A stretch of DNA of 52,376 nt from Desulfamplus magnetovallimortis (GTDB lineage Bacteria; Desulfobacterota; Desulfobacteria; Desulfobacterales; Desulfobacteraceae). The stretch's first letter is position 1. Every line of letters starts with the position of its first letter. Below the pieces are notes generated by a model. The model had not been told where the DNA came from, searched no databases, and was given only the letters and a program-made list of their open reading frames with translations. The position numbers and the translations under genes were made by a program. The stretch lies in the NCBI RefSeq assembly GCF_900170035.1, contig NZ_LT828542.1, positions 323,270 through 375,645 of the forward strand. Reading direction: 5' to 3'. Shown piece after piece: positions 1 through 52,376 of this stretch.

Positions 1-164
1 CGAGCCAGGCCGGTCAGCATGTTGATGGTCGTGGTCTTTCCCGCACCGTTGGGACCCAGAAAACCGAACAGTTCTCCCTTTTTCACACGAAAGGAGATCC
101 CGTTCACTGCTTCGATTTTTTCAAATCGTTTGGTTAAATTTTCTACACAAATGGATTCATTCAT
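1..164 (-). CDS. ABC transporter ATP-binding protein, N-terminal part (runs off the window)
   Basis: Only the first 54 codons are present; the gene continues beyond base 1. The translation begins [20 protein letters not shown] and reaches a Walker A loop, GPNGAGKTT, followed by INMLTGLA, which is the start of an ABC ATPase domain. The pattern resembles drug/multidrug-export or gliding-type ATPases (the CcmA/NatA style of '[14 protein letters not shown]'), but the substrate cannot be told. The ATG at 164 is preceded by AGGATGAG about 8 bases upstream, which supports this start. The DNA here is visibly richer in G+C than most of the window. The permease partner, if any, lies outside. Confidence 0.85.
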
Positions 165-288
165 TGTTGGGTCTCATCCTTAAACCGAGAAATTACAATT
201 GTCGGCCTTGATCATCGTTTGGTCCAACCTGTAGGGGCGGAAGGATGATCAAGACTCAATTTTCATACAGACAGTTTCTCCCATTTTG

Positions 289-1485
289 TCATACAGATAG
301 TTTTTCCCATTTGAGAAGCCGGCCCACGATCATTCCGGCGATGAAACCGGCCGCCAGATTGGAAGAGAGTGTGATGCCCAGAATCAGCGTGGCCACGAAA
401 TAGTCCTTTCGGGTCTCCAGATCCATGATGGTGAGGGTGAGCTGGGCTCCGGCAAAGACCAACAGGACACCGAGAATGGACATGGGCAGAAGATTGAACA
501 TGCCCACGATATCGTTACCGAGAATGAGTGCCAGTGCCAAAAAGAGTCCCCCGATCATCACGTTGGAGCCGGCGGTTTTCGCGCCGAAGCGGTAGTGGGC
601 CGCCAATCCGCCGGCCCCGTGACAAAGGGGCATCCCCCCAAGGAGAAAGCTGAAGAAGTTGGCAAACGCCATGCTCACGCACGCATTCCGATTGGTCACT
701 TTGGCAGACCGTTCCCCAAAATATTCCTTGGATAGATCGGTATAGGCCAACACCGCATTGCCAAGGGTCATGGGGAGTTGCGGCAGCACCAGGGCAAACA
801 GGGCAAAGGTGAAGTCCACTTTTCCAGGAAAGCCGAAAGGGAGGAATTCGGGGATATGAATGCCCAATGCCCCGCCGATATCGAACCTTGCACCCAATAG
901 AATTCCCACGGCGACGCCCCCTGCCACGACCACCAATCCGGCCGGATATTTTTTGTTGTCCAACAGCAGCAGGGTGACAACGGCGGCCAACGCCCCGATC
1001 AAGAGACTGATGGGAATCGGGCCGACGGCCTGAATCGCGAGATGGGGTTCCACCGCCTGTTGCAGGGTCTGATAGGTGGAGGTACCCATCATGAACTTGA
1101 CGCCGCCGGAGATCAGCAGGGCACCGGTGGAGAGCTGCACCCCCCGGATCACCGACTTGGGGGTCGCTTTTTGAATGAGATCAATGGCGCCGGTGAGGCC
1201 GACGATCAAGAGAAAAATACCCATGAGAAGGGAGGATGCGAGGATCTGATCGGCACTCATGGCCGTGGCAATAGCGTAAGCACCGATCACCTTCATCGGT
1301 TGAACCGGCACGGTGATGCCGAAATAGAACCCTGAGGCGATGTAAAAAAAGCCGATACTGAGAAAGAGCCCCATGGCATTGAGGCCGTTGAAGAGGATCA
1401 TGGCGATGGCGATGGGCAGAAGTGTCCCAAGGTCGCCCAAGGCGCCGGCCAACTCCAGTCGATTGAATTTGAAACGTTCGGACAT
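289..1485 (-). CDS. Putative molybdate/sulfate transporter, MOT1 family
   Basis: A 398-residue inner-membrane protein, hydrophobic almost throughout. It carries the hallmarks of the MOT1-type branch of the SulP superfamily: GALGDLGTLLPI near the N terminus, VPVQPMKVIGAYA in the first third, and PLCHGAGGLAAHYRFGAKT in the second half. Known members import molybdate or sulfate oxyanions, so this protein probably does one of these; the sequence does not say which. The ATG at 1485 has GAGGAGAACC just upstream. The gene is G+C-rich compared with most of the window, like the partial ABC gene beside it. It lies downstream of an ArsR gene on the same strand but is separated from it by repeat element 2, so co-transcription is uncertain. 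Confidence 0.85.
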   Translation of the reverse strand: MSERFKFNRLELAGALGDLGTLLPIAIAMILFNGLNAMGLFLSIGFFYIASGFYFGITVPVQPMKVIGAYAIATAMSADQILASSLLMGIFLLIVGLTGAIDLIQKATPKSVIRGVQLSTGALLISGGVKFMMGTSTYQTLQQAVEPHLAIQAVGPIPISLLIGALAAVVTLLLLDNKKYPAGLVVVAGGVAVGILLGARFDIGGALGIHIPEFLPFGFPGKVDFTFALFALVLPQLPMTLGNAVLAYTDLSKEYFGERSAKVTNRNACVSMAFANFFSFLLGGMPLCHGAGGLAAHYRFGAKTAGSNVMIGGLFLALALILGNDIVGMFNLLPMSILGVLLVFAGAQLTLTIMDLETRKDYFVATLILGITLSSNLAAGFIAGMIVGRLLKWEKLSV

Positions 1486-1497
1486 GGGTTCTCCTCA

Positions 1498-1562
1498 ATA
1501 CCGTGAAAATGACTATCATTTTTATATCTGGGGGTGATTGATACGCAATCATGCCCGTTTAC
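1498..1562 (+). repeat. Element 2, copy A (hairpin-variable intergenic repeat)
   Basis: The conserved left flank (ACCGTGAAAATG and an A+T-rich stretch) runs into GGGGGTGATTG, a hairpin and ATGCCCGTTTAC. The hairpin arms here are TGATTG (1535-1540) and CAATCA (1546-1551). The flanks match copies elsewhere in the window while the hairpin arms differ. It lies between the MOT1-family gene and the ArsR gene. Confidence 0.85.
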
Positions 1563-1601
1563 TTGTCGTTTTCTTTAGGGTCTTCAGTTGGGTTGCGTTC
1601 T

Positions 1602-1913
1602 CTATTTTGCGGAAAAACCGATGATCTCAAAAGCATCCGGAGGTGAAATCAATTCTCCAATCTGTTTCGAGATATTGGCAATGGCCTCCCTTTCAACCAC
1701 ATAATGGGTCCAGTATCCACGCTTCTCGCCTTTGATCAAGCCCGCTTCACGCAGTATCTTGAGGTGCTGTGATACAGCGGGTTTGGAAATTTCCAGACGA
1801 TTGGCCAAGGCACCGACACAGAGATCTCCCTTCATGAGCAGGGTAAGGATTTTCATTCGGTTTTCATCTGCCAAAGCTTTTAGTGATTGTATCAGGCTCA
1901 TCATTAAATCCAT
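1602..1913 (-). CDS. ArsR-family transcriptional repressor
   Basis: A 103-residue winged-helix repressor of the usual ArsR/SmtB length. The recognition region reads LEISKPAVSQHLKILREAGL, followed by a wing (IKGEKRGYWTHYVV). The first half has DENRMKILTLLMKGDLCVGALA. Only one cysteine sits where classical ArsR proteins have a CxC metal site, so metalloid sensing, if it happens, uses a different set of ligands. It lies downstream of arsC on the same strand, with element 2 copy B and a strong hairpin between them, and likely has its own promoter. By context it probably regulates the neighbouring arsenic genes. Confidence 0.9.
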   Translation of the reverse strand: MDLMMSLIQSLKALADENRMKILTLLMKGDLCVGALANRLEISKPAVSQHLKILREAGLIKGEKRGYWTHYVVEREAIANISKQIGELISPPDAFEIIGFSAK

Positions 1914-1988
1914 TTAAGTGATTAACGATTTGGATAATGATATAGTAAAATGGAATTGTCAAGAGTAAATTTGCGTGTCATTCCAAAT

Positions 1989-2055
1989 AAACGGACATGG
2001 CGGACGTTCCGCCACCCCCGAATATGAAAATTTGTATCCATTTTCACGGTAAAAT
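1989..2055 (-). repeat. Element 2, copy B
   Basis: Reverse-oriented copy. The flanks ACGGACATGG and CACCCCCGAATATG match other copies; the hairpin arms are TGGCGGA (1998-2004) and TCCGCCA (2008-2014) with a 3-base loop. The arms differ from copy A at most positions but pair perfectly. Confidence 0.85.
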
Positions 2056-2106
2056 AGGTTTTACCCGCCCCATACCCAAGACTGAGAGGGGGCGGGTGAA
2101 CCTATT
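2053..2106 (-). terminator. Strong hairpin overlapping the arsC stop codon, probable terminator
   Basis: The arms 2053-2071 (AATAGGTTTTACCCGCCCC) and 2088-2106 are inverted repeats with a small bulge. Read on the minus strand, the hairpin follows the last codons of arsC and is followed by a short T-run (CCTATTTTACC). This fits a rho-independent terminator and would separate arsC from the downstream arsR. Confidence 0.6.
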
Positions 2107-2533
2107 TGACATTACGGATAAAATCTTCAACCGCCGCTTTGATATGATCCCTTATTTGGCGGGTTTTCTCAAGTTTTTCCTCTTCACTGCCTGTTAGTGA
2201 AGATGGATCATCGAAACTCCAGTGAATCCGTTTTGTGATGCCGGGAAAAAGCGGGCACCGCTCCTTTGAAGATTCATCACATACCGTGATGACATAGTGG
2301 TAGAGCTTTCCCTGTTTGAAGAAATCAAAGGCACTTTTAGTTTTGTTGTTGGAGATATCGATTCCCTCCTCTTTCATGACAGCCACAGCCAGCGGGTTTA
2401 GGGTTCCCGCTTCAAGCCCGGCACTCTCTGCAAAAAAAAACTCACTGCCGAGTTCATTTAAAAACGCCTCAGCCATCTGGCTTCTGGCACTGTTATGAAC
2501 GCATACAAATAAAACCTTGATCTTTTTTTCCAT
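2102..2533 (-). CDS. arsC: Arsenate reductase, low-molecular-weight phosphatase-like (ArsC)
   Basis: A cytoplasmic enzyme that reduces arsenate to arsenite for export. The P-loop [15 protein letters not shown] carries the CX5R catalytic motif of the LMW-phosphatase-like, thioredoxin-linked ArsC class. Downstream, [18 protein letters not shown] supplies the second and third redox cysteines expected in that class. I chose the ATG at 2533 (MEKKIKV) rather than the one at 2551 because GGAGGT lies 10 bases before it and no ribosome site precedes the earlier ATG. This gives 143 residues, normal for the family. Acr3 at the far end of the cluster would export the arsenite. The stop codon lies inside a strong hairpin. 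Confidence 0.92.
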
Positions 2534-2737
2534 GACAATAGGTACCTCCATTTTTATAATTACATTTAATAATGAAAAAAATACAAATCTGCATATAATA
2601 TCCCTTTAATATTCAACTTTTGTGATGTTTCGATTAGGAGTATGTTAATATTTCTTTTTGAATATACTTCAATAGATACTATTTGTGATGAAAGGAGCAT
2701 TTTTTTGCATTATGATGTGGTGTTATTTTTTTATTTG

Positions 2738-2754
2738 TGTCAGGTGGCCTGACA
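2738..2754. repeat. Short perfect palindrome downstream of the Fe-S gene
   Basis: TGTCAGG and CCTGACA flank a 3-base loop about 20 bases past the stop of the Fe-S protein gene. On the minus strand it is followed by A residues rather than T residues, so it is not a canonical terminator. The adjacent bases 2755-2766 match the ATAACGGCCATG motif seen at 28829 and 41399. The rest of the 2534-2772 gap holds nothing I can name. Confidence 0.5.
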
Positions 2755-2772
2755 TGGCCGTTATTGAAATTC

Positions 2773-3297
2773 CTAAAAATCCAGATTGAACGGTTCAAGA
2801 TAGTGTTTCAACTTCTCTTTGTTTCCGGGATCGAGCTGAGGGCAATCTTCGTACCCTTTTCCGCCTTCAACGATATGCGTTGCAAAGACCATGCAGGTGG
2901 GTTCCCCACACTCCCTGCAATTGGTTTTCGGCAGAAGTTTCAAAATTTCCATCATCTTGGGCTGCGGCATGGCCTCATAACTCGGTGTGATGGTATCTCT
3001 CTTTTCCCAGGCTTCATTGATCTCACGTTTCAGCCATTCAACGATTTGACGGGCTTCGGCTTCATCTTTCAAGGCATTGACCGCAATTTTCTGGGGATGA
3101 ACCGTAATCAATTTCCCTTGTGCCTTGAATGTGACGGAAAGGGGTTCCTTTGTAAAGGTAAATCCTCCCAGTGACGCGTTGAGATAGGGAATTGCCTCGG
3201 AGACATCCTGATCCAGATGGGCAAAACAGTGAACTCCGGTTGATCCCGGCATACATTTTGAGTTGAAAATTTCAACCTGATAACTTTCAAGTAACAT
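2773..3297 (-). CDS. (Fe-S)-binding protein of the arsenic region
   Basis: A cytoplasmic protein of about 174 residues from the ATG at 3297 (MLLESYQVEIFN), which has GGAAGG just upstream; the longer reading frame would overlap the preceding gene. Near the C terminus, LLPKTNCRECGEPTCMVFA followed by a later CPQL is the four-cysteine 4Fe-4S pattern found in RnfB and the corrinoid/Fe-S protein of acetyl-CoA synthase. The N-terminal ~110 residues are not recognised. It directly follows the DGC-domain gene, and together with the rhodanese and permease it forms a compact four-gene unit. An electron-transfer or metal-delivery role is possible but not shown. Confidence 0.75.
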   Translation of the reverse strand: MLLESYQVEIFNSKCMPGSTGVHCFAHLDQDVSEAIPYLNASLGGFTFTKEPLSVTFKAQGKLITVHPQKIAVNALKDEAEARQIVEWLKREINEAWEKRDTITPSYEAMPQPKMMEILKLLPKTNCRECGEPTCMVFATHIVEGGKGYEDCPQLDPGNKEKLKHYLEPFNLDF

Positions 3298-3316
3298 AAT
3301 CCTTCCATTCCCTATT

Positions 3317-3760
3317 TTAACAATTTCCACCACAGGAACAGCCGCCAGCCATATTGGCATTGGAAGGTGACATCCTGGAAGCCGCATCATTGGCATAAAG
3401 CTGCTTTACCGCCTTTTTAACCGCATTGATCTCTGATTCCTTGAGGTTGAAATCCTTGTTTTTCTCTATCCCGAGGTCTGTAATCACAACATGGTTTTTC
3501 AGGGGAACCTCTGCATGCTCAAGGATCGCTTTGGCACATCCGACCGGGCATCCATCAATGGCAATCAAAGTGGGTACATCCTTTGCCGACTGGACAAAGC
3601 CGCTAAGATGCCCTCCCACGCCGGCAAGGCAGAACATTTTACCAAATTCCTCCTGGGTCAATTCAACGGCTGCCTGATTACTCAATTGTCCCACATTGGA
3701 ACCGCCTGAACAGGCAAGAATCATGATCTGATTGTTGGATCCACAGCAATTTTTCGACAT
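3317..3760 (-). CDS. Putative zinc-binding DGC-domain protein
   Basis: A 147-residue cytoplasmic protein with many cysteines. It has ILACSGGSNVGQLSNQAA near the start, CLAGVGGHLSGF, then AIDGCPVGCAKAILEHA, the DGC motif that names the family. The tail GGCSCGGNC is a further cysteine cluster. Family members are often found beside arsenic permeases and redox proteins, but their biochemistry is poorly known. AAGGAGCG precedes the ATG at 3760. It sits between a rhodanese and an Fe-S protein on the same strand, which suggests a shared thiol or metal-handling pathway. Confidence 0.8.
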   Translation of the reverse strand: MSKNCCGSNNQIMILACSGGSNVGQLSNQAAVELTQEEFGKMFCLAGVGGHLSGFVQSAKDVPTLIAIDGCPVGCAKAILEHAEVPLKNHVVITDLGIEKNKDFNLKESEINAVKKAVKQLYANDAASRMSPSNANMAGGCSCGGNC

Positions 3761-3831
3761 TGTTCGCTCCTTATTTAAATTTAATTCTTAAAATATTACT
3801 TGTAGTTATTACACATTAATCAATTTATTCA

Positions 3832-4266
3832 TTACTCAATCCACTCCGTGATTTTCCATACATCAAAACCATCTTTATACCAGTACATCTGAGCGTCGAT
3901 CCCCCACGCTTTGGCCTGTTTCAATGCGTGATATGCCCTGAGAGCACCGGAACAGTAAAAAACAACTACCGTTTGATCACCCATGGCTTCTAACAGGTTC
4001 TCTTTCGTCATGATGTTTGACGGGTGATCCTTTTTGAAATAGGGCAGGTTGATGGCCCCTTTGAGATGGCCGGATTGAAATTTATGTTCCGGTCTGTTGT
4101 CGATCAAAACCGCCCCATCTCTCAAAAGTCTTTCCGTTGTGGACTGGTCAATAATCTGGACATCGTCAAAGGTCATCGCTTCTCCGGCATAAATACAATG
4201 AATTGTATTCAAAAAAATAAGAAAAATAGAGATGAAGATAGAATATTTGGTTCCAATTTTATTCAT
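3832..4266 (-). CDS. Exported rhodanese-like protein
   Basis: A 144-residue protein with an N-terminal signal sequence (SIFISIFLIFLNTIHCIYAG, about residues 9-28) and a single rhodanese domain. The catalytic cysteine is in VVVFYCSGALRAY, and LIDNRPEHKFQSGHLKGAIN is the usual substrate-side motif. Known rhodaneses carry sulfur as a persulfide on this cysteine. The signal peptide places it in the periplasm. It begins 5 bases after the upstream permease gene ends, with no clear ribosome site of its own, so it is probably translationally coupled. A role in thiol or sulfur handling linked to the permease is an inference. Confidence 0.85.
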   Translation of the reverse strand: MNKIGTKYSIFISIFLIFLNTIHCIYAGEAMTFDDVQIIDQSTTERLLRDGAVLIDNRPEHKFQSGHLKGAINLPYFKKDHPSNIMTKENLLEAMGDQTVVVFYCSGALRAYHALKQAKAWGIDAQMYWYKDGFDVWKITEWIE

Positions 4267-4271
4267 TGTTT

Positions 4272-5564
4272 CTAAATCATCCCGTAAATCATCCCCGAAA
4301 TGGTGGCCATGATGACAACCAGTATGACAAACACAGCGGTCATTTTAGTGCCGATGACACTTCTTATAACCAGCATGTTGGGAAGGGAGAGAGCAGGCCC
4401 GGCAAGCAGTAAAGCAAGGGATGGCCCCTTTCCCATACCGCTGCCCATCAGTCCCTGAACGATGGGCACTTCGGTGAGGGTCGCAAAATACATGAACGCC
4501 CCCACAATGGATGAGAAAAAATTGGCAAAAAGAGAATTGCCACCCACAAGTGCCGAAACCCATTCATTGGGAATGATCCCTTCGTTTCCGGGACGCCCCA
4601 GAAGAAAGCCCGCTACAAAGACCCCCATGAGCAGCAGCGGGAGAATCTGTTTTGCAAAGTCCCAGGACGCATAAATCCATGAGCCGTTCTCATCACTCGA
4701 TGTGGATGCCGACCAGGTCAGACCGATGAATCCCGCTGAGAAGGCAATGATGGGAATTTGGGGAAAGGCAACAGCAAACAAGACGGAGACGGCACCGATC
4801 AAGATGATTTTCCATGCCTTGTGTTCATACCACATCACCAGAACAATGCCGAAAATAACGGCAGACACCGAGGTGATCATCCATTTTGCAGAAAAAATAG
4901 TCCACCACAAACCCTCCTGAACATCTGGTTTTCCCCAGTTTGCAAAAACAAGGATCATCACCATGAAAAAAAAGTAGATGATGGTCTGGTAAAGGGGTCT
5001 GGATTCTCCGCTTTCAGGAACATGGATCTGGGCGGATCGTTCCGCCTCTTCACTTCTGAAAAAGAACTCCATCAAAATGCCAATGACAAAGGCGAACAGG
5101 ATGGCACCGACAGCCCTGGCAATGCCGATTTCAGGACCAAGAATCCGGGCAGTCAAAATAATGGAAAGAACGCTGATGGCCGGACCTGAATAGAGAAAGG
5201 CAACAGCCGGACCAAGTCCCGCACCTCTTTTATATATTCCAGCAAAAAGGGGCAGAATCGTGCATGAGCAGACCGCTAAAATGGTTCCTGAAACCGATGC
5301 CACCAGATAGGCAATCCATTTTTTGGCTGCCGGGCCAAGATATTTCATGACTGCATTCTGGGAGACAAAAACACCGATGGCACCGGCAATGAAAAACGCC
5401 GGCACAAGACAGAGAAGGACATGCTCCTCTGCATACCATTTGACCAGTTCAAGTGCCTCCATCAGGGCGTTATCAAAACGATGCACCCCCACAGGGAGAA
5501 AAAAAGCGGCAAAAAACAGAATAACAATAATACCAAGGGGTTTAAGTTCATCTTTCCAATTCAT
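4272..5564 (-). CDS. Permease, ArsP/DUF318 family
   Basis: A 430-residue polytopic membrane protein. The motif GTILAVCSCTILPLFAGIYKR, with its paired cysteines in a membrane-proximal loop, and FLYSGPAISVLSIILTARILG are characteristic of the permease family that includes ArsP, an exporter of trivalent organoarsenicals. A second related half (SALVGGNSLFANFFSSIVGA, and LTEVPIVQGLMGSGMGKGPS) follows. The ATG at 5564 has AAGGTG upstream. The gene leads a tight group with rhodanese, DGC and Fe-S genes. Related permeases also occur in other metal or thiol contexts, so arsenic export is likely from the surroundings rather than proven by the sequence. Confidence 0.85.
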   Translation of the reverse strand: MNWKDELKPLGIIVILFFAAFFLPVGVHRFDNALMEALELVKWYAEEHVLLCLVPAFFIAGAIGVFVSQNAVMKYLGPAAKKWIAYLVASVSGTILAVCSCTILPLFAGIYKRGAGLGPAVAFLYSGPAISVLSIILTARILGPEIGIARAVGAILFAFVIGILMEFFFRSEEAERSAQIHVPESGESRPLYQTIIYFFFMVMILVFANWGKPDVQEGLWWTIFSAKWMITSVSAVIFGIVLVMWYEHKAWKIILIGAVSVLFAVAFPQIPIIAFSAGFIGLTWSASTSSDENGSWIYASWDFAKQILPLLLMGVFVAGFLLGRPGNEGIIPNEWVSALVGGNSLFANFFSSIVGAFMYFATLTEVPIVQGLMGSGMGKGPSLALLLAGPALSLPNMLVIRSVIGTKMTAVFVILVVIMATISGMIYGMI

Positions 5565-5709
5565 TGATTCACCTTTTACTCTAATCTTCAGTTCTTTTTC
5601 ATAATTTTATAATATAATACTTTTAATGCGTTTTCTCTCCTGCGGGTCGTATTTGTGCCTTACGGGGGGAAAGCGTTGCCAATAATTTTAATTCTATTTT
5701 ATAATAATT

Positions 5710-6801
5710 TTAACTCTGTTTTGTAACGTGGCAGACTCCTCTTATTGTATTGACCGTGTAAGGGAAATATCGTTTTTTCAGCCAAAGTGCCACATGAACC
5801 AGCCCGATCAGCACCGGCACTTCCACAAGAGGCCCGATGACGGCGGCAAACGCCTCTCCGGAATCGATGCCGAACACCGCAACAGCCACAGCAATGGCAA
5901 GCTCGAAGTTGTTGGATGCCGCAGTAAAACTCAAGGTGGCGGACTGTTCATAGGTGGCACCCGCTTTCATGGACATGAAAAACGATGCGATAAACATGAC
6001 CAGAAAATAGATACAGAGCGGAATGGCAATGCGAATGACATCAAAGGGCAGTTGAACGATATATTCCCCCTTGAGCGAGAACATCACAAGAATGGTAAAA
6101 AGAAGTGCGATCAGAGTGATCGGGCTGATCTTAGGGATAAAAACCGTCTCGTACCACTCTTTTCCCTTTGTCTTCAGCCCGATGATGCGGGAGACCATGC
6201 CGGCAATAAAGGGAATGCCAAGATAGATAAAAACACTCTTGGCAATCTGGCCGATGGAGATGTTGACGACCGCCCCCTCAAGGCCGAGCCATCCCGGCAG
6301 CACTGTGATAAAAATCCAGGCATAGACAGAAAAAAAGAGTACCTGAAAAATGGAATTGAATGCCACAAGTCCGGCACAGTATTCCGTATCTCCGTAGGCA
6401 AGATCGTTCCAGACAATCACCATGGCTATGCAGCGGGCAAGGCCGATCATGATCAATCCTACCATATATTCATGGTGACCGGACAAAAATGCAATGGCAA
6501 GAAGAAACATCAAAATGGGACCCACTATCCAGTTCTGTACAAGTGAAAGGGTCAGCACTTTCACATCCTTGAAAACTTCGCCAAGCTGTTCATATTTGAC
6601 CTTTGCCAAAGGGGGATACATCATGAGAATCAAACCAATGGCAATGGGGATGTTGGTCGTTCCCACCTGAAAAAAGTTGATGACGTTCTTGATGCCCGGA
6701 AAGAGATATCCCCAGCCCACGCCGATGGCCATTGCGGCAAAGATCCACAAAGTCAGGAAGCGATCCAAAAAACTCAGTTTTTTAACAGTTGAATCAGTCA
6801 T
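5710..6801 (-). CDS. acr3: Arsenite efflux transporter, Acr3 family
   Basis: A 363-residue inner-membrane protein of the normal Acr3 length with about ten membrane segments. [21 protein letters not shown] at the start, [14 protein letters not shown], and [22 protein letters not shown] (containing the conserved cysteine) identify the family; [19 protein letters not shown] is a further signature. Acr3 proteins export arsenite using the membrane potential. GAGGGAAA lies before the ATG at 6801. It is separated by about 145 bases from the next gene downstream, a stretch holding only A+T-rich DNA and a G-rich patch near 5665. Confidence 0.93.
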
Positions 6802-6837
6802 TTTCCCTCACCTTTAATAAACTTTAAATGCGTTAAT

Positions 6838-6881
6838 ATTTTGGGGTGATTATTACACACTCAACCATGCCCGTTTACAGT
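6838..6881 (+). repeat. Element 2, degenerate copy C
   Basis: Right half only: TTGGGGTGATT, a decayed stem region (TGATT facing AACCA with one mismatch) and CCATGCCCGTTTAC. It lies between the acr3 start and the CcdA-like gene. Confidence 0.65.
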
Positions 6882-6898
6882 GAATAGAGTAACTTTTG

Positions 6899-7600
6899 TT
6901 ATAAAAACGGAGTCATAATAAAATAGAGACCCAATACACCAATGGTTGAACCTGCTATTTTTCGGAACCAAGTGCCTGCATTGTTCCAGGTACTGTTTTC
7001 AAGCAGCTTTTTAACCATTGCTGTTGAACTTCCTGCAATCACAATGGGAAGACAATGACCGATTGCAAACAAAACTATCATGATAATACCTGTTGCTATC
7101 TTTTCCTGAACCGTAATAATTGCAAGAATAGGAGCAATAAATCCAAATGTACATGAACCGGAAAGAACTCCATATGCAAGTCCAAGCACAAAGGCACCAA
7201 AAACGCCCTTGATTTTCAGACGATAGAGAAGACTTCCCGACATGGAGCACTTTTCCACACCAAGCATTCCCAATGAAACCCAGACAAGTATGCCGCCGAC
7301 CAACACTTGCCAAAAGCTTCCCACATCTCCAAGCATCCGCCCAAGCATGGCACACACAATACCTATAAGAGCAATAGTAATAAAAAGCCCTATGGTAAAA
7401 GCTCCTGCATAAATGCCGGCCTGTTTTGGATTTACCGTTTTATCCTGTCCTCCCACATAGGCAATAATAAGTGGGATAGAAGCAAGGTGGCAGGGGCTGA
7501 GCATAACACTCACCATTCCCCAGAGAAAACAGCCTACTCCTGCAATAGCAATCCCCCCTGACATCCATTGATTTATAGTTATAAATAGCGAATCGAACAT
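6899..7600 (-). CDS. CcdA/DsbD-like membrane thiol-electron transporter
   Basis: A membrane protein of about 233 residues with six or so hydrophobic segments. Two conserved proline/cysteine sites mark the CcdA family: MLSPCHLASIPLIIAY in the first membrane segment and LSGSCTFGFIAPILAI in the fourth. Such proteins pass electrons from cytoplasmic thioredoxin across the membrane. I prefer the ATG at 7600 to the GTG at 7609 because AAGGGG lies 8 bases before it. The exported thioredoxin-like gene just upstream is the likely partner. Together with the small thioredoxin and the ArsR gene it forms a redox unit at the head of the arsenic region. Confidence 0.85.
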   Translation of the reverse strand: MFDSLFITINQWMSGGIAIAGVGCFLWGMVSVMLSPCHLASIPLIIAYVGGQDKTVNPKQAGIYAGAFTIGLFITIALIGIVCAMLGRMLGDVGSFWQVLVGGILVWVSLGMLGVEKCSMSGSLLYRLKIKGVFGAFVLGLAYGVLSGSCTFGFIAPILAIITVQEKIATGIIMIVLFAIGHCLPIVIAGSSTAMVKKLLENSTWNNAGTWFRKIAGSTIGVLGLYFIMTPFL

Positions 7601-7621
7601 CTGTTGCACCCCTTGTTTGGA

Positions 7622-7741
7622 ATACTATATTTGAAGTATTGCACTATAGTTAAAGTGTTGTGCTATATTTTAAGCCTTGCACTATATTAAAGTATCGTAC
7701 TATATTAAAGTATCGTACTATATTAAAGTATCGCACTATAT
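7622..7741. repeat. A+T-rich 18-bp tandem repeat in the intergenic gap
   Basis: Six or seven units, most clearly ACTATATTAAAGTATCGT repeated between about 7675 and 7741, degrading leftwards to variants such as ACTATAGTTAAAGTGTTG. It fills the gap between the CcdA-like and thioredoxin-like genes and has several TATA-like steps. It could affect expression of the CcdA-like gene if copy number varies. Confidence 0.85.
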
Positions 7742-8143
7742 TTAAAGTATTACACCCATTTTTGTAAGTTGTTTAACGATATCATCTTCACTCATAAAAC
7801 CTGTATGACGTGTTACCTCTTTGCCATCAGCATCAAAAAAAATCTGGGTTGGTATGGCACGGATACCAAATCTTTTAGCCTCTGAGTTATTTTCCCATAC
7901 ATCAATGAATACAATAGCAGCTTTTCCAGCATAAGCTTTTTCAAGTTTTTCAAGAATCGGTGCCATCATCTTGCACGGAATACACTTTTTAGCACCCAAA
8001 TCAATCATGGTAACCATTCCTTTTACTGGAACTTCCGACGGGGTTGTCATATTTTCTGCACTGTATGCTGTAAATGAAATGGTCAAAATAGCTGCTATTA
8101 TAATTAGAAATGAGGCGGTTCTATATTTTGGTATTATTTTCAT
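7742..8143 (-). CDS. Exported thioredoxin-fold protein
   Basis: A 133-residue protein with an N-terminal signal/anchor segment (FLIIIAAILTISFTAYS, residues 12-28). The thioredoxin domain has the active site KKCIPCKMM and the cis-proline region FGIRAIPTQIFFD. Its role is probably periplasmic thiol-disulfide exchange, fed by the CcdA-like protein encoded immediately downstream. The ribosome site (AGAGGAAAA) is rather far, about 12 bases, from the ATG. The two genes are separated only by the 18-bp tandem repeat. Confidence 0.88.
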   Translation of the reverse strand: MKIIPKYRTASFLIIIAAILTISFTAYSAENMTTPSEVPVKGMVTMIDLGAKKCIPCKMMAPILEKLEKAYAGKAAIVFIDVWENNSEAKRFGIRAIPTQIFFDADGKEVTRHTGFMSEDDIVKQLTKMGVIL

Positions 8144-8200
8144 TTATATCTATTTTCCTCTTATGCTTATGATTTAAGTGTATCCTTTTTGCAGTATTCT

Positions 8201-8245
8201 CTCCCCTCTCCAAAGTTGGAGAGGGGGTTGGGGTGTGAGGTTTTA
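8201..8245. repeat. Intergenic hairpin repeat, C/G-rich family
   Basis: CCCCTCTCCAA (8203-8213) pairs with TTGGAGAGGGG (8216-8226), followed by GGTTGGGGTGTGAGGTTT. Related degenerate copies occur at 12697-12726 and 37360-37412. It could act as a terminator-like structure, but no T-run follows. Confidence 0.7.
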
Positions 8246-8263
8246 CGGCTATGAATTAAGTCT

Positions 8264-8437
8264 CTCAAAGTCGACACCTATGATCTTGTAAGCCTTGTCA
8301 ATACTGTCTGAATCAAGATTCCCAGGATTAACAGGATAAGGCAAGATTATCTATCCTGAGCATCCTATCCATCCTGGTTATCCTGGTTCAGACACCTGCA
8401 ATAACTTATGAAAAAGCAATAAGATGTCGATTTTGAG
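8264..8437 (+). mobile_element. Element 1 copy 1 (MITE-like) with 7-bp direct repeat
   Basis: The ends are CTCAAAGTCGACA and TGTCGATTTTGAG, a terminal inverted repeat with one difference. Inside are further inverted arms, GTCTGAATCA near the left and TGGTTCAGAC near the right, and repeated ATCCTGG units. TAAGTCT flanks it on both sides (8257-8263 and 8438-8444), as expected of a target-site duplication. It encodes nothing. Confidence 0.85.
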
Positions 8438-8465
8438 TAAGTCTAATATCAAAAAGGGTACACTC

Positions 8466-8699
8466 TTATGATTTAACCCAGCTCAAAATTTCCTGTTTAG
8501 TTGGTATCTTTCCAACACACTTTACTTCACCATTTACTACAACTGCCGGAGTCCCAAAAACACCGTAACCTGCAATCTCCATAAGGTCAGAGACCTTTTC
8601 CACAGTGGCATCAATGTTTGCTTCAGTGACGGTCTGTTTTACAAGTTCCTCTGTTTTTTTACACTTTGCACATCCTGGTCCTAAAACTTTAATCTCCAT
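8466..8699 (-). CDS. Small thioredoxin-like protein (redox-active disulfide protein 2 family)
   Basis: A 77-residue cytoplasmic protein. LGPGCAKCKKTEELV holds a CxxC active site at the N terminus, and YGVFGTPAVVVNGEVKCVG gives the cis-proline and an additional cysteine. This is the compact family typified by archaeal MTH895. Members are often encoded with ArsR repressors and membrane permeases, as here. GGAG lies close before the ATG at 8699. It may reduce ArsC or shuttle electrons to the CcdA-like protein, but that is inference. Confidence 0.9.
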   Translation of the reverse strand: MEIKVLGPGCAKCKKTEELVKQTVTEANIDATVEKVSDLMEIAGYGVFGTPAVVVNGEVKCVGKIPTKQEILSWVKS

Positions 8700-8818
8700 G
8701 ATTTTCTCCTTTTACCCAATAAAATCAACGATATATATTTAACAGCTAAAAAAACACCATTCTAAATATCATCTATAGTATTCCAGATAAATCGGTTGGC
8801 ATTTCTAATATATGAAAA

Positions 8819-9010
8819 CTCAAAATCGACACATATGATCTTATAAGCCTTGTCAACACTGTCTGAATCAGGATTCCCAAGATTAACAGGATAAGGCAGG
8901 ATTATCTATCTTGAACATCTTGGTTATCCTGGTTATCCTGGTTATCCTGGTTATCCTGATTCAGACAAATGCAATAACTTCTAAAAAAGCAATAAGATGT
9001 CGATTTTGAG
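8819..9010 (+). mobile_element. Element 1 copy 2 (MITE-like) with 8-bp direct repeat
   Basis: The ends CTCAAAATCGACA and TGTCGATTTTGAG are a perfect 13-bp terminal inverted repeat. TATGAAAA occurs directly on both sides (8811-8818 and 9011-9018). Inside, the unit GGTTATCCT is repeated in tandem (about 8920-8960), making this copy longer than copy 1. Together with flanking A+T-rich DNA it fills the whole gap between 8700 and 9096. Confidence 0.92.
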
Positions 9011-9096
9011 TATGAAAAAGCAAAATCATTTTCTGGAAATATATATTGTATTTATTTATAAATAGCAATATAACGATTTATTAAATATAAAAAAAA

Positions 9097-9441
9097 TTAT
9101 TTTCCGCAAATAATCTCTCTTTGAGCATCTGGCAATATGGCTATTACTTCAAGAATATCAGCATCTTCGTTGAGCCAGTGTTTCAGATTACCAAGCAAGT
9201 TTGCAGCGTATGGATTCTGTTTTCCGTCAGACAGGGTGAAGTTAACCCAGAGACCATCCTTATATGATTTTACAAGTCCAGCTTCCTCAAGGATTTTAAG
9301 ATGCTTGCTTGTTGTTGACTGGGCTATCCCTAAAACCGTATATATTTCACAGACGCACATCACCCTGTGTTCAAGCATTTTCAGTATTTTTATCCGTCCG
9401 GGGTCAGATGCTGCCTTCATTACCTTTAAAAACTCTTTCAT
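9097..9441 (-). CDS. arsR: ArsR-family repressor with CxC metalloid site
   Basis: A winged-helix repressor of about 114 residues. HRVMCVCEIYTVLGIAQST contains the CxC pair at the position of the ELCVCDL arsenite site in classical ArsR, and STTSKHLKILEEAGLV is the recognition helix. It should bind its operator until As(III) or a similar ligand is captured. I chose the ATG at 9441 over 9453 because GGGGA lies 6 bases before it. It is the first gene of the minus-strand arsenic/redox region, so it probably controls the thioredoxin and CcdA-like genes and perhaps more. Confidence 0.9.
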   Translation of the reverse strand: MKEFLKVMKAASDPGRIKILKMLEHRVMCVCEIYTVLGIAQSTTSKHLKILEEAGLVKSYKDGLWVNFTLSDGKQNPYAANLLGNLKHWLNEDADILEVIAILPDAQREIICGK

Positions 9442-9453
9442 TTTATTCCCCAT

Positions 9454-9840
9454 TAATTAAGAACATATACATATCGTTTTTAGTGAATATATTAATATGG
9501 AGCATAGTTGTCAAGATATTGTGTTTCTATACGACACTCAAAAAAAACAGACAAGCAACCGGTGTTAAATTCTTAAAAACGGGTGGTTGGTACTAATTTC
9601 AGCCAGACTCTAACTGTTATGCTGTGCTCTGAATCAGGGATACCCGGGATAAACATGCATTATTATCTATCTTGAACATCGTTTTTATCCTGGTTATCCT
9701 GATTCAGACAAATGCCCTGCATCTCCTAAAATGGTACTTAATAATGGGTTTTAATTCACTTACCCAAACTTCTGGGGGGTGAGGGGAGTGGACAAGTTAT
9801 TTAAACTCCGTTCCTTAGCAGGGTATCAAATTTCAGTGGC
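9454..9840. other. Gene-free stretch with a core fragment of element 1
   Basis: The only recognisable part is 9628-9712, which carries the inner palindrome of element 1 (TCTGAATCAGG to TCCTGATTCAGAC) without its outer arms. The rest has no convincing reading frame, RNA gene or promoter. Confidence 0.7.
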
Positions 9841-11790
9841 TCAGAAATCGGAAAAATCATCGTCATCATCAAAGGGGATAACCTGCTCAGGTCTAACCTC
9901 TCCTTTTTTATGGGGAACCATTTTTCTTGATTTTGCCCCGCCACCTGATGTTGATGCTCCAAGAGCCGGTCTTTTTGCCTTTGCTGTTCCTCCGATATGC
10001 CTCTGTGGTCTGTGAGACAAGTTTCTACCTGAGGAGTGACTTGCACTTCCTCCTACAAGTGTTACCAGCTCATCCACAAACTCCCGCATGCCCTCAGCCT
10101 GGGCATTCATCTCTTCTGATGCACTGGCTGACTCCTCTGCATTGGCTGCATTCTGCTGGGTGACTTTATCCATCTCTGCAACAGCAAGATTGACCTGCTC
10201 AATTCCTGTGGCCTGCTCCTTTGATGCTGCTGAAATTTCCTCAATGAGCTGCCCTACCTTTGCAGAGCTTTCAGCAACTTCACTGAATGCCTTGTTGGTT
10301 TTTTCAACAAGCTCTGAACCATCCTTGACCTTATTCACAGTACTTTCAATCAAGACTGCTGTATTTTTGGCAGCTTCAGCCGATCTCATTGCAAGATTTC
10401 TTACCTCTTCTGCAACAACTGCAAACCCTGCACCTGCCTCTCCTGCCCTTGCTGCTTCAACCGCTGCATTCAAAGCCAGAAGATTGGTCTGGAAGGCTAT
10501 CTCATCAATGGTTTTTATTATCTTGGAAATCTGATCACTTGCCTTGGAAATATCTTCCATGGACTGGGTAAGATGTCCCATTGAATCATTGGCACGACCC
10601 ACAACCTTGTTGGCATCTTTCATCAGTCCATCAGCCTGCTGGGCATTTTCAGAGTTCTGTCTGGTCATTGAGGACATCTCTTCAAGTGAGGAGGAGCTCT
10701 CTTCAATGGATGCTGCCTGCTGGGATGCTCCCTCTGCAAGGGACTGGCTGGCACTTGATACCTGTGATGATGCTGAAGCCACCTGATTGGAGCCTTCATT
10801 CAAGCCTTCAATTACACGGTTAAGAGGTTTTGTAATTGCTCTTGTGATCAAAAAAGCAATGATTGCACCAAGAACAAGGGCAATAGCGCTTGCTACAAAA
10901 GATATAAGCTTTGAGACTGAAATCTCACTTACCATTTTTGCTTTCTGATCTTCACGGGCATCAACACACACTTCCCTTGCTAACCTTGCAGCTTCAAGCA
11001 TGTTAGTGTCAGCTACTTTCTGCTTTGCCATAATTGAGGCAAAAGCCTTAAATTCCTTCTCGTAATTTGCAAGAGCTGTCACAACAGAATCAATCTGCCG
11101 GATATTCAACTGATCTTTAAACCTTAATCTCAACTCTCCTGCTATCCCGTTGATTTTTGTAAGGTTCTCCTCAACAATCTGACGCCACTTTTCTTCACCT
11201 CTTGAGATTATAAACTCTTTCTCGTTCTTTCTTGCATCAAGAAACAGCTCTATCATACTGTTGGCATCATCCTTGTTGGCAACTCTTATATCAAGAGTTT
11301 TACCACCTTCTGCCATTTCCCGTTTAAGTTTCTCATTCTGGTCGTTCTTGATAGCTTCTGTTTCGGAAAAAGCGATATTTGCCTTTGCCCTCATCTCTTC
11401 CATGGTTGTAGCTCTTTCCTCATTAAACGCCACATAGTTCTTGAAAGATTGATGATAGGCTTTAACTTTATCTGCCACCTGACGCATCTGATCCTTGTTG
11501 ATCTGATCACTAAATTTTTCGCTTGTGACAACTGTCTGCTCAATCAACTGGGCAATAAGTTCCTCAACTTTCTGAATACTTGCAGCATCTCTGCGAATAA
11601 TATAGTTCTTTTCCTGCTGGCGACACTCAAGAATCAAACGCACAAGACGATTCACATCATCTGCCTTATCAACTCTGTCAACAACTCCTGTGAGTCCAGA
11701 ATAGCCAACATAAGCAACTATTACCAGAAATAGAAGCACAACGGCAAATCCACTGAATATCTTAGTGCCAAGTTTCATGTTTTTAAACAT
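9841..11790 (-). CDS. Methyl-accepting chemotaxis protein, probable HBM sensor
   Basis: About 649 residues. It has a first membrane segment (residues 13-30), a large periplasmic helical domain, a second membrane segment ([17 protein letters not shown]), HAMP, and a signalling domain whose hairpin tip reads [20 protein letters not shown]. The sensor contains two related helical-bundle motifs, [14 protein letters not shown] and [14 protein letters not shown], as in helical bimodular domains that bind small organic acids. I chose the ATG at 11790 because GAGGAGGAG lies 4-7 bases upstream. The C-terminal tail is acidic ([10 protein letters not shown]) with no methylation-enzyme pentapeptide. It stands alone, outside the chemosensory operon. 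Confidence 0.92.
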
Positions 11791-11834
11791 AATCTCCTCC
11801 TCTTTTCGATGTATGATGGAAATCATTTACCAAG

Positions 11835-11870
11835 TCGGACATAACAGATTAAACGGACACGGCTGCAATG
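11835..11870 (-). repeat. Element 2, partial copy H
   Basis: TTAAACGGACACGGCTGCAA and TGCAGCC: the right flank and a perfect 7-bp stem (GGCTGCA facing TGCAGCC) of element 2, the left flank missing. It lies upstream of the MCP gene. The remaining ~180 bases to the ACT gene are A+T-rich and may hold promoters for the two divergent genes. Confidence 0.6.
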
Positions 11871-12141
11871 CAGCCTCTACCAAAGATAATTATTTATATT
11901 TTCTTCAAAAAATAATATTTTGTATCCTTATCAATAATAAATATCTAAATTGATATAAAAGATTTACATAGCTTTTGCAACACCCATTTCAGTTACTACT
12001 CTGAAATAAGTTGTTCGTCAAGAGAACCTGTTACTGAATGCGGTACAATTATATTTGTTGAAAAAAAAGGTGGAAACCTATAATAAAAGAGTGGTTATCT
12101 TTTTTCTCGTAAAACATCACAATATCACTACAGGAGGCCTG

Positions 12142-12669
12142 ATGGAAAAAAAATTCATAATGACCGCTTTTGGCAAGGATAGGCCAGGAATAGTTGCAGA
12201 TGTCTCAGGAATCATATATGAAAATGGTTGTAATCTTGAGGATTCCCAGATGGGGCTTCTGGCAGATGAGTTTACCCTGATGCTTCTTCTCAGCGGAAGG
12301 GGTGAAGAACTTGAAGATATGCTTCAAAAAGAGTGCAGAAGACTTGAAAAGGAGAAAAATATCTCGGTATTCATTAAAGAGCTGGATTTCCACCATCCGG
12401 AATACAAGGAAAACGGAAATCGCCACACCATCTCTGTAGAAGGAATTGACCAGGGTGGAATAGTTTATAAAATCAGCAAATTTCTCTCCGACCAAAGCAT
12501 AAACATCAACAGGCTAACATCACAGATGAAACTGTCACCGGAGAGCGGCACAGCTCTTTATACCATGACAATGGATGTAAGTTTTCCTGAGACGGTTTTT
12601 GTTGAGAGTGTGGAAAAAGGCCTTGAGCGGATTGGAGATCAGCTTAATGTGGATATTACTGTAAAATAA
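12142..12669 (+). CDS. ACT-domain regulatory protein, GcvR-like
   Basis: A 175-residue cytoplasmic protein with two ACT domains. The first begins FIMTAFGKDRPGIVADVSGI (residues 4-80); the second HTISVEGIDQGGIVYKISKF (residues 93-175). The order and the DRPGIVA motif resemble the GcvR/ACT-UUR family, which senses amino acids or modulates partner proteins. ACAGGAGGCC lies just before the ATG at 12142, clearly better than the upstream ATG at 12055. It is the only plus-strand gene in the first 41 kb and has no evident operon partners. Confidence 0.85.
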   Translation: MEKKFIMTAFGKDRPGIVADVSGIIYENGCNLEDSQMGLLADEFTLMLLLSGRGEELEDMLQKECRRLEKEKNISVFIKELDFHHPEYKENGNRHTISVEGIDQGGIVYKISKFLSDQSININRLTSQMKLSPESGTALYTMTMDVSFPETVFVESVEKGLERIGDQLNVDITVK

Positions 12670-12696
12670 AGCAATACCCTTAAAGCAACACCATTG

Positions 12697-12726
12697 TCCC
12701 CCCTCTCCAGCAATGGATAGGGGGAT
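12697..12726. repeat. Degenerate C/G-rich hairpin repeat
   Basis: CCCCCCTCTCC faces GGATAGGGGG across a short loop. It resembles the 8201 repeat and lies between converging genes, so it could serve as a bidirectional terminator. Confidence 0.5.
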
Positions 12727-12763
12727 CATAAATTATGAACCAATGCCTACCCGCCCATATGAT

Positions 12764-14881
12764 TTAATGTCTCCCAAGAAGGGTCATGAATTTCTCTTCA
12801 GGAACAGGCGGGCTGAAAAGATATCCCTGAACACAAAGACATCCCTTATTCTTGAGAAAATGAGCCTGAATCCTTGTCTCCACCCCTTCTGCCACCACAT
12901 TAAGTCCAAGGCTGTGTGCCATGGAAATAATTGTGGCTGTTATGGCCATATCATCCCTGTCATCCGGAATATCCATGACAAAAGATCTGTCAATTTTAAG
13001 AGTATTGACAGGAAAACTTTTAAGATAACTCAAAGATGAGTAGCCTGTGCCAAAATCATCTATGGAAAGGGTTATTCCAAGTTTCTTCAAATCATGCATA
13101 AACTTGATATTTCTGTCAATATTATCGAAAAGCATGCTTTCTGTCAGCTCAAGATCAAGACAACGGGGCGGCAATCCTGTTTCATTAAGAATAGTTCTTA
13201 CAATTTCCACAAAATTTTCCTGCTTCAACTGCTTTGCAGAAAGATTGACACCGACCCCGAAGTCCGCATAACCCATATCCAGAATCTTTTTGCCGGTTAT
13301 ACATGCCTGACGCAATACCCACTCTCCAATTGCAAGAATAACATCGCTTGTCTCTGCAATGGGAATGAACTTGAATGGAGGAATAATACCCATCTCCGGA
13401 TGTATCCACCGGATAAGAGCCTCCATGCCCACAACCCTGTCATCTGACAGATCAACCTTGGGCTGGTAATAGAGATGAAGCTCATTTTTATCAAGTGCCA
13501 TCCTGACAGCCATCTCAAGCTTCATACGCTCAAATGCACGGGTTGTCATATCTCCTGAAAAAAACTGAAAATTGCCGGCCCCAGCCATTTTTGCATGATT
13601 AAGGGCAATTTCAGCATTTTTAATCAGCTCATTTGGAGTAGATGCATCATTGGGAAAAATAGTGACCCCAATAGAGGCACTTATATAAATCTGGCTCTCA
13701 TCAATCTTGAAATCTCCTGCAAGAAGATCTTTTATCTTCTGAATTGTTGCAGCAATAGGGTCATAGGTCTCAAGCCTTGAGATATAAAATATGAACCTGT
13801 CGCTTACAAGCCTTGAGAGGGACTCTGCATTTAAAAGATTCTCTTTTAGACGTTCTGCCACCTTGACAAGCAGTTCATCCACAAAACTTATACCGTATGA
13901 TTCATTGATCCTTGCGGTTTTATCAATATCAAGGAGAATAACAGCAATTTTTTTTCCATCAAGACTTGATTTTTCAATTGACTGCTTCAACCTGTCATAA
14001 AACAGAGAACGGTTGGGAAGCTTTGTAAGAATATCGTAATTATTAAGGCGGTTGATATCCTCTTCTGCTTTTTTTATGATGGAAAGATCATTAAAAATAC
14101 CAATATAATTCAGTGGCTTACCATCATCATCAAATACAGTGCTGACAGAGAGCCATTTAGGAAAAATTTCACCATTTTTTTTGCGATCCCATATCTCGCC
14201 CTGCCAATGGCCTGTCTCTTGAAGCTCTTTCCAGAACCGCCTGAAAAGATCAGATCTGTTGTTCCCTGCTTTCATCAAGGATGCATTACGATAAAGCACA
14301 TCCTCCTTGGAGTATCCTGTAATTTTTGTAAATGCAGGATTAACATCAAGGATGTTTCCCTTAAGATCAGTAATGAGAATTGCTTCCTGACTGTTTTCAA
14401 ATACAATTCTTGAGAGTTTCAGATATGCTTCAGTTTTCTTTTGTTTGGTTTCATCAGAATATATCGAAACAATTTCACCGGTTGGAAGTTTATATACATA
14501 CCCCTTGCGCCAGACATCCAGTGCGTCATCTTTATATAAAACCAGAGGATGAGTTTCTGATTTACCTGTTCTCCAAACCCTTGTGAAAACATCAAGAAAA
14601 CCGCAAACTTTAACACCAGGAAAAACTTCGGTTACCCTTTTGCCAAGGACATCCTCTTTTTTAACCTGATCCATCTTCTGAGCTGCCCTGTTGTAATCCA
14701 CAAAAACAAAATCATCGCCATTATCTACGGCCTCAAAAATTGCCACACCACTGCTCAGATTGTCAAAAAGCCCTCTGTATCTGATTTCACTGCGAAAAAG
14801 TTCTTCTTTGTAGTTCATGGCGTTATCTTCTTTTAGTTGTCCATTGTCAGAACTCTGATTTTCAGTCGGCTTATTCTTCAT
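12764..14881 (-). CDS. PAS-PAS-GGDEF(degenerate)-EAL protein, probable c-di-GMP phosphodiesterase
   Basis: A 705-residue cytoplasmic protein. Two PAS domains occupy about residues 30-145 and 155-275 (the second with LKGNILDVNPAFTKITGYS). The GGDEF-type domain, about 280-440, has SRLVSDRF where the active GGDEF should be, so it should not make c-di-GMP. The EAL domain (450-700) looks complete: MEALIRW, VNLSAKQL, LDLELTES, SIDDFGTGYSSLSYL, LKIDRSFV and VVAEGVET. The protein should therefore degrade c-di-GMP under PAS control. Its start overlaps the stop of the ParB-like/RAM gene by 4 bases (ATGA), indicating translational coupling. Confidence 0.92.
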   Translation of the reverse strand: MKNKPTENQSSDNGQLKEDNAMNYKEELFRSEIRYRGLFDNLSSGVAIFEAVDNGDDFVFVDYNRAAQKMDQVKKEDVLGKRVTEVFPGVKVCGFLDVFTRVWRTGKSETHPLVLYKDDALDVWRKGYVYKLPTGEIVSIYSDETKQKKTEAYLKLSRIVFENSQEAILITDLKGNILDVNPAFTKITGYSKEDVLYRNASLMKAGNNRSDLFRRFWKELQETGHWQGEIWDRKKNGEIFPKWLSVSTVFDDDGKPLNYIGIFNDLSIIKKAEEDINRLNNYDILTKLPNRSLFYDRLKQSIEKSSLDGKKIAVILLDIDKTARINESYGISFVDELLVKVAERLKENLLNAESLSRLVSDRFIFYISRLETYDPIAATIQKIKDLLAGDFKIDESQIYISASIGVTIFPNDASTPNELIKNAEIALNHAKMAGAGNFQFFSGDMTTRAFERMKLEMAVRMALDKNELHLYYQPKVDLSDDRVVGMEALIRWIHPEMGIIPPFKFIPIAETSDVILAIGEWVLRQACITGKKILDMGYADFGVGVNLSAKQLKQENFVEIVRTILNETGLPPRCLDLELTESMLFDNIDRNIKFMHDLKKLGITLSIDDFGTGYSSLSYLKSFPVNTLKIDRSFVMDIPDDRDDMAITATIISMAHSLGLNVVAEGVETRIQAHFLKNKGCLCVQGYLFSPPVPEEKFMTLLGRH

Positions 14882-16032
14882 TTTATTCTGGAAAATCCTG
14901 GAATAAGTGTTTTTGTTGTAACAACTCCGTTTAACTGCCGCATTTTTTCATGAACAAAATTTGAAATTATTTCAGCATCAGAACTTAAAAGATCCCTTGT
15001 CAAACCTACTTTTACCAACAGGTCAATATCTCCATGAACAGAATGTATTTCAAGAACCTCTTCAAGCTCAAACAGTTTTTCAATAACCTTATGCTCCTGT
15101 TTTCCTTTGACATTCATCAGGACGAAAGCTGTAATACCTCGCTTCATCTCTGGATATTCCACCTCATTGAGACTGGTCATATGTTCCCTGAACTCCTCCA
15201 TTGTCCTTGGGATAAGCTTTCCAAGTCCAATGCCATATTTTGCTGTTCGCTGGCGCTTCCAGTGACCTACTGAGATATAAACATAAAGATCAGCAACGGT
15301 TCTGCCTGAAAAATTGCCAACAATATTTCCCCGTTTTATGATGGAACAGAAGGGCTGATAGATTGTTCTGTACCAGTCCCTTGCAGCAGCAGCAAATGTT
15401 ATTTCCGGGCTCTCTTTTTTAAGATATACATAGTGCTCCTGAATCTGGGATGTAAGCTGGGAATATTGACCCACTTCGGTAAGGGAAATTGTTCTTGGAA
15501 GCCCTGTCCTGTCGCAGAATGCCATCTTTTCCCTGTAAAGAAGATTGTCAAGGGTTTCACTGGACGGAATAAATTCAATTATTGTTGCAAGTATCTCATC
15601 GTGATGAAGTTTCTTGGCAGCAGCAACCCTGTGATTGCCATCCAGAACATAATATTCATCCTTTATCTGGTAAAGCTTAACTGGCGGCAGAGCCTTTCCG
15701 GTACGCATGGCACTTAAAATCGAGTTAAATCTCTCTGATGGTGCATGATGTTTGAACTGGAAATGCTCATCAAAATCCTGATACCTTCCAACACTTCCGA
15801 TAATCTGATCCAATGGTACAGTCTGAACCCCTCTGTCCATGCTGTCAAATGCACCCTCTTTCTTTTGCATATCTTCAAATGAACTCATATCTTTGAGTTC
15901 ATGGGATCTCTTGTTCTCCCTGTCACTTGTAGCAGGGTCAAATTCACCGGACAGGTCGGGCTGAGATGAATTCTCTCCAGAAAAAAAATCACGCAGACGG
16001 GTCATCATTGATTTCGATGATGTTGTATCCAT
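14878..16032 (-). CDS. ParB-like domain fused to a Lrp/AsnC RAM-type domain
   Basis: A 384-residue protein of unusual make-up. After a charged N-terminal ~65 residues comes a ParB/Srx-like domain (about 70-150) with YYVLDGNHRVAAAKKL, the nucleotide-binding motif of the ParB N-terminal fold. A helical middle contains WKRQRTAKYGIGLGKLIPRT. The C-terminal ~80 residues (AFVLMNVKGKQEHKVIEKLF to VVTTKTLIPGF) match the ligand-binding RAM domain of Lrp/AsnC regulators. No Lrp-type helix-turn-helix is obvious. It overlaps the phosphoesterase gene by 44 bases and the EAL gene by 4. Its function is unknown; a ligand-responsive, nucleotide-binding regulator is plausible. Confidence 0.8.
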   Translation of the reverse strand: MDTTSSKSMMTRLRDFFSGENSSQPDLSGEFDPATSDRENKRSHELKDMSSFEDMQKKEGAFDSMDRGVQTVPLDQIIGSVGRYQDFDEHFQFKHHAPSERFNSILSAMRTGKALPPVKLYQIKDEYYVLDGNHRVAAAKKLHHDEILATIIEFIPSSETLDNLLYREKMAFCDRTGLPRTISLTEVGQYSQLTSQIQEHYVYLKKESPEITFAAAARDWYRTIYQPFCSIIKRGNIVGNFSGRTVADLYVYISVGHWKRQRTAKYGIGLGKLIPRTMEEFREHMTSLNEVEYPEMKRGITAFVLMNVKGKQEHKVIEKLFELEEVLEIHSVHGDIDLLVKVGLTRDLLSSDAEIISNFVHEKMRQLNGVVTTKTLIPGFSRIK

Positions 16033-16597
16033 AGGTATTTATCACCTTTGTTCCGTTGACAACTGTCAAACGATCCAGGGTATTATCAAACTGTCTGTGA
16101 ATATGACCATGTATAAGGTAACTCGGTTTATATTTATCAATAAATGTATAAAAAGCATCAAAACCTTTGTGACACCGATCCTCAGCGTCATGTATATATC
16201 GGGGAGGAGCGTGGGTTATCAATATGTCAACGCCTTTGTTCCACCAGATTGACAATTTCATTTTTCTGATTATATGTCTCATCTGTGCATCTGTATATTG
16301 ATTCATACCTCCGTTATACCATCTGGACCCCCCAAGTCCCATAATATTGAGACCTTTAAACTTTACAATTCTGCCATGAATATCCATGCATCCCATTGGG
16401 GGATTTTCATTATACCGAATATCATGATTCCCCTTAACATAGTAGAGGGGGACATTCATAAAATGAAAAATAAAAGCAAGATATTCCGGAGGCAGATCAC
16501 CACAGGCAAGTACAAGGTCTATATCGGGAAACCTTGTTCTGTCAAACTCTTTGTACAGTGCAGGCACCACAACATCCGATACCGTCAGTATTTTCAT
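15989..16597 (-). CDS. Calcineurin-like metallophosphoesterase
   Basis: A 202-residue cytoplasmic enzyme. Its metal motifs are ACGDLPPEYL, YYVKGNHDIR, ILITHAPPRY and YLIHGHIHRQF, in the order expected of the superfamily. The first motif has SDVVVP in place of the usual DxH, so one metal ligand may differ. The substrate cannot be told; relatives cleave phosphodiesters or phosphomonoesters of nucleotides. It overlaps the flavin-reductase stop by 4 bases upstream and the ParB-like/RAM gene by 44 bases downstream, so all are probably made from one message. Confidence 0.88.
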   Translation of the reverse strand: MKILTVSDVVVPALYKEFDRTRFPDIDLVLACGDLPPEYLAFIFHFMNVPLYYVKGNHDIRYNENPPMGCMDIHGRIVKFKGLNIMGLGGSRWYNGGMNQYTDAQMRHIIRKMKLSIWWNKGVDILITHAPPRYIHDAEDRCHKGFDAFYTFIDKYKPSYLIHGHIHRQFDNTLDRLTVVNGTKVINTYGYNIIEINDDPSA

Positions 16598-18603
16598 ATT
16601 GACCTTGCAATCTCTTCGGCTTCACTGATACAGAACATAAGGTGTCTTGGCGAAGAAGCGTCTCCTATATAATGAAACTTTGCTGAAGAGGTTGACTCTA
16701 TTCGTGCAAATTCCCTGATGGATATCTGCTTTTCAGAAATAACAACCATATTACATGGTTCAATAGTCATCAATTCTGAATTCCCCTTAATACGAAATTT
16801 AACACCTTTGTCAGTAAAACGTTCAATGGAGACATTCTTGAATAGTTGCACCTGTTTCTTTTTAAGACTTTCCCTTAAATAGTAGCGATCATTTGCAGAC
16901 ATCTCCTCAGCAAACCGCTTTTTACGATTCAAAACATAGACATTGCCACCCCTTGGTCTTATCTTTTCTGCAATGTAATCGGCGGTTATCAAGCCTGACA
17001 TACCTCCGCCCAGAACAATTACTTCCTCGGTATTATCAAGTATCTCATCTCCGTCAAGAACATCGACATTAGTTACAACATCCATACTGCTTTGAAAAAG
17101 GCCTTTAATCATTGGCATATCCGGCATGGAACCTGTTGCTACGATAACATGATCCGGCATAAATCCGGAAACAATATCCTCATTGAGCGAAGTGTCATAC
17201 TGAATCTTTACATTGAGGCGCTCAAGCTCTTTACTGAAAAAATTGAGAATGTCTCCAATCTCCCCACGCCCAGGAGCACGGGAAGCAAGGGATAAAATAC
17301 CTCCGGATATGGTTAATTTTTCCACAATCTTCACATCATGACCCCTGAGTGCAAAAAGCCGCGCACATGCCATGCCAGAAGGCCCTGCTCCTGCAATAAG
17401 AATGCGCCTTTTTGCAAACGTATGCTGGCAACTTTGCTTTTCGTCATACCTGTTTTTCTGCCCTTCATCATCCCTGAGTTTATACTCTCTGCCCACATCA
17501 GGATTGACAACACAGGAGCCTGGTTCCTTGGCAAGAACAGCATGAATACATCCAAGACAGCATCCCACACATGGCCTGATTTCCGATTCCCTTCCCTCCA
17601 TTGCCTTTAAAGGCAGCATGGGATCGGCAAGCAATGCCCTTCCCATGGAAACCACATCAGCTTTGCACTCTCCAATTACTTTTTCTGCAAGTACCGGGGT
17701 TTTTATACGCCCCACTGTAACCACAGGTATGGAGACAACTTTTTTAACTGCCTCTGCAAGATGCACAAAACAGCCATGTTCTGTGTACATGGATGGTATT
17801 GTAAGCTCTGTTGAACCATAAACACCTCCTGAAACATGAAGATATGCAACACCTGCATCTTCAAGAATAGGGGCAAGTTTTAAGGCATCATCAAGTTCCC
17901 ATCCATTTTCAATATAGTCCCTGCCATTTATCCTGATGCCTACAGGAAAAGCCAAACCAGCCTTAAGTTGAATATCCTCTATAACTTCAAGAAGAAAACG
18001 GATTCTGTTTTCAAAGGCTCCTCCATATTGATCGTCTCTTATGTTGGAGTTAGGGGCCATGAACTGATTGATAAGATATCCGTGGGCTGCGTGAATCTCC
18101 ACAAAATCAAATCCTGCATCCCTGCAACGCCTTGCTGCATCACCAAAGCATGATACAAGCTCCTTTATATCGTCAATCTCAAGCGCCCTTACTTCACCCT
18201 TGACAACTGCCGGGGCAGGAATAGGAGATGGTGCAACCTTTTCCGGAAGATAGGATTGTCTGCCGCCGTGCATAAGCTGCACCCCGAACTTGACATCAGA
18301 GGCACTATCTTTAACCTTTGAAACCATATCCATAAGGGAGGGAATACAGCCTTCCTCATACATTACAGGCAGATCAGGAAGCTCCTGACCTCCGGGATGA
18401 ACACTTCCCCCGCCCACAAGCATCATCCCAACACCCCCTTTTGCCCTTTCAACAAAGTATTGAACAAGCTGATCTGTAACGTAACAATGTTCATCAACAC
18501 CAAAATTAATACTCATTGCCGACATCATAAGGCGATTTTTCACATGCATGTTGCCAATTTGAAGTGGAGAAAATAGATGGGGATATAGATTAGCTGTGGT
18601 CAT
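16594..18603 (-). CDS. NADH:flavin oxidoreductase with Fe-S and FAD domains (enoate/2,4-dienoyl-CoA reductase type)
   Basis: A 669-residue cytoplasmic enzyme. The N-terminal ~340 residues form an old-yellow-enzyme barrel (LFSPLQIGNMHVKNRLMMSA; EIHAAHGYLINQFMAPNSN). CVGCCLGCIHAVLAKEPGSC is the four-cysteine 4Fe-4S site. RRILIAGAGPSGMACARLFA starts the FAD domain, and a second Rossmann motif (EVIVLGGGMSGLITADYI) follows. This layout matches FadH and clostridial enoate reductases, which reduce activated C=C bonds; the true substrate is open. It leads a four-gene overlapping unit with a phosphoesterase and two signalling-type proteins, an odd setting for a metabolic reductase. Confidence 0.92.
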   Translation of the reverse strand: MTTANLYPHLFSPLQIGNMHVKNRLMMSAMSINFGVDEHCYVTDQLVQYFVERAKGGVGMMLVGGGSVHPGGQELPDLPVMYEEGCIPSLMDMVSKVKDSASDVKFGVQLMHGGRQSYLPEKVAPSPIPAPAVVKGEVRALEIDDIKELVSCFGDAARRCRDAGFDFVEIHAAHGYLINQFMAPNSNIRDDQYGGAFENRIRFLLEVIEDIQLKAGLAFPVGIRINGRDYIENGWELDDALKLAPILEDAGVAYLHVSGGVYGSTELTIPSMYTEHGCFVHLAEAVKKVVSIPVVTVGRIKTPVLAEKVIGECKADVVSMGRALLADPMLPLKAMEGRESEIRPCVGCCLGCIHAVLAKEPGSCVVNPDVGREYKLRDDEGQKNRYDEKQSCQHTFAKRRILIAGAGPSGMACARLFALRGHDVKIVEKLTISGGILSLASRAPGRGEIGDILNFFSKELERLNVKIQYDTSLNEDIVSGFMPDHVIVATGSMPDMPMIKGLFQSSMDVVTNVDVLDGDEILDNTEEVIVLGGGMSGLITADYIAEKIRPRGGNVYVLNRKKRFAEEMSANDRYYLRESLKKKQVQLFKNVSIERFTDKGVKFRIKGNSELMTIEPCNMVVISEKQISIREFARIESTSSAKFHYIGDASSPRHLMFCISEAEEIARSI

Positions 18604-18633
18604 TGGATTTCACCTTCCAAAAAGTATTATGAG

Positions 18634-19671
18634 TTACAGCACAGCAGATTCGCTGTTTAATTCCATTGAGAATTTTATGGCTTCAGAACCAGAATTTTGT
18701 GAGACCTGACTGCGTTTGAGATCCTTGTTACTGTGAATGCGGTTACGACCATTATTCTTAGCACTGTAAAGTGCCTTGTCTGCCTGCATAATCAACTCCG
18801 AAAGGATGGAGTTCTGCTCTGGAAAAGCACATGCAATACCTATACTGACTGTTACATAGTCAGAAATATCAGACTTTTCATGAAGGATTTCCAGCTCTTC
18901 TATATTTATCTGCATCCTGCCTGCAACTTCCCGTGCACCTCTTAAAGGGGAATTGGGAAGAACCCCGATAAACTCTTCACCACCATAACGAGCAACAAAA
19001 TCACCTGGACGCATAAGTGCGTCTCCAAGCGCTTTGGCTACAAGTTTAAGGCAGCGGTCACCTTCCTGATGGCCATAAAAATCATTATAAAGTTTAAAAT
19101 AATCAATATCAATCATGATAATGGAGATGGGAACCTTTTCCCTTGTAACACGTCGCCACTCCTGCCCCATTACCACATCAAAATAACGACGATTTGAAAT
19201 ACCGGTGAGCGGATCAAGGTAAGAGAGACGCTCAAGTTCCTTGTTTTTACGCTCCAGATCCTTTAAAAGCTGCTGTTTCTCTTTTTCAAGCATATGGTGC
19301 TCCCAGGTCTTTCTTATTGAAGGGATAAAAGTATCTTCAATATTTTCATCCTTTAAAAGATATGCACTGGCACCACTGTATATGGTCTTTACAGCCACCT
19401 TGATCTCCCTGTTACTCGTCAGAATAATCACAGGTACCACCTCTTCCCTGTCCCTGAGAGTACGAATTAGCTCAAGACCGTCCATCTCCGGCATGTTCAT
19501 GTCAGAAACAATTATGTCAATGTCGCTCTCTGAGTAATATATCCCAAGAGCTTCACTTCCATTTTCAGCTAAAGTTACATTATAACCTTCTGTTGTCAAA
19601 ATCACTTCAAGCATTGATCGGGCAAACGGATCATCTTCAACCAGAAGGATTTTTAAATTATTGGTGGGCAT
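18634..19671 (-). CDS. Response-regulator diguanylate cyclase (REC-GGDEF, WspR-like)
   Basis: A 345-residue cytoplasmic protein. The receiver (residues 5-125) has LLVEDDPFARSML, the phosphoacceptor region IIVSDMNMPEMDG, and the conserved threonine and lysine (VIILTSN; YLLKDE). A short coiled linker (EKEKQQLLKDLERKNKELER) leads to a GGDEF domain with an intact RYGGEEFIGVLP site. RPGD five residues before GGEEF is the RxxD product-inhibition site. It should make c-di-GMP when phosphorylated. The gene begins 13 bases after the CheA-REC gene ends, so the kinase in this operon is its likely activator, as WspE activates WspR. Confidence 0.94.
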   Translation of the reverse strand: MPTNNLKILLVEDDPFARSMLEVILTTEGYNVTLAENGSEALGIYYSESDIDIIVSDMNMPEMDGLELIRTLRDREEVVPVIILTSNREIKVAVKTIYSGASAYLLKDENIEDTFIPSIRKTWEHHMLEKEKQQLLKDLERKNKELERLSYLDPLTGISNRRYFDVVMGQEWRRVTREKVPISIIMIDIDYFKLYNDFYGHQEGDRCLKLVAKALGDALMRPGDFVARYGGEEFIGVLPNSPLRGAREVAGRMQINIEELEILHEKSDISDYVTVSIGIACAFPEQNSILSELIMQADKALYSAKNNGRNRIHSNKDLKRSQVSQNSGSEAIKFSMELNSESAVL

Positions 19672-19684
19672 TGTTCATCCTGTG

Positions 19685-22282
19685 TCAGGCAATTAGATTT
19701 TCAATTGTTTCCATTAAACTGTTTTTATCAAAATCACCTTTGATTATATAGGCATTTGCTCCAGAATCAATTCCCCTGATAATATCTTCCCTGCGCTCCC
19801 TTGAAGTAACAAGAATAATGGGAATATCTCTGTATCCTTCAAGCAACCTTAAATTTTCAGTCAACGTAAAACCATCCATTCTGGGCATATCAACATCTGT
19901 TATGACAAGATCATAGTGAAATTGCCTGCACTTCTCAAGCCCCTCACTGCCATCAATTGCCAGCGTCACATTATAACCATATGATTCCAGGATGTTTTTT
20001 TCAATCTCGCGGGTTGTAACAGAATCATCCACCACCAGGATATCAAGCTGTCCATCCCTGAAAGATGGTGTTGCAGAGACAGGCTCCTGATTGTCAGAAG
20101 CTGTTTTTGTTTTCATTGAGGCTGTACCATGGGCATGTTCAATAGCATATGAAACATTTAATACATTTATAACTTCGTTATCAGCGGAAATAATAGCACC
20201 GGAAACCATGCGGAAAGATTCCATATGAGGCGGCAGAGGCTTTACAATCATCCTCTCTTCACTTATCAATGCATCTACAACAACTCCGGCAGTTTCATTT
20301 GTATTTCCAGATACAAGAATCAAAAGATCTTCTGTTTTTGCCATGGAGTGCATTGTGATGTCAAGAAGATCAGAAAGAAACATAAGAGGCACAAGTTCAT
20401 CATCCATGCGAATTGCAAGGCTCTTATTAATGGTAATGCAATCCTTTAAAGGAACTTTTATCATGAATTTTATATGGCCTGCCTGCACGGCAAATTTAAT
20501 ACCTGACACTTCAATAAGAAAAAGATGCACAACAGCAATGGTGGCAGGCAGACTTATATTAAACTCACTACCAATTCGGGGTTGGGTCTCAACAATGATT
20601 GAACCGCCAAGATCACTTTCGAGATTCTCCCTCACAACGTCCATTCCTACTCCTCTTCCGGATATTTCAGTAATTATCTCGGCAGTTGAAAAACCCGGCA
20701 TAAAGATGAGATTCAGAATTTCCCGTTCTGAAAGCAGCAAAATCCTATCTTTGTCAAAAAGCCCTTTAGATAGAGCTTTTTCTAAGATTTTATCCTTATC
20801 TATTCCCTTTCCATCATCCCTGAGCCTGATTATAACCTTTGAACCGTCACAGGCTGCGGACAATGAAATTTGTCCCTGACGTTTTTTTCCTTCTGCAATT
20901 CTGGTTTCCGGAGATTCAATGCCATGATCGATGCAGTTACGCAGCATATGGAGAAGAGGATCTTTTAACTTTTCAATCATTTTACGATCCATTTCTGTCT
21001 CTCCCCCCTTTATATCAAGAGCAACATCTTTTTCACACTCTTTTGAAAGCTCCCTAACATATTTATAAAAAGTATCAAACAAAGTGGAAAGAGGCTGCAT
21101 CCTGAGTCCCAAGGCACGATCCATTAACTCTGTCACAAGGGGATGGCAGTTATCAAGAAACTCTTTTATATTTTTCTGAACAATTTGAATCTCAGGATTG
21201 TTACTTTTCAGGGATGAAAGCTGAGCGATATGCCTGCCAAACTGACGATGAAGGATACCAAGCTCTCCCATCAGGTTTATCATATCATCAAGTTTTTTTA
21301 TACTCACCCTGATTGATTCGTCTGATTTTGCAGGCACCGTATCATTTCCACGTCTTTTTTCCGGATTTATCTCATTTTCACTTGCAAAAATTTTTCCGTT
21401 TCTTCCAGAAGCAGAATCCTGAAAAACTGCGTCTTCTCTTTCTGATAAAGCTGCAACCTCAGATAAAGCATGTTTTCTTTCTGATAAATTGGCACCCTGA
21501 GATAAAGACTTTTCTCTTTCTGATAAATCGGCACCCTGTGATAAAGATTTTTCTCTTTCTGATAAATCGGCATCCTGTGATAAATATTTTTCTCTTTCTG
21601 ATAAATCGGCATCCTGTGATAAATATTTTTCTCTTTCTGATAAATCCGAATCCTTATAGGAAGAGGATTGTTTTTTTAACGGCAAATCACCATCACCATC
21701 AGCAGCAGCAGCAGCAGAAGAAGAAGAAGAAGAAATGACAGAATTAGCGGTGGAAGGAAAAGTAGCTGAAGGAGAAGTAGCTGAAGGAGAAGTGGCTGAA
21801 GGAGAAATGGCTGAAGGAGAAATGGCTGAAGGAGAAGTGGCTGAAGGAGAAACGGCTGAAGGAGAAACGGCTGAAGGGGAAGCGGCTGAAGAAGAAGATT
21901 CAGGTAAAGCAGCTTCAGCAAGGCTGTGAAGCAATGATTCAGGTGGCTCTGGTTCAACTCCGGACAAAAGCTGTTCCAGCATATCGGATAGAGTATCAAT
22001 ACTCTGATACAGCAAGTTTACAAGTTCATCTGACCAGCTAATATCTTTTTTTCTCAATGCATCAAAAATATCTTCAAGAAGATGAGCAAAATTGCTGATC
22101 TCTATGAATTTCATCATCCTTGATGCCCCTTTAATGGAGTGTGCAGAGCGGAATACTCCGTTAAGAAGCTCCTTGTCCAGGGGATTTTTTTCAAGTGCAA
22201 GCACCCCCTGTTCCATCTGCTTCAGATGGTCACCTGCATCTTCAATAAAACGGGATATAAATGCAGAACGATCAAAGGCCAT
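19685..22282 (-). CDS. cheA: Hybrid chemotaxis kinase CheA-REC (WspE-like)
   Basis: About 865 residues. An HPt domain at the start has the phosphorylated histidine in FRSAHSIKGASRMM. A very long linker (about residues 130-320) is built of two tandem repeats. The dimerisation helix region (IRVSIKKLDDMINLMGELG), ATP-binding domain (MLRNCIDHGIESPETR; RDDGKGID; GRGVGMDVV), CheW-like domain and a C-terminal receiver (ILVVDDSVTTREIEKN; LVITDVDMPRMDG) follow. No P2 domain is seen; the repeats occupy that place. Start choice: MAFDRSAF at 22282 has GGAG 9 bases upstream; the ATG at 22315 is an alternative. Both overlap the cheR stop. Confidence 0.93.
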   Translation of the reverse strand: MAFDRSAFISRFIEDAGDHLKQMEQGVLALEKNPLDKELLNGVFRSAHSIKGASRMMKFIEISNFAHLLEDIFDALRKKDISWSDELVNLLYQSIDTLSDMLEQLLSGVEPEPPESLLHSLAEAALPESSSSAASPSAVSPSAVSPSATSPSAISPSAISPSATSPSATSPSATFPSTANSVISSSSSSAAAAADGDGDLPLKKQSSSYKDSDLSEREKYLSQDADLSEREKYLSQDADLSEREKSLSQGADLSEREKSLSQGANLSERKHALSEVAALSEREDAVFQDSASGRNGKIFASENEINPEKRRGNDTVPAKSDESIRVSIKKLDDMINLMGELGILHRQFGRHIAQLSSLKSNNPEIQIVQKNIKEFLDNCHPLVTELMDRALGLRMQPLSTLFDTFYKYVRELSKECEKDVALDIKGGETEMDRKMIEKLKDPLLHMLRNCIDHGIESPETRIAEGKKRQGQISLSAACDGSKVIIRLRDDGKGIDKDKILEKALSKGLFDKDRILLLSEREILNLIFMPGFSTAEIITEISGRGVGMDVVRENLESDLGGSIIVETQPRIGSEFNISLPATIAVVHLFLIEVSGIKFAVQAGHIKFMIKVPLKDCITINKSLAIRMDDELVPLMFLSDLLDITMHSMAKTEDLLILVSGNTNETAGVVVDALISEERMIVKPLPPHMESFRMVSGAIISADNEVINVLNVSYAIEHAHGTASMKTKTASDNQEPVSATPSFRDGQLDILVVDDSVTTREIEKNILESYGYNVTLAIDGSEGLEKCRQFHYDLVITDVDMPRMDGFTLTENLRLLEGYRDIPIILVTSRERREDIIRGIDSGANAYIIKGDFDKNSLMETIENLIA
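21430..21655 (-). repeat. 39-bp in-frame tandem repeat inside cheA
   Basis: Six or more units encode a 13-residue repeat, SEREKYLSQDADL and variants (SLSQGADL, ALSEVAAL). The units nearest 21530-21650 are almost identical in DNA, which points to recent expansion. The unit is strongly charged and probably helical. Confidence 0.93.
21752..21892 (-). repeat. 15-bp in-frame tandem repeat inside cheA
   Basis: About nine units of a 15-base repeat (plus-strand GCTGAAGGAGAAGTG and variants) encode the pentapeptide SPSAV/SPSAT/SPSAI. It is next to a serine-rich run and probably forms a flexible linker between the HPt and kinase core. Confidence 0.93.
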
Positions 22283-24146
22283 GATGATATACTCCGGACT
22301 TTCCGGTTCTGACATGGTGACCTGCTGATTTTGCTTCAGTATGGGATACTGAATTTCCTGAATATTTTTTACAACGGTTTTTGCACATATGAATTATCTG
22401 CTCACTTGAAAAAGCAAGAGGGAAATAGTCAAGATCGCATTTCATATCCCTGTTTTTCTCAAGCAGTTTAATAACAATTGCTGCCTCTCTCGCTGAGTTA
22501 CGATACTCTTTCTGACGTTGATAAGTTTCAGAAAGATAGTAGTGGGCAAGCCAGTTTGATGGTTTCAGGTATATTGCCTGTCTGAAACGTTTCAAGGCAT
22601 CCTCAATTCTGTTTTCAAACCAGTCAGCCATTCCAAGAATAAGGTAGGGAGCCACTGAGCCATTTTTCATCTCTATGCTTTTTTTGCAAACATCTCTTGC
22701 CTCACTCCATCTTTTAAAGTGAAGCAGCACAGAAGCCTCTAAAATCAACATCCTCTCCATATATTCAGATTGTAGAGATGTGGTATCAACAGATTCAATA
22801 AAAGAGAGAGCATCTCCAAATCTTTTTTCCATGACCATGGAAAGTGCCCTGTCATAAATAGATGGGGAATTGAGGAGAGCTATTTCAAAATTGTTCCCTG
22901 AAGCAGACAAAGATTGAGTGTTCCATAAAAAATGTGAAGATTTGCTAAACTGAAAGGAGTCTGTGGATGGCAAAGAATCTTTGGATAGTAAACAATCTTT
23001 AAATTGTGAAAAGTCTTTAGATGATGAAGAGTCTTTGGATGGTGAAGACTCTTTGGATGGTGAAGACTCTTTGGATGGTGAAGACTCTTTGGATGGTGAA
23101 GACTCTTTGGATGGTGAAGACTCTTTGGATGATGAAAAATGCAATTCATTATTTAGGAAAGTACACTCATTGCCATATGACAGGATCAAATCTTTTTTTG
23201 AAGATGTATTGAATATTTTGCCGTGAAAAAGAACTCCATTTTTTTGATCCGATATCGCTGGAACATCTATCAGCGTTGCTGAAACATCAATCGACAATTG
23301 CCGTTTATCCGGAGATTGCCCACAATGTTGAAAAGAAGAATCTGACTCTTTGCGAAAGAGAAAAATACCATCAATTTCGACAAGAACAAGGTCAGTTGTA
23401 TCATGGGACATTGTTTCTGCAGCCCCCACAATCATGTAACCGCCATCATTCAAACGATCTGCCAGGGAGTTGATAACCCTGTTTCGGGTCTGCTTGTCAA
23501 AATAAATTGATACATTTCTATAAAATATAATATCAAACTTCTCAATGGTTAAAATTGATTGTTTATCCATCAGGTTAAGATATCTGTAATTTAACCTGTT
23601 CCTTATAAAGGAAGATACACGATAACGTCCAGGGCCTGTTGGCTCAAAATAGTGCTTTTTTGTTTCATCTCCGATATATCTTAAGCTTCTGAGCCCATAT
23701 ATTCCTTCCCTGGCAATATCAAGGGCATTGGTGTCGATATCAACACCTGTAATCCGGATGTCTGAAAGATAACTGTCACCAAAACATTGTGCTATTTTAA
23801 TTGCAATGGAGCAAGGCTCCTCGCCGGTTGAACAGCCTGCACTCAAAATTGAAACAGGTCTGTTGTATTTTTTTGCGGATGTTATGGCCGGAATCAGAGA
23901 GCTACACATAAGATCAAGATAACGAACTTCCCTGAAAAAGCAGGTCTCGTTTATAGTAAGCAAAGTAACCAGCGCAGCAAATTTGGATGGCGTCTCATGG
24001 ATATGGTGATAATATGCCGAAAGATTATCAAAACCAAGGGCATGCATCTCACTTAATACACTTTCTCTGAAAACAGCGGAGCGATGATAATCAAAACTGA
24101 GACCAGTTCTCTCCTTTACAAAATCCTCAAGCATTGAAATCTGCAT
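22272..24146 (-). CDS. cheR: CheR methyltransferase with TPR extension (WspC-like)
   Basis: About 624 residues. The N-terminal helical domain and methyltransferase (to about residue 265) have TINETCFFREVRYLDLM, SILSAGCSTGEEPCSIA (the SAM-binding loop) and FDIIFYRNVSIYFDK. A long polar linker with an 18-bp tandem repeat follows, then a C-terminal TPR region (about 440-590) with AIYLKPSNWLAHYYLSETY. It should methylate the receptor encoded just upstream; TPR-bearing CheR proteins include WspC. The ATG at 24146 is preferred: GGAG lies 10 bases before it, whereas the GTG at 24155 is only one base from it. The 3' end overlaps cheA. Confidence 0.93.
   Translation of the reverse strand: MQISMLEDFVKERTGLSFDYHRSAVFRESVLSEMHALGFDNLSAYYHHIHETPSKFAALVTLLTINETCFFREVRYLDLMCSSLIPAITSAKKYNRPVSILSAGCSTGEEPCSIAIKIAQCFGDSYLSDIRITGVDIDTNALDIAREGIYGLRSLRYIGDETKKHYFEPTGPGRYRVSSFIRNRLNYRYLNLMDKQSILTIEKFDIIFYRNVSIYFDKQTRNRVINSLADRLNDGGYMIVGAAETMSHDTTDLVLVEIDGIFLFRKESDSSFQHCGQSPDKRQLSIDVSATLIDVPAISDQKNGVLFHGKIFNTSSKKDLILSYGNECTFLNNELHFSSSKESSPSKESSPSKESSPSKESSPSKESSPSKDSSSSKDFSQFKDCLLSKDSLPSTDSFQFSKSSHFLWNTQSLSASGNNFEIALLNSPSIYDRALSMVMEKRFGDALSFIESVDTTSLQSEYMERMLILEASVLLHFKRWSEARDVCKKSIEMKNGSVAPYLILGMADWFENRIEDALKRFRQAIYLKPSNWLAHYYLSETYQRQKEYRNSAREAAIVIKLLEKNRDMKCDLDYFPLAFSSEQIIHMCKNRCKKYSGNSVSHTEAKSAGHHVRTGKSGVYHHGL
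23025..23140 (-). repeat. 18-bp in-frame tandem repeat inside cheR
   Basis: Five near-identical units (plus-strand GGTGAAGACTCTTTGGAT) and several diverged ones encode SKESSP, then SKDSSS and relatives. It lies in the linker between the methyltransferase and TPR regions. Confidence 0.93.
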
Positions 24147-24167
24147 AGCGTACACACTCCATCAGAA

Positions 24168-26489
24168 TCAAATCCTGAAATTTTGAATCATATTTTTAAG
24201 CTGATCTGTCAAAGTGCTGAGGGCAGCTCCTGTCTCACTGATCTTCTTGATGGAAGATGATGTCTGCCAGCCACTTTCATCAATCTCCTTAAGCGCATGT
24301 AGAACCTGCTCACTTGCAGCGTTCTGCTGCTGGGTTGAAAGAGTTATCTGACGGGCAGCATCCCGGGTTTTCTTTGATGTATTTACAATGGCTGTAAGGG
24401 TCTCACTTGTGTGTGCTGCAAATGCCTTGCCTTCGTTTATGCAGCTTGTACTCTTTTCAGATGCCAGAATCATCCGCTGAACAGCATCCTGAATTTCATT
24501 TATCTTTACTTCAGTCTCACGGGTGGAAGCTTCTACATTTTCAGCAAGACGCCGTATTTCAGCAGCCACAACACCAAATCTTCTTCCGGCATCGCCGGCA
24601 CTTGAGGCTTCAAGTGCGGCATTAAAGGCAATCAACTTGGTCTGATCAGCAATATTGTTTATAATTTCAAGGATTTTCGTAACTTCCCTTGTCTTGTTTC
24701 CAAGTTCATGAATTCCTTTGACAGTATTAATATTGTCCTGATTAATATCCTCCATCTTGCTGTTTACAAGATTTACTGAATCAGCCCCTTTACTTGCATT
24801 ATCAAGGGCATCTTCTGCAATTGCAAGCACTGTATCACAATGCTCTGATATCTGCTGTGAAGATGCCGAAAACTCAGCCATTGTTGATGTGATTTCTGTC
24901 ACAGAGGCAGACTGTTCAGATACACTTGCAGCCTGGTTCTCCAGAGCCTCTGCAATCTCTGCTGTATTTGAGGTCAAATGGTTGACAACATCAACCATAT
25001 TCTGGATCATGGAACGAATGCGGATTATCATATTATTGAAAGCTTTGGCAAGGTGACCGATCTCATCTCTTGAGTCTATGTCAATGAAATGGTTTGTCTC
25101 AATTACACCCTCGGCAAGACTGTCTGCAAAATGAATCATCTTGTCAACAGGCTTTAAAACAGTGCGTGAAAGTACCCATGAACTTATAAGGCCTGCAACA
25201 CAAAGTATCAAAACAAGCATAACAACCTGTGATATCAAGATAATACGGCTTGTCTTATATTCGTCTCCCGGCTCCATCCCAAGTGCCATCACTCCAATCT
25301 GCTTACCGGAATAATCAAGAACAGGAAAAGCAGCAGAAACCTCTCCCTTGTTATAAACTATCTTTATACCGGTTCTTCCCTGGTCAATAAGTGATATATC
25401 CGGAAAACCGTTTTTATAATCTCCAAAGCTTCTCATAACCTCCACATAACGGTCTCCAAGCAGAGGGTAGGCATTGCTGTCCTGGAGACGATGGGTAATA
25501 TTGAGAAATTCGCTGTTCATAAAAAGAGAGAGACGGTATTGACTCTGTGAAAATATTGTATCAACAAGGGACTCAAAGTCAAAAAGCACCTCAACAGAGC
25601 CAAGAATTTTGCCATGCAAGGCATCAGGCGCAACATACAAAGCAGCAATGGTTTGTCCGGAATCATGGGCAATGTTTTTTTCAGAAGTACTGGAAACATT
25701 ATTCTCTACATCTCGGGCAGCATTATTTTCTACATCTCGGGAAACATTATTCTCTACATCTCGGACAGCATTTTTTTCTACATCTCGGGAAACAATATTC
25801 CCTACATCTCGGGCAGCATTGTTTTCTATATCATGGGCAGCATTGTTTTTTACGCTTTTACCGGTAGATGCTTCCGGGTCTGAATTCTGCTTTAAACCGG
25901 AATAAGTCTTTGACGCAATCACAGGAGCAACACCGCGAATCACAAAACCTCCACGGCCAAGTTCAATTCCCTTGACCGATTTCCCCCTTTTGTTAACATC
26001 AAGCACCGTATTTCTGAAATCGGAAATATCGTCAGAAACATCCATCCACACTCCATTTCTTTGGATCTGTTTTGTACGCCACATTCTGACAAGACTGCGT
26101 CCGTTGGGAAGATGAAAATGAAGTTTCATATCCTCGATTGTACCACTTGATTCTCTGTAGCCTTCCATAAAAGGGGCAAGTTTTACCCTGAGCATCTCTC
26201 GGGATTGCTGCATTACAGGATCATTCTCATTATCCATGTCAGCAGATGCAAGCATTTCAAAGGCTTCTATTACATCAGGAGCACGGGAAAAAAGAGCTGC
26301 CTTTTCAAGGGCTTGCTGGGCTGTATAGTCAACATTTTTCTGAAACAGCACAATGTTGTTTCTGACAAGCCTCTCCGCACTGGTTTTTGTGAGTTTATTC
26401 AACTGATGAACCGTAGCCATGGAACCTGCAATACAAAATATCATGACAATGCTTGCTACAGGGATAATATTTTTATTTCTCAATTTCAT
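24168..26489 (-). CDS. Methyl-accepting chemotaxis protein of the Wsp-like operon
   Basis: A 773-residue receptor. It has a first membrane segment (about 10-30), a large periplasmic sensor, a second membrane segment (VVMLVLILCVAGLISSWVL), HAMP, and a signalling domain with the tip ADQTKLIAFNAALEASSAGDAG. Sensor motifs such as MKLHFHLPNGRSLVRMWR and GIELGRGGFVIRGVAPVI resemble double-Cache type 3 domains. Inside the sensor, between that motif and GKILGSVEVLFDFESL, lies a run of 8-residue tandem repeats. Ribosome site AAGGAT precedes the ATG at 26489. It overlaps the CheW-like gene by 17 bases and probably plays the WspA role. Confidence 0.92.
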   Translation of the reverse strand: MKLRNKNIIPVASIVMIFCIAGSMATVHQLNKLTKTSAERLVRNNIVLFQKNVDYTAQQALEKAALFSRAPDVIEAFEMLASADMDNENDPVMQQSREMLRVKLAPFMEGYRESSGTIEDMKLHFHLPNGRSLVRMWRTKQIQRNGVWMDVSDDISDFRNTVLDVNKRGKSVKGIELGRGGFVIRGVAPVIASKTYSGLKQNSDPEASTGKSVKNNAAHDIENNAARDVGNIVSRDVEKNAVRDVENNVSRDVENNAARDVENNVSSTSEKNIAHDSGQTIAALYVAPDALHGKILGSVEVLFDFESLVDTIFSQSQYRLSLFMNSEFLNITHRLQDSNAYPLLGDRYVEVMRSFGDYKNGFPDISLIDQGRTGIKIVYNKGEVSAAFPVLDYSGKQIGVMALGMEPGDEYKTSRIILISQVVMLVLILCVAGLISSWVLSRTVLKPVDKMIHFADSLAEGVIETNHFIDIDSRDEIGHLAKAFNNMIIRIRSMIQNMVDVVNHLTSNTAEIAEALENQAASVSEQSASVTEITSTMAEFSASSQQISEHCDTVLAIAEDALDNASKGADSVNLVNSKMEDINQDNINTVKGIHELGNKTREVTKILEIINNIADQTKLIAFNAALEASSAGDAGRRFGVVAAEIRRLAENVEASTRETEVKINEIQDAVQRMILASEKSTSCINEGKAFAAHTSETLTAIVNTSKKTRDAARQITLSTQQQNAASEQVLHALKEIDESGWQTSSSIKKISETGAALSTLTDQLKNMIQNFRI
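25690..25853 (-). repeat. 24-bp in-frame tandem repeat inside the MCP sensor
   Basis: About seven units encode RDVENNAA/RDVENNVS and variants, 8 residues each. Unlike most repeats here it interrupts a folded periplasmic sensor rather than an interdomain linker, presumably in a surface loop. Confidence 0.92.
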
Positions 26490-26952
26490 GATTAATCCTT
26501 AAATCCAGGTAATCTCTCGCGGCAATTTCAAGCAATCGTCTTGAATCCATAATAAAACTTATGGAGTTCTCTGACGGCAGGAGTGCCCAGAAAAGAGAGT
26601 CAAACTTTGTTCTTAAAAATGAGTCTATAAGTTTAGGCAAGAGACAAAGGTCAGACAATGGCACCTTCAGAGGCATTAAATATGGCTCATCAATAACAAT
26701 CTCAAATGTCACATCACCATTGCCAAGCACAAGAATTTTAGGTGAATGATATACCACGGTTATATCTGACAGACCAATTATTTCATGGAAATAAACAACA
26801 TCCGAATTATCATCCTTATTTTCAATGGCTCTCATGGATAGAATACATGTTGTATCAACTCCAAAATGATGGCCCATAATATCGAAAAGTATCAGCTCAA
26901 TCTCTTGTTCATGTTGTTTCCCGATTATCTGATTCATAACACCCATCAACAT
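26473..26952 (-). CDS. Divergent CheW-like coupling protein
   Basis: A 159-residue cytoplasmic protein. EIELILFDIMGHHFGVDTTC followed by ILSMRAI and FHEIIGLSDI resembles the first half of a CheW fold, but the second half is poorly conserved, so this is a weak match. Position supports it: it lies between the CheW gene and the MCP gene, overlapping the latter by 17 bases, where the wsp operon has wspB. The start is uncertain; the ATG at 26937 (MNQIIGKQHEQ) is an alternative and no strong ribosome site is present for either. Confidence 0.6.
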   Translation of the reverse strand: MLMGVMNQIIGKQHEQEIELILFDIMGHHFGVDTTCILSMRAIENKDDNSDVVYFHEIIGLSDITVVYHSPKILVLGNGDVTFEIVIDEPYLMPLKVPLSDLCLLPKLIDSFLRTKFDSLFWALLPSENSISFIMDSRRLLEIAARDYLDLRINHEIEK

Positions 26953-27078
26953 ATTTTTTAGAGTGTAACTATTGTTCTTTCAAGGTTTGATTGTCGGGTA
27001 GAAAATGCCTCTTAGCTTTGCATTGCCTGTAAAATCACCCGACAGTCTAAACTTGAAGAAGCACTACCATGCAGGTTA

Positions 27079-27244
27079 CTCAAAATCGACACCTATGATC
27101 TTGTAAGCATTGTCAAAATCGTCTGAATCAGGATTCCTAAGATTAACAAAGATAAGGCAAGATTGTCTATCCTGAGCATCCTGGTTATCCTGGTTCAGAC
27201 AACTGCAATAACTTATGAAAAAGCAATAAGATGTCGATTTTGAG
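27079..27244 (+). mobile_element. Element 1 copy 3 (MITE-like) with 6-bp direct repeat
   Basis: Perfect ends CTCAAAATCGACA and TGTCGATTTTGAG enclose the same inner palindrome as other copies. AGGTTA occurs on both sides (27073-27078 and 27245-27250). It separates the CheW gene from the rest of the chemosensory operon and fills most of the 300-base gap from 26953 to 27256. Confidence 0.92.
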
Positions 27245-27256
27245 AGGTTATTAGAA

Positions 27257-27871
27257 TCAACCCTTAAAAATACTTTTGAATATTTTCTCCATATTTAAAA
27301 GAGTCACATAATTTTCCTGAAGCAAAATTTCACCTTTAGATGCAAACTCTGCAAAGTTCCCGTTTTTTTCAACAAGGGTTCCCAGGCTATTTTTTTCAAC
27401 AGATATAATATCCTCGACACGGTCAACCAGTATGCCGGAACGGATCTCCCCTGCATGGCCAAGAAGTATTCTTGAAGCTGAAGGTGGTGATTTTTCCTCC
27501 ATCTTCCGGTATCCTGAGTTATAACCATTGAGATTTTTATCCCTTGTACCTGAAGATAGCGCTCTTTCCTCCATACCCAGCAAAACATGAAGATTGATAA
27601 CAGATTCAATGGTTCCTCTTACATTTATAATACCACGAATCCTTTCAGGAGTTCCAGGCACAGGAGTAATCGTGCCAAATGGGAGAATCTCGACTACATT
27701 CTCACCTGGAAATGCACAGAAAGAGTCTCCCATTCTGAAAACCACAAGCTGAATCATCTCCTTTTTATCCAGGGCGTCTTGACTCCCTTCAAGCAGCCCT
27801 CTCTCTTCACGTTTTTTCAGCTCGCCTATGGCAACATCCACAATATTTCTTTTTACACAATCAGATTCCAT
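27257..27871 (-). CDS. cheW: CheW-domain coupling protein
   Basis: A 204-residue cytoplasmic protein. The CheW fold starts about residue 38 (IQLVVFRMGDSFCAFPGENV) and continues with FGTITPVPGTPERIRGIINVRGT, the typical receptor/kinase-binding face, and GILVDRVEDIISV. An internal stretch of about 35 polar residues (ALSSGTRDKNLNGYNSGYRK) is inserted mid-domain compared with a plain CheW of about 150 residues. It is the first gene of the Wsp-like operon and is separated from the next gene by element 1 copy 3. It may play the WspD role. Confidence 0.9.
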   Translation of the reverse strand: MESDCVKRNIVDVAIGELKKREERGLLEGSQDALDKKEMIQLVVFRMGDSFCAFPGENVVEILPFGTITPVPGTPERIRGIINVRGTIESVINLHVLLGMEERALSSGTRDKNLNGYNSGYRKMEEKSPPSASRILLGHAGEIRSGILVDRVEDIISVEKNSLGTLVEKNGNFAEFASKGEILLQENYVTLLNMEKIFKSIFKG

Positions 27872-27886
27872 TACAGATTATCTCTT

Positions 27887-28810
27887 TCATTGTTGCCTGC
27901 CTCTTCTGAGAAGCGCCTTAAATTTTTCATACATATCTTTATTAATGCCCTCAACACCCATCGGACGCATCTTCTCATCATGACAGTCAGAGCCACCTGT
28001 CTCAACCAGATGGTTTTCTGCAGCCCACTGCCTTAGTATCCGGCGATGCTCATCAATGTGACCAGGATAGTTTATCTCTATTCCCCTGATACCAGCCTCA
28101 AGAAACCGTGGAAAAAGTTCTTCAACCACTTCAAGAGAGGGCAGTACCTCCCTGTAATGGCCTTTCCCAGGAAAAGAGCCGGCAGCAGGATGGGCAAGAA
28201 CCGTCAATACAGGATAACGACCTGTGAAATCAGAGACACTTGCAAGGTCAATACCTGATGGAAGATAGGCAGGGCTTTCATTGCCAATAATTTCATTTAC
28301 TGTTGCAGGCTCTGTTATTTTATGTATCTCATTGAGGGCCAGAGCAAAATGACGGCGGGTTACAGCAGGGCTGTAAGATGCCACCTCTTCAAATGTCATG
28401 GGCTTTTCAAGAAGAGGCTCAGCGCCATCGGGCCCGAATACTCGGTTGATTTCAGACACTCTGGCTTTAACAAGAGCGTCCCCCCTTCCCTTTCCAAGAG
28501 TTTGATCAAGATCACCTCTGAAAGAGAGATCATCAAGAAGCGCTCTGTCAAAATAACAGAGAAGATGCAATGTACCTGTAAACAGAGGTTCTTTGAAGCG
28601 CACAGAGATTTCAACACCTGGAATCACCTCAACGCCTTTCAAATCCCCCTGCAAAAGGGCATCTTCAACACCTGCAACATTATCGTGATCTGTAATTCCC
28701 AGAACTGCTATTCCTAACTGTTCTGCACGATTAACAATCTCTGACGGAGCAAAATCACCATCCGAAGCAGTTGTGTGATTATGAAGATCCGCATATATGT
28801 AAGATTTCAA
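27887..28810 (-). CDS. PHP-domain phosphoesterase (RNase AM/TrpH type)
   Basis: About 307 residues. The metal motifs are complete: YADLHNHTTASDG, GITDHDNVAG, IPGVEISVRF, LAHPAAGSF and GGSDCHDEKMRP. Relatives hydrolyse 3',5'-nucleoside bisphosphates or trim RNA 5' ends. I suggest the TTG at 28810 as the start, giving a protein that begins KSYIYADLHNHT like its relatives. AGGA lies 8 bases upstream, while the ATG codons at 28861 and 28840 have no ribosome site, and the latter falls inside a repeated motif (ATAACGGCCATGGC). The gene ends 15 bases before cheW begins, so it may be the operon's first gene. Confidence 0.85.
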   Translation of the reverse strand: MKSYIYADLHNHTTASDGDFAPSEIVNRAEQLGIAVLGITDHDNVAGVEDALLQGDLKGVEVIPGVEISVRFKEPLFTGTLHLLCYFDRALLDDLSFRGDLDQTLGKGRGDALVKARVSEINRVFGPDGAEPLLEKPMTFEEVASYSPAVTRRHFALALNEIHKITEPATVNEIIGNESPAYLPSGIDLASVSDFTGRYPVLTVLAHPAAGSFPGKGHYREVLPSLEVVEELFPRFLEAGIRGIEINYPGHIDEHRRILRQWAAENHLVETGGSDCHDEKMRPMGVEGINKDMYEKFKALLRRGRQQ

Positions 28811-28828
28811 TATTACAATCCTTTTTTT

Positions 28829-28955
28829 TATAACGGCCATGGCAAAACCATCTTGCCACAACGAAGCATGAAACCCCTGAAAAAACCTTGAAATACGGGG
28901 GCTTTCTTATAAACGTACATGACTGATAACCGCCACAATCGAAGGGATGAAAGTC
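28829..28955. repeat. Two short repeat motifs upstream of the PHP gene
   Basis: ATAACGGCCATGGC at 28831-28844 recurs at 41400-41413 and, in part, near 2755. It is followed by a small hairpin, TGGCAA facing TTGCCA. At 28914-28955 a ~40-base motif (GTACATGACTGATAACCGCC onward) recurs inverted at 31643-31687. Nothing else is seen between 28862 and 29003. Confidence 0.7.
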
Positions 28956-29003
28956 GTTTTAGAAACAGGCTGTTACCGAGACTTTCATATAAAAACTCAA
29001 AAT

Positions 29004-29762
29004 TCAGTCCCTCAGAAGCTTATATAGCCTGCTGTAAAACCTCATAAAATTGACATCTTCCCTTCTTCTTGGCCTTTCAAGTTCAATATTTATGACATCC
29101 TTTATTCTGCCGGGATTTTTATCCATAACAATAACCCTGTCTGAAATTGCAACGGCTTCCCCCACATCATGGGTCACAAATACAATGGTGTGGGAAAACT
29201 GTCCCCACAGTTCAAGAAGCAGCTCCTGCATCTCTTCACGGGTCTGGGCATCAAGGGCTGCAAAGGGTTCATCCATTAAAAGAATCTCGGGATTTAAAAT
29301 AAGAACCCTTGCAAGAGCTACACGCTGTTTCATACCTCCTGATATCTCACGAGGCAGATAATCACGAAACTGTGAAAGCCCCATCAGATCAAGAAATCTG
29401 TCAACTTCTCTCTCAATCCTGCTTCCATCCCTGATTTGTCTTTTAAGACCAAAAGCAATGTTTTCTCCGGCAGTAAGCCATGGGAACAGAGCATCCTCCT
29501 GAAAAACCACACAACGATCAGGCCCGGGTCTGTGAACCCTGCTTCCCTTGAAAAAGACAGAGCCTGAATCAGGTTTAAGAAATCCTGCAAGAATCTTCAG
29601 AAGGGTTGACTTTCCACATCCGCTTCTCCCTACAATGGATATAACCTCACCATCTTCTGCTTCAAAGTTGATATTTTCAAGTACCGTCAAAGGAGTGCCA
29701 TTACCTGGAAATTGTTTTCCAAGATTCTCCACCCCAAGAAAAACATTTTTATCACAAAGCAT
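29004..29762 (-). CDS. ABC importer ATPase (nitrate/sulfonate/taurine type)
   Basis: A 252-residue cytoplasmic ATPase. Walker A is VGRSGCGKST, signature EISGGMKQRVALARVL, Walker B PEILLMDEPFAALD, and the switch histidine is in VFVTHDVGEAVAISD. The signature form and length are those of the SsuB/TauB/NrtD group. It energises the permease encoded upstream, whose stop it overlaps by 11 bases. The substrate depends on the binding protein and cannot be read from this gene. Confidence 0.93.
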   Translation of the reverse strand: MLCDKNVFLGVENLGKQFPGNGTPLTVLENINFEAEDGEVISIVGRSGCGKSTLLKILAGFLKPDSGSVFFKGSRVHRPGPDRCVVFQEDALFPWLTAGENIAFGLKRQIRDGSRIEREVDRFLDLMGLSQFRDYLPREISGGMKQRVALARVLILNPEILLMDEPFAALDAQTREEMQELLLELWGQFSHTIVFVTHDVGEAVAISDRVIVMDKNPGRIKDVINIELERPRRREDVNFMRFYSRLYKLLRD

Positions 29763-30519
29763 TTTTAAAACAGAATCTCAACAATAGTTTTAAAAGCAGA
29801 TCACTTAAACGACCGATAACTGACACAAGAAAAATCCCCACCACAATAATATCAGTTCGTCCCACCATTCTTGCATCCATTATAATGGCTCCAAGTCCAT
29901 TGGGGACTCCTGTAAGCTCCCCTAAAACAAGATAAGCCCATGATATTCCAAGTCCAAGCCTCAAACCTGTAACAATACTTGGCATGGCCGCAGGGATAAG
30001 AATCCTGAAAACAGCATTAAACCTGTTGACCCCCATCATTGCCCCTGCCTGTAGCAGAAGGGGATCAACCTCTCTTGCACCTGTGGCGCTGTTGAGGTAA
30101 ATCGGAAAAAATGCAGCCATACCCACCAGAAAAACCGTTGTTTTTATGCCTATGCCAAACCATACCATTGCAAGGGGAAGCCACGTTATCCCGGGCACTG
30201 CCCGCAACCCGTCAACAGATGTGCCAAGCAGCCTGTGTACAAACCTGTTTCTGCCGGACATAAGACCAAGTGGAAGAGCTGTCATAACAGCAAGTCCAAA
30301 CCCAAGGCTTATCCTTGTACAACTTGCCGCAAGGTCATATACAAAACGTCCTGCATAAGGCTCATCTCCGATCTTTCCAAAAATATAGCTCCATCCTGAC
30401 TGGGCAACTTCAAACGGATGAGGAAATAGATAAAGAGGAACAATCTCCATCTCGCTTGATAAAAACCATAACAAAAAAACTGTAAAGGGCAGTACCCATG
30501 GAATCAAACGGTCATTCAA
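29752..30519 (-). CDS. ABC importer permease (SsuC/TauC type)
   Basis: A 255-residue inner-membrane protein with about six hydrophobic segments. The EAA-like loop appears as LLLQAGAMMGVNRFNAVFRILIP, preceding the AAMPSIVTGLRLGLGISWAY segment typical of BPD_transp_1 permeases. LRAVPGITWLPLAMVWFGIG is another family signature. It overlaps the binding-protein gene by 8 bases upstream and the ATPase gene by 11 downstream, so the three form one operon. Confidence 0.92.
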   Translation of the reverse strand: MNDRLIPWVLPFTVFLLWFLSSEMEIVPLYLFPHPFEVAQSGWSYIFGKIGDEPYAGRFVYDLAASCTRISLGFGLAVMTALPLGLMSGRNRFVHRLLGTSVDGLRAVPGITWLPLAMVWFGIGIKTTVFLVGMAAFFPIYLNSATGAREVDPLLLQAGAMMGVNRFNAVFRILIPAAMPSIVTGLRLGLGISWAYLVLGELTGVPNGLGAIIMDARMVGRTDIIVVGIFLVSVIGRLSDLLLKLLLRFCFKNAL

Positions 30520-31585
30520 GTTCTTTTTTTACCTTTTCAACAAACTCAAGATTAAAAAGAGATTCGTAATCAGGCTGTTTTTTGATAACACCCAGAGCCT
30601 CCATTCTCTCTCCTAATGCACGTGCCTGGCTAATAAACAGCTCATCCATTTCCCAGGCAAGTTCCATATTAGAAGCAGCCTTTTCAAGTACATCAAGAGG
30701 AACTCCAAAAGTTGAAGATTTTTCAAGCCACTCCTTTTGATTGGCTAAAAGATAACGTGTGGCCATGGCATGAGCAAGCACAAGATCATGCACAAGTTGA
30801 GGATTTTCTTTAATTGTCTCTTTGCGCACAAGCATACCTGCGTTTATGGTTCCTATGGATTCTCCATAGTATGGATATGATATTATTTTACCGTATCCTT
30901 TTAACACAGCAAGGCTTGGAAAAGGCTCTCCTGAAAGAAATGCATCAATGCCCTTCCCTGCCAGAGCCATGCCCATATCAAAAAAATCCACCCGGGTAAG
31001 CAAAACATCTCTTTCAGGGGACAAACCGTTTCTGACAAGGGTTTCTCTCAATAGTATCTCGTGCATTGTGCCTGGAACATATCCTATCTTTTTACCCTTA
31101 AGGTCGGACACTGTGGATAGATCTCCGCCCTCCCTTGCCACAAGTGCAGAACATTTATTGCATAAGGCAGCAACCACAACAACAGGCTGTCCCCTTGATG
31201 CTGAATGGATGGCATGTGCCAGGGTAGTCCCGCACATATCAAGCTCCCCTGCAAGAAGAGCAGTTTTTTGATCCCCGGGATTGGTAAAATGAAGAACTTC
31301 TGTCTTTAATCCTCTGGGAACAAACTTATCATAGAAAAAGGGTTGAATGGTCTGGGCTGTTTTCCAGGTGCCAATTTTACATGAAATTACTTTTCCTTGG
31401 GAACTATCAGAGTTCTGGTCAGCAAAAGCATATCCATTTAAAATAAAACCAGAGCCATTTAGGATAAAACCAAAACCACTTAGAATAAAACCAGAACCAC
31501 TTAGAATAATAATAAATACAGAAGCTGCTGCAAGCCTAAATATTAATGATTTTACCAAATTTAAGAATAATTTTTTATTGTGCAC
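30512..31585 (-). CDS. ABC importer substrate-binding protein (NMT1/SsuA type)
   Basis: A 357-residue exported protein, GTG start at 31585 with GAGGAA 10 bases upstream. The signal sequence is followed by an odd hydrophobic tandem repeat and then the mature fold. KIGTWKTAQTIQPFFYDKFV and LTRVDFFDMGMALAGKGIDAFLSGEP with KGKKIGYVPGTMHEILLRE are typical of the NMT1/THI5-like and SsuA binding proteins. Candidate ligands are sulfonates, nitrate, taurine or pyrimidine precursors. It is the first gene of a three-gene importer operon. Confidence 0.9.
   Translation of the reverse strand: MHNKKLFLNLVKSLIFRLAAASVFIIILSGSGFILSGFGFILNGSGFILNGYAFADQNSDSSQGKVISCKIGTWKTAQTIQPFFYDKFVPRGLKTEVLHFTNPGDQKTALLAGELDMCGTTLAHAIHSASRGQPVVVVAALCNKCSALVAREGGDLSTVSDLKGKKIGYVPGTMHEILLRETLVRNGLSPERDVLLTRVDFFDMGMALAGKGIDAFLSGEPFPSLAVLKGYGKIISYPYYGESIGTINAGMLVRKETIKENPQLVHDLVLAHAMATRYLLANQKEWLEKSSTFGVPLDVLEKAASNMELAWEMDELFISQARALGERMEALGVIKKQPDYESLFNLEFVEKVKKELE
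31432..31505 (-). repeat. 21-bp in-frame tandem repeat in a signal-peptide region
   Basis: Three to four units encode SGSGFIL, SGFGFIL, NGSGFIL and NGYAF, 7 residues each. The repeat extends the hydrophobic part of the signal peptide of the binding protein, which may affect secretion or leave a membrane anchor. Confidence 0.9.
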
Positions 31586-31933
31586 TTCAAGACAATTCCT
31601 CTTTTTTTTATTAGAAACCCTTCATAGAATACTGATATATAAAGACTTTCATCTCTTCGATTGTGGCGGTCATCAGCCATGTACGTTATATGGACTTGAT
31701 TATATACCCAAATCGACATCTTATTGCTTTTTCATAAGTTATTGCAGTTGTCTGAACCAGGATAACCAGGATGAATAGGATGCTCAGGATAGATAATCCT
31801 GCCTTATCTTTGTTAATCTTGGGAATCCTGATTCAGACAGTGTTGACAAGGCTTACAAGATCATAGGTGTCGCCTTTGAGTATATAATATCTGCTTAAAA
31901 AGCAATAAGATGTCGATTTTGAGTATTAAAGAC
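31586..31933. other. Gene-free stretch made mostly of repeats
   Basis: It contains the inverted ~40-base motif (31643-31687) shared with 28914-28955, element 1 copy 4 (31707-31880) and a detached right end of element 1 (31897-31923). No further gene or RNA is visible. Confidence 0.75.
31707..31880 (-). mobile_element. Element 1 copy 4 (MITE-like) with 6-bp direct repeat
   Basis: Reverse-oriented copy with slightly decayed ends (CCCAAATCGACAT and GTGTCGCCTTTGAG). TATATA flanks it on both sides (31701-31706 and 31881-31886). A second terminal piece, AAAAAGCAATAAGATGTCGA to TTTTGAG, sits at 31897-31923 in the opposite orientation, suggesting an earlier insertion or rearrangement. Confidence 0.85.
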
Positions 31934-33508
31934 TCATGATTTCGTATCATTTCCAGTCAGAGGAAGAGATTTAATGTAAATATCCTGCTGCGGAAATGCA
32001 ATTACAAGCTTTCTTTCCCTGAAAAGTTTATCTATCTGAAAACGCATGTCCGTCTCCACTGCAATAAAAAAATCTATAAAAGTCCAGAACCTCAGGGTAA
32101 AAATCAGGGCACTGTCCCCAAAATCCTCAAAAAGCACATCAGGAGCCGGATAACTCAAAACCTTTGGTGTCTTTTGTGCTATTTCAAGCAGCGTTTCTCT
32201 AACCAGTTCAATGTCAGATCCATACTCAACACCCACAGTAATTTTTCTTCTAAGACGCTTGTCCTTAAAACTCCAATTGATTACCTGATTGCTTATCAGT
32301 TCGGAATTTGGAATCATTATTGTAGCATTGTCATAGGTCTGAACCACTGTGGAACGAACATTTGTTTTCCTGATGGTTGCCCAGGTACCATTGATTTCAA
32401 TGTCATCACCAACCTGGATCGGGCGTTCAAACAGAAGGATAATACCACTTATAAAATTATTGAAAATATTTTGAAGCCCAAAACCAATACCAATACCAAG
32501 TGCACCAAAAGCAACAGTCAGAGTTGTTGTATTAAGGCCAAAAACAAGCATTGCTATAAAAATCCCGAAAATCCAGATGGAATAGACAGTTATGGTTGTC
32601 ATGGATTCCTGGATCCCCCGATCAAGACCACTTTCTCCAAGGAAATTGGTGTGAAAAAAATGACGCCATACCCTTGCAAGATAGTGGGTCAAAATCAGGA
32701 TGGTTATTGCCTGGGCAAGACTTGAAAGACTGAAACTCATGGAGCCTATATTAAAAGAGTAGGTTAGCATCATGACAAGCCTTGGAAAAAGGTAATCACT
32801 GCTTCCCCATGACAGAAACAGTGCAATGCTTGCAAGAAAAAATAGAAGGACAAAAGAGAGCTGTTTGATGAGCCACAGGATAGATACCTCGCCAACGGGC
32901 TGCAACTGCTGAGTCTTTGCCGAACGGGCTACCTTACGGCTCGATTCGCTATATCCCTGGCTTTTTCCATCATCCTGCAGGGGGCTCTGTCCCTGGACAT
33001 TTCCCTGGGAGCTGTTTTCCTGTGATTCGCCACTCCATACAGGAAGACTTCCGGGTATCCACTCCCTGGAAGCACCAATAATAAGCCCTGACCACATAAG
33101 GACAATCATGGTTTTTCCCCATGATGTGTACCAGTAAATGGCAAGGGAGCCATATCCAAGAAGCTCAAGAACAATACCAGCCATGGCAATGAGCATTATA
33201 CAGTTTTTGATAGCCACAATAACCATGTGTGCCTTTTTGTTATTCTCTCTGCATACTTTTTCTGTCCAGGGCATTACTTTTTTTATAAAATAGAGAATCC
33301 AGCCGTAAAAAAGAAATTCCCACAATAAACGATAAGAGATAAGAACACTGCTGTCGCTTTTAAGAACATAACTTAACAAAATGGTTGTCATGGCAACAAG
33401 GTTGAGGGCTTTTAGAAAAAAAATCAGCTCTGATGCAGGAATTGACGGATATTTCTCACGCAGAAGTTCAAAAAAATGTATCAGCCATAAGATAAACGTA
33501 AGAATCAT
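31934..33508 (-). CDS. MscS-family mechanosensitive channel, C-terminal part of a split KefA/MscK-like gene
   Basis: A 524-residue membrane protein. After about eight hydrophobic segments comes the pore-lining MscS segment with the small-residue pattern VAFGALGIGIGFGLQNIFNN, then FISGIILLFERPIQVGDDIE and the cytoplasmic beta domain. It would open under membrane tension. No convincing ribosome site precedes the ATG at 33508. Reading upstream in the same frame gives FKTFFNYSITANLIVEILM, a plausible membrane continuation. The neighbouring upstream frame ends 26 bases earlier. A one-base shift at TTTTTT (33548-33553) would join the two into one ~990-residue KefA/MscK-like protein. It may be a pseudogene fragment, a phase-variable gene or a base-call error. 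Confidence 0.88.
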   Translation of the reverse strand: MILTFILWLIHFFELLREKYPSIPASELIFFLKALNLVAMTTILLSYVLKSDSSVLISYRLLWEFLFYGWILYFIKKVMPWTEKVCRENNKKAHMVIVAIKNCIMLIAMAGIVLELLGYGSLAIYWYTSWGKTMIVLMWSGLIIGASREWIPGSLPVWSGESQENSSQGNVQGQSPLQDDGKSQGYSESSRKVARSAKTQQLQPVGEVSILWLIKQLSFVLLFFLASIALFLSWGSSDYLFPRLVMMLTYSFNIGSMSFSLSSLAQAITILILTHYLARVWRHFFHTNFLGESGLDRGIQESMTTITVYSIWIFGIFIAMLVFGLNTTTLTVAFGALGIGIGFGLQNIFNNFISGIILLFERPIQVGDDIEINGTWATIRKTNVRSTVVQTYDNATIMIPNSELISNQVINWSFKDKRLRRKITVGVEYGSDIELVRETLLEIAQKTPKVLSYPAPDVLFEDFGDSALIFTLRFWTFIDFFIAVETDMRFQIDKLFRERKLVIAFPQQDIYIKSLPLTGNDTKS

Positions 33509-33534
33509 TAATATCTCGACAATCAGGTTTGCCG

Positions 33535-34911
33535 TTATGGAATAGTTGAAAAAAGTTTTAAATTAATACAGATATAGAGAAAGACTGTAATAAAAGAGAT
33601 TATAAGGTGCTTATGGGCGATCTTAAGGGACAATGAACTCCAGTAGCGATCCAGTATCCATGAAGAGTTCAAAAGATGATTAAAAAAACCCCGTGTTCTT
33701 AAAGCAACCACAAAAAGCATCAGCAGGACAACAAAAAAAGAGACAAGTTTATGAATGCCAGACAACCACAGAAAGCTGAAGCTGTTTTTCCACCCACTGA
33801 CTTCAGACAACGATCTCAGGGTGAGGAGCAGCTCATTTATATCATCTCCAAGTGCTTTCCATGTTCCATGGGCAAGGGGATTGCTGTTACGGGTTAAAAG
33901 CTCTGCCTTTCTGGCATTTTTAATGCGGATTTCAAGATCATCCAAGAGACTTTTGTATTTACCTCTTATATCATCAAGGATAGTGATCTTCTCGTTTACT
34001 ATCTCGTCAATGGATTGAATAAGAAGCATTTTTCTGGTCAGAGTTGTCTGAAGCCGCTTTAACCGCAAACCAAGAGTATCAAAAGCTGCCTGATGTTCTG
34101 AATTAACCGGATCAATCACTTCATTTTTAACAGGCTCAACTACTTCATTTGCTCCGACGTTACTGGAATCCAGCTCATTTGCACCAGGTTGGCTTAATTG
34201 ATGATTTTCATTGCCCCCTCCACTTGATTCACCATTTTTTTCATCAACCTCCCGCCTGCCATCTTCCTCCCGCCTACCATCTTCAATTGCTGACTCCACC
34301 TCGGTTGCACGTTTTAAAACGTCTGCTGCAATTTCTGCAAGGAGCTTGTCATTTACAATCTTTTGCTCATATGAAAGGCGCTGACTCTCTGTCAATTGCT
34401 CCTTTCTCTGCTTCAGTTTTGACAGATCATCTGACACACTTACCATTGCTGTCTGGCAGCTCATATATGCCTTTTCAATGAGTTTCAGTTCAACATCAGG
34501 AAGATGTAGCTGACTGCTCAGGGTGGTAAGCTCTATCCTGTAGATATTTACTTTTGAGTCAAAATCATTTCTGGTATTTTTATGAACCTCAAGACGGTCA
34601 TCAAGATCAGCAATCTCTTTTTGTTCAACATCAAGGGTTTTCTCAATAAGTGATATCTGTTCTTCAATTTTCTTAAGGCCAAGTGTCACATTATCAATCT
34701 TATCCTCTGATAAGAGCGAAGATGCAAAAAGAATATGTATAAAAAAACAGAAAATTAAAGATAAAAAGAAACAGCAGGCTGGTTGTTTGGGAGTGATTTT
34801 CGGAAAAGTGTAAAATCCTGTTGAGTTGATATAAAGAATTCCAAAAATGCCTGAAAAAATTCGACAAACACCAAAAAAATGCAAAATGACATCAGGCATG
34901 ACAAACCACAT
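33535..34911 (-). CDS. Coiled-coil, membrane N-terminal part of the split KefA/MscK-like channel
   Basis: A 458-residue frame. A signal/anchor segment (about residues 45-65, CFFLSLIFCFFIHILFAS) precedes a long periplasmic coiled coil (KKIEEQISLIEKTLDVEQKE) broken by a polar linker with an 18-bp repeat (EDGRREEDGRREVDE). It ends in two hydrophobic segments. This is the periplasmic portion expected in front of a large MscS/KefA channel, and it stops just before the MscS frame begins. The first ~40 residues (GILYINSTGFYTFP) are encoded partly by a remnant of element 3, so the true start may be further in. The ATG at 34911 overlaps the end of the cyclodeaminase gene by 20 bases. Confidence 0.75.
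   Translation of the reverse strand: MWFVMPDVILHFFGVCRIFSGIFGILYINSTGFYTFPKITPKQPACCFFLSLIFCFFIHILFASSLLSEDKIDNVTLGLKKIEEQISLIEKTLDVEQKEIADLDDRLEVHKNTRNDFDSKVNIYRIELTTLSSQLHLPDVELKLIEKAYMSCQTAMVSVSDDLSKLKQRKEQLTESQRLSYEQKIVNDKLLAEIAADVLKRATEVESAIEDGRREEDGRREVDEKNGESSGGGNENHQLSQPGANELDSSNVGANEVVEPVKNEVIDPVNSEHQAAFDTLGLRLKRLQTTLTRKMLLIQSIDEIVNEKITILDDIRGKYKSLLDDLEIRIKNARKAELLTRNSNPLAHGTWKALGDDINELLLTLRSLSEVSGWKNSFSFLWLSGIHKLVSFFVVLLMLFVVALRTRGFFNHLLNSSWILDRYWSSLSLKIAHKHLIISFITVFLYICINLKLFSTIP
34800..34845. repeat. Half-remnant of element 3
   Basis: CGGAAAAGTGTAAAATCCTG, then TTGAGTTGATATAAAG, resembles the half-element at 38987-39032 and the right half of the 106-bp element. The opposite half is absent. 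It overlaps the presumed N-terminal coding region of the split channel. Confidence 0.6.
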
Positions 34912-35980
34912 TCTTCAACTTAATATCCTGACCGAGGCCTTTTTCTCTGGCTTTTCTAAAAATGGCAATGCTTGCCATCAAATCAAATACAGCCATGCCC
35001 ACAGATTTATATATTATGGAATCTCTTTTTGCCCCATGATTTGATTGTGAACCATGATTTGGTTGTAAACCATGATTTGGTTGTAAACCATCACAAGATA
35101 TATTTTGGGCATGTTGAGCTTCGCTGCTCTTCCTGTTATTCAGAAGGAATCGTCCCATTGTCTCTACCAAATCTTCTCTTATCAAACCCTGCTTCAAGGG
35201 GTTAATGAGATCACCGGATTCATGTATGGCATGTTCAGTATCCAGAAACATTTTACATGCATTTTCAAAAGCTGCCCCTGGAAACTCCTGCATGTCAGGG
35301 CGATAGGAGCCTATACCAATCAGCGTACGCCCTTTTAAAAGCTCCCTTTTATCAGGCAACACAGGAGAATTAGATGATGTTGCAAGAATTATTGTACGAC
35401 ACTCTCTCAAAAGATGCTCACAATTATCTGCCTCAATGAGTGAGACACCATCAAGATTCAAATTTTTTTCCTGCCGAAGTTTTTCCAGAAAAGCAGCAAT
35501 TTTTGATTTGTCCCTGTTATACACATATATTGACTCAAAACTCCTTACAGATGCAGCAAAACGCACCTGATGAAATCCTTGTACTCCGGCTCCCACAAGG
35601 CCAAGAGAATGAGGTTCTTCAGGGGAAAAATACCGAACACCCACAGCACCCACAGCACCAGTACGAACAGATGTCAATGCCTGGCCATCCAGTATGGCAA
35701 CAGGAGTACCTGTTTTGGCATCATTGAGCACGACTGTGCCATTGACCACAGGCAAAGCCTTTTCCCTGTTTTCAGGAAATACAGTGACAAGTTTTGTACA
35801 GAAATAATCCTGACCGAAACATGGCATAAGAAGAAGGGTATTGTCCCCATGCGTCACATGATTCCTTGGTGGCATAAAGACCTCTTTTTTTTCAAAAAGC
35901 AACATGGCTTCTTCCATCATGTCAACCATATGGCCTTTATCAAGAGAATTTTCAATATCTTCTGAATTTAAAAAAATCAT
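34892..35980 (-). CDS. Ornithine cyclodeaminase/mu-crystallin family protein
   Basis: A 362-residue cytoplasmic protein. The Rossmann motif is LGLVGAGVQGFHQVRFAASV, and LDGQALTSVRTGAVGAVGVRY is the family's substrate-side signature. Members include ornithine cyclodeaminase, alanine dehydrogenase and ketimine reductases, and the exact activity cannot be assigned. Residues about 297-316 are an insertion of near-identical six-residue repeats (GLQPNH, GLQPNH, GSQSNH). The ribosome site GAGAGGAT before the ATG at 35980 lies inside the remnant of a toxin gene. The stop is overlapped by the split channel gene. Confidence 0.88.
   Translation of the reverse strand: MIFLNSEDIENSLDKGHMVDMMEEAMLLFEKKEVFMPPRNHVTHGDNTLLLMPCFGQDYFCTKLVTVFPENREKALPVVNGTVVLNDAKTGTPVAILDGQALTSVRTGAVGAVGVRYFSPEEPHSLGLVGAGVQGFHQVRFAASVRSFESIYVYNRDKSKIAAFLEKLRQEKNLNLDGVSLIEADNCEHLLRECRTIILATSSNSPVLPDKRELLKGRTLIGIGSYRPDMQEFPGAAFENACKMFLDTEHAIHESGDLINPLKQGLIREDLVETMGRFLLNNRKSSEAQHAQNISCDGLQPNHGLQPNHGSQSNHGAKRDSIIYKSVGMAVFDLMASIAIFRKAREKGLGQDIKLKNVVCHA
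35033..35090 (-). repeat. 18-bp in-frame tandem repeat in the cyclodeaminase-family gene
   Basis: Three units (plus-strand TGATTTGGTTGTAAACCA and variants) encode LQPNHG/SQSNHG. The repeat sits near the C terminus, outside the Rossmann core. Confidence 0.88.
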
Positions 35981-35982
35981 TT

Positions 35983-36048
35983 TTATATCCTCTCATTGGA
36001 AAGCAATTGGTCAAAACACTTCCAAAAACGGTCAGTCGTTTTATGCAT
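35983..36048 (-). pseudogene. Truncated RelE/ParE-type toxin remnant
   Basis: Starting with the ATG that overlaps the antitoxin stop (TGATG at 36048), a 21-codon frame reads MHKTTDRFWKCFDQL then LSNERI and stop. The start resembles the N terminus of the RelE/ParE-like toxins normally paired with this antitoxin, which are about 90 residues or more. Everything after the first ~16 residues is gone, so no toxin can be made. The 3' part now supplies the ribosome site of the cyclodeaminase-family gene. Confidence 0.7.
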
Positions 36049-36248
36049 CAGAGGCGCCTCAGAGTCCCTTTGCTTTTTTCGCCCATAGCTTCTTTAATAA
36101 GAAAATCAAGTTTTCCATTTTTTGAATCCTGTACAATTCTGTCATCCCATTTTTCCCAGTCTTTTTCTGAAAACCACTCCCTCAGCTTAATATATTCTTT
36201 TTCAGAAAGAGAGAGAATCTCCTCTTTAATTTTTTCTGCTGTAACCAT
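36048..36248 (-). CDS. Antitoxin-like small protein (addiction module component)
   Basis: A 66-residue charged, helical protein: KIKEEILSLSEKEYIKLREW, FSEKDWEKWDDRIVQDSKNG, KLDFLIKEAMGEKSKG. This pattern is typical of small antitoxins encoded directly before a RelE/ParE-type toxin. GAGGGA lies 6 bases before the ATG at 36248. The toxin frame that should follow begins at its stop codon but is truncated, leaving this antitoxin as an orphan. It might still neutralise a related toxin elsewhere or autoregulate the promoter. Confidence 0.8.
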   Translation of the reverse strand: MVTAEKIKEEILSLSEKEYIKLREWFSEKDWEKWDDRIVQDSKNGKLDFLIKEAMGEKSKGTLRRL

Positions 36249-36335
36249 TATTTATCCCTCTATCAACATCTGTTAAGAAATCGGTTTTTAACAACATCAT
36301 TGATTAGCTCTGCTAACCACTCTACCCCCGTATAT

Positions 36336-37262
36336 TTATTCATGTACAAAAAAGCGATCCCTGCCATGCTCCTTTGCATGATAAAGGGCATTATCAGCCT
36401 CCTCAATCAATGTCTCCGGAGGGGAAAGATGCTCTGGTATAGTGGAAGAGACCCCTAAACTTATGGTAACGCAACTGTGGGCATGGGAGTGTTCGTGGGG
36501 AATTTCAAGGTTTCTGACAGCAACTCTCAAATTTTCAGCAACCCTTGCAGCTCCGGCAACATCAGTACCAGGCAGCACAACCACAAACTCTTCTCCTCCG
36601 TATCTTGCAGCAAGATCAGCAGGTCTTCTGCAATTTTTTTCAATACACTTTGCCACCCTGCGAAGGGTTTCATCACCAGCCTGGTGTCCATAATTGTCAT
36701 TATAGGGCTTAAAAAAATCAATATCGCACAATACAAGGGAGATGTGAGTGCGCTCCCTTATTGAACGCTTCCATTCTGAAACAAGATAATCATCAAATTT
36801 TCTGCGATTGGCAATCTTGGTCAGGCCATCCAGAGTTGCAATCCTTACAAGCTCCTTGTTAGCCTGATGAAGCTTCTCTTCAATGCGTACAATCCTGCTT
36901 ATATCAATTGAAAAGCCATAAAAACCATCTGGTCTTCCATCTTGATTTTGAAGCTGCTTTGCATAGGAGTTTGCCCAGAATCTGCTGCCGTTCTTTCGCT
37001 GAAGCTCACATCTGAATCCTGTTACCTGCTCTGCCTCCAAAAGCTGAAACAAGAACTTTTCAGCATCTTCATCTTTTGCAAACATCTGGGAAGCCACGTC
37101 GTTCATCTGCTCAACAATTGCAGATGAACTTTCATAACCCATCATCCAGGCCATCTCAGGATTTGCCATGACAAGCTTCCCTTCTGCATTAACCTGATAT
37201 ATCCCTATGGGAGCAAAACCGAGAAAATCTTCCATCTGTATAGTGCTGAGCCTATGCGTCAT
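36336..37262 (-). CDS. PAS-GGDEF diguanylate cyclase
   Basis: About 308 residues. A PAS domain (about 10-125, [20 protein letters not shown]) and a short coiled linker ([20 protein letters not shown]) precede a GGDEF domain. The active site [14 protein letters not shown] is intact, and RPAD five residues earlier is the RxxD inhibition site. It should make c-di-GMP in the cytoplasm. I chose the ATG at 37262, with GGTGA 8 bases before it, over the GTG at 37274. It stands alone between repeats. Confidence 0.92.
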
Positions 37263-37359
37263 AACAAATATCACCGTTTCTGTTGTTTTTGCCGCAATAA
37301 CAAATCCTGATTAAAAATTCTATCAAAGCGGCAATGATTATTTGAGTGTACCATTTTTA

Positions 37360-37412
37360 AACTGTTCTCCCCTTAGCAAGTCTGAGGGAAGGAGGCTGGG
37401 GGTCAGGTTTCA
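37360..37412. repeat. Degenerate C/G-rich hairpin repeat
   Basis: TCTCCCCTTAGCAAGTCTGA onward to GGGGGTCAGGTTTCATAGC resembles the 8201 repeat, with the stem partly decayed. It lies between the M24 peptidase stop and the PAS-GGDEF gene. Confidence 0.5.
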
Positions 37413-37464
37413 TAGCAACAATTTAAGCCGGATATTTAAAAAAAGGTACCTCTAATTATTAAAT

Positions 37465-38667
37465 TCAAATCTGACATATACTATTTTGAAACTTTCCAAG
37501 AGATCTCAATCCATCATCTGTCACAACAAAAGTGTTTTCGATGCCCACAACACCCTTGCCTGGCATTATCACTTTTGGTTCCAGAGCCACCACCATCCCC
37601 TTTTGCAGCACAAGTTTTTGCCCCTTTGCAATAAAAGGAAACTCATCAAGCTCAATCCCAAGGCCGTGGCCTGTAAAACGTATCTTTCTTGCATCAGCAC
37701 CCATGAAAAAATCCCCATAACCTGCATCTTCAGCCTGGGAAACCATCTGCTCATAAAGCTGCCCTGACACCATACCGCTCTTGCCGGATTCAACAGCTCT
37801 TTTTTGTATATCCAACATTGCATCATGGGCATTGATAAAATCATCTGAAAGGGGGCCTATGGAAAAAATACGGGCATGATCTGAAAGGTAACCATTTAGG
37901 GCAAAGACATAATCCACAAGCACAGGCTCATTTGGCTTTATCTTCCTGAAACCAGCGCCCTGTGCTGTTGCAGAAGAGGTTCCGCATCCACCTGTGGGAG
38001 AAGACATAAAACTTGGTACAGCAGCAGACTCTCCAGCCATAAGATGGCCGTAAAAAAGCTCGGAACCCCACAAACGCATCCTTACATTGCCCTGGTGCCC
38101 AAGGCTTCTTGCATAGGCTTCCAGCTCTCCTGCAAGTGCAATCTCAGTTTTCCCCGGCTCCAGAATCTCGGGAACCTTTTCAGCAAGCTTGTCAGAAAGC
38201 CTTGCAGCAGCCTCAATCTGACCAATTTCATAATCTGACTTTACAGCACGGATAAGGCGTATCTCTGTAGAAACATCAATTATAGCAGAATAGCTGAAAA
38301 TATTATCATACTGAAAATAGAGATTCGTTGGCAGCACATCCAGCTCCATCCCAAGGTTTGCAGGAAAGGGCATTCCCATATCTTTTATTATTTCAGGAAT
38401 CTTTTTTGGACTTACAAGTGAGATAACAGATTCAATGGGAGATTCTGCCTTTGCGCGTTCATAATCCTTGAAAATCATCAGAAGTGGTCTGCCTTCCACC
38501 GGAACATACAGCCATCCCTGCTGAATTGTTCCGCTGAAGTAAAAAAAATCCGATTTCTGGAGTATCAAGGCAGCATCCATATCCTTTTCCAGCAAAACGG
38601 ACTGAAGTTTTGCAATTCTGTTTAAAATTTCTGACATCGGAATACTCTGATGATAATACTCCATCAT
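37465..38667 (-). CDS. M24-family metallopeptidase (Xaa-Pro dipeptidase-like)
   Basis: About 400 residues from the ATG at 38667, which has AAAGGAGAG just upstream; the 47-codon upstream extension looks untranslated. An N-terminal creatinase-like domain (to about 160) precedes the pita-bread fold. The metal ligands are visible: two aspartates in VDYVFALNGYLSDHARIFS, a histidine in GHGLGIELDEFPF, and glutamates in VALEPKVIMPG and GVVGIENTFVV. It should cleave X-Pro or related peptides in the cytoplasm, though some family members act on other C-N bonds. Neighbours do not indicate a pathway. Confidence 0.88.
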   Translation of the reverse strand: MMEYYHQSIPMSEILNRIAKLQSVLLEKDMDAALILQKSDFFYFSGTIQQGWLYVPVEGRPLLMIFKDYERAKAESPIESVISLVSPKKIPEIIKDMGMPFPANLGMELDVLPTNLYFQYDNIFSYSAIIDVSTEIRLIRAVKSDYEIGQIEAAARLSDKLAEKVPEILEPGKTEIALAGELEAYARSLGHQGNVRMRLWGSELFYGHLMAGESAAVPSFMSSPTGGCGTSSATAQGAGFRKIKPNEPVLVDYVFALNGYLSDHARIFSIGPLSDDFINAHDAMLDIQKRAVESGKSGMVSGQLYEQMVSQAEDAGYGDFFMGADARKIRFTGHGLGIELDEFPFIAKGQKLVLQKGMVVALEPKVIMPGKGVVGIENTFVVTDDGLRSLGKFQNSICQI

Positions 38668-38792
38668 TAACTCTCCTTTTGTTTTTGTTCCTGAACTCTC
38701 CCTTTCCCGCGAAAACATCCCCCCATTATTCTTATGAGCGGGTTTATCCGTTGAATTCTGGGCATCTTTCATTTGTCGGGTTACATTTTTTT

Positions 38793-38867
38793 GAACCATG
38801 ATTTTCATGATTAAGGGATTACCTTGATTTTAATCGTGTTAATCCTTAACTCCTTTAATCATGGTTC
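38793..38867. repeat. 75-bp imperfect palindrome
   Basis: GAACCATGATTTTCATGATT at the left end faces TTTAATCATGGTTC at the right, and AAGGGATTA faces TAATCCTT inside. It abuts element 3; the last base of the palindrome is the first base of that element's target duplication. Confidence 0.75.
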
Positions 38868-38874
38868 AGAATTC

Positions 38875-38980
38875 GGCATCCTTCATATCATACAGAAAGT
38901 ACTTTGCACTTTCCGGAACAGTATCCCCGAAAAACGGGCATTCTGTTCGGGAAAGTGTAAACTGGGAAATGAAGGTTGCC
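38875..38980 (-). mobile_element. Element 3, complete 106-bp MITE with 8-bp target duplication
   Basis: The ends are GGCATCCTTCAT and ATGAAGGTTGCC, inverted repeats with one mismatch. The flanks are CAGAATTC (38867-38874) and CAGAATTT (38981-38988), an 8-bp duplication with one change. It is the reverse complement of the copy at 45876-45981 with only three differences in 106 bases. The interior folds into a long hairpin (ACTTTCCGGAACAG facing CTGTTCGGGAAAGT). No coding capacity. Confidence 0.92.
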
Positions 38981-38986
38981 CAGAAT

Positions 38987-39032
38987 TTTTCGAAAAGTGT
39001 AAACTAATTTTGAGTTGATATGAAGGATATCG
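38987..39032. repeat. Diverged half copy of element 3
   Basis: TTTTCGAAAAGTGTAAACTA to TTGATATGAAGGATATC aligns with one half of element 3, including the terminal ATGAAGGAT motif. It shows that older insertions occurred at the same place. Confidence 0.65.
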
Positions 39033-39090
39033 AATTCTGCCGCAAAAGTTTAACCCCTTCTTCATGCATGAAGAAGGGGGAATTTACACA

Positions 39091-39945
39091 CTATCGGCTG
39101 TAATCATAAAAACCCTTGCCGGACTTTCTGCCAAGCCAACCTGTTTCAACATATTTTCTCAACAGCGGGCATGGTCTGTACTTGGAATCCTTGAAGCCAT
39201 CATAAAGGGTCTCCATTATGGCAAGACAGGTATCAAGGCCAATGAGATCAGCAAGGGCAAGTGGCCCCATTGGATGATTCATTCCAAGCTTCATGACAGT
39301 ATCAATATCCTCGGGCTTACCAACACTCTGATACAGACAAAAAACTGCTTCATTGATCATGGGCATCAAAATACGATTGGCAATAAATCCCGGAAAATCA
39401 TTTGCCTCTGCCGGGGTTTTTCCAAATTTTTTACTCAACTCCCAGGTAATCTCAAATGTCTCTTCCGAAGTGGCAAGACCTTTTATTACCTCAACAAGCT
39501 TCATAACAGGAACAGGGTTCATGAAGTGCATGCCGATAATCTTGTCAGGACGTCCTGTACGGGCGGCAATTCGTCCTATGGGAATTGAGGAGGTATTTGT
39601 GGAAAGAATTGCATGGGCAGGACATATTGCATCAAGATCTTCAAAAATCTTGAACTTCAGATCTTCCCTTTCAACAGCAGCTTCCACAACAAAATCAACA
39701 TCTGCCATATCCTTAAGATCCACAGTTGTCTTGATTCTGGAAAGCGTGGTATCCATCTGTAACTGCTCAAGTTTGCCCTTGCTTACGCTTCTTGCAAGAT
39801 TTTTAGTAATATTTTCAATACCTTTGGCTGTGAACTCTTCCTTTATATCACTCATCAGAACTTCAAGTCCGCTTGCCGCTGCAACCTGGGCAATTCCATT
39901 ACCCATCTGACCAGAACCAATAACACCAAATTTCTTAATTTCCAT
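39091..39945 (-). CDS. hbd: 3-hydroxybutyryl-CoA dehydrogenase
   Basis: A 284-residue cytoplasmic NAD(P)-dependent enzyme that interconverts acetoacetyl-CoA and 3-hydroxybutyryl-CoA. The nucleotide motif is KFGVIGSGQMGNGIAQVAA at the N terminus. ILSTNTSSIPIGRIAARTGR and GMHFMNPVPVMKLVEVIKG carry the catalytic serine/histidine region, and NDFPGFIANRILMPMINEA is the start of the C-terminal helical domain. Length is normal. AAGGAT precedes the ATG. It follows the thiolase gene by 23 bases, so the two form an operon for C4 acyl-CoA metabolism. Confidence 0.95.
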   Translation of the reverse strand: MEIKKFGVIGSGQMGNGIAQVAAASGLEVLMSDIKEEFTAKGIENITKNLARSVSKGKLEQLQMDTTLSRIKTTVDLKDMADVDFVVEAAVEREDLKFKIFEDLDAICPAHAILSTNTSSIPIGRIAARTGRPDKIIGMHFMNPVPVMKLVEVIKGLATSEETFEITWELSKKFGKTPAEANDFPGFIANRILMPMINEAVFCLYQSVGKPEDIDTVMKLGMNHPMGPLALADLIGLDTCLAIMETLYDGFKDSKYRPCPLLRKYVETGWLGRKSGKGFYDYSR

Positions 39946-39968
39946 GATTATTATCCTTTAACGTGAAA

Positions 39969-41144
39969 TTATCTATTGATTACAAGGGCAACAGCTTCAC
40001 CACCGCCAAGGCAAAGTGATGCAAGTCCCTTTTTTGCATCCTGACGGATCATCTCATGGATAAGGGTCGTAAGAACCCTTGCTCCACTTGCGCCAATCGG
40101 ATGTCCAAGAGCCACACTGCCTCCATTGACATTTACCTTTAAGGGATCAAGTTCAAGAACTTTGTTGATACCAACAGATGTACCGCTGAAGGCTTCGTTG
40201 ATCTCAAAAAGATCAATATCGTCTATGGTGCATCCCTCTTTTTTCAAAACTTTGGGAATGGCATAGATTGGCGCCATCAAAACATATTTCATGTCAATTC
40301 CATAGGAGGCCTGCGCCCCTATTTCTGCCATGATGGTACACCCCAGCTCCTCAGCCTTCTCCCTGCTCATGACCACAACTGCCGAAGCGCCGTCACTTAT
40401 TATTGACGCATTGCCTGCCGTTCCCACGCCATCTTTTTTAAAGGCAGGTTTCATTTTGGAAAGCTTTTCAAAGGTACTCTCCTGGGGGCATTCGTCAATT
40501 TCAAAAACCTTTGATTCTCCCTTTCTGCCCGGGATAGAAACGGGGGCTATCTCATCTTTGAAACGATTCTCTTTAATTGATTTGCATGCCCGTCTGTATG
40601 ACTCTTCGGCAAATCTGTCCTGGTCTTCCCTTGTCACCTCCCACTTTTCACAGCAGAGCTCATTTGACATACCCATATGAAAGTCATTGACAATATCCCA
40701 CAACCCGTCATGCACCATGTGATCTTCAATTTTGCCTGGTCCCATACGATGCCCCCATCGTGCCTTTTCCAGGTAATAGGGAGCCATACTCATATTTTCC
40801 ATCCCACCTGCAACCACAACATCAGCATCTCCGCACTGTATCGCCTGAGCAGCAAGCATTACAGCTTTAAGGGATGAGCCGCACACCTTGTTTACTGTTA
40901 TTGCTTCAACCTCCCAGGGGAGGCCAGCCTTGACAGCAGCTTGTTTGGCCGGATTCTGGCCATAACCGCATGGCAGAACCATACCCATTATGCACTCATT
41001 TATCTCTTTTGAATCAATACCGGCACGACTGATGGCTTCAGTGATTGCATGGGCACCAAGGTCTGTGGCTCCTGTTTTACTCAACGTGCCGCCAAAACTA
41101 CCAAGTGGAGTTCTGACAGCACTGACAATAACTGCCTGTTTCAT
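39969..41144 (-). CDS. Acetyl-CoA C-acetyltransferase (thiolase)
   Basis: A 391-residue cytoplasmic thiolase. The acylated cysteine is in VNKVCGSSLKAVMLAAQAI, the substrate histidines in FEINEAFS and LGHPIGASGAR, and the second catalytic cysteine in LCLGGGEAVALVI. This set and the length fit the acetoacetyl-CoA (degradative or biosynthetic) thiolases. The ATG at 41144 has GGAG upstream. With the dehydrogenase downstream it can interconvert acetyl-CoA and 3-hydroxybutyryl-CoA; direction depends on the organism. Confidence 0.95.
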   Translation of the reverse strand: MKQAVIVSAVRTPLGSFGGTLSKTGATDLGAHAITEAISRAGIDSKEINECIMGMVLPCGYGQNPAKQAAVKAGLPWEVEAITVNKVCGSSLKAVMLAAQAIQCGDADVVVAGGMENMSMAPYYLEKARWGHRMGPGKIEDHMVHDGLWDIVNDFHMGMSNELCCEKWEVTREDQDRFAEESYRRACKSIKENRFKDEIAPVSIPGRKGESKVFEIDECPQESTFEKLSKMKPAFKKDGVGTAGNASIISDGASAVVVMSREKAEELGCTIMAEIGAQASYGIDMKYVLMAPIYAIPKVLKKEGCTIDDIDLFEINEAFSGTSVGINKVLELDPLKVNVNGGSVALGHPIGASGARVLTTLIHEMIRQDAKKGLASLCLGGGEAVALVINR

Positions 41145-41420
41145 TAATATTTATCTCCTGATTTGATTTTGATATAACTTGAAAGCGAACGGGACAATAT
41201 GATACATGATTAAACTTCCTGAAATTGTTTTTGACTTCATCTGCTTTTGATTAAGCCGTAAAAAACCCGATTTCAAATCCTTTTTCAACCATAACCAACT
41301 AATATTATAAATAATACATGTAGCATTTGGGTCATTCTACGGGAGCATCATTTTTAAAGGACTATACAAAAGAGGAAAGCTTCTTACAAGGAGATTTTTA
41401 TAACGGCCATGGCAGACCTA

Positions 41421-41595
41421 CTCAAAATCGACATCTTATTGCTTTTTCAAAAGTTCTTGCATTTGTCTGAATCAGGATAACCAGGATGGATAGGATGTTC
41501 AGGATAGATAATCCTGCCTTATCTTTGTTAATCCTGGGAATACTGATTAAGAAAGTGTTGACAAGGCTTACAAGAACACAGGTATTGACTTTGAG
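41421..41595 (-). mobile_element. Element 1 copy 5 (MITE-like)
   Basis: Reverse-oriented. CTCAAAATCGACATCTTATT at the left is intact; the right end (ATTGACTTTGAG) has drifted. The inner palindrome is present. No clear flanking direct repeat is seen, consistent with an older copy. Confidence 0.85.
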
Positions 41596-41682
41596 TACTT
41601 ATACCCCCCCATCTTTGTTGACGCATCACAACAAAACATGAAAGTAGTTACATATCAATATGTTATGGTGACTTCCTTACAA

Positions 41683-41750
41683 ACAGGCATGATTGATTAC
41701 ATATCAATCACCCCCAAATATAAAATGATAGTCATTTTCACTATAAAAAA
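41683..41750 (-). repeat. Element 2, copy D
   Basis: Reverse-oriented. The stem is TGATTGAT (41690-41697) and ATCAATCA (41703-41710), 8 perfect pairs with a 5-base loop. Flanks AACAGGCA and CACCCCCAAATAT match other copies. It ends where the ribosome site of the ZIP gene begins. Confidence 0.85.
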
Positions 41751-41761
41751 TGGAGGCAGCA

Positions 41762-42577
41762 ATGATTGATTTTATACAGCAATTCAGTCCGGTCATGCAG
41801 GCTCTCATGGCAACGCTATTTACATGGGGCTTAACAGCAGCAGGCGCATCTATTGTTTTTTTCACAAAAAAAGTAAATCCAAAACTCATGGATTCCATGC
41901 TTGGTTTTGCCGCCGGAGTTATGATTGCCGCAAGCTTCTGGTCTCTTCTGGCACCAGGAATCGAAATGGCGGAACAGACAGGACAAATTCCCTGGCTAAC
42001 CGCTTTTATAGGGTTTATGAGCGGTGGCATTTTCATGCGACTGACAGATTATCTGCTTCCCCATCTTCACCTGGGGCTTGACATGGACCAGAGCGAAGGT
42101 ATCCAGACATCATGGCAGAGAAGCACACTTCTTGTGCTGGCAATAACACTTCATAATATTCCAGAAGGCCTTGCAGTGGGGGTTGCATTTGGCGCTGTTG
42201 CAGCGGATCTATCTTCAGCCACCATTGGAGGGGCTGTTGCACTTGCCCTTGGTATTGGACTTCAAAATTTTCCGGAAGGAGCGGCAGTATCTCTTCCCTT
42301 GAGAAGGGAGGGAACAAGCCGCATGAAAAGCTTTCTCATGGGACAGTCATCAGGCATAGTTGAACCAATAGCCGGTGTATTTGGGGCAGTTTTTGTTTTA
42401 CACATGCAAAGTGTACTTCCCTATGCGCTCTGTTTTGCTGCCGGTGCCATGATTTTTGTTGTGGTTGAAGAGCTGATTCCCGAATCACAGCGAACAGAAG
42501 CAAACATTGATACTGTTACCATGGCAACCATGGCCGGTTTTTCAATTATGATGATGCTGGATGTTGGCCTTGGCTGA
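41762..42577 (+). CDS. ZIP-family metal transporter (GufA type)
   Basis: About 271 residues with eight or so membrane segments. TLHNIPEGLAVGVAFGA and GLQNFPEGAAVSLPLRREG are the paired metal-binding helices of the ZIP family, and VVEELIPES is the usual third site. It should move Zn(II) or another divalent metal across the inner membrane. I chose the ATG at 41762 because GGAGG lies 5 bases before it; the ATG at 41750 contains that ribosome site and abuts element 2. It has no evident regulator beside it. Confidence 0.92.
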   Translation: MIDFIQQFSPVMQALMATLFTWGLTAAGASIVFFTKKVNPKLMDSMLGFAAGVMIAASFWSLLAPGIEMAEQTGQIPWLTAFIGFMSGGIFMRLTDYLLPHLHLGLDMDQSEGIQTSWQRSTLLVLAITLHNIPEGLAVGVAFGAVAADLSSATIGGAVALALGIGLQNFPEGAAVSLPLRREGTSRMKSFLMGQSSGIVEPIAGVFGAVFVLHMQSVLPYALCFAAGAMIFVVVEELIPESQRTEANIDTVTMATMAGFSIMMMLDVGLG

Positions 42578-42664
42578 TTTCAAATATTTTAGCAGAAAAA
42601 CCATGACAATCAGCTTACACTTAGGTATAAACCCCATACCTTGGAAATGAAGAAAGGTACTTGA

Positions 42665-42732
42665 GTTTACCGTGAAAATGGATACAAATTTCAATATTCG
42701 GGGGTGGCTGACTCACAGCCATGTCCGTTTAC
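42665..42732 (+). repeat. Element 2, copy E
   Basis: Full copy: GTTTACCGTGAAAATGGATA, TATTCGGGGG, stem TGGCTG (42705-42710) with CAGCCA (42716-42721), then TGTCCGTTTAC. A separate small hairpin (AGGTAT facing ATACCT, near 42625-42645) lies between it and the end of the ZIP gene. Confidence 0.88.
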
Positions 42733-42762
42733 TTTTGAATATTTCGTGCCCGGAGGTTTATA

Positions 42763-43602
42763 ATGAGGCTTTTTGACAGCCACTCACACATAGATGACAA
42801 AAGTTTTAAACATGACTTTGATGAGATGCTCACCAGGGCATATGATGCCGATATTAAAGCCATCATGGTTGTTGGGATTAATCCGGCAACAACCAGGCAG
42901 GCCATACATCTTACAAAAAAATATTCCCATGATAACGAACATCCGGGCAATAATCTGAAATCCCTTCCGCGCCTTTTTACATCCGTGGGTATGCATCCCC
43001 ATGATGCAAAAAAATGCTCCCATGATATAATTGAAGAGTTTAAAGTGCTTGCAAAGCAAAAATGCGTCAAGGCATGGGGTGAAACAGGGCTTGATTTCAA
43101 CAGAATGCACTCTCCCAAAGAAGATCAGGAGAAATGGTTTACAGAACAGATTGCAGCAGCCAACGAACTGAACCTTCCCATGATTTTCCATGAAAGAGAT
43201 TCTGATGGCCGATTTCTGGAAATACTCAAATATGCGGGACATAGGGAAAAGGGAGGGGTTGTCCACTGCTTCAGCGGCTCAAAAGAAGAGATGTCTCAAT
43301 ACCTTGACTTAGGGTACTATATCGGCATTACAGGCATATTAACCATTGAACAGCGTGGAAGACTTTTAAGGGAGATTGCAGTTCATATTCCGGATGACAG
43401 AATAGTTATTGAGACCGATGCTCCATATCTGACACCTGCCCCCATGAAAAATAAAACAAGAAGAAATGAGCCGGCCTTTGTGCGGCATGTGATGTTAAAA
43501 CTTGCTGAAATTAAAGGAATGGATGTTGAAAGCCTTGCTGATATAATATGGAACAATACCTGCCGTCTCTATGGCATTAATGAATTAAACGATAAAAAAT
43601 AA
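42763..43602 (+). CDS. TatD-family metal-dependent hydrolase
   Basis: A 279-residue cytoplasmic enzyme of the TatD DNase family. Metal-binding motifs appear in order: RLFDSHSHIDD, TSVGMHPHDA, KAWGETGLDFNRMHSPK, VVHCFSGSKEEM and IVIETDAPYLTPAP. Members degrade DNA from 3' ends or remove D-aminoacyl groups. GGAGG lies 7 bases before the ATG at 42763. It stands alone between two copies of element 2. Confidence 0.93.
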   Translation: MRLFDSHSHIDDKSFKHDFDEMLTRAYDADIKAIMVVGINPATTRQAIHLTKKYSHDNEHPGNNLKSLPRLFTSVGMHPHDAKKCSHDIIEEFKVLAKQKCVKAWGETGLDFNRMHSPKEDQEKWFTEQIAAANELNLPMIFHERDSDGRFLEILKYAGHREKGGVVHCFSGSKEEMSQYLDLGYYIGITGILTIEQRGRLLREIAVHIPDDRIVIETDAPYLTPAPMKNKTRRNEPAFVRHVMLKLAEIKGMDVESLADIIWNNTCRLYGINELNDKK

Positions 43603-43637
43603 AAATCCATCCAATTTCTGCATTGTCTGAACTCTAA

Positions 43638-43704
43638 TTTACCGTAAAAATGGATACAAATCTTCATATTCGGGGGTGGCTGAGTCACAGCCATGTCCGT
43701 TTAC
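43638..43704 (+). repeat. Element 2, copy F
   Basis: Full copy with stem TGGCTG (43677-43682) and CAGCCA (43688-43693). A stemless fragment resembling the left flank in reverse (CACTCCCAAATATAAAAATT) follows at 43735-43755. Confidence 0.88.
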
Positions 43705-43780
43705 ACAACTAAACCTTCATGGCCGCATTAAACGACCACTCCCAAATATAAAAATTTGGAAAAAAAATCAAAATAAACTT

Positions 43781-43880
43781 TTGGTTCTGGCTTGCCCAGG
43801 TTAGATTCTTATTTGTGATTTTCGTGTTCTTTTGGCAAGGGAATCAGAAAACCTCTTTGGCTCTGGCTTGTCCAGGTTAG
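43781..43880 (+). repeat. Pair of 24-bp direct repeats before the helicase gene
   Basis: 43781-43804 (TTGGTTCTGGCTTGCCCAGG plus TTAG) recurs at 43857-43880 with two changes. The second copy ends about 15 bases before the helicase start codon and could supply its weak ribosome site (AGGTTAGG). Confidence 0.75.
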
Positions 43881-43894
43881 GTATAAAAAAAATT

Positions 43895-45772
43895 ATGGAA
43901 CTATCAAAACAGCAACAAAAAGCAGTTATACACTCCGGCTCACCGGCACTTGTGGTTGCAGGTGCAGGCTCCGGAAAGACCAGAACCCTGACAGCAAAAA
44001 TTCTACATCTTATCAACACCGGCCATCCACCGGAGCGTATCCTTGCAATCACATTTACCAACAAAGCCGCCGACGAGATGAAAAGCCGTCTTTACAAACT
44101 AACCGGCATGGGATATGCCCAGTTTCCCTGGGTTCGTACCTACCACTCAGCCTGTCTTGTAATCCTTAAAAAGCATTGTGAGCTTGCTGGATACACAAAT
44201 CCCATACAGATCTGCTCTGGCTACCATCAGAAAAAAATTGCAACAGAGGTGCTTGTAAACAGCAACCTTGATAAAAAACATGCGGGAAACCTTATCTCTG
44301 CCATATCAAGGGCAAAAAACTCAGGAGATCCCCTTCAATATTTTGACATGAGGCCAAGGATTTCCAGCATACCTGTTAAAATATATGACCTTTTTACACA
44401 GTATGAAAACAAACTTATCCAGGCCAACAGTGTTGATTTTGACAACATACTTCTTAAAACAAGGGATATTTTAAGAGAGAACAATGATGTCAGGGAGTAT
44501 TATAAAAACTATTTTACCAATATCCTTGTGGATGAATACCAGGACACCAACGACCTTCAGGATGAATTGACCCGCCTGCTTCTTGGTGAACACGGCAACC
44601 TCTTTTGCGTTGGAGATGACTGGCAGGCCGTATATGGATTCAGAGGAAGCAATGTAAGCCATTTTATTCAATTTCCCAGACGATATGACAATTCAAAAAT
44701 ATTCAGGCTTGAGGAAAATTACAGGTCTGCTGACGAAATTGTTCAGGTTGCCAATGGGCTCATAGATTTCAACCATGATAAAATGGACAAGAAGTGTTTC
44801 TCCAGAAAACGTGGGGGGACTGTGGAGATTCACGATTTCCATTCAGATGCAGATGAGGCACATTGGGTTACAGGCAAGGCAAAATCCCTTAACGCATATG
44901 GAGACGGCATTCCCTTTGACAAGATGGCAGTGGTCTATCGAACAAAATTCTGTTCCCTGGCATTTGAAAAGACCTTTCGGCTTTTCAGGATACCCTACAG
45001 ACTCATGGGTGCACAGGGATTTTTTGAGCGCATGGAGATCCTTGATATCAACAGCTATCTTTCTGCATCTGTTTTTCCAAACGATGATGTATCCTTTGAA
45101 AGAATTCTCAACACTCCAAAACGCGGCATCGGCCCTGCCATGATAAAAAAGATAGGTGCGGCCAGATCAGAAGGGATGAGTCTTCAGGATTCTGCCAGAA
45201 TAATGGTAAGAGAGAGAGTACTTTCCAAAAAAATACATGACAGCATTTCTGAGCTTCTGGTTATTCTGGATGATATCAGAGAGATGACGCCAGATGCTGC
45301 AATTGGTGAGATTATTCAAAGAACATCCTATAATGAGCACCTCAAAAAAATCTGCAAAACCGAAGGGGAACTGATCACAAAAAAAGAGAACATAGAGCAG
45401 CTTCGATTCACGGCAAAGGAAAAATTCGATATTCTGGAGTACCTTGAAGAGGCAGCCCTGATTCGGGAAGACAAGGAGACCCAGGATGAAAACGACAATT
45501 CTGATGAAGGAGTAGCGCTTCTGACAATACACTCTGCCAAGGGACTTGAGTTTGACACGGTATTTGTTGTTGGATGCGAGGAGAACCTTTTCCCACACTG
45601 GCGATCAATTGATTCAGGTGAAAAGGCCCTTCAGGAGGAGAGGCGGCTTATGTATGTTGCCATGACCCGGGCAGAACGCTATCTTTTTCTTTCCCATGCA
45701 AATTACCGGAAAGGGCAGTTCTCAATGAGAAGCAGGTTTATTGACCAGATTGAAGAGTGTATTTCATATTGA
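43895..45772 (+). CDS. UvrD/Rep-family ATP-dependent DNA helicase
   Basis: A 625-residue superfamily 1A helicase. Motif I is VVAGAGSGKTRTL, motif Ia LAITFTNKAADEM, motif II ILVDEYQDTND, motif III GDDWQAVYGFRG, motif V LTIHSAKGLEFDTVFVVG and motif VI EERRLMYVAMTRAERYLFL. It unwinds DNA 3' to 5' in repair or replication restart. At 625 residues it is a little shorter than UvrD/PcrA and nearer to Rep. The start MELSKQQQKAVIHSGSP at 43895 matches relatives; the upstream extension to 43832 is repeat-derived. Confidence 0.93.
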   Translation: MELSKQQQKAVIHSGSPALVVAGAGSGKTRTLTAKILHLINTGHPPERILAITFTNKAADEMKSRLYKLTGMGYAQFPWVRTYHSACLVILKKHCELAGYTNPIQICSGYHQKKIATEVLVNSNLDKKHAGNLISAISRAKNSGDPLQYFDMRPRISSIPVKIYDLFTQYENKLIQANSVDFDNILLKTRDILRENNDVREYYKNYFTNILVDEYQDTNDLQDELTRLLLGEHGNLFCVGDDWQAVYGFRGSNVSHFIQFPRRYDNSKIFRLEENYRSADEIVQVANGLIDFNHDKMDKKCFSRKRGGTVEIHDFHSDADEAHWVTGKAKSLNAYGDGIPFDKMAVVYRTKFCSLAFEKTFRLFRIPYRLMGAQGFFERMEILDINSYLSASVFPNDDVSFERILNTPKRGIGPAMIKKIGAARSEGMSLQDSARIMVRERVLSKKIHDSISELLVILDDIREMTPDAAIGEIIQRTSYNEHLKKICKTEGELITKKENIEQLRFTAKEKFDILEYLEEAALIREDKETQDENDNSDEGVALLTIHSAKGLEFDTVFVVGCEENLFPHWRSIDSGEKALQEERRLMYVAMTRAERYLFLSHANYRKGQFSMRSRFIDQIEECISY

Positions 45773-45806
45773 AGAGTGTATTTATTTTTATTTGATAAAA
45801 CCGTCA

Positions 45807-45996
45807 TGACATTAGAGACAAGGCATGCCTTGTCTCTAATGCCACCCCCGAATATGGAAATTTGTATCTATTTCCGGCATCCTTCATTTCCCAGTTTACA
45901 CTTTCCCGAACAGAATGCCCGTTTTTCGGGGATACTGTTCTGGAAAGTGTAAAGTACTTTCTGTATGATATGAAGGATGCCCTATTTCCACGGTAA
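45807..45996 (-). repeat. Element 2, copy G, interrupted by element 3
   Basis: Reverse-oriented. The hairpin is enlarged: 45810-45841 is a perfect 32-base palindrome (arm CATTAGAGACAAGGCA). The flank GCCACCCCCGAATATGGAAA runs to 45875, is interrupted by the 106-bp element 3, and resumes at 45982-45996 with CTATTTCCACGGTAA. Confidence 0.9.
45876..45981 (+). mobile_element. Element 3, complete 106-bp MITE nested in element 2
   Basis: The ends GGCATCCTTCAT and ATGAAGGATGCC are perfect 12-bp inverted repeats. CTATTTCC occurs on both sides (45868-45875 and 45982-45989), an exact 8-bp target duplication. Removing the element and one copy of the duplication restores an ordinary element 2 flank, so the insertion came after element 2. 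It encodes nothing. Confidence 0.95.
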
Positions 45997-46060
45997 AGAT
46001 AATTTATAGTACCTGGAGTTGCCGTATCAAAACAATGGGATTTCAGTATGAAGACCGGAT

Positions 46061-46321
46061 TCATCCCAGTCTGTCCCAGTCAGGTACTTTTTTATCTTTT
46101 ACCTTTGACATGACCTCATCAAAGCCGGTCATAATCTCTTTCTTTGAATATTGCTTCCAGACATCCGAAATCAGTTTACCGGTTTCCAAATCACTCAGCT
46201 CTTTTGTAAACATATACATTGCAAGCTGATTGATGGAAACCCCCTGTTCCTCAGCTGTTCTGGCAATTCTCTGTTTCAGGTCCAAAGGAACCCTTATGGT
46301 CAATACATTGGGCTCAGCCAT
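46061..46321 (-). CDS. Antitoxin-like protein with ribbon-helix-helix start (HicB/Arc-like)
   Basis: An 86-residue cytoplasmic protein from the ATG at 46321 (GGAGAAG 5 bases upstream). PNVLTIRVPLDLKQRIARTA and EEQGVSINQLAMYMFTKEL form a ribbon-helix-helix DNA-binding domain; the C-terminal half is charged. Such proteins pair with PIN-domain toxins. Its start overlaps the end of a truncated PIN toxin frame, so the natural partner is broken. It may persist as a DNA-binding regulator. Confidence 0.82.
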   Translation of the reverse strand: MAEPNVLTIRVPLDLKQRIARTAEEQGVSINQLAMYMFTKELSDLETGKLISDVWKQYSKKEIMTGFDEVMSKVKDKKVPDWDRLG

Positions 46322-46463
46322 TTTTACTTCTCCATATTTTAACAAATTCTCCAGGTGTCACGATGTTCAACTGATCAAATTTAAGCTCGGAGTTATGAAA
46401 ATCTTTTATATTGCTTGTCACCAAAAAGTCACTTTGACTTGTAACTGCCGGATTGCGGAGACC
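46314..46463 (-). pseudogene. C-terminal remnant of a PIN-domain toxin
   Basis: Just upstream of the antitoxin start, a frame of about 49 codons reads SDFLVTSNIKDFHNSELKF, then DQLNIVTPGEFVKIWRSKNG and stop. This is the end of a PIN-family toxin, with the conserved (S/N)DFLVT.NIKDF and TPGEF motifs. The frame has a stop codon immediately upstream and no start codon, so the N-terminal ~90 residues with most acidic active-site residues are missing. The TGA overlaps the antitoxin ATG region, the usual coupled layout. Confidence 0.75.
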
Positions 46464-46495
46464 TTAAAAAAAATGGAATTTCCTATACTATCAAG

Positions 46496-47155
46496 CTACC
46501 TGGGTATTATATACTCCTGCAATTCAGGGCTATCAAGATTCATATTCTCCATTCTTTTTATTTGCTTTTGCATTTTCTTTTTATTGGAATCTTTACTTTT
46601 ATTATAACATTTCTCTTCATTCTCTATAAGCGTTGTATTTGCAAGTTTAACAACATTGCCCATTTTAAGATCTTCATCCTGATTGTTATGCTGAAAGATA
46701 AGGCTTATATTTTCCCCTTTGTCATTAACAAACGACCATTTCCAGGCAAGAACCACCCCAAAGGCATCTCCTTTCCATTCATCAGGTTCTCCAAACTTGT
46801 TTTTATAGTATTTAAGAACAGTATCGTAAAATTTTCTTGAATCATCCTGAAATTTTAATTTTATCCTGACAATTTTGTCCATCTCCTGGCAGTTGGCAAT
46901 GGATATTAAACCTGATTTAAAAACAGGACACATGTACACTTCAACCTCCTGAAGATAATCATGGTATCGGATGCACATGCGGCTGTCTGATTTTATGCGC
47001 TCCTTGAAACTATCAATGCTCTCTCCGAGTGTAAAGCCACCAAGATGCTTTGGGGCAATTACTTTCCCTTTTACCCCATCACCTGCCAATACATGGGGAG
47101 ACAAAGCAAACATTAACGCTAAGATAGTTATTGCCCAATAGTGATTTTTTCCCAT
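46496..47155 (-). CDS. Secreted hypothetical protein
   Basis: A 219-residue protein of unknown function. A clear signal peptide (WAITILALMFALSPHVLAG, residues 7-25) precedes a mature part that is mixed charged and aromatic. Three cysteines lie within about 30 residues (MCIRYHDY, YMCPVFK, IANCQEM), so a disulfide is likely. GGFTLGESIDSFKERI resembles the start of small domains that bind other secreted proteins, but I do not recognise a family. The C terminus (NKSKDSNKKKMQKQIKRMEN) is highly basic and helical. It lies alone, bounded by a toxin remnant and element 1. Confidence 0.75.
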   Translation of the reverse strand: MGKNHYWAITILALMFALSPHVLAGDGVKGKVIAPKHLGGFTLGESIDSFKERIKSDSRMCIRYHDYLQEVEVYMCPVFKSGLISIANCQEMDKIVRIKLKFQDDSRKFYDTVLKYYKNKFGEPDEWKGDAFGVVLAWKWSFVNDKGENISLIFQHNNQDEDLKMGNVVKLANTTLIENEEKCYNKSKDSNKKKMQKQIKRMENMNLDSPELQEYIIPR

Positions 47156-47183
47156 GAACTGTCTCCCTTATCTTTGTAACGTA

Positions 47184-47381
47184 TTCAAAATCGACACCTA
47201 TGATCTTGTAAGCATTGTCAACACTGTCTGAATCAGGATTCCCAAGATTAACAAAGATAAGGCAGGACTATCTATCCTGAGCATCCTATCCATCCTGGTT
47301 ATCATGGTTCGGGCATCCTGGTTATCCTGGTTCAGACAACTGCAATAACTTCGGAAAAAGCAATAAAATTTCGATTTTGAG
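47184..47381 (+). mobile_element. Element 1 copy 6 (MITE-like)
   Basis: The ends TTCAAAATCGACA and TTTCGATTTTGAG are slightly decayed. The inner units CATCCTGGTTATC are duplicated near 47290-47330, making the copy longer. No flanking direct repeat is seen. It lies between the secreted hypothetical gene and the cyclic-nucleotide-binding gene. Confidence 0.85.
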
Positions 47382-47393
47382 TAAAAAAACATA

Positions 47394-48056
47394 TCATCTA
47401 TAACGTTCAATCAAATTCAACATCTGCTTTTCAAAACGCCTGACTCTGAGCTGCACTATTTTTTCCACAAGACCATCTCTTTTATCTTCAAATTTTGAAA
47501 GAATTTTCCTGAAGCTCTTTCTGTCAAGACTCAGAAGCTTTACATCAGTACAAGCTTTAACATTGAAAAAAGCCTCAAAATCAGCAATAAGCGCCAACTC
47601 CCCAAAAAAATCGTTCTCACTTATTCTCTGTATCGCAAAAAAAATGTCTGGATTATCCGGATCAACGTAATATGCCTCAAGCTCCCCTGCCACAACAAAA
47701 TATGCACAACCTGCACGATCTCCATGTTTTATGACCACATGTCCCTTTTTAAACTCAACAAAACGCGACATGTAAGCACACAATCTTAAAATCTCAAGGG
47801 ATGCCCCTGCAAAAACAGGTGCCATTCTGAGAATTTCCAGATTACGGGTAAATGCACATTCAGGCTTTTCCATATCCACATCACTGCCATTTTCATTTGC
47901 ATCATTTTTTAAGGGATGGTCGAAATTCTTTTTTCTATTACTCTCAACAACAACATTATCAGTATTAGAGTTAGAGTTAGAGTTATGATTAACACCATTT
48001 GACAAATGGGAGGAATCAGAATTCTTCTCTGGAATATCATAATCTGGAAAGTTCAT
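47394..48056 (-). CDS. Cyclic-nucleotide-binding domain protein
   Basis: A 220-residue cytoplasmic protein. After an asparagine/serine-rich start (NSNSNSNTDN, from a 6-bp tandem repeat) comes a cNMP-binding fold (about 75-190): FKKGHVVIKHGDRAGCAYFV, VAGELEAYYV and the phosphate-binding loop ENDFFGELALIADFEAFFNV. The usual arginine-threonine pair after the loop is replaced by phenylalanines, so ligand binding may differ or be lost. There is no DNA-binding domain; the tail is basic and helical. AAGGAG precedes the ATG at 48056, which overlaps the ABC exporter gene by 20 bases, so the two proteins are probably made together. Confidence 0.85.
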   Translation of the reverse strand: MNFPDYDIPEKNSDSSHLSNGVNHNSNSNSNTDNVVVESNRKKNFDHPLKNDANENGSDVDMEKPECAFTRNLEILRMAPVFAGASLEILRLCAYMSRFVEFKKGHVVIKHGDRAGCAYFVVAGELEAYYVDPDNPDIFFAIQRISENDFFGELALIADFEAFFNVKACTDVKLLSLDRKSFRKILSKFEDKRDGLVEKIVQLRVRRFEKQMLNLIERYR

Positions 48057-51006
48057 ACAAAGCTCCTTTTTGATCCAGCAGATCCTGAAATTTGCCCTGC
48101 TCTACAATCTGCCCCCCTTTCATAACAATAATGTGATCATACTCCTTTGCCATGTCAAGGCGATGTATCACAGAGAGGACAGTTGTATTATCCGGAAGAC
48201 CATCTCTTATCAATTTCTGTACTTTTTTCTGGGATTGATTGTCAAGGCTTGCTGTGGCCTCATCCAGAATTAATATGGAAGGTTTTTTCAAAAGAACCCT
48301 TGCAAGGGCAATTTTCTGTTTCTGACCTCCGGAGAGCAGATCTCCTTTACTGCCAACATTAAAATCCAGCCCAATCTCCATTATCTCGTCAAAAAGATTC
48401 TCCTGTATGAGAAAGTCCATCACAAGGGGAATAACACTTTGCAGATCCCCTTCAATGCTGTATTTAACCTTGCCGAAAATAATGTTATCAAGAAGAGAAT
48501 GGGAAAACTGATACATGGATGGACAGTATGGCCTGAACTCTCTTTCCCTGTGAGCCGCAAAAAACTTTGTAAGGTCATCTTTGCTGCTCTCCATAAACTC
48601 GGGAAGATTCATGCATTGATTAATTTCTGCCCCGCCAATCTCTGTCATAAAAACATGTCGGGTCTGGACAATCTTTTTCTCCAGGGATTGCGGCAGTATA
48701 ACCATATTGTGAAATGCCGGAATATATTTTAAAGATAGATCCATCAGCATCACAATCTTATATTTATCAAGATTTCCAATGAAATCAAGATTTGCCATTG
48801 AATCATGATGTTTTATGGAATCAGGATGTTTTATGAAATCGGATTTTTCCATGGAATCAGAATTTCCTATGGAATCCGAATACTTCGTGTATTCAGTTTT
48901 TACTGCAATATTTTCAAGACTGCTGACAAGGTCAGCATATGCCTTGAATTCACTGGAGCCTATTGGACTTGACCTCAGAAAAAAATCATCTTCAACAAAA
49001 TTTTTCAACAAACTCACAGTCTCAACAGCAATGCTTCTACCAAGCAGCAGTAAAGGGATATACATATTCTCTTTTTTGAGAAACTCAATAAAAATAGAGT
49101 TTGTTGCAATATTCTCAGGAGCAAAACCAGCATCATTGAATTCACCAAAAACAATGTTTTCATAGATGGTGTTGTGATGCATGAAACTGTTGACTTCATA
49201 ATGTTCTACATAGTTATTAAGATTTGCCTGACCGGAAAGAGAAATGGCATGCCTTATCTTTATCAGTGCAAATATCAAGGCATCCTGTTTATCAGGCTCA
49301 AGCACGCTGTTAAGGCCGAGACGTATTATATCTTCTTTTAAGCCTGTCTTTTCCACAATTTTAAACAGTTCATTCCTTGAAGGCATCAACTCATTTCTCC
49401 CAGGAACAGCACCATCACTGTCAGTGGAACCGTGCAAGTCAACGCAATTATCCAATGCAACGCAATTCCCCAAATCAGCACTGTTCCCAAAGTCAGCACA
49501 ATTCCCCAAGTCAACACAGTTCCCCAAGTCAACACAGTTCCCCAAGTCAACACAGTTCCCCAAGTCAACACAGTTCCCCAAGTCAACACAGTTCCCCAAG
49601 TCAACACAACTGCCAAGGGCAGCGCAACTGTATAAAATATTTTCTCTGATGGTACCTGTAAATATAAATGGATGCTGGGCAACAAACCCAATGTTTTTAC
49701 TGACATCAACCTTGGTAAGAGTTGAAAGCTCATGCCCCCCCAAACGGACACTGCCATTTGTGTAACCGTACATCTGTCCCAGAATAATGGCCAGGGTACT
49801 TTTCCCGCTGCCTGAAAAACCCACAATAGCTACATGGGTTCCTGATTGAATATCAAAAGAGATATTGTTTAAAAGTTTGATATCTCCAGGAAGCTCATAC
49901 TCCAGATCCCTTACCTCCACACTGCCATCAATAACATGAACCGGCCTTCCCACAGGCAATTTGAGATAGTCGGGGGTTATACGAAAAGTATCCATGATCT
50001 GCTGATAATGTACCTTTGCATCCTGATACTCTTGATAATATTCAATCATCTCCTTCCAGGGATCATAAACCTTTTCATAGGCTGATAAAAATGCCACCAG
50101 GGCGCCAAGGGTAAAATAGCCATGTATGGCAAGGTAGCCTCCATACATGAACAAAATAAAGGGGCCAACACTCTGGATCATGCTATTGACAAACTTTATA
50201 CCAAATTTAAACAGAAATAACGGAGACATAACCTTAAAAAGTTCACCAATAAAACTCTTTATCCTTTTCTCCTCAATATCATAGGCGGCATTTGCATGAA
50301 CTTCATGGATACCTGAGACTGCCTCATTAATGGTACTGCTCATGCCCCTTGTTATTTTGACGCGTTTTCTGTTCAATATATTGTATCTTTTTTGAAGCAG
50401 AGGGATTATGACAAGCTCAAGGGGATATATGGTAAGACTTATGAGGCCAAGTTTGGGGTTCAGATAGATCATGTACCCGAAAAAGGCAAAAAATGTGAGG
50501 ATATTCATTATGGGCGTTGTCAGCGCAAGACCAATAAAAAGAGCGACACTGTTAAGCTCGGCTGTCATTGCATTGATCATGGTGCCTGGCTGATTTTCCC
50601 TGAAAAACCTCATTGGCAAAGCAAGAATATGGGAGTAAAGCTCCTGGCGTATCTCCATCACAGCCTTCTGGCCAATATAACGCTGCATAAAATTGAGAAA
50701 ATATTTAAGAAGCGCAGCAATCATCACTGAACCAAAATAGAGACCGCAATATAAAAAAAGAAGATCTTGCCTGCCAAGGCGTATGGCTGTGTTAACTATC
50801 TGCCTTTGCATCTCCAGAGGATAAACCTTGAAAAAAAGGCTTACAATTATGGCCAGCAAAACAACAGCCTGAAGCATTCTGTTTCTGTGAAGTACCCAGT
50901 AAAAAAGAGGACGCTCGGTTATCTGAACTTTACCGTGCAGATAGCTCTCATTATTTTCATGGTCAATGGGACCATCTGAATCACTCCATGGAGGTTTTAG
51001 TATCAT
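48037..51006 (-). CDS. ABC exporter with a greatly expanded nucleotide-binding domain
   Basis: A 989-residue half-transporter. The N-terminal ~340 residues are an exporter-type membrane domain (six segments; FFRENQPGTMINAMTAEL is a coupling-helix region). The ATPase has Walker A GFSGSGKST (396-404), Q-loop FVAQHPFIFTGTIRENILYS (about 441-460), then signature LSGGQKQKIALARVLL (from 891), Walker B ILILDEATASLD and switch HR in SVIHRLD. Between Q-loop and signature lie about 430 residues instead of about 45. They include the DLGNCV repeats, and twice more the post-Q-loop pattern (NTIYENIVFGEF; HSLLDNIIFGKV). All catalytic motifs are intact. It overlaps the cNMP gene. Substrate unknown. Confidence 0.9.
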   Translation of the reverse strand: MILKPPWSDSDGPIDHENNESYLHGKVQITERPLFYWVLHRNRMLQAVVLLAIIVSLFFKVYPLEMQRQIVNTAIRLGRQDLLFLYCGLYFGSVMIAALLKYFLNFMQRYIGQKAVMEIRQELYSHILALPMRFFRENQPGTMINAMTAELNSVALFIGLALTTPIMNILTFFAFFGYMIYLNPKLGLISLTIYPLELVIIPLLQKRYNILNRKRVKITRGMSSTINEAVSGIHEVHANAAYDIEEKRIKSFIGELFKVMSPLFLFKFGIKFVNSMIQSVGPFILFMYGGYLAIHGYFTLGALVAFLSAYEKVYDPWKEMIEYYQEYQDAKVHYQQIMDTFRITPDYLKLPVGRPVHVIDGSVEVRDLEYELPGDIKLLNNISFDIQSGTHVAIVGFSGSGKSTLAIILGQMYGYTNGSVRLGGHELSTLTKVDVSKNIGFVAQHPFIFTGTIRENILYSCAALGSCVDLGNCVDLGNCVDLGNCVDLGNCVDLGNCVDLGNCADFGNSADLGNCVALDNCVDLHGSTDSDGAVPGRNELMPSRNELFKIVEKTGLKEDIIRLGLNSVLEPDKQDALIFALIKIRHAISLSGQANLNNYVEHYEVNSFMHHNTIYENIVFGEFNDAGFAPENIATNSIFIEFLKKENMYIPLLLLGRSIAVETVSLLKNFVEDDFFLRSSPIGSSEFKAYADLVSSLENIAVKTEYTKYSDSIGNSDSMEKSDFIKHPDSIKHHDSMANLDFIGNLDKYKIVMLMDLSLKYIPAFHNMVILPQSLEKKIVQTRHVFMTEIGGAEINQCMNLPEFMESSKDDLTKFFAAHREREFRPYCPSMYQFSHSLLDNIIFGKVKYSIEGDLQSVIPLVMDFLIQENLFDEIMEIGLDFNVGSKGDLLSGGQKQKIALARVLLKKPSILILDEATASLDNQSQKKVQKLIRDGLPDNTTVLSVIHRLDMAKEYDHIIVMKGGQIVEQGKFQDLLDQKGALYELSRL
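48790..48890 (-). repeat. Degenerate 18-bp in-frame tandem repeat in the ABC exporter
   Basis: About six diverged units encode DSIGNS, DSMEKS, DFIKHP, DSIKHH, DSMANL and DFIGNL. It is an older-looking counterpart of the 49480 repeat inside the same insertion. Confidence 0.75.
49480..49625 (-). repeat. 18-bp in-frame tandem repeat (DLGNCV) in the ABC exporter
   Basis: Five exact copies of CCCAAGTCAACACAGTTC (plus strand) plus several variants encode DLGNCV and relatives (DFGNSA, ALDNCV). The identity of the copies indicates recent expansion or contraction. The repeat lies just after the Q-loop of the ATPase. Confidence 0.93.
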
Positions 51007-51022
51007 AAGATTTTTTTCTTTT

Positions 51023-51850
51023 TTATGTCAGAATAATCCCATTATCCAGAATTTTAATTTTCCTTGATTTATAGAGAGAACCCACTGTTTTTTTGAACTC
51101 TTTTTTACTCATTGAAAAGATTTTCTTGATCTCTTCCGGTGAGCTTTTATCATGACATGAAGTAAAACCGCCCATGCCTTCAAGTATCTCCATCACTTTT
51201 CTTTCTGATTGAGACACAGAAGCATACCCAGGTTTTTTGAGCAGCAAATCTATTTTACTGTCATCTCTTATCCTGTGTATATAAGCAGAGATTTTATCAC
51301 CCAAAGCTAATTTTTCAAAGGTCTCGTTTTTATAGATCATTCCACAATGGGAATTGTCAATCACAGCCTGATAACCAAGCTCTGTAATACCATATACAAG
51401 AGCTTCCACACGCTGGCCTTCTGAAATTCCTGCCATATACCTGCTGCAGTTCTGTGCTATTCTTGCAGTTGCAAAAACCCTATCACTCTCTTCATCAAGA
51501 CAAACCTTTACCACATGTTTCTCCCCTTTTTTAAATCGTGAAGGCATCTCACTGTTGGGTATTAAAAGATCCTTTTCAAGACCCCAATCAAGAAAAGCGC
51601 CAAAAGAGGCTGTATCCTTAACAGTCATAAAAGCAAATTCACCAACAACAGCAACGGGCTTAAGGGTTGTTGCAACAGGTCTGTCTTCAGAATCTGTATA
51701 GACAAAAACAGTTATGGTATCACCAGGTTTCAATCCTTCAGGTACATATTTAAACGGCAGCAGCACCTCTTCCTCTTTTGGATTAAGATAAAAACCGACG
51801 GTTGACTCTCTCTGTACAACAAGTTCATTATAACTTCCTATTATCAGCAT
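51023..51850 (-). CDS. CvfB-like S1 RNA-binding-domain protein
   Basis: A 275-residue cytoplasmic protein. It begins MLIIGSYNELVVQRESTVGF, the CvfB opening, followed by several S1-like beta domains (FAFMTVKDTASFGAFLDWGL; VEALVYGITELGYQAVIDN) and a C-terminal winged helix (IKKIFSMSKKEFKKTVGSLY). CvfB-type proteins bind RNA and affect virulence or stress gene expression. The ATG at 51850 has GGAG 9 bases upstream and is preferred over 51865. It ends shortly before the ABC exporter begins (17 bases), so all may be one transcription unit. Confidence 0.9.
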   Translation of the reverse strand: MLIIGSYNELVVQRESTVGFYLNPKEEEVLLPFKYVPEGLKPGDTITVFVYTDSEDRPVATTLKPVAVVGEFAFMTVKDTASFGAFLDWGLEKDLLIPNSEMPSRFKKGEKHVVKVCLDEESDRVFATARIAQNCSRYMAGISEGQRVEALVYGITELGYQAVIDNSHCGMIYKNETFEKLALGDKISAYIHRIRDDSKIDLLLKKPGYASVSQSERKVMEILEGMGGFTSCHDKSSPEEIKKIFSMSKKEFKKTVGSLYKSRKIKILDNGIILT

Positions 51851-51865
51851 AAAAGTAATCTCCAT

Positions 51866-52376
51866 TTATTTTACAGTCTCATCATATTTCCCAGAAATAT
51901 TTGATTCGCATTTGTTCAACTCTCCAAGAAAAAAACGGGATAAATCCACATCGGTAAAGTGTTCAAACACCTTTGCATTTCCCTCAACTCCCCGTATTAT
52001 GCCATCATGGAGAAACCACTGTAACAACTTCAGACTAAGCTTCTCTCGTTCAGTTAGGCTGAAGTCAGCCCCCCGCCTGTAACTACCCCCCCCTTGTTCA
52101 TAAGCAGCACACCTGTCACCAACCCACCTTTGTTCACAATATGATTCCGGTGGCGGTAGAGTAGCATTGGCACCTTTAACTGATTTTATGAAATTCACTA
52201 TTCTTGCAAGGCGCAGGAGTGTCACAGATTGAAGGCGTGAAGTTATATCTGAAAGAGGCAAGGCAGAAGAGCGCATAAGGCTTAAATTTTCCGGCAAGAT
52301 ATTTTGTTCAAGGCAGTGTCCATAATCAACGCTTCCCGGTGCCGGATAAAATATTGACATTCCCACAAGGGTTTTT
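51866..52376 (-). CDS. C-terminal part of a radical-SAM-like protein (runs off the window)
   Basis: The frame is open to the window edge and its first visible residues, TLVGMSIFYPAPGSVDYGHC, look like the interior of a radical SAM enzyme near the end of its barrel, not a true start. The 166-residue tail has RSSALPLSDITSRLQSVTLL and LLQWFLHDGIIRGVE, which I cannot place. The cysteine motif of the active site must lie upstream, outside the window. It ends 15 bases before the CvfB-like gene begins. The assignment is from this short motif only and is tentative. Confidence 0.6.
   Translation of the reverse strand, partial: KTLVGMSIFYPAPGSVDYGHCLEQNILPENLSLMRSSALPLSDITSRLQSVTLLRLARIVNFIKSVKGANATLPPPESYCEQRWVGDRCAAYEQGGGSYRRGADFSLTEREKLSLKLLQWFLHDGIIRGVEGNAKVFEHFTDVDLSRFFLGELNKCESNISGKYDETVK

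Follow-up and report, generated by a model that had tools for sequence, protein, structure and literature searches.

Three tandem copies of the ATPase helical subdomain in a predicted ABC half-exporter with a cNMP-fold partner

The window analysed here, a stretch of 52,376 nucleotides from Desulfamplus magnetovallimortis, encodes an ABC half-exporter whose ATPase domain appears, by profile homology, to hold three tandem copies of its helical subdomain (ABC-alpha), and the gene overlaps that of a cNMP-fold protein. On balance, we favour the reading that this protein and its relatives represent an exporter-derived machine, which would be gated through the tripled helical subdomain by the cNMP-fold subunit and would have partly turned into a pseudo-ATPase sensor.

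Results

The gene occupies positions 48037-51006 and, like all features given below, lies on the minus strand; it encodes 989 amino acids from an ATG start. In Pfam searches, an ABC_membrane transmembrane domain (PF00664, E 2e-30; residues 69-308, 50083-50802) precedes ABC_tran, as in ABC half-exporters, with ABC_tran split into two pieces, the better of which stops at residue 460. The first-pass annotation had held that the catalytic motifs are intact and the gene is not decayed, and this is indeed so: Walker A (GFSGSGKS, residues 396-403, 49798-49821), the Q-loop glutamine (Q444), the signature (LSGGQ, residues 891-895, 48322-48336), Walker B (ILILDEA, residues 911-917, 48256-48276) and the switch region (SVIHRL, residues 945-950, 48157-48174), with its histidine at 948, are all present. 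What departs from the usual arrangement is the region between Q-loop and signature, where three copies stand in place of a single helical subdomain.

From the Q-loop glutamine to SGGQ there are 448 residues in the window copy; an ordinary exporter encoded elsewhere in this genome (L112) has 57, and 34 of the 36 copies measured in the window's group have 312-337. Segment and insert-length analyses rest on these 36 copies because one copy (L057) escaped the first gene caller, while motif and partner counts use all copies. The expansion is therefore real, but it comes to about eight times the ordinary length in the window copy and about six times in the family, rather than the roughly ten-fold originally proposed. 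A segment of the form (T/S)xxENIxF had also been reported to occur three times, and each occurrence could be placed within the layout of the insert. Namely, copy 1 (residues 433-572, 49291-49710) includes Q444, the segment GTIRENILYS at residues 451-460 and a private DLGNCV array; a linker helix and copy 2 (residues 571-670, 48997-49296) contain NTIYENIVFG at 612-621; and, after a middle stretch (residues 671-769, 48700-48996), a second linker helix and copy 3 (residues 770-889, 48340-48699) contain HSLLDNIIFG at 836-845 and continue into the signature. The middle stretch is conserved in the family and, by profile comparison, is not a repeat of the unit. The insert matches no curated family in Pfam at E 0.01 or in NCBIfam at E 0.001; a search with the whole window protein gave a sub-cut-off match to LED_rpt (E 0.047) covering part of the insert, and solved structures gave one weak match (E 0.32).

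Could the insertion be an artefact of one strain, caused by decay or driven by repeats? Private tandem repeats do lengthen the window copy. The DLGNCV-coding array (49435-49608, 18-bp unit, 9.7 copies) occurs in 1 of the 88 copies compared, and a second tandem repeat inside the middle stretch (48766-48876) is found in none of the others; together they are part of this copy's extra length, and the comparative data agree with the earlier suggestion that the DLGNCV repeats came after the duplication. That said, within the window's phylum 28 of 395 genomes carry the tripled-subdomain insert, as do 30 of 398 Pseudomonadota genomes, matched frames in both sets are free of internal stops, and five residues inside the extra copies (R497, N529, R652, N703 and G707 in L009 numbering) are invariant in all 83 genomic copies. 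We thus regard a single-strain artefact as refuted.

The comparison set comprises 83 genomic copies, 34 from Pseudomonadota and 49 from the window's group, two of the latter being from a Desulfocapsa genome for which no link to the window's phylum was established. Five plasmid copies, which were taken from 169 matching plasmid records and tallied separately, bring the total to 88. One fragment (G844) was left out, and another copy (L046) is truncated by a contig edge. Since the family was collected with a profile of the insert, the insert's presence in every copy is built in. Viral contigs and phage records yielded no relative of the family. Hosts of the genes include organisms that are tractable in the laboratory, such as Rhizobium, and the records examined there describe the products only as an ABC transporter and a cyclic nucleotide-binding protein.

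The homology of the three copies is supported by profile-profile comparison. Within the window's group (36 copies) the three pairwise probabilities were 92.9, 96.6 and 97.6, with none of 200 column-shuffled controls reaching any of the scores. Against the corresponding segment of ordinary exporters, represented by 4 of 14 collected ABC proteins, copies 1, 2 and 3 gave 99.1, 73.7 and 96.4%, again with 0 of 200 nulls each, the weakest link being that of copy 2, which spans 28 columns. In Pseudomonadota alone (34 copies), copies 2 and 3 matched each other with E 8.7e-20 (0 of 100 nulls). These results, from both groups, bear out the proposal that the helical subdomain was repeatedly duplicated, and they support the assignment of the extra copies as ABC-alpha subdomains at the level of sequence profiles, least strongly for copy 2. 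What is more, matching copies outscore non-matching ones across the groups (134 and 143, against 87 and 73), and the triplication is therefore older than the split between the window's group and Pseudomonadota. AlphaFold gave low-confidence models, both for the ATPase domain run with two family proteins (pLDDT 38) and for one unit run with six fragments of those two proteins (pLDDT 60), and a Foldseek search with the latter matched nothing below E 4.8. We also considered whether a remnant of the signature helix follows copies 1 and 2. Of 6 comparisons, 5 aligned the invariant arginine of the linker with the signature-helix arginine, two of these over just 1 and 3 columns, and 9 to 69 of 100 nulls equalled the score; one longer alignment passes through this position, but the idea is not significant overall.

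The cNMP-fold partner (47394-48056, 220 amino acids; Pfam cNMP_binding, residues 100-188) begins within the end of the ABC gene, such that the ABC stop lies inside its start. The 20-base overlap noted earlier was confirmed at 48037-48056 and, along with an AAGGAG six bases ahead of the cNMP gene's ATG, makes translational coupling of the two genes likely. Unlike CRP-type transcription regulators, the protein has no HTH, cNMP_binding being its sole Pfam domain at E 1, and its pocket keeps the phosphate-binding glutamate while lacking the arginine. Of 82 assessable genomic copies, the cNMP gene is adjacent in 66, fused in 8 and absent in 8, and insertion and neighbour are thus conserved together, as the first-pass annotation had asked. 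By group, 45 of the 48 copies that could be assessed in the window's group have it adjacent and 3 have none next door, whereas Pseudomonadota show 21 adjacent, 8 fused (at the C-terminus of the ABC protein) and 5 with none next door among 34; all five plasmid copies have it adjacent. Assuming the longest possible start, the two genes overlap in 44 of 45 pairs of the window's group and in 6 of 21 in Pseudomonadota. TIGR03896, which we take to describe bacteriocin-type transport-associated cNMP proteins linked to an ABC export system, likewise ties a cNMP-domain protein to ABC export, but the window protein (21.3 bits) and a Rhizobium one (42.9) score far under its cut-off of 161.

The two groups have decayed in opposite ways, a contrast that rests on few evolutionary events. 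All seven scored catalytic positions are intact throughout the window's group (49 of 49) and in none of 34 Pseudomonadota copies, in which the Walker A lysine is kept in 7, the Q-loop glutamine in 1, the Walker B glutamate in 7 and the switch histidine in 2 (49 of 49 for each in the window's group); at least one of the Walker A lysine and the Walker B Asp/Glu is missing in 31 of the 34. Conversely, the phosphate-binding Glu/Arg pair is incomplete in 44 of 45 cNMP partners of the window's group, with both residues present in one, and retained in 23 of 29 Pseudomonadota cNMP domains (lost in 6). An early-branching copy (L071) has kept both motor and ligand pocket. Judged from these residues, the three copies outlast the ATPase in Pseudomonadota, and the cNMP pocket decays in the opposite lineage.

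This persistence despite a decayed ATPase is also what one might expect if the extra copies were a scaffold for cargo or a partner, unrelated to gating, with the cNMP subunit an independent regulator. UvrA and SMC/Rad50 carry large insertions at the same point, between Q-loop and signature (inserted domains in UvrA, coiled coils in SMC/Rad50), and the middle stretch of the present family is likewise family-specific and non-repeated. However, the inserts of UvrA and SMC/Rad50 are unrelated to the helical subdomain and those proteins have no transmembrane domain, while here the copies consist of the ABC-alpha module itself and 74 of the 82 assessable copies have a cNMP domain next door or fused on, and we therefore consider a scaffold unlikely.

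Gene neighbourhoods bring up a further alternative, namely a functional exporter for an envelope glycan or glycolipid in which the insertion is a lineage quirk merely stabilising the dimer. MsbA is the best curated resemblance (E 5e-89), and glycosyltransferase genes recur nearby: downstream of the cNMP gene of the own-genome paralogue, as a GT4-type cluster (its representative was scanned) at most six predicted genes away in 15 of 34 Pseudomonadota copies, and as three genes upstream of the ABC/cNMP pair in five rhizobial plasmid records. In PMC11103875, pRL110056 is described as an O-antigen biosynthesis enzyme, wherever it may lie with respect to the ABC/cNMP pair of pRL11. Still, the window protein reaches 299.2 of the 602 bits required by the MsbA model TIGR02203, and Pseudomonadota keep the extra copies though 31 of 34 lack one or both of the Walker residues named above; such an exporter seems to us quite improbable. 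Cyclase-like genes, which speak for the gated reading that we favour, lie near some Pseudomonadota copies. Two other candidates were rejected: a heterodimer partner for the decayed copies, since no consistent one was found (another ABC-like ORF, E 1e-30, at 6 of 34 Pseudomonadota loci, of mixed types), and a defence role, the PADLOC matches reading as generic ABC and cNMP domains.

Discussion

In ABC exporters, it is the helical subdomain that connects the binding of ATP with the coupling helices of the transmembrane domain. In the gated machine that we favour, an MsbA-like half-exporter carries, as shown at the level of sequence, three tandem ABC-alpha copies in its ATPase domain, the first holding the Q-loop, the second lying between and the third leading into the signature. 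The extra copies would make up a platform where the ATPase domain faces the coupling helices, and the cNMP subunit would dock on this platform and, once docked, control how the ATP sites open and close. Contact between the subunit and the extra copies is something we infer, because fusion shows only joint working. In the window's group, where the ATPase is intact and the phosphate-binding pair is lost with one exception, the subunit would therefore gate a working exporter either constitutively or through some other ligand, while in Pseudomonadota, where the ATPase is mostly decayed and the pocket mostly intact, the protein would serve as a pseudo-transporter that senses a ligand.

How does this compare with known systems? 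With MsbA-type half-exporters (type IV fold) the family shares the transmembrane domain and the usual order of ATPase motifs, differing in the three helical-subdomain copies and the cNMP-fold partner. HetC of Nostoc offers a precedent: it is a peptidase-containing ABC exporter whose N-terminal cNMP domain is needed for function and bound ppGpp, with no protection by cAMP (PMC10986499). HetC has a C39 peptidase and carries its cNMP domain N-terminally, whereas here that domain has a gene of its own or sits at the C-terminus, and no peptidase family was found in the window protein at Pfam E 1. Exporters with one degenerate nucleotide site (for example PMC12038006) similarly tolerate loss of catalytic residues; there the partner half supplies a working site, whereas the Pseudomonadota copies have no consistent exporter partner nearby.

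One may go a step further and suppose a hitherto unrecognised class of ABC-derived membrane relays. Here the tripled ABC-alpha would be the working part, linking the transmembrane domain with a cNMP-fold sensor, and the relay could do without ATP hydrolysis; of the two lineages, one would have kept the motor and given up the pocket, and the other would have mostly kept the pocket and given up the motor. We offer this wider reading tentatively and hold it to be rather doubtful. The literature titles and abstract openings listed, as well as the curated libraries used, yielded no description of a tripled helical subdomain. The tripled copies represent a natural experiment on force transmission by the helical subdomain, and the family as a whole one on how an exporter may turn into an ATP-independent sensor, with the residues that are invariant in the copies yet lie outside the catalytic motifs being direct targets for study.

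Results

The ABC exporter gene of the window is an open reading frame of 989 amino acids on the reverse strand (48037-51006), in which Pfam places an ABC_membrane domain at residues 69-308 and splits ABC_tran into pieces, the best of them ending at residue 460. The first-pass annotation had described the catalytic motifs as intact, and the search did recover every one of them: Walker A, Q444, LSGGQ (891), Walker B and the switch His (948). Likewise, the Q-loop-to-signature stretch it had put at about 445 residues measures 448 from Q to SGGQ, as against 57 in an ordinary exporter of the same genome, and the three ENI-type segments sit at the positions it had given. In its domains and motifs the protein is an ABC exporter, but it departs from the norm of a single helical subdomain; the cut-off of the curated MsbA model is not reached.

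To compare the segments, profiles were taken from an alignment of 36 family members, with 200 column-shuffled controls per score. Match probabilities were 92.9 for copies 1 and 2, 96.6 for 1 and 3, and 97.6 for 2 and 3, none of which was reached by any of the 200 controls. The helical subdomains of ordinary exporters (four, from the same genome) matched copies 1, 2 and 3 at 99.1, 73.7 (over 28 columns) and 96.4, again with 0/200 controls, while the residues that separate copy 2 from copy 3 did not match the unit, 115/200 and 25/200 shuffled controls scoring as well. Compared together with their linkers, copies 2 and 3 gave 98.5 (E 1.8e-15, 83 columns), and the preceding helix with its invariant Arg is part of the repeat unit. 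The earlier proposal of three related segments therefore stands as to three homologous copies, the unit being longer than had been read and including this helix. Five residues, located in the linkers or in copy 2 or 3, are invariant in 83/83 genomic family members. Moreover, the Pseudomonadota set alone (n=34) gave 94.6, 93.9 and 99.2 for the three pairings (0/100 controls each). Across this set and the window's group (homologues from the window's phylum and a Desulfocapsa genome), corresponding copies outscore non-corresponding ones in profile comparison, which dates the triplication to before the two diverged.

The DLGNCV-type repeats, previously thought to have invaded the insert, are present as an array, yet only in the window's member among 88 compared; the second repeat of the gene is equally private to it. 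The 27-base pattern of the array at 49435-49608 (up to 3 mismatches) does not recur in the genome, but the DLGNCV stretch matches frames on contigs C11 and C17. The window holds 21 tandem-repeat rows, 19 with a period divisible by three (7623-7755, 21434-21654, 21753-21897, 22960-23136 and 25692-25853, for example), only those inside the ABC gene having been assigned to a gene.

The insert is not confined to this strain, a point the first-pass annotation had wished settled by homologue search. Namely, its profile hit 28/395 sampled genomes of the window's phylum, 30/398 of Pseudomonadota (the phylum of Lacimicrobium alkaliphilum) and 169/72,556 plasmid records, whose listed organisms are all rhizobia or close relatives. 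The nearest named homologue found belongs to the Desulfocapsa genome (Thermodesulfobacteriota), which is therefore likely to be the phylum of the window as well. None of nine other genomes of the window's genus was positive (7/9 being less than 90% complete), and within its family occurrence is patchy. The Q-to-SGGQ distance is 312-337 in 34/36 aligned members of the window's group and at most 340 in 47/49, the exceptions being the window (448) and a paralogue in its own genome (419); in Pseudomonadota it is 320-426. This paralogue (933 aa; contig C2, 196404-199190, or 6390-9191 of fetched locus L011) is 50% identical over the best stretch and 44% overall; it comes with a second, likewise overlapping cNMP gene, and a glycosyltransferase is encoded downstream.

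The cNMP gene of the window (47394-48056, reverse strand) overlaps the ABC gene by 20 bp, exactly as first described, with AAGGAG six bases 5' of its ATG. Loci were fetched for every member found bar one fragment: 49 in the window's group (47 belonging to the phylum and 2 to the Desulfocapsa genome), 34 in genomes of Pseudomonadota and, among the 169 matching plasmid records, 5. The insert is present in all by construction, since members were gathered with its profile. Insert and cNMP neighbour are conserved together: the gene lies directly downstream on the same strand in 45/48 assessable, 21/34 and 5/5, respectively, and its domain is fused to the ABC C-terminus in 0, 8/34 and 0/5 (proteins of 976-1103 aa with the cNMP domain as C-terminal part). 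A partner is lacking in 3, 5 and 0, and one further member ends at a contig edge. All five partnerless Pseudomonadota members (L100, L104, L105, L107, L139) have strongly degraded ATPase motifs.

The cNMP gene is the sole general neighbour, other families reaching at most 8/36 loci in the window's group. Within six predicted genes of Pseudomonadota members lie a GT4-type cluster (15/34) and a second glycosyltransferase cluster (14/34), one representative of each having been scanned, as well as clusters named by representative as class III cyclase (five loci: L090, L093, L103, L140, L145) and DUF3095 (four: L091, L093, L095, L137); in 7 of these 8 distinct cyclase/DUF3095 loci the cNMP pocket pair, the phosphate-binding Glu/Arg, is intact. 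Three glycosyltransferase genes lie upstream of the rhizobial plasmid members (n=5), with other genes intervening in 2/5. STAS-like and anti-sigma-kinase-like genes, so named by eye, occur near several window's-group members (clusters of 7 and 6 loci; L053, L056, L061, L063, L064, L066, L068, L069, L075). A secreted-looking protein of 219 aa (46496-47155, reverse strand), matched by no Pfam or NCBIfam family, has relatives near the ABC/cNMP pair in 7/36 loci, the window among them; in L009 the relative adjoins the pair divergently, with a PqqD-like protein further on.

In the window's group, the Walker A Lys, Q-loop Gln, signature Ser/Gly, Walker B Asp/Glu and switch His are kept in 49/49, whereas of 34 Pseudomonadota members only 7, 1, 10 (Ser), 8 (Gly), 10 (Asp), 7 (Glu) and 2, respectively, retain them, and none all seven. 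The pocket pair, in contrast, survives in 1/45 of the window's group (L071) vs 23/29 Pseudomonadota. Judged from these residues, pocket decay runs opposite to ATPase decay. The split is not absolute, since L101, L102 and L106, all fused and the three Pseudomonadota members with Lys, Asp and Glu, have the pocket pair too; six other Pseudomonadota members lost both. In a midpoint-rooted tree of 60 members, the window's group forms a single clade (support 0.999) with several Pseudomonadota lineages around it. The two-group contrast rests on few independent events. L071 (892-3420), the sole member of the window's group with both ATPase and pocket pair intact, branches first within it, though the next node has a support of only 0.17.

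Discussion

The anatomy of the exporter and its co-occurrence with a cNMP-fold partner are established here at the level of sequence. The insert matched no Pfam model at E 0.01 and no NCBIfam model at E 0.001, and among the papers listed by our literature searches none was recognisable as treating this family. For dependence on a cNMP domain there is a precedent: HetC requires such a domain, to which ppGpp binds in vitro (PMC10986499), and thereby shows that this kind of dependence occurs in ABC exporters. By docking of the cNMP-fold subunit, as we infer, a signal would pass to the extra helical subdomains and from there to the ATPase and transmembrane domains, such that the partner may gate the exporter; a ligand and a substrate are likewise presumed.
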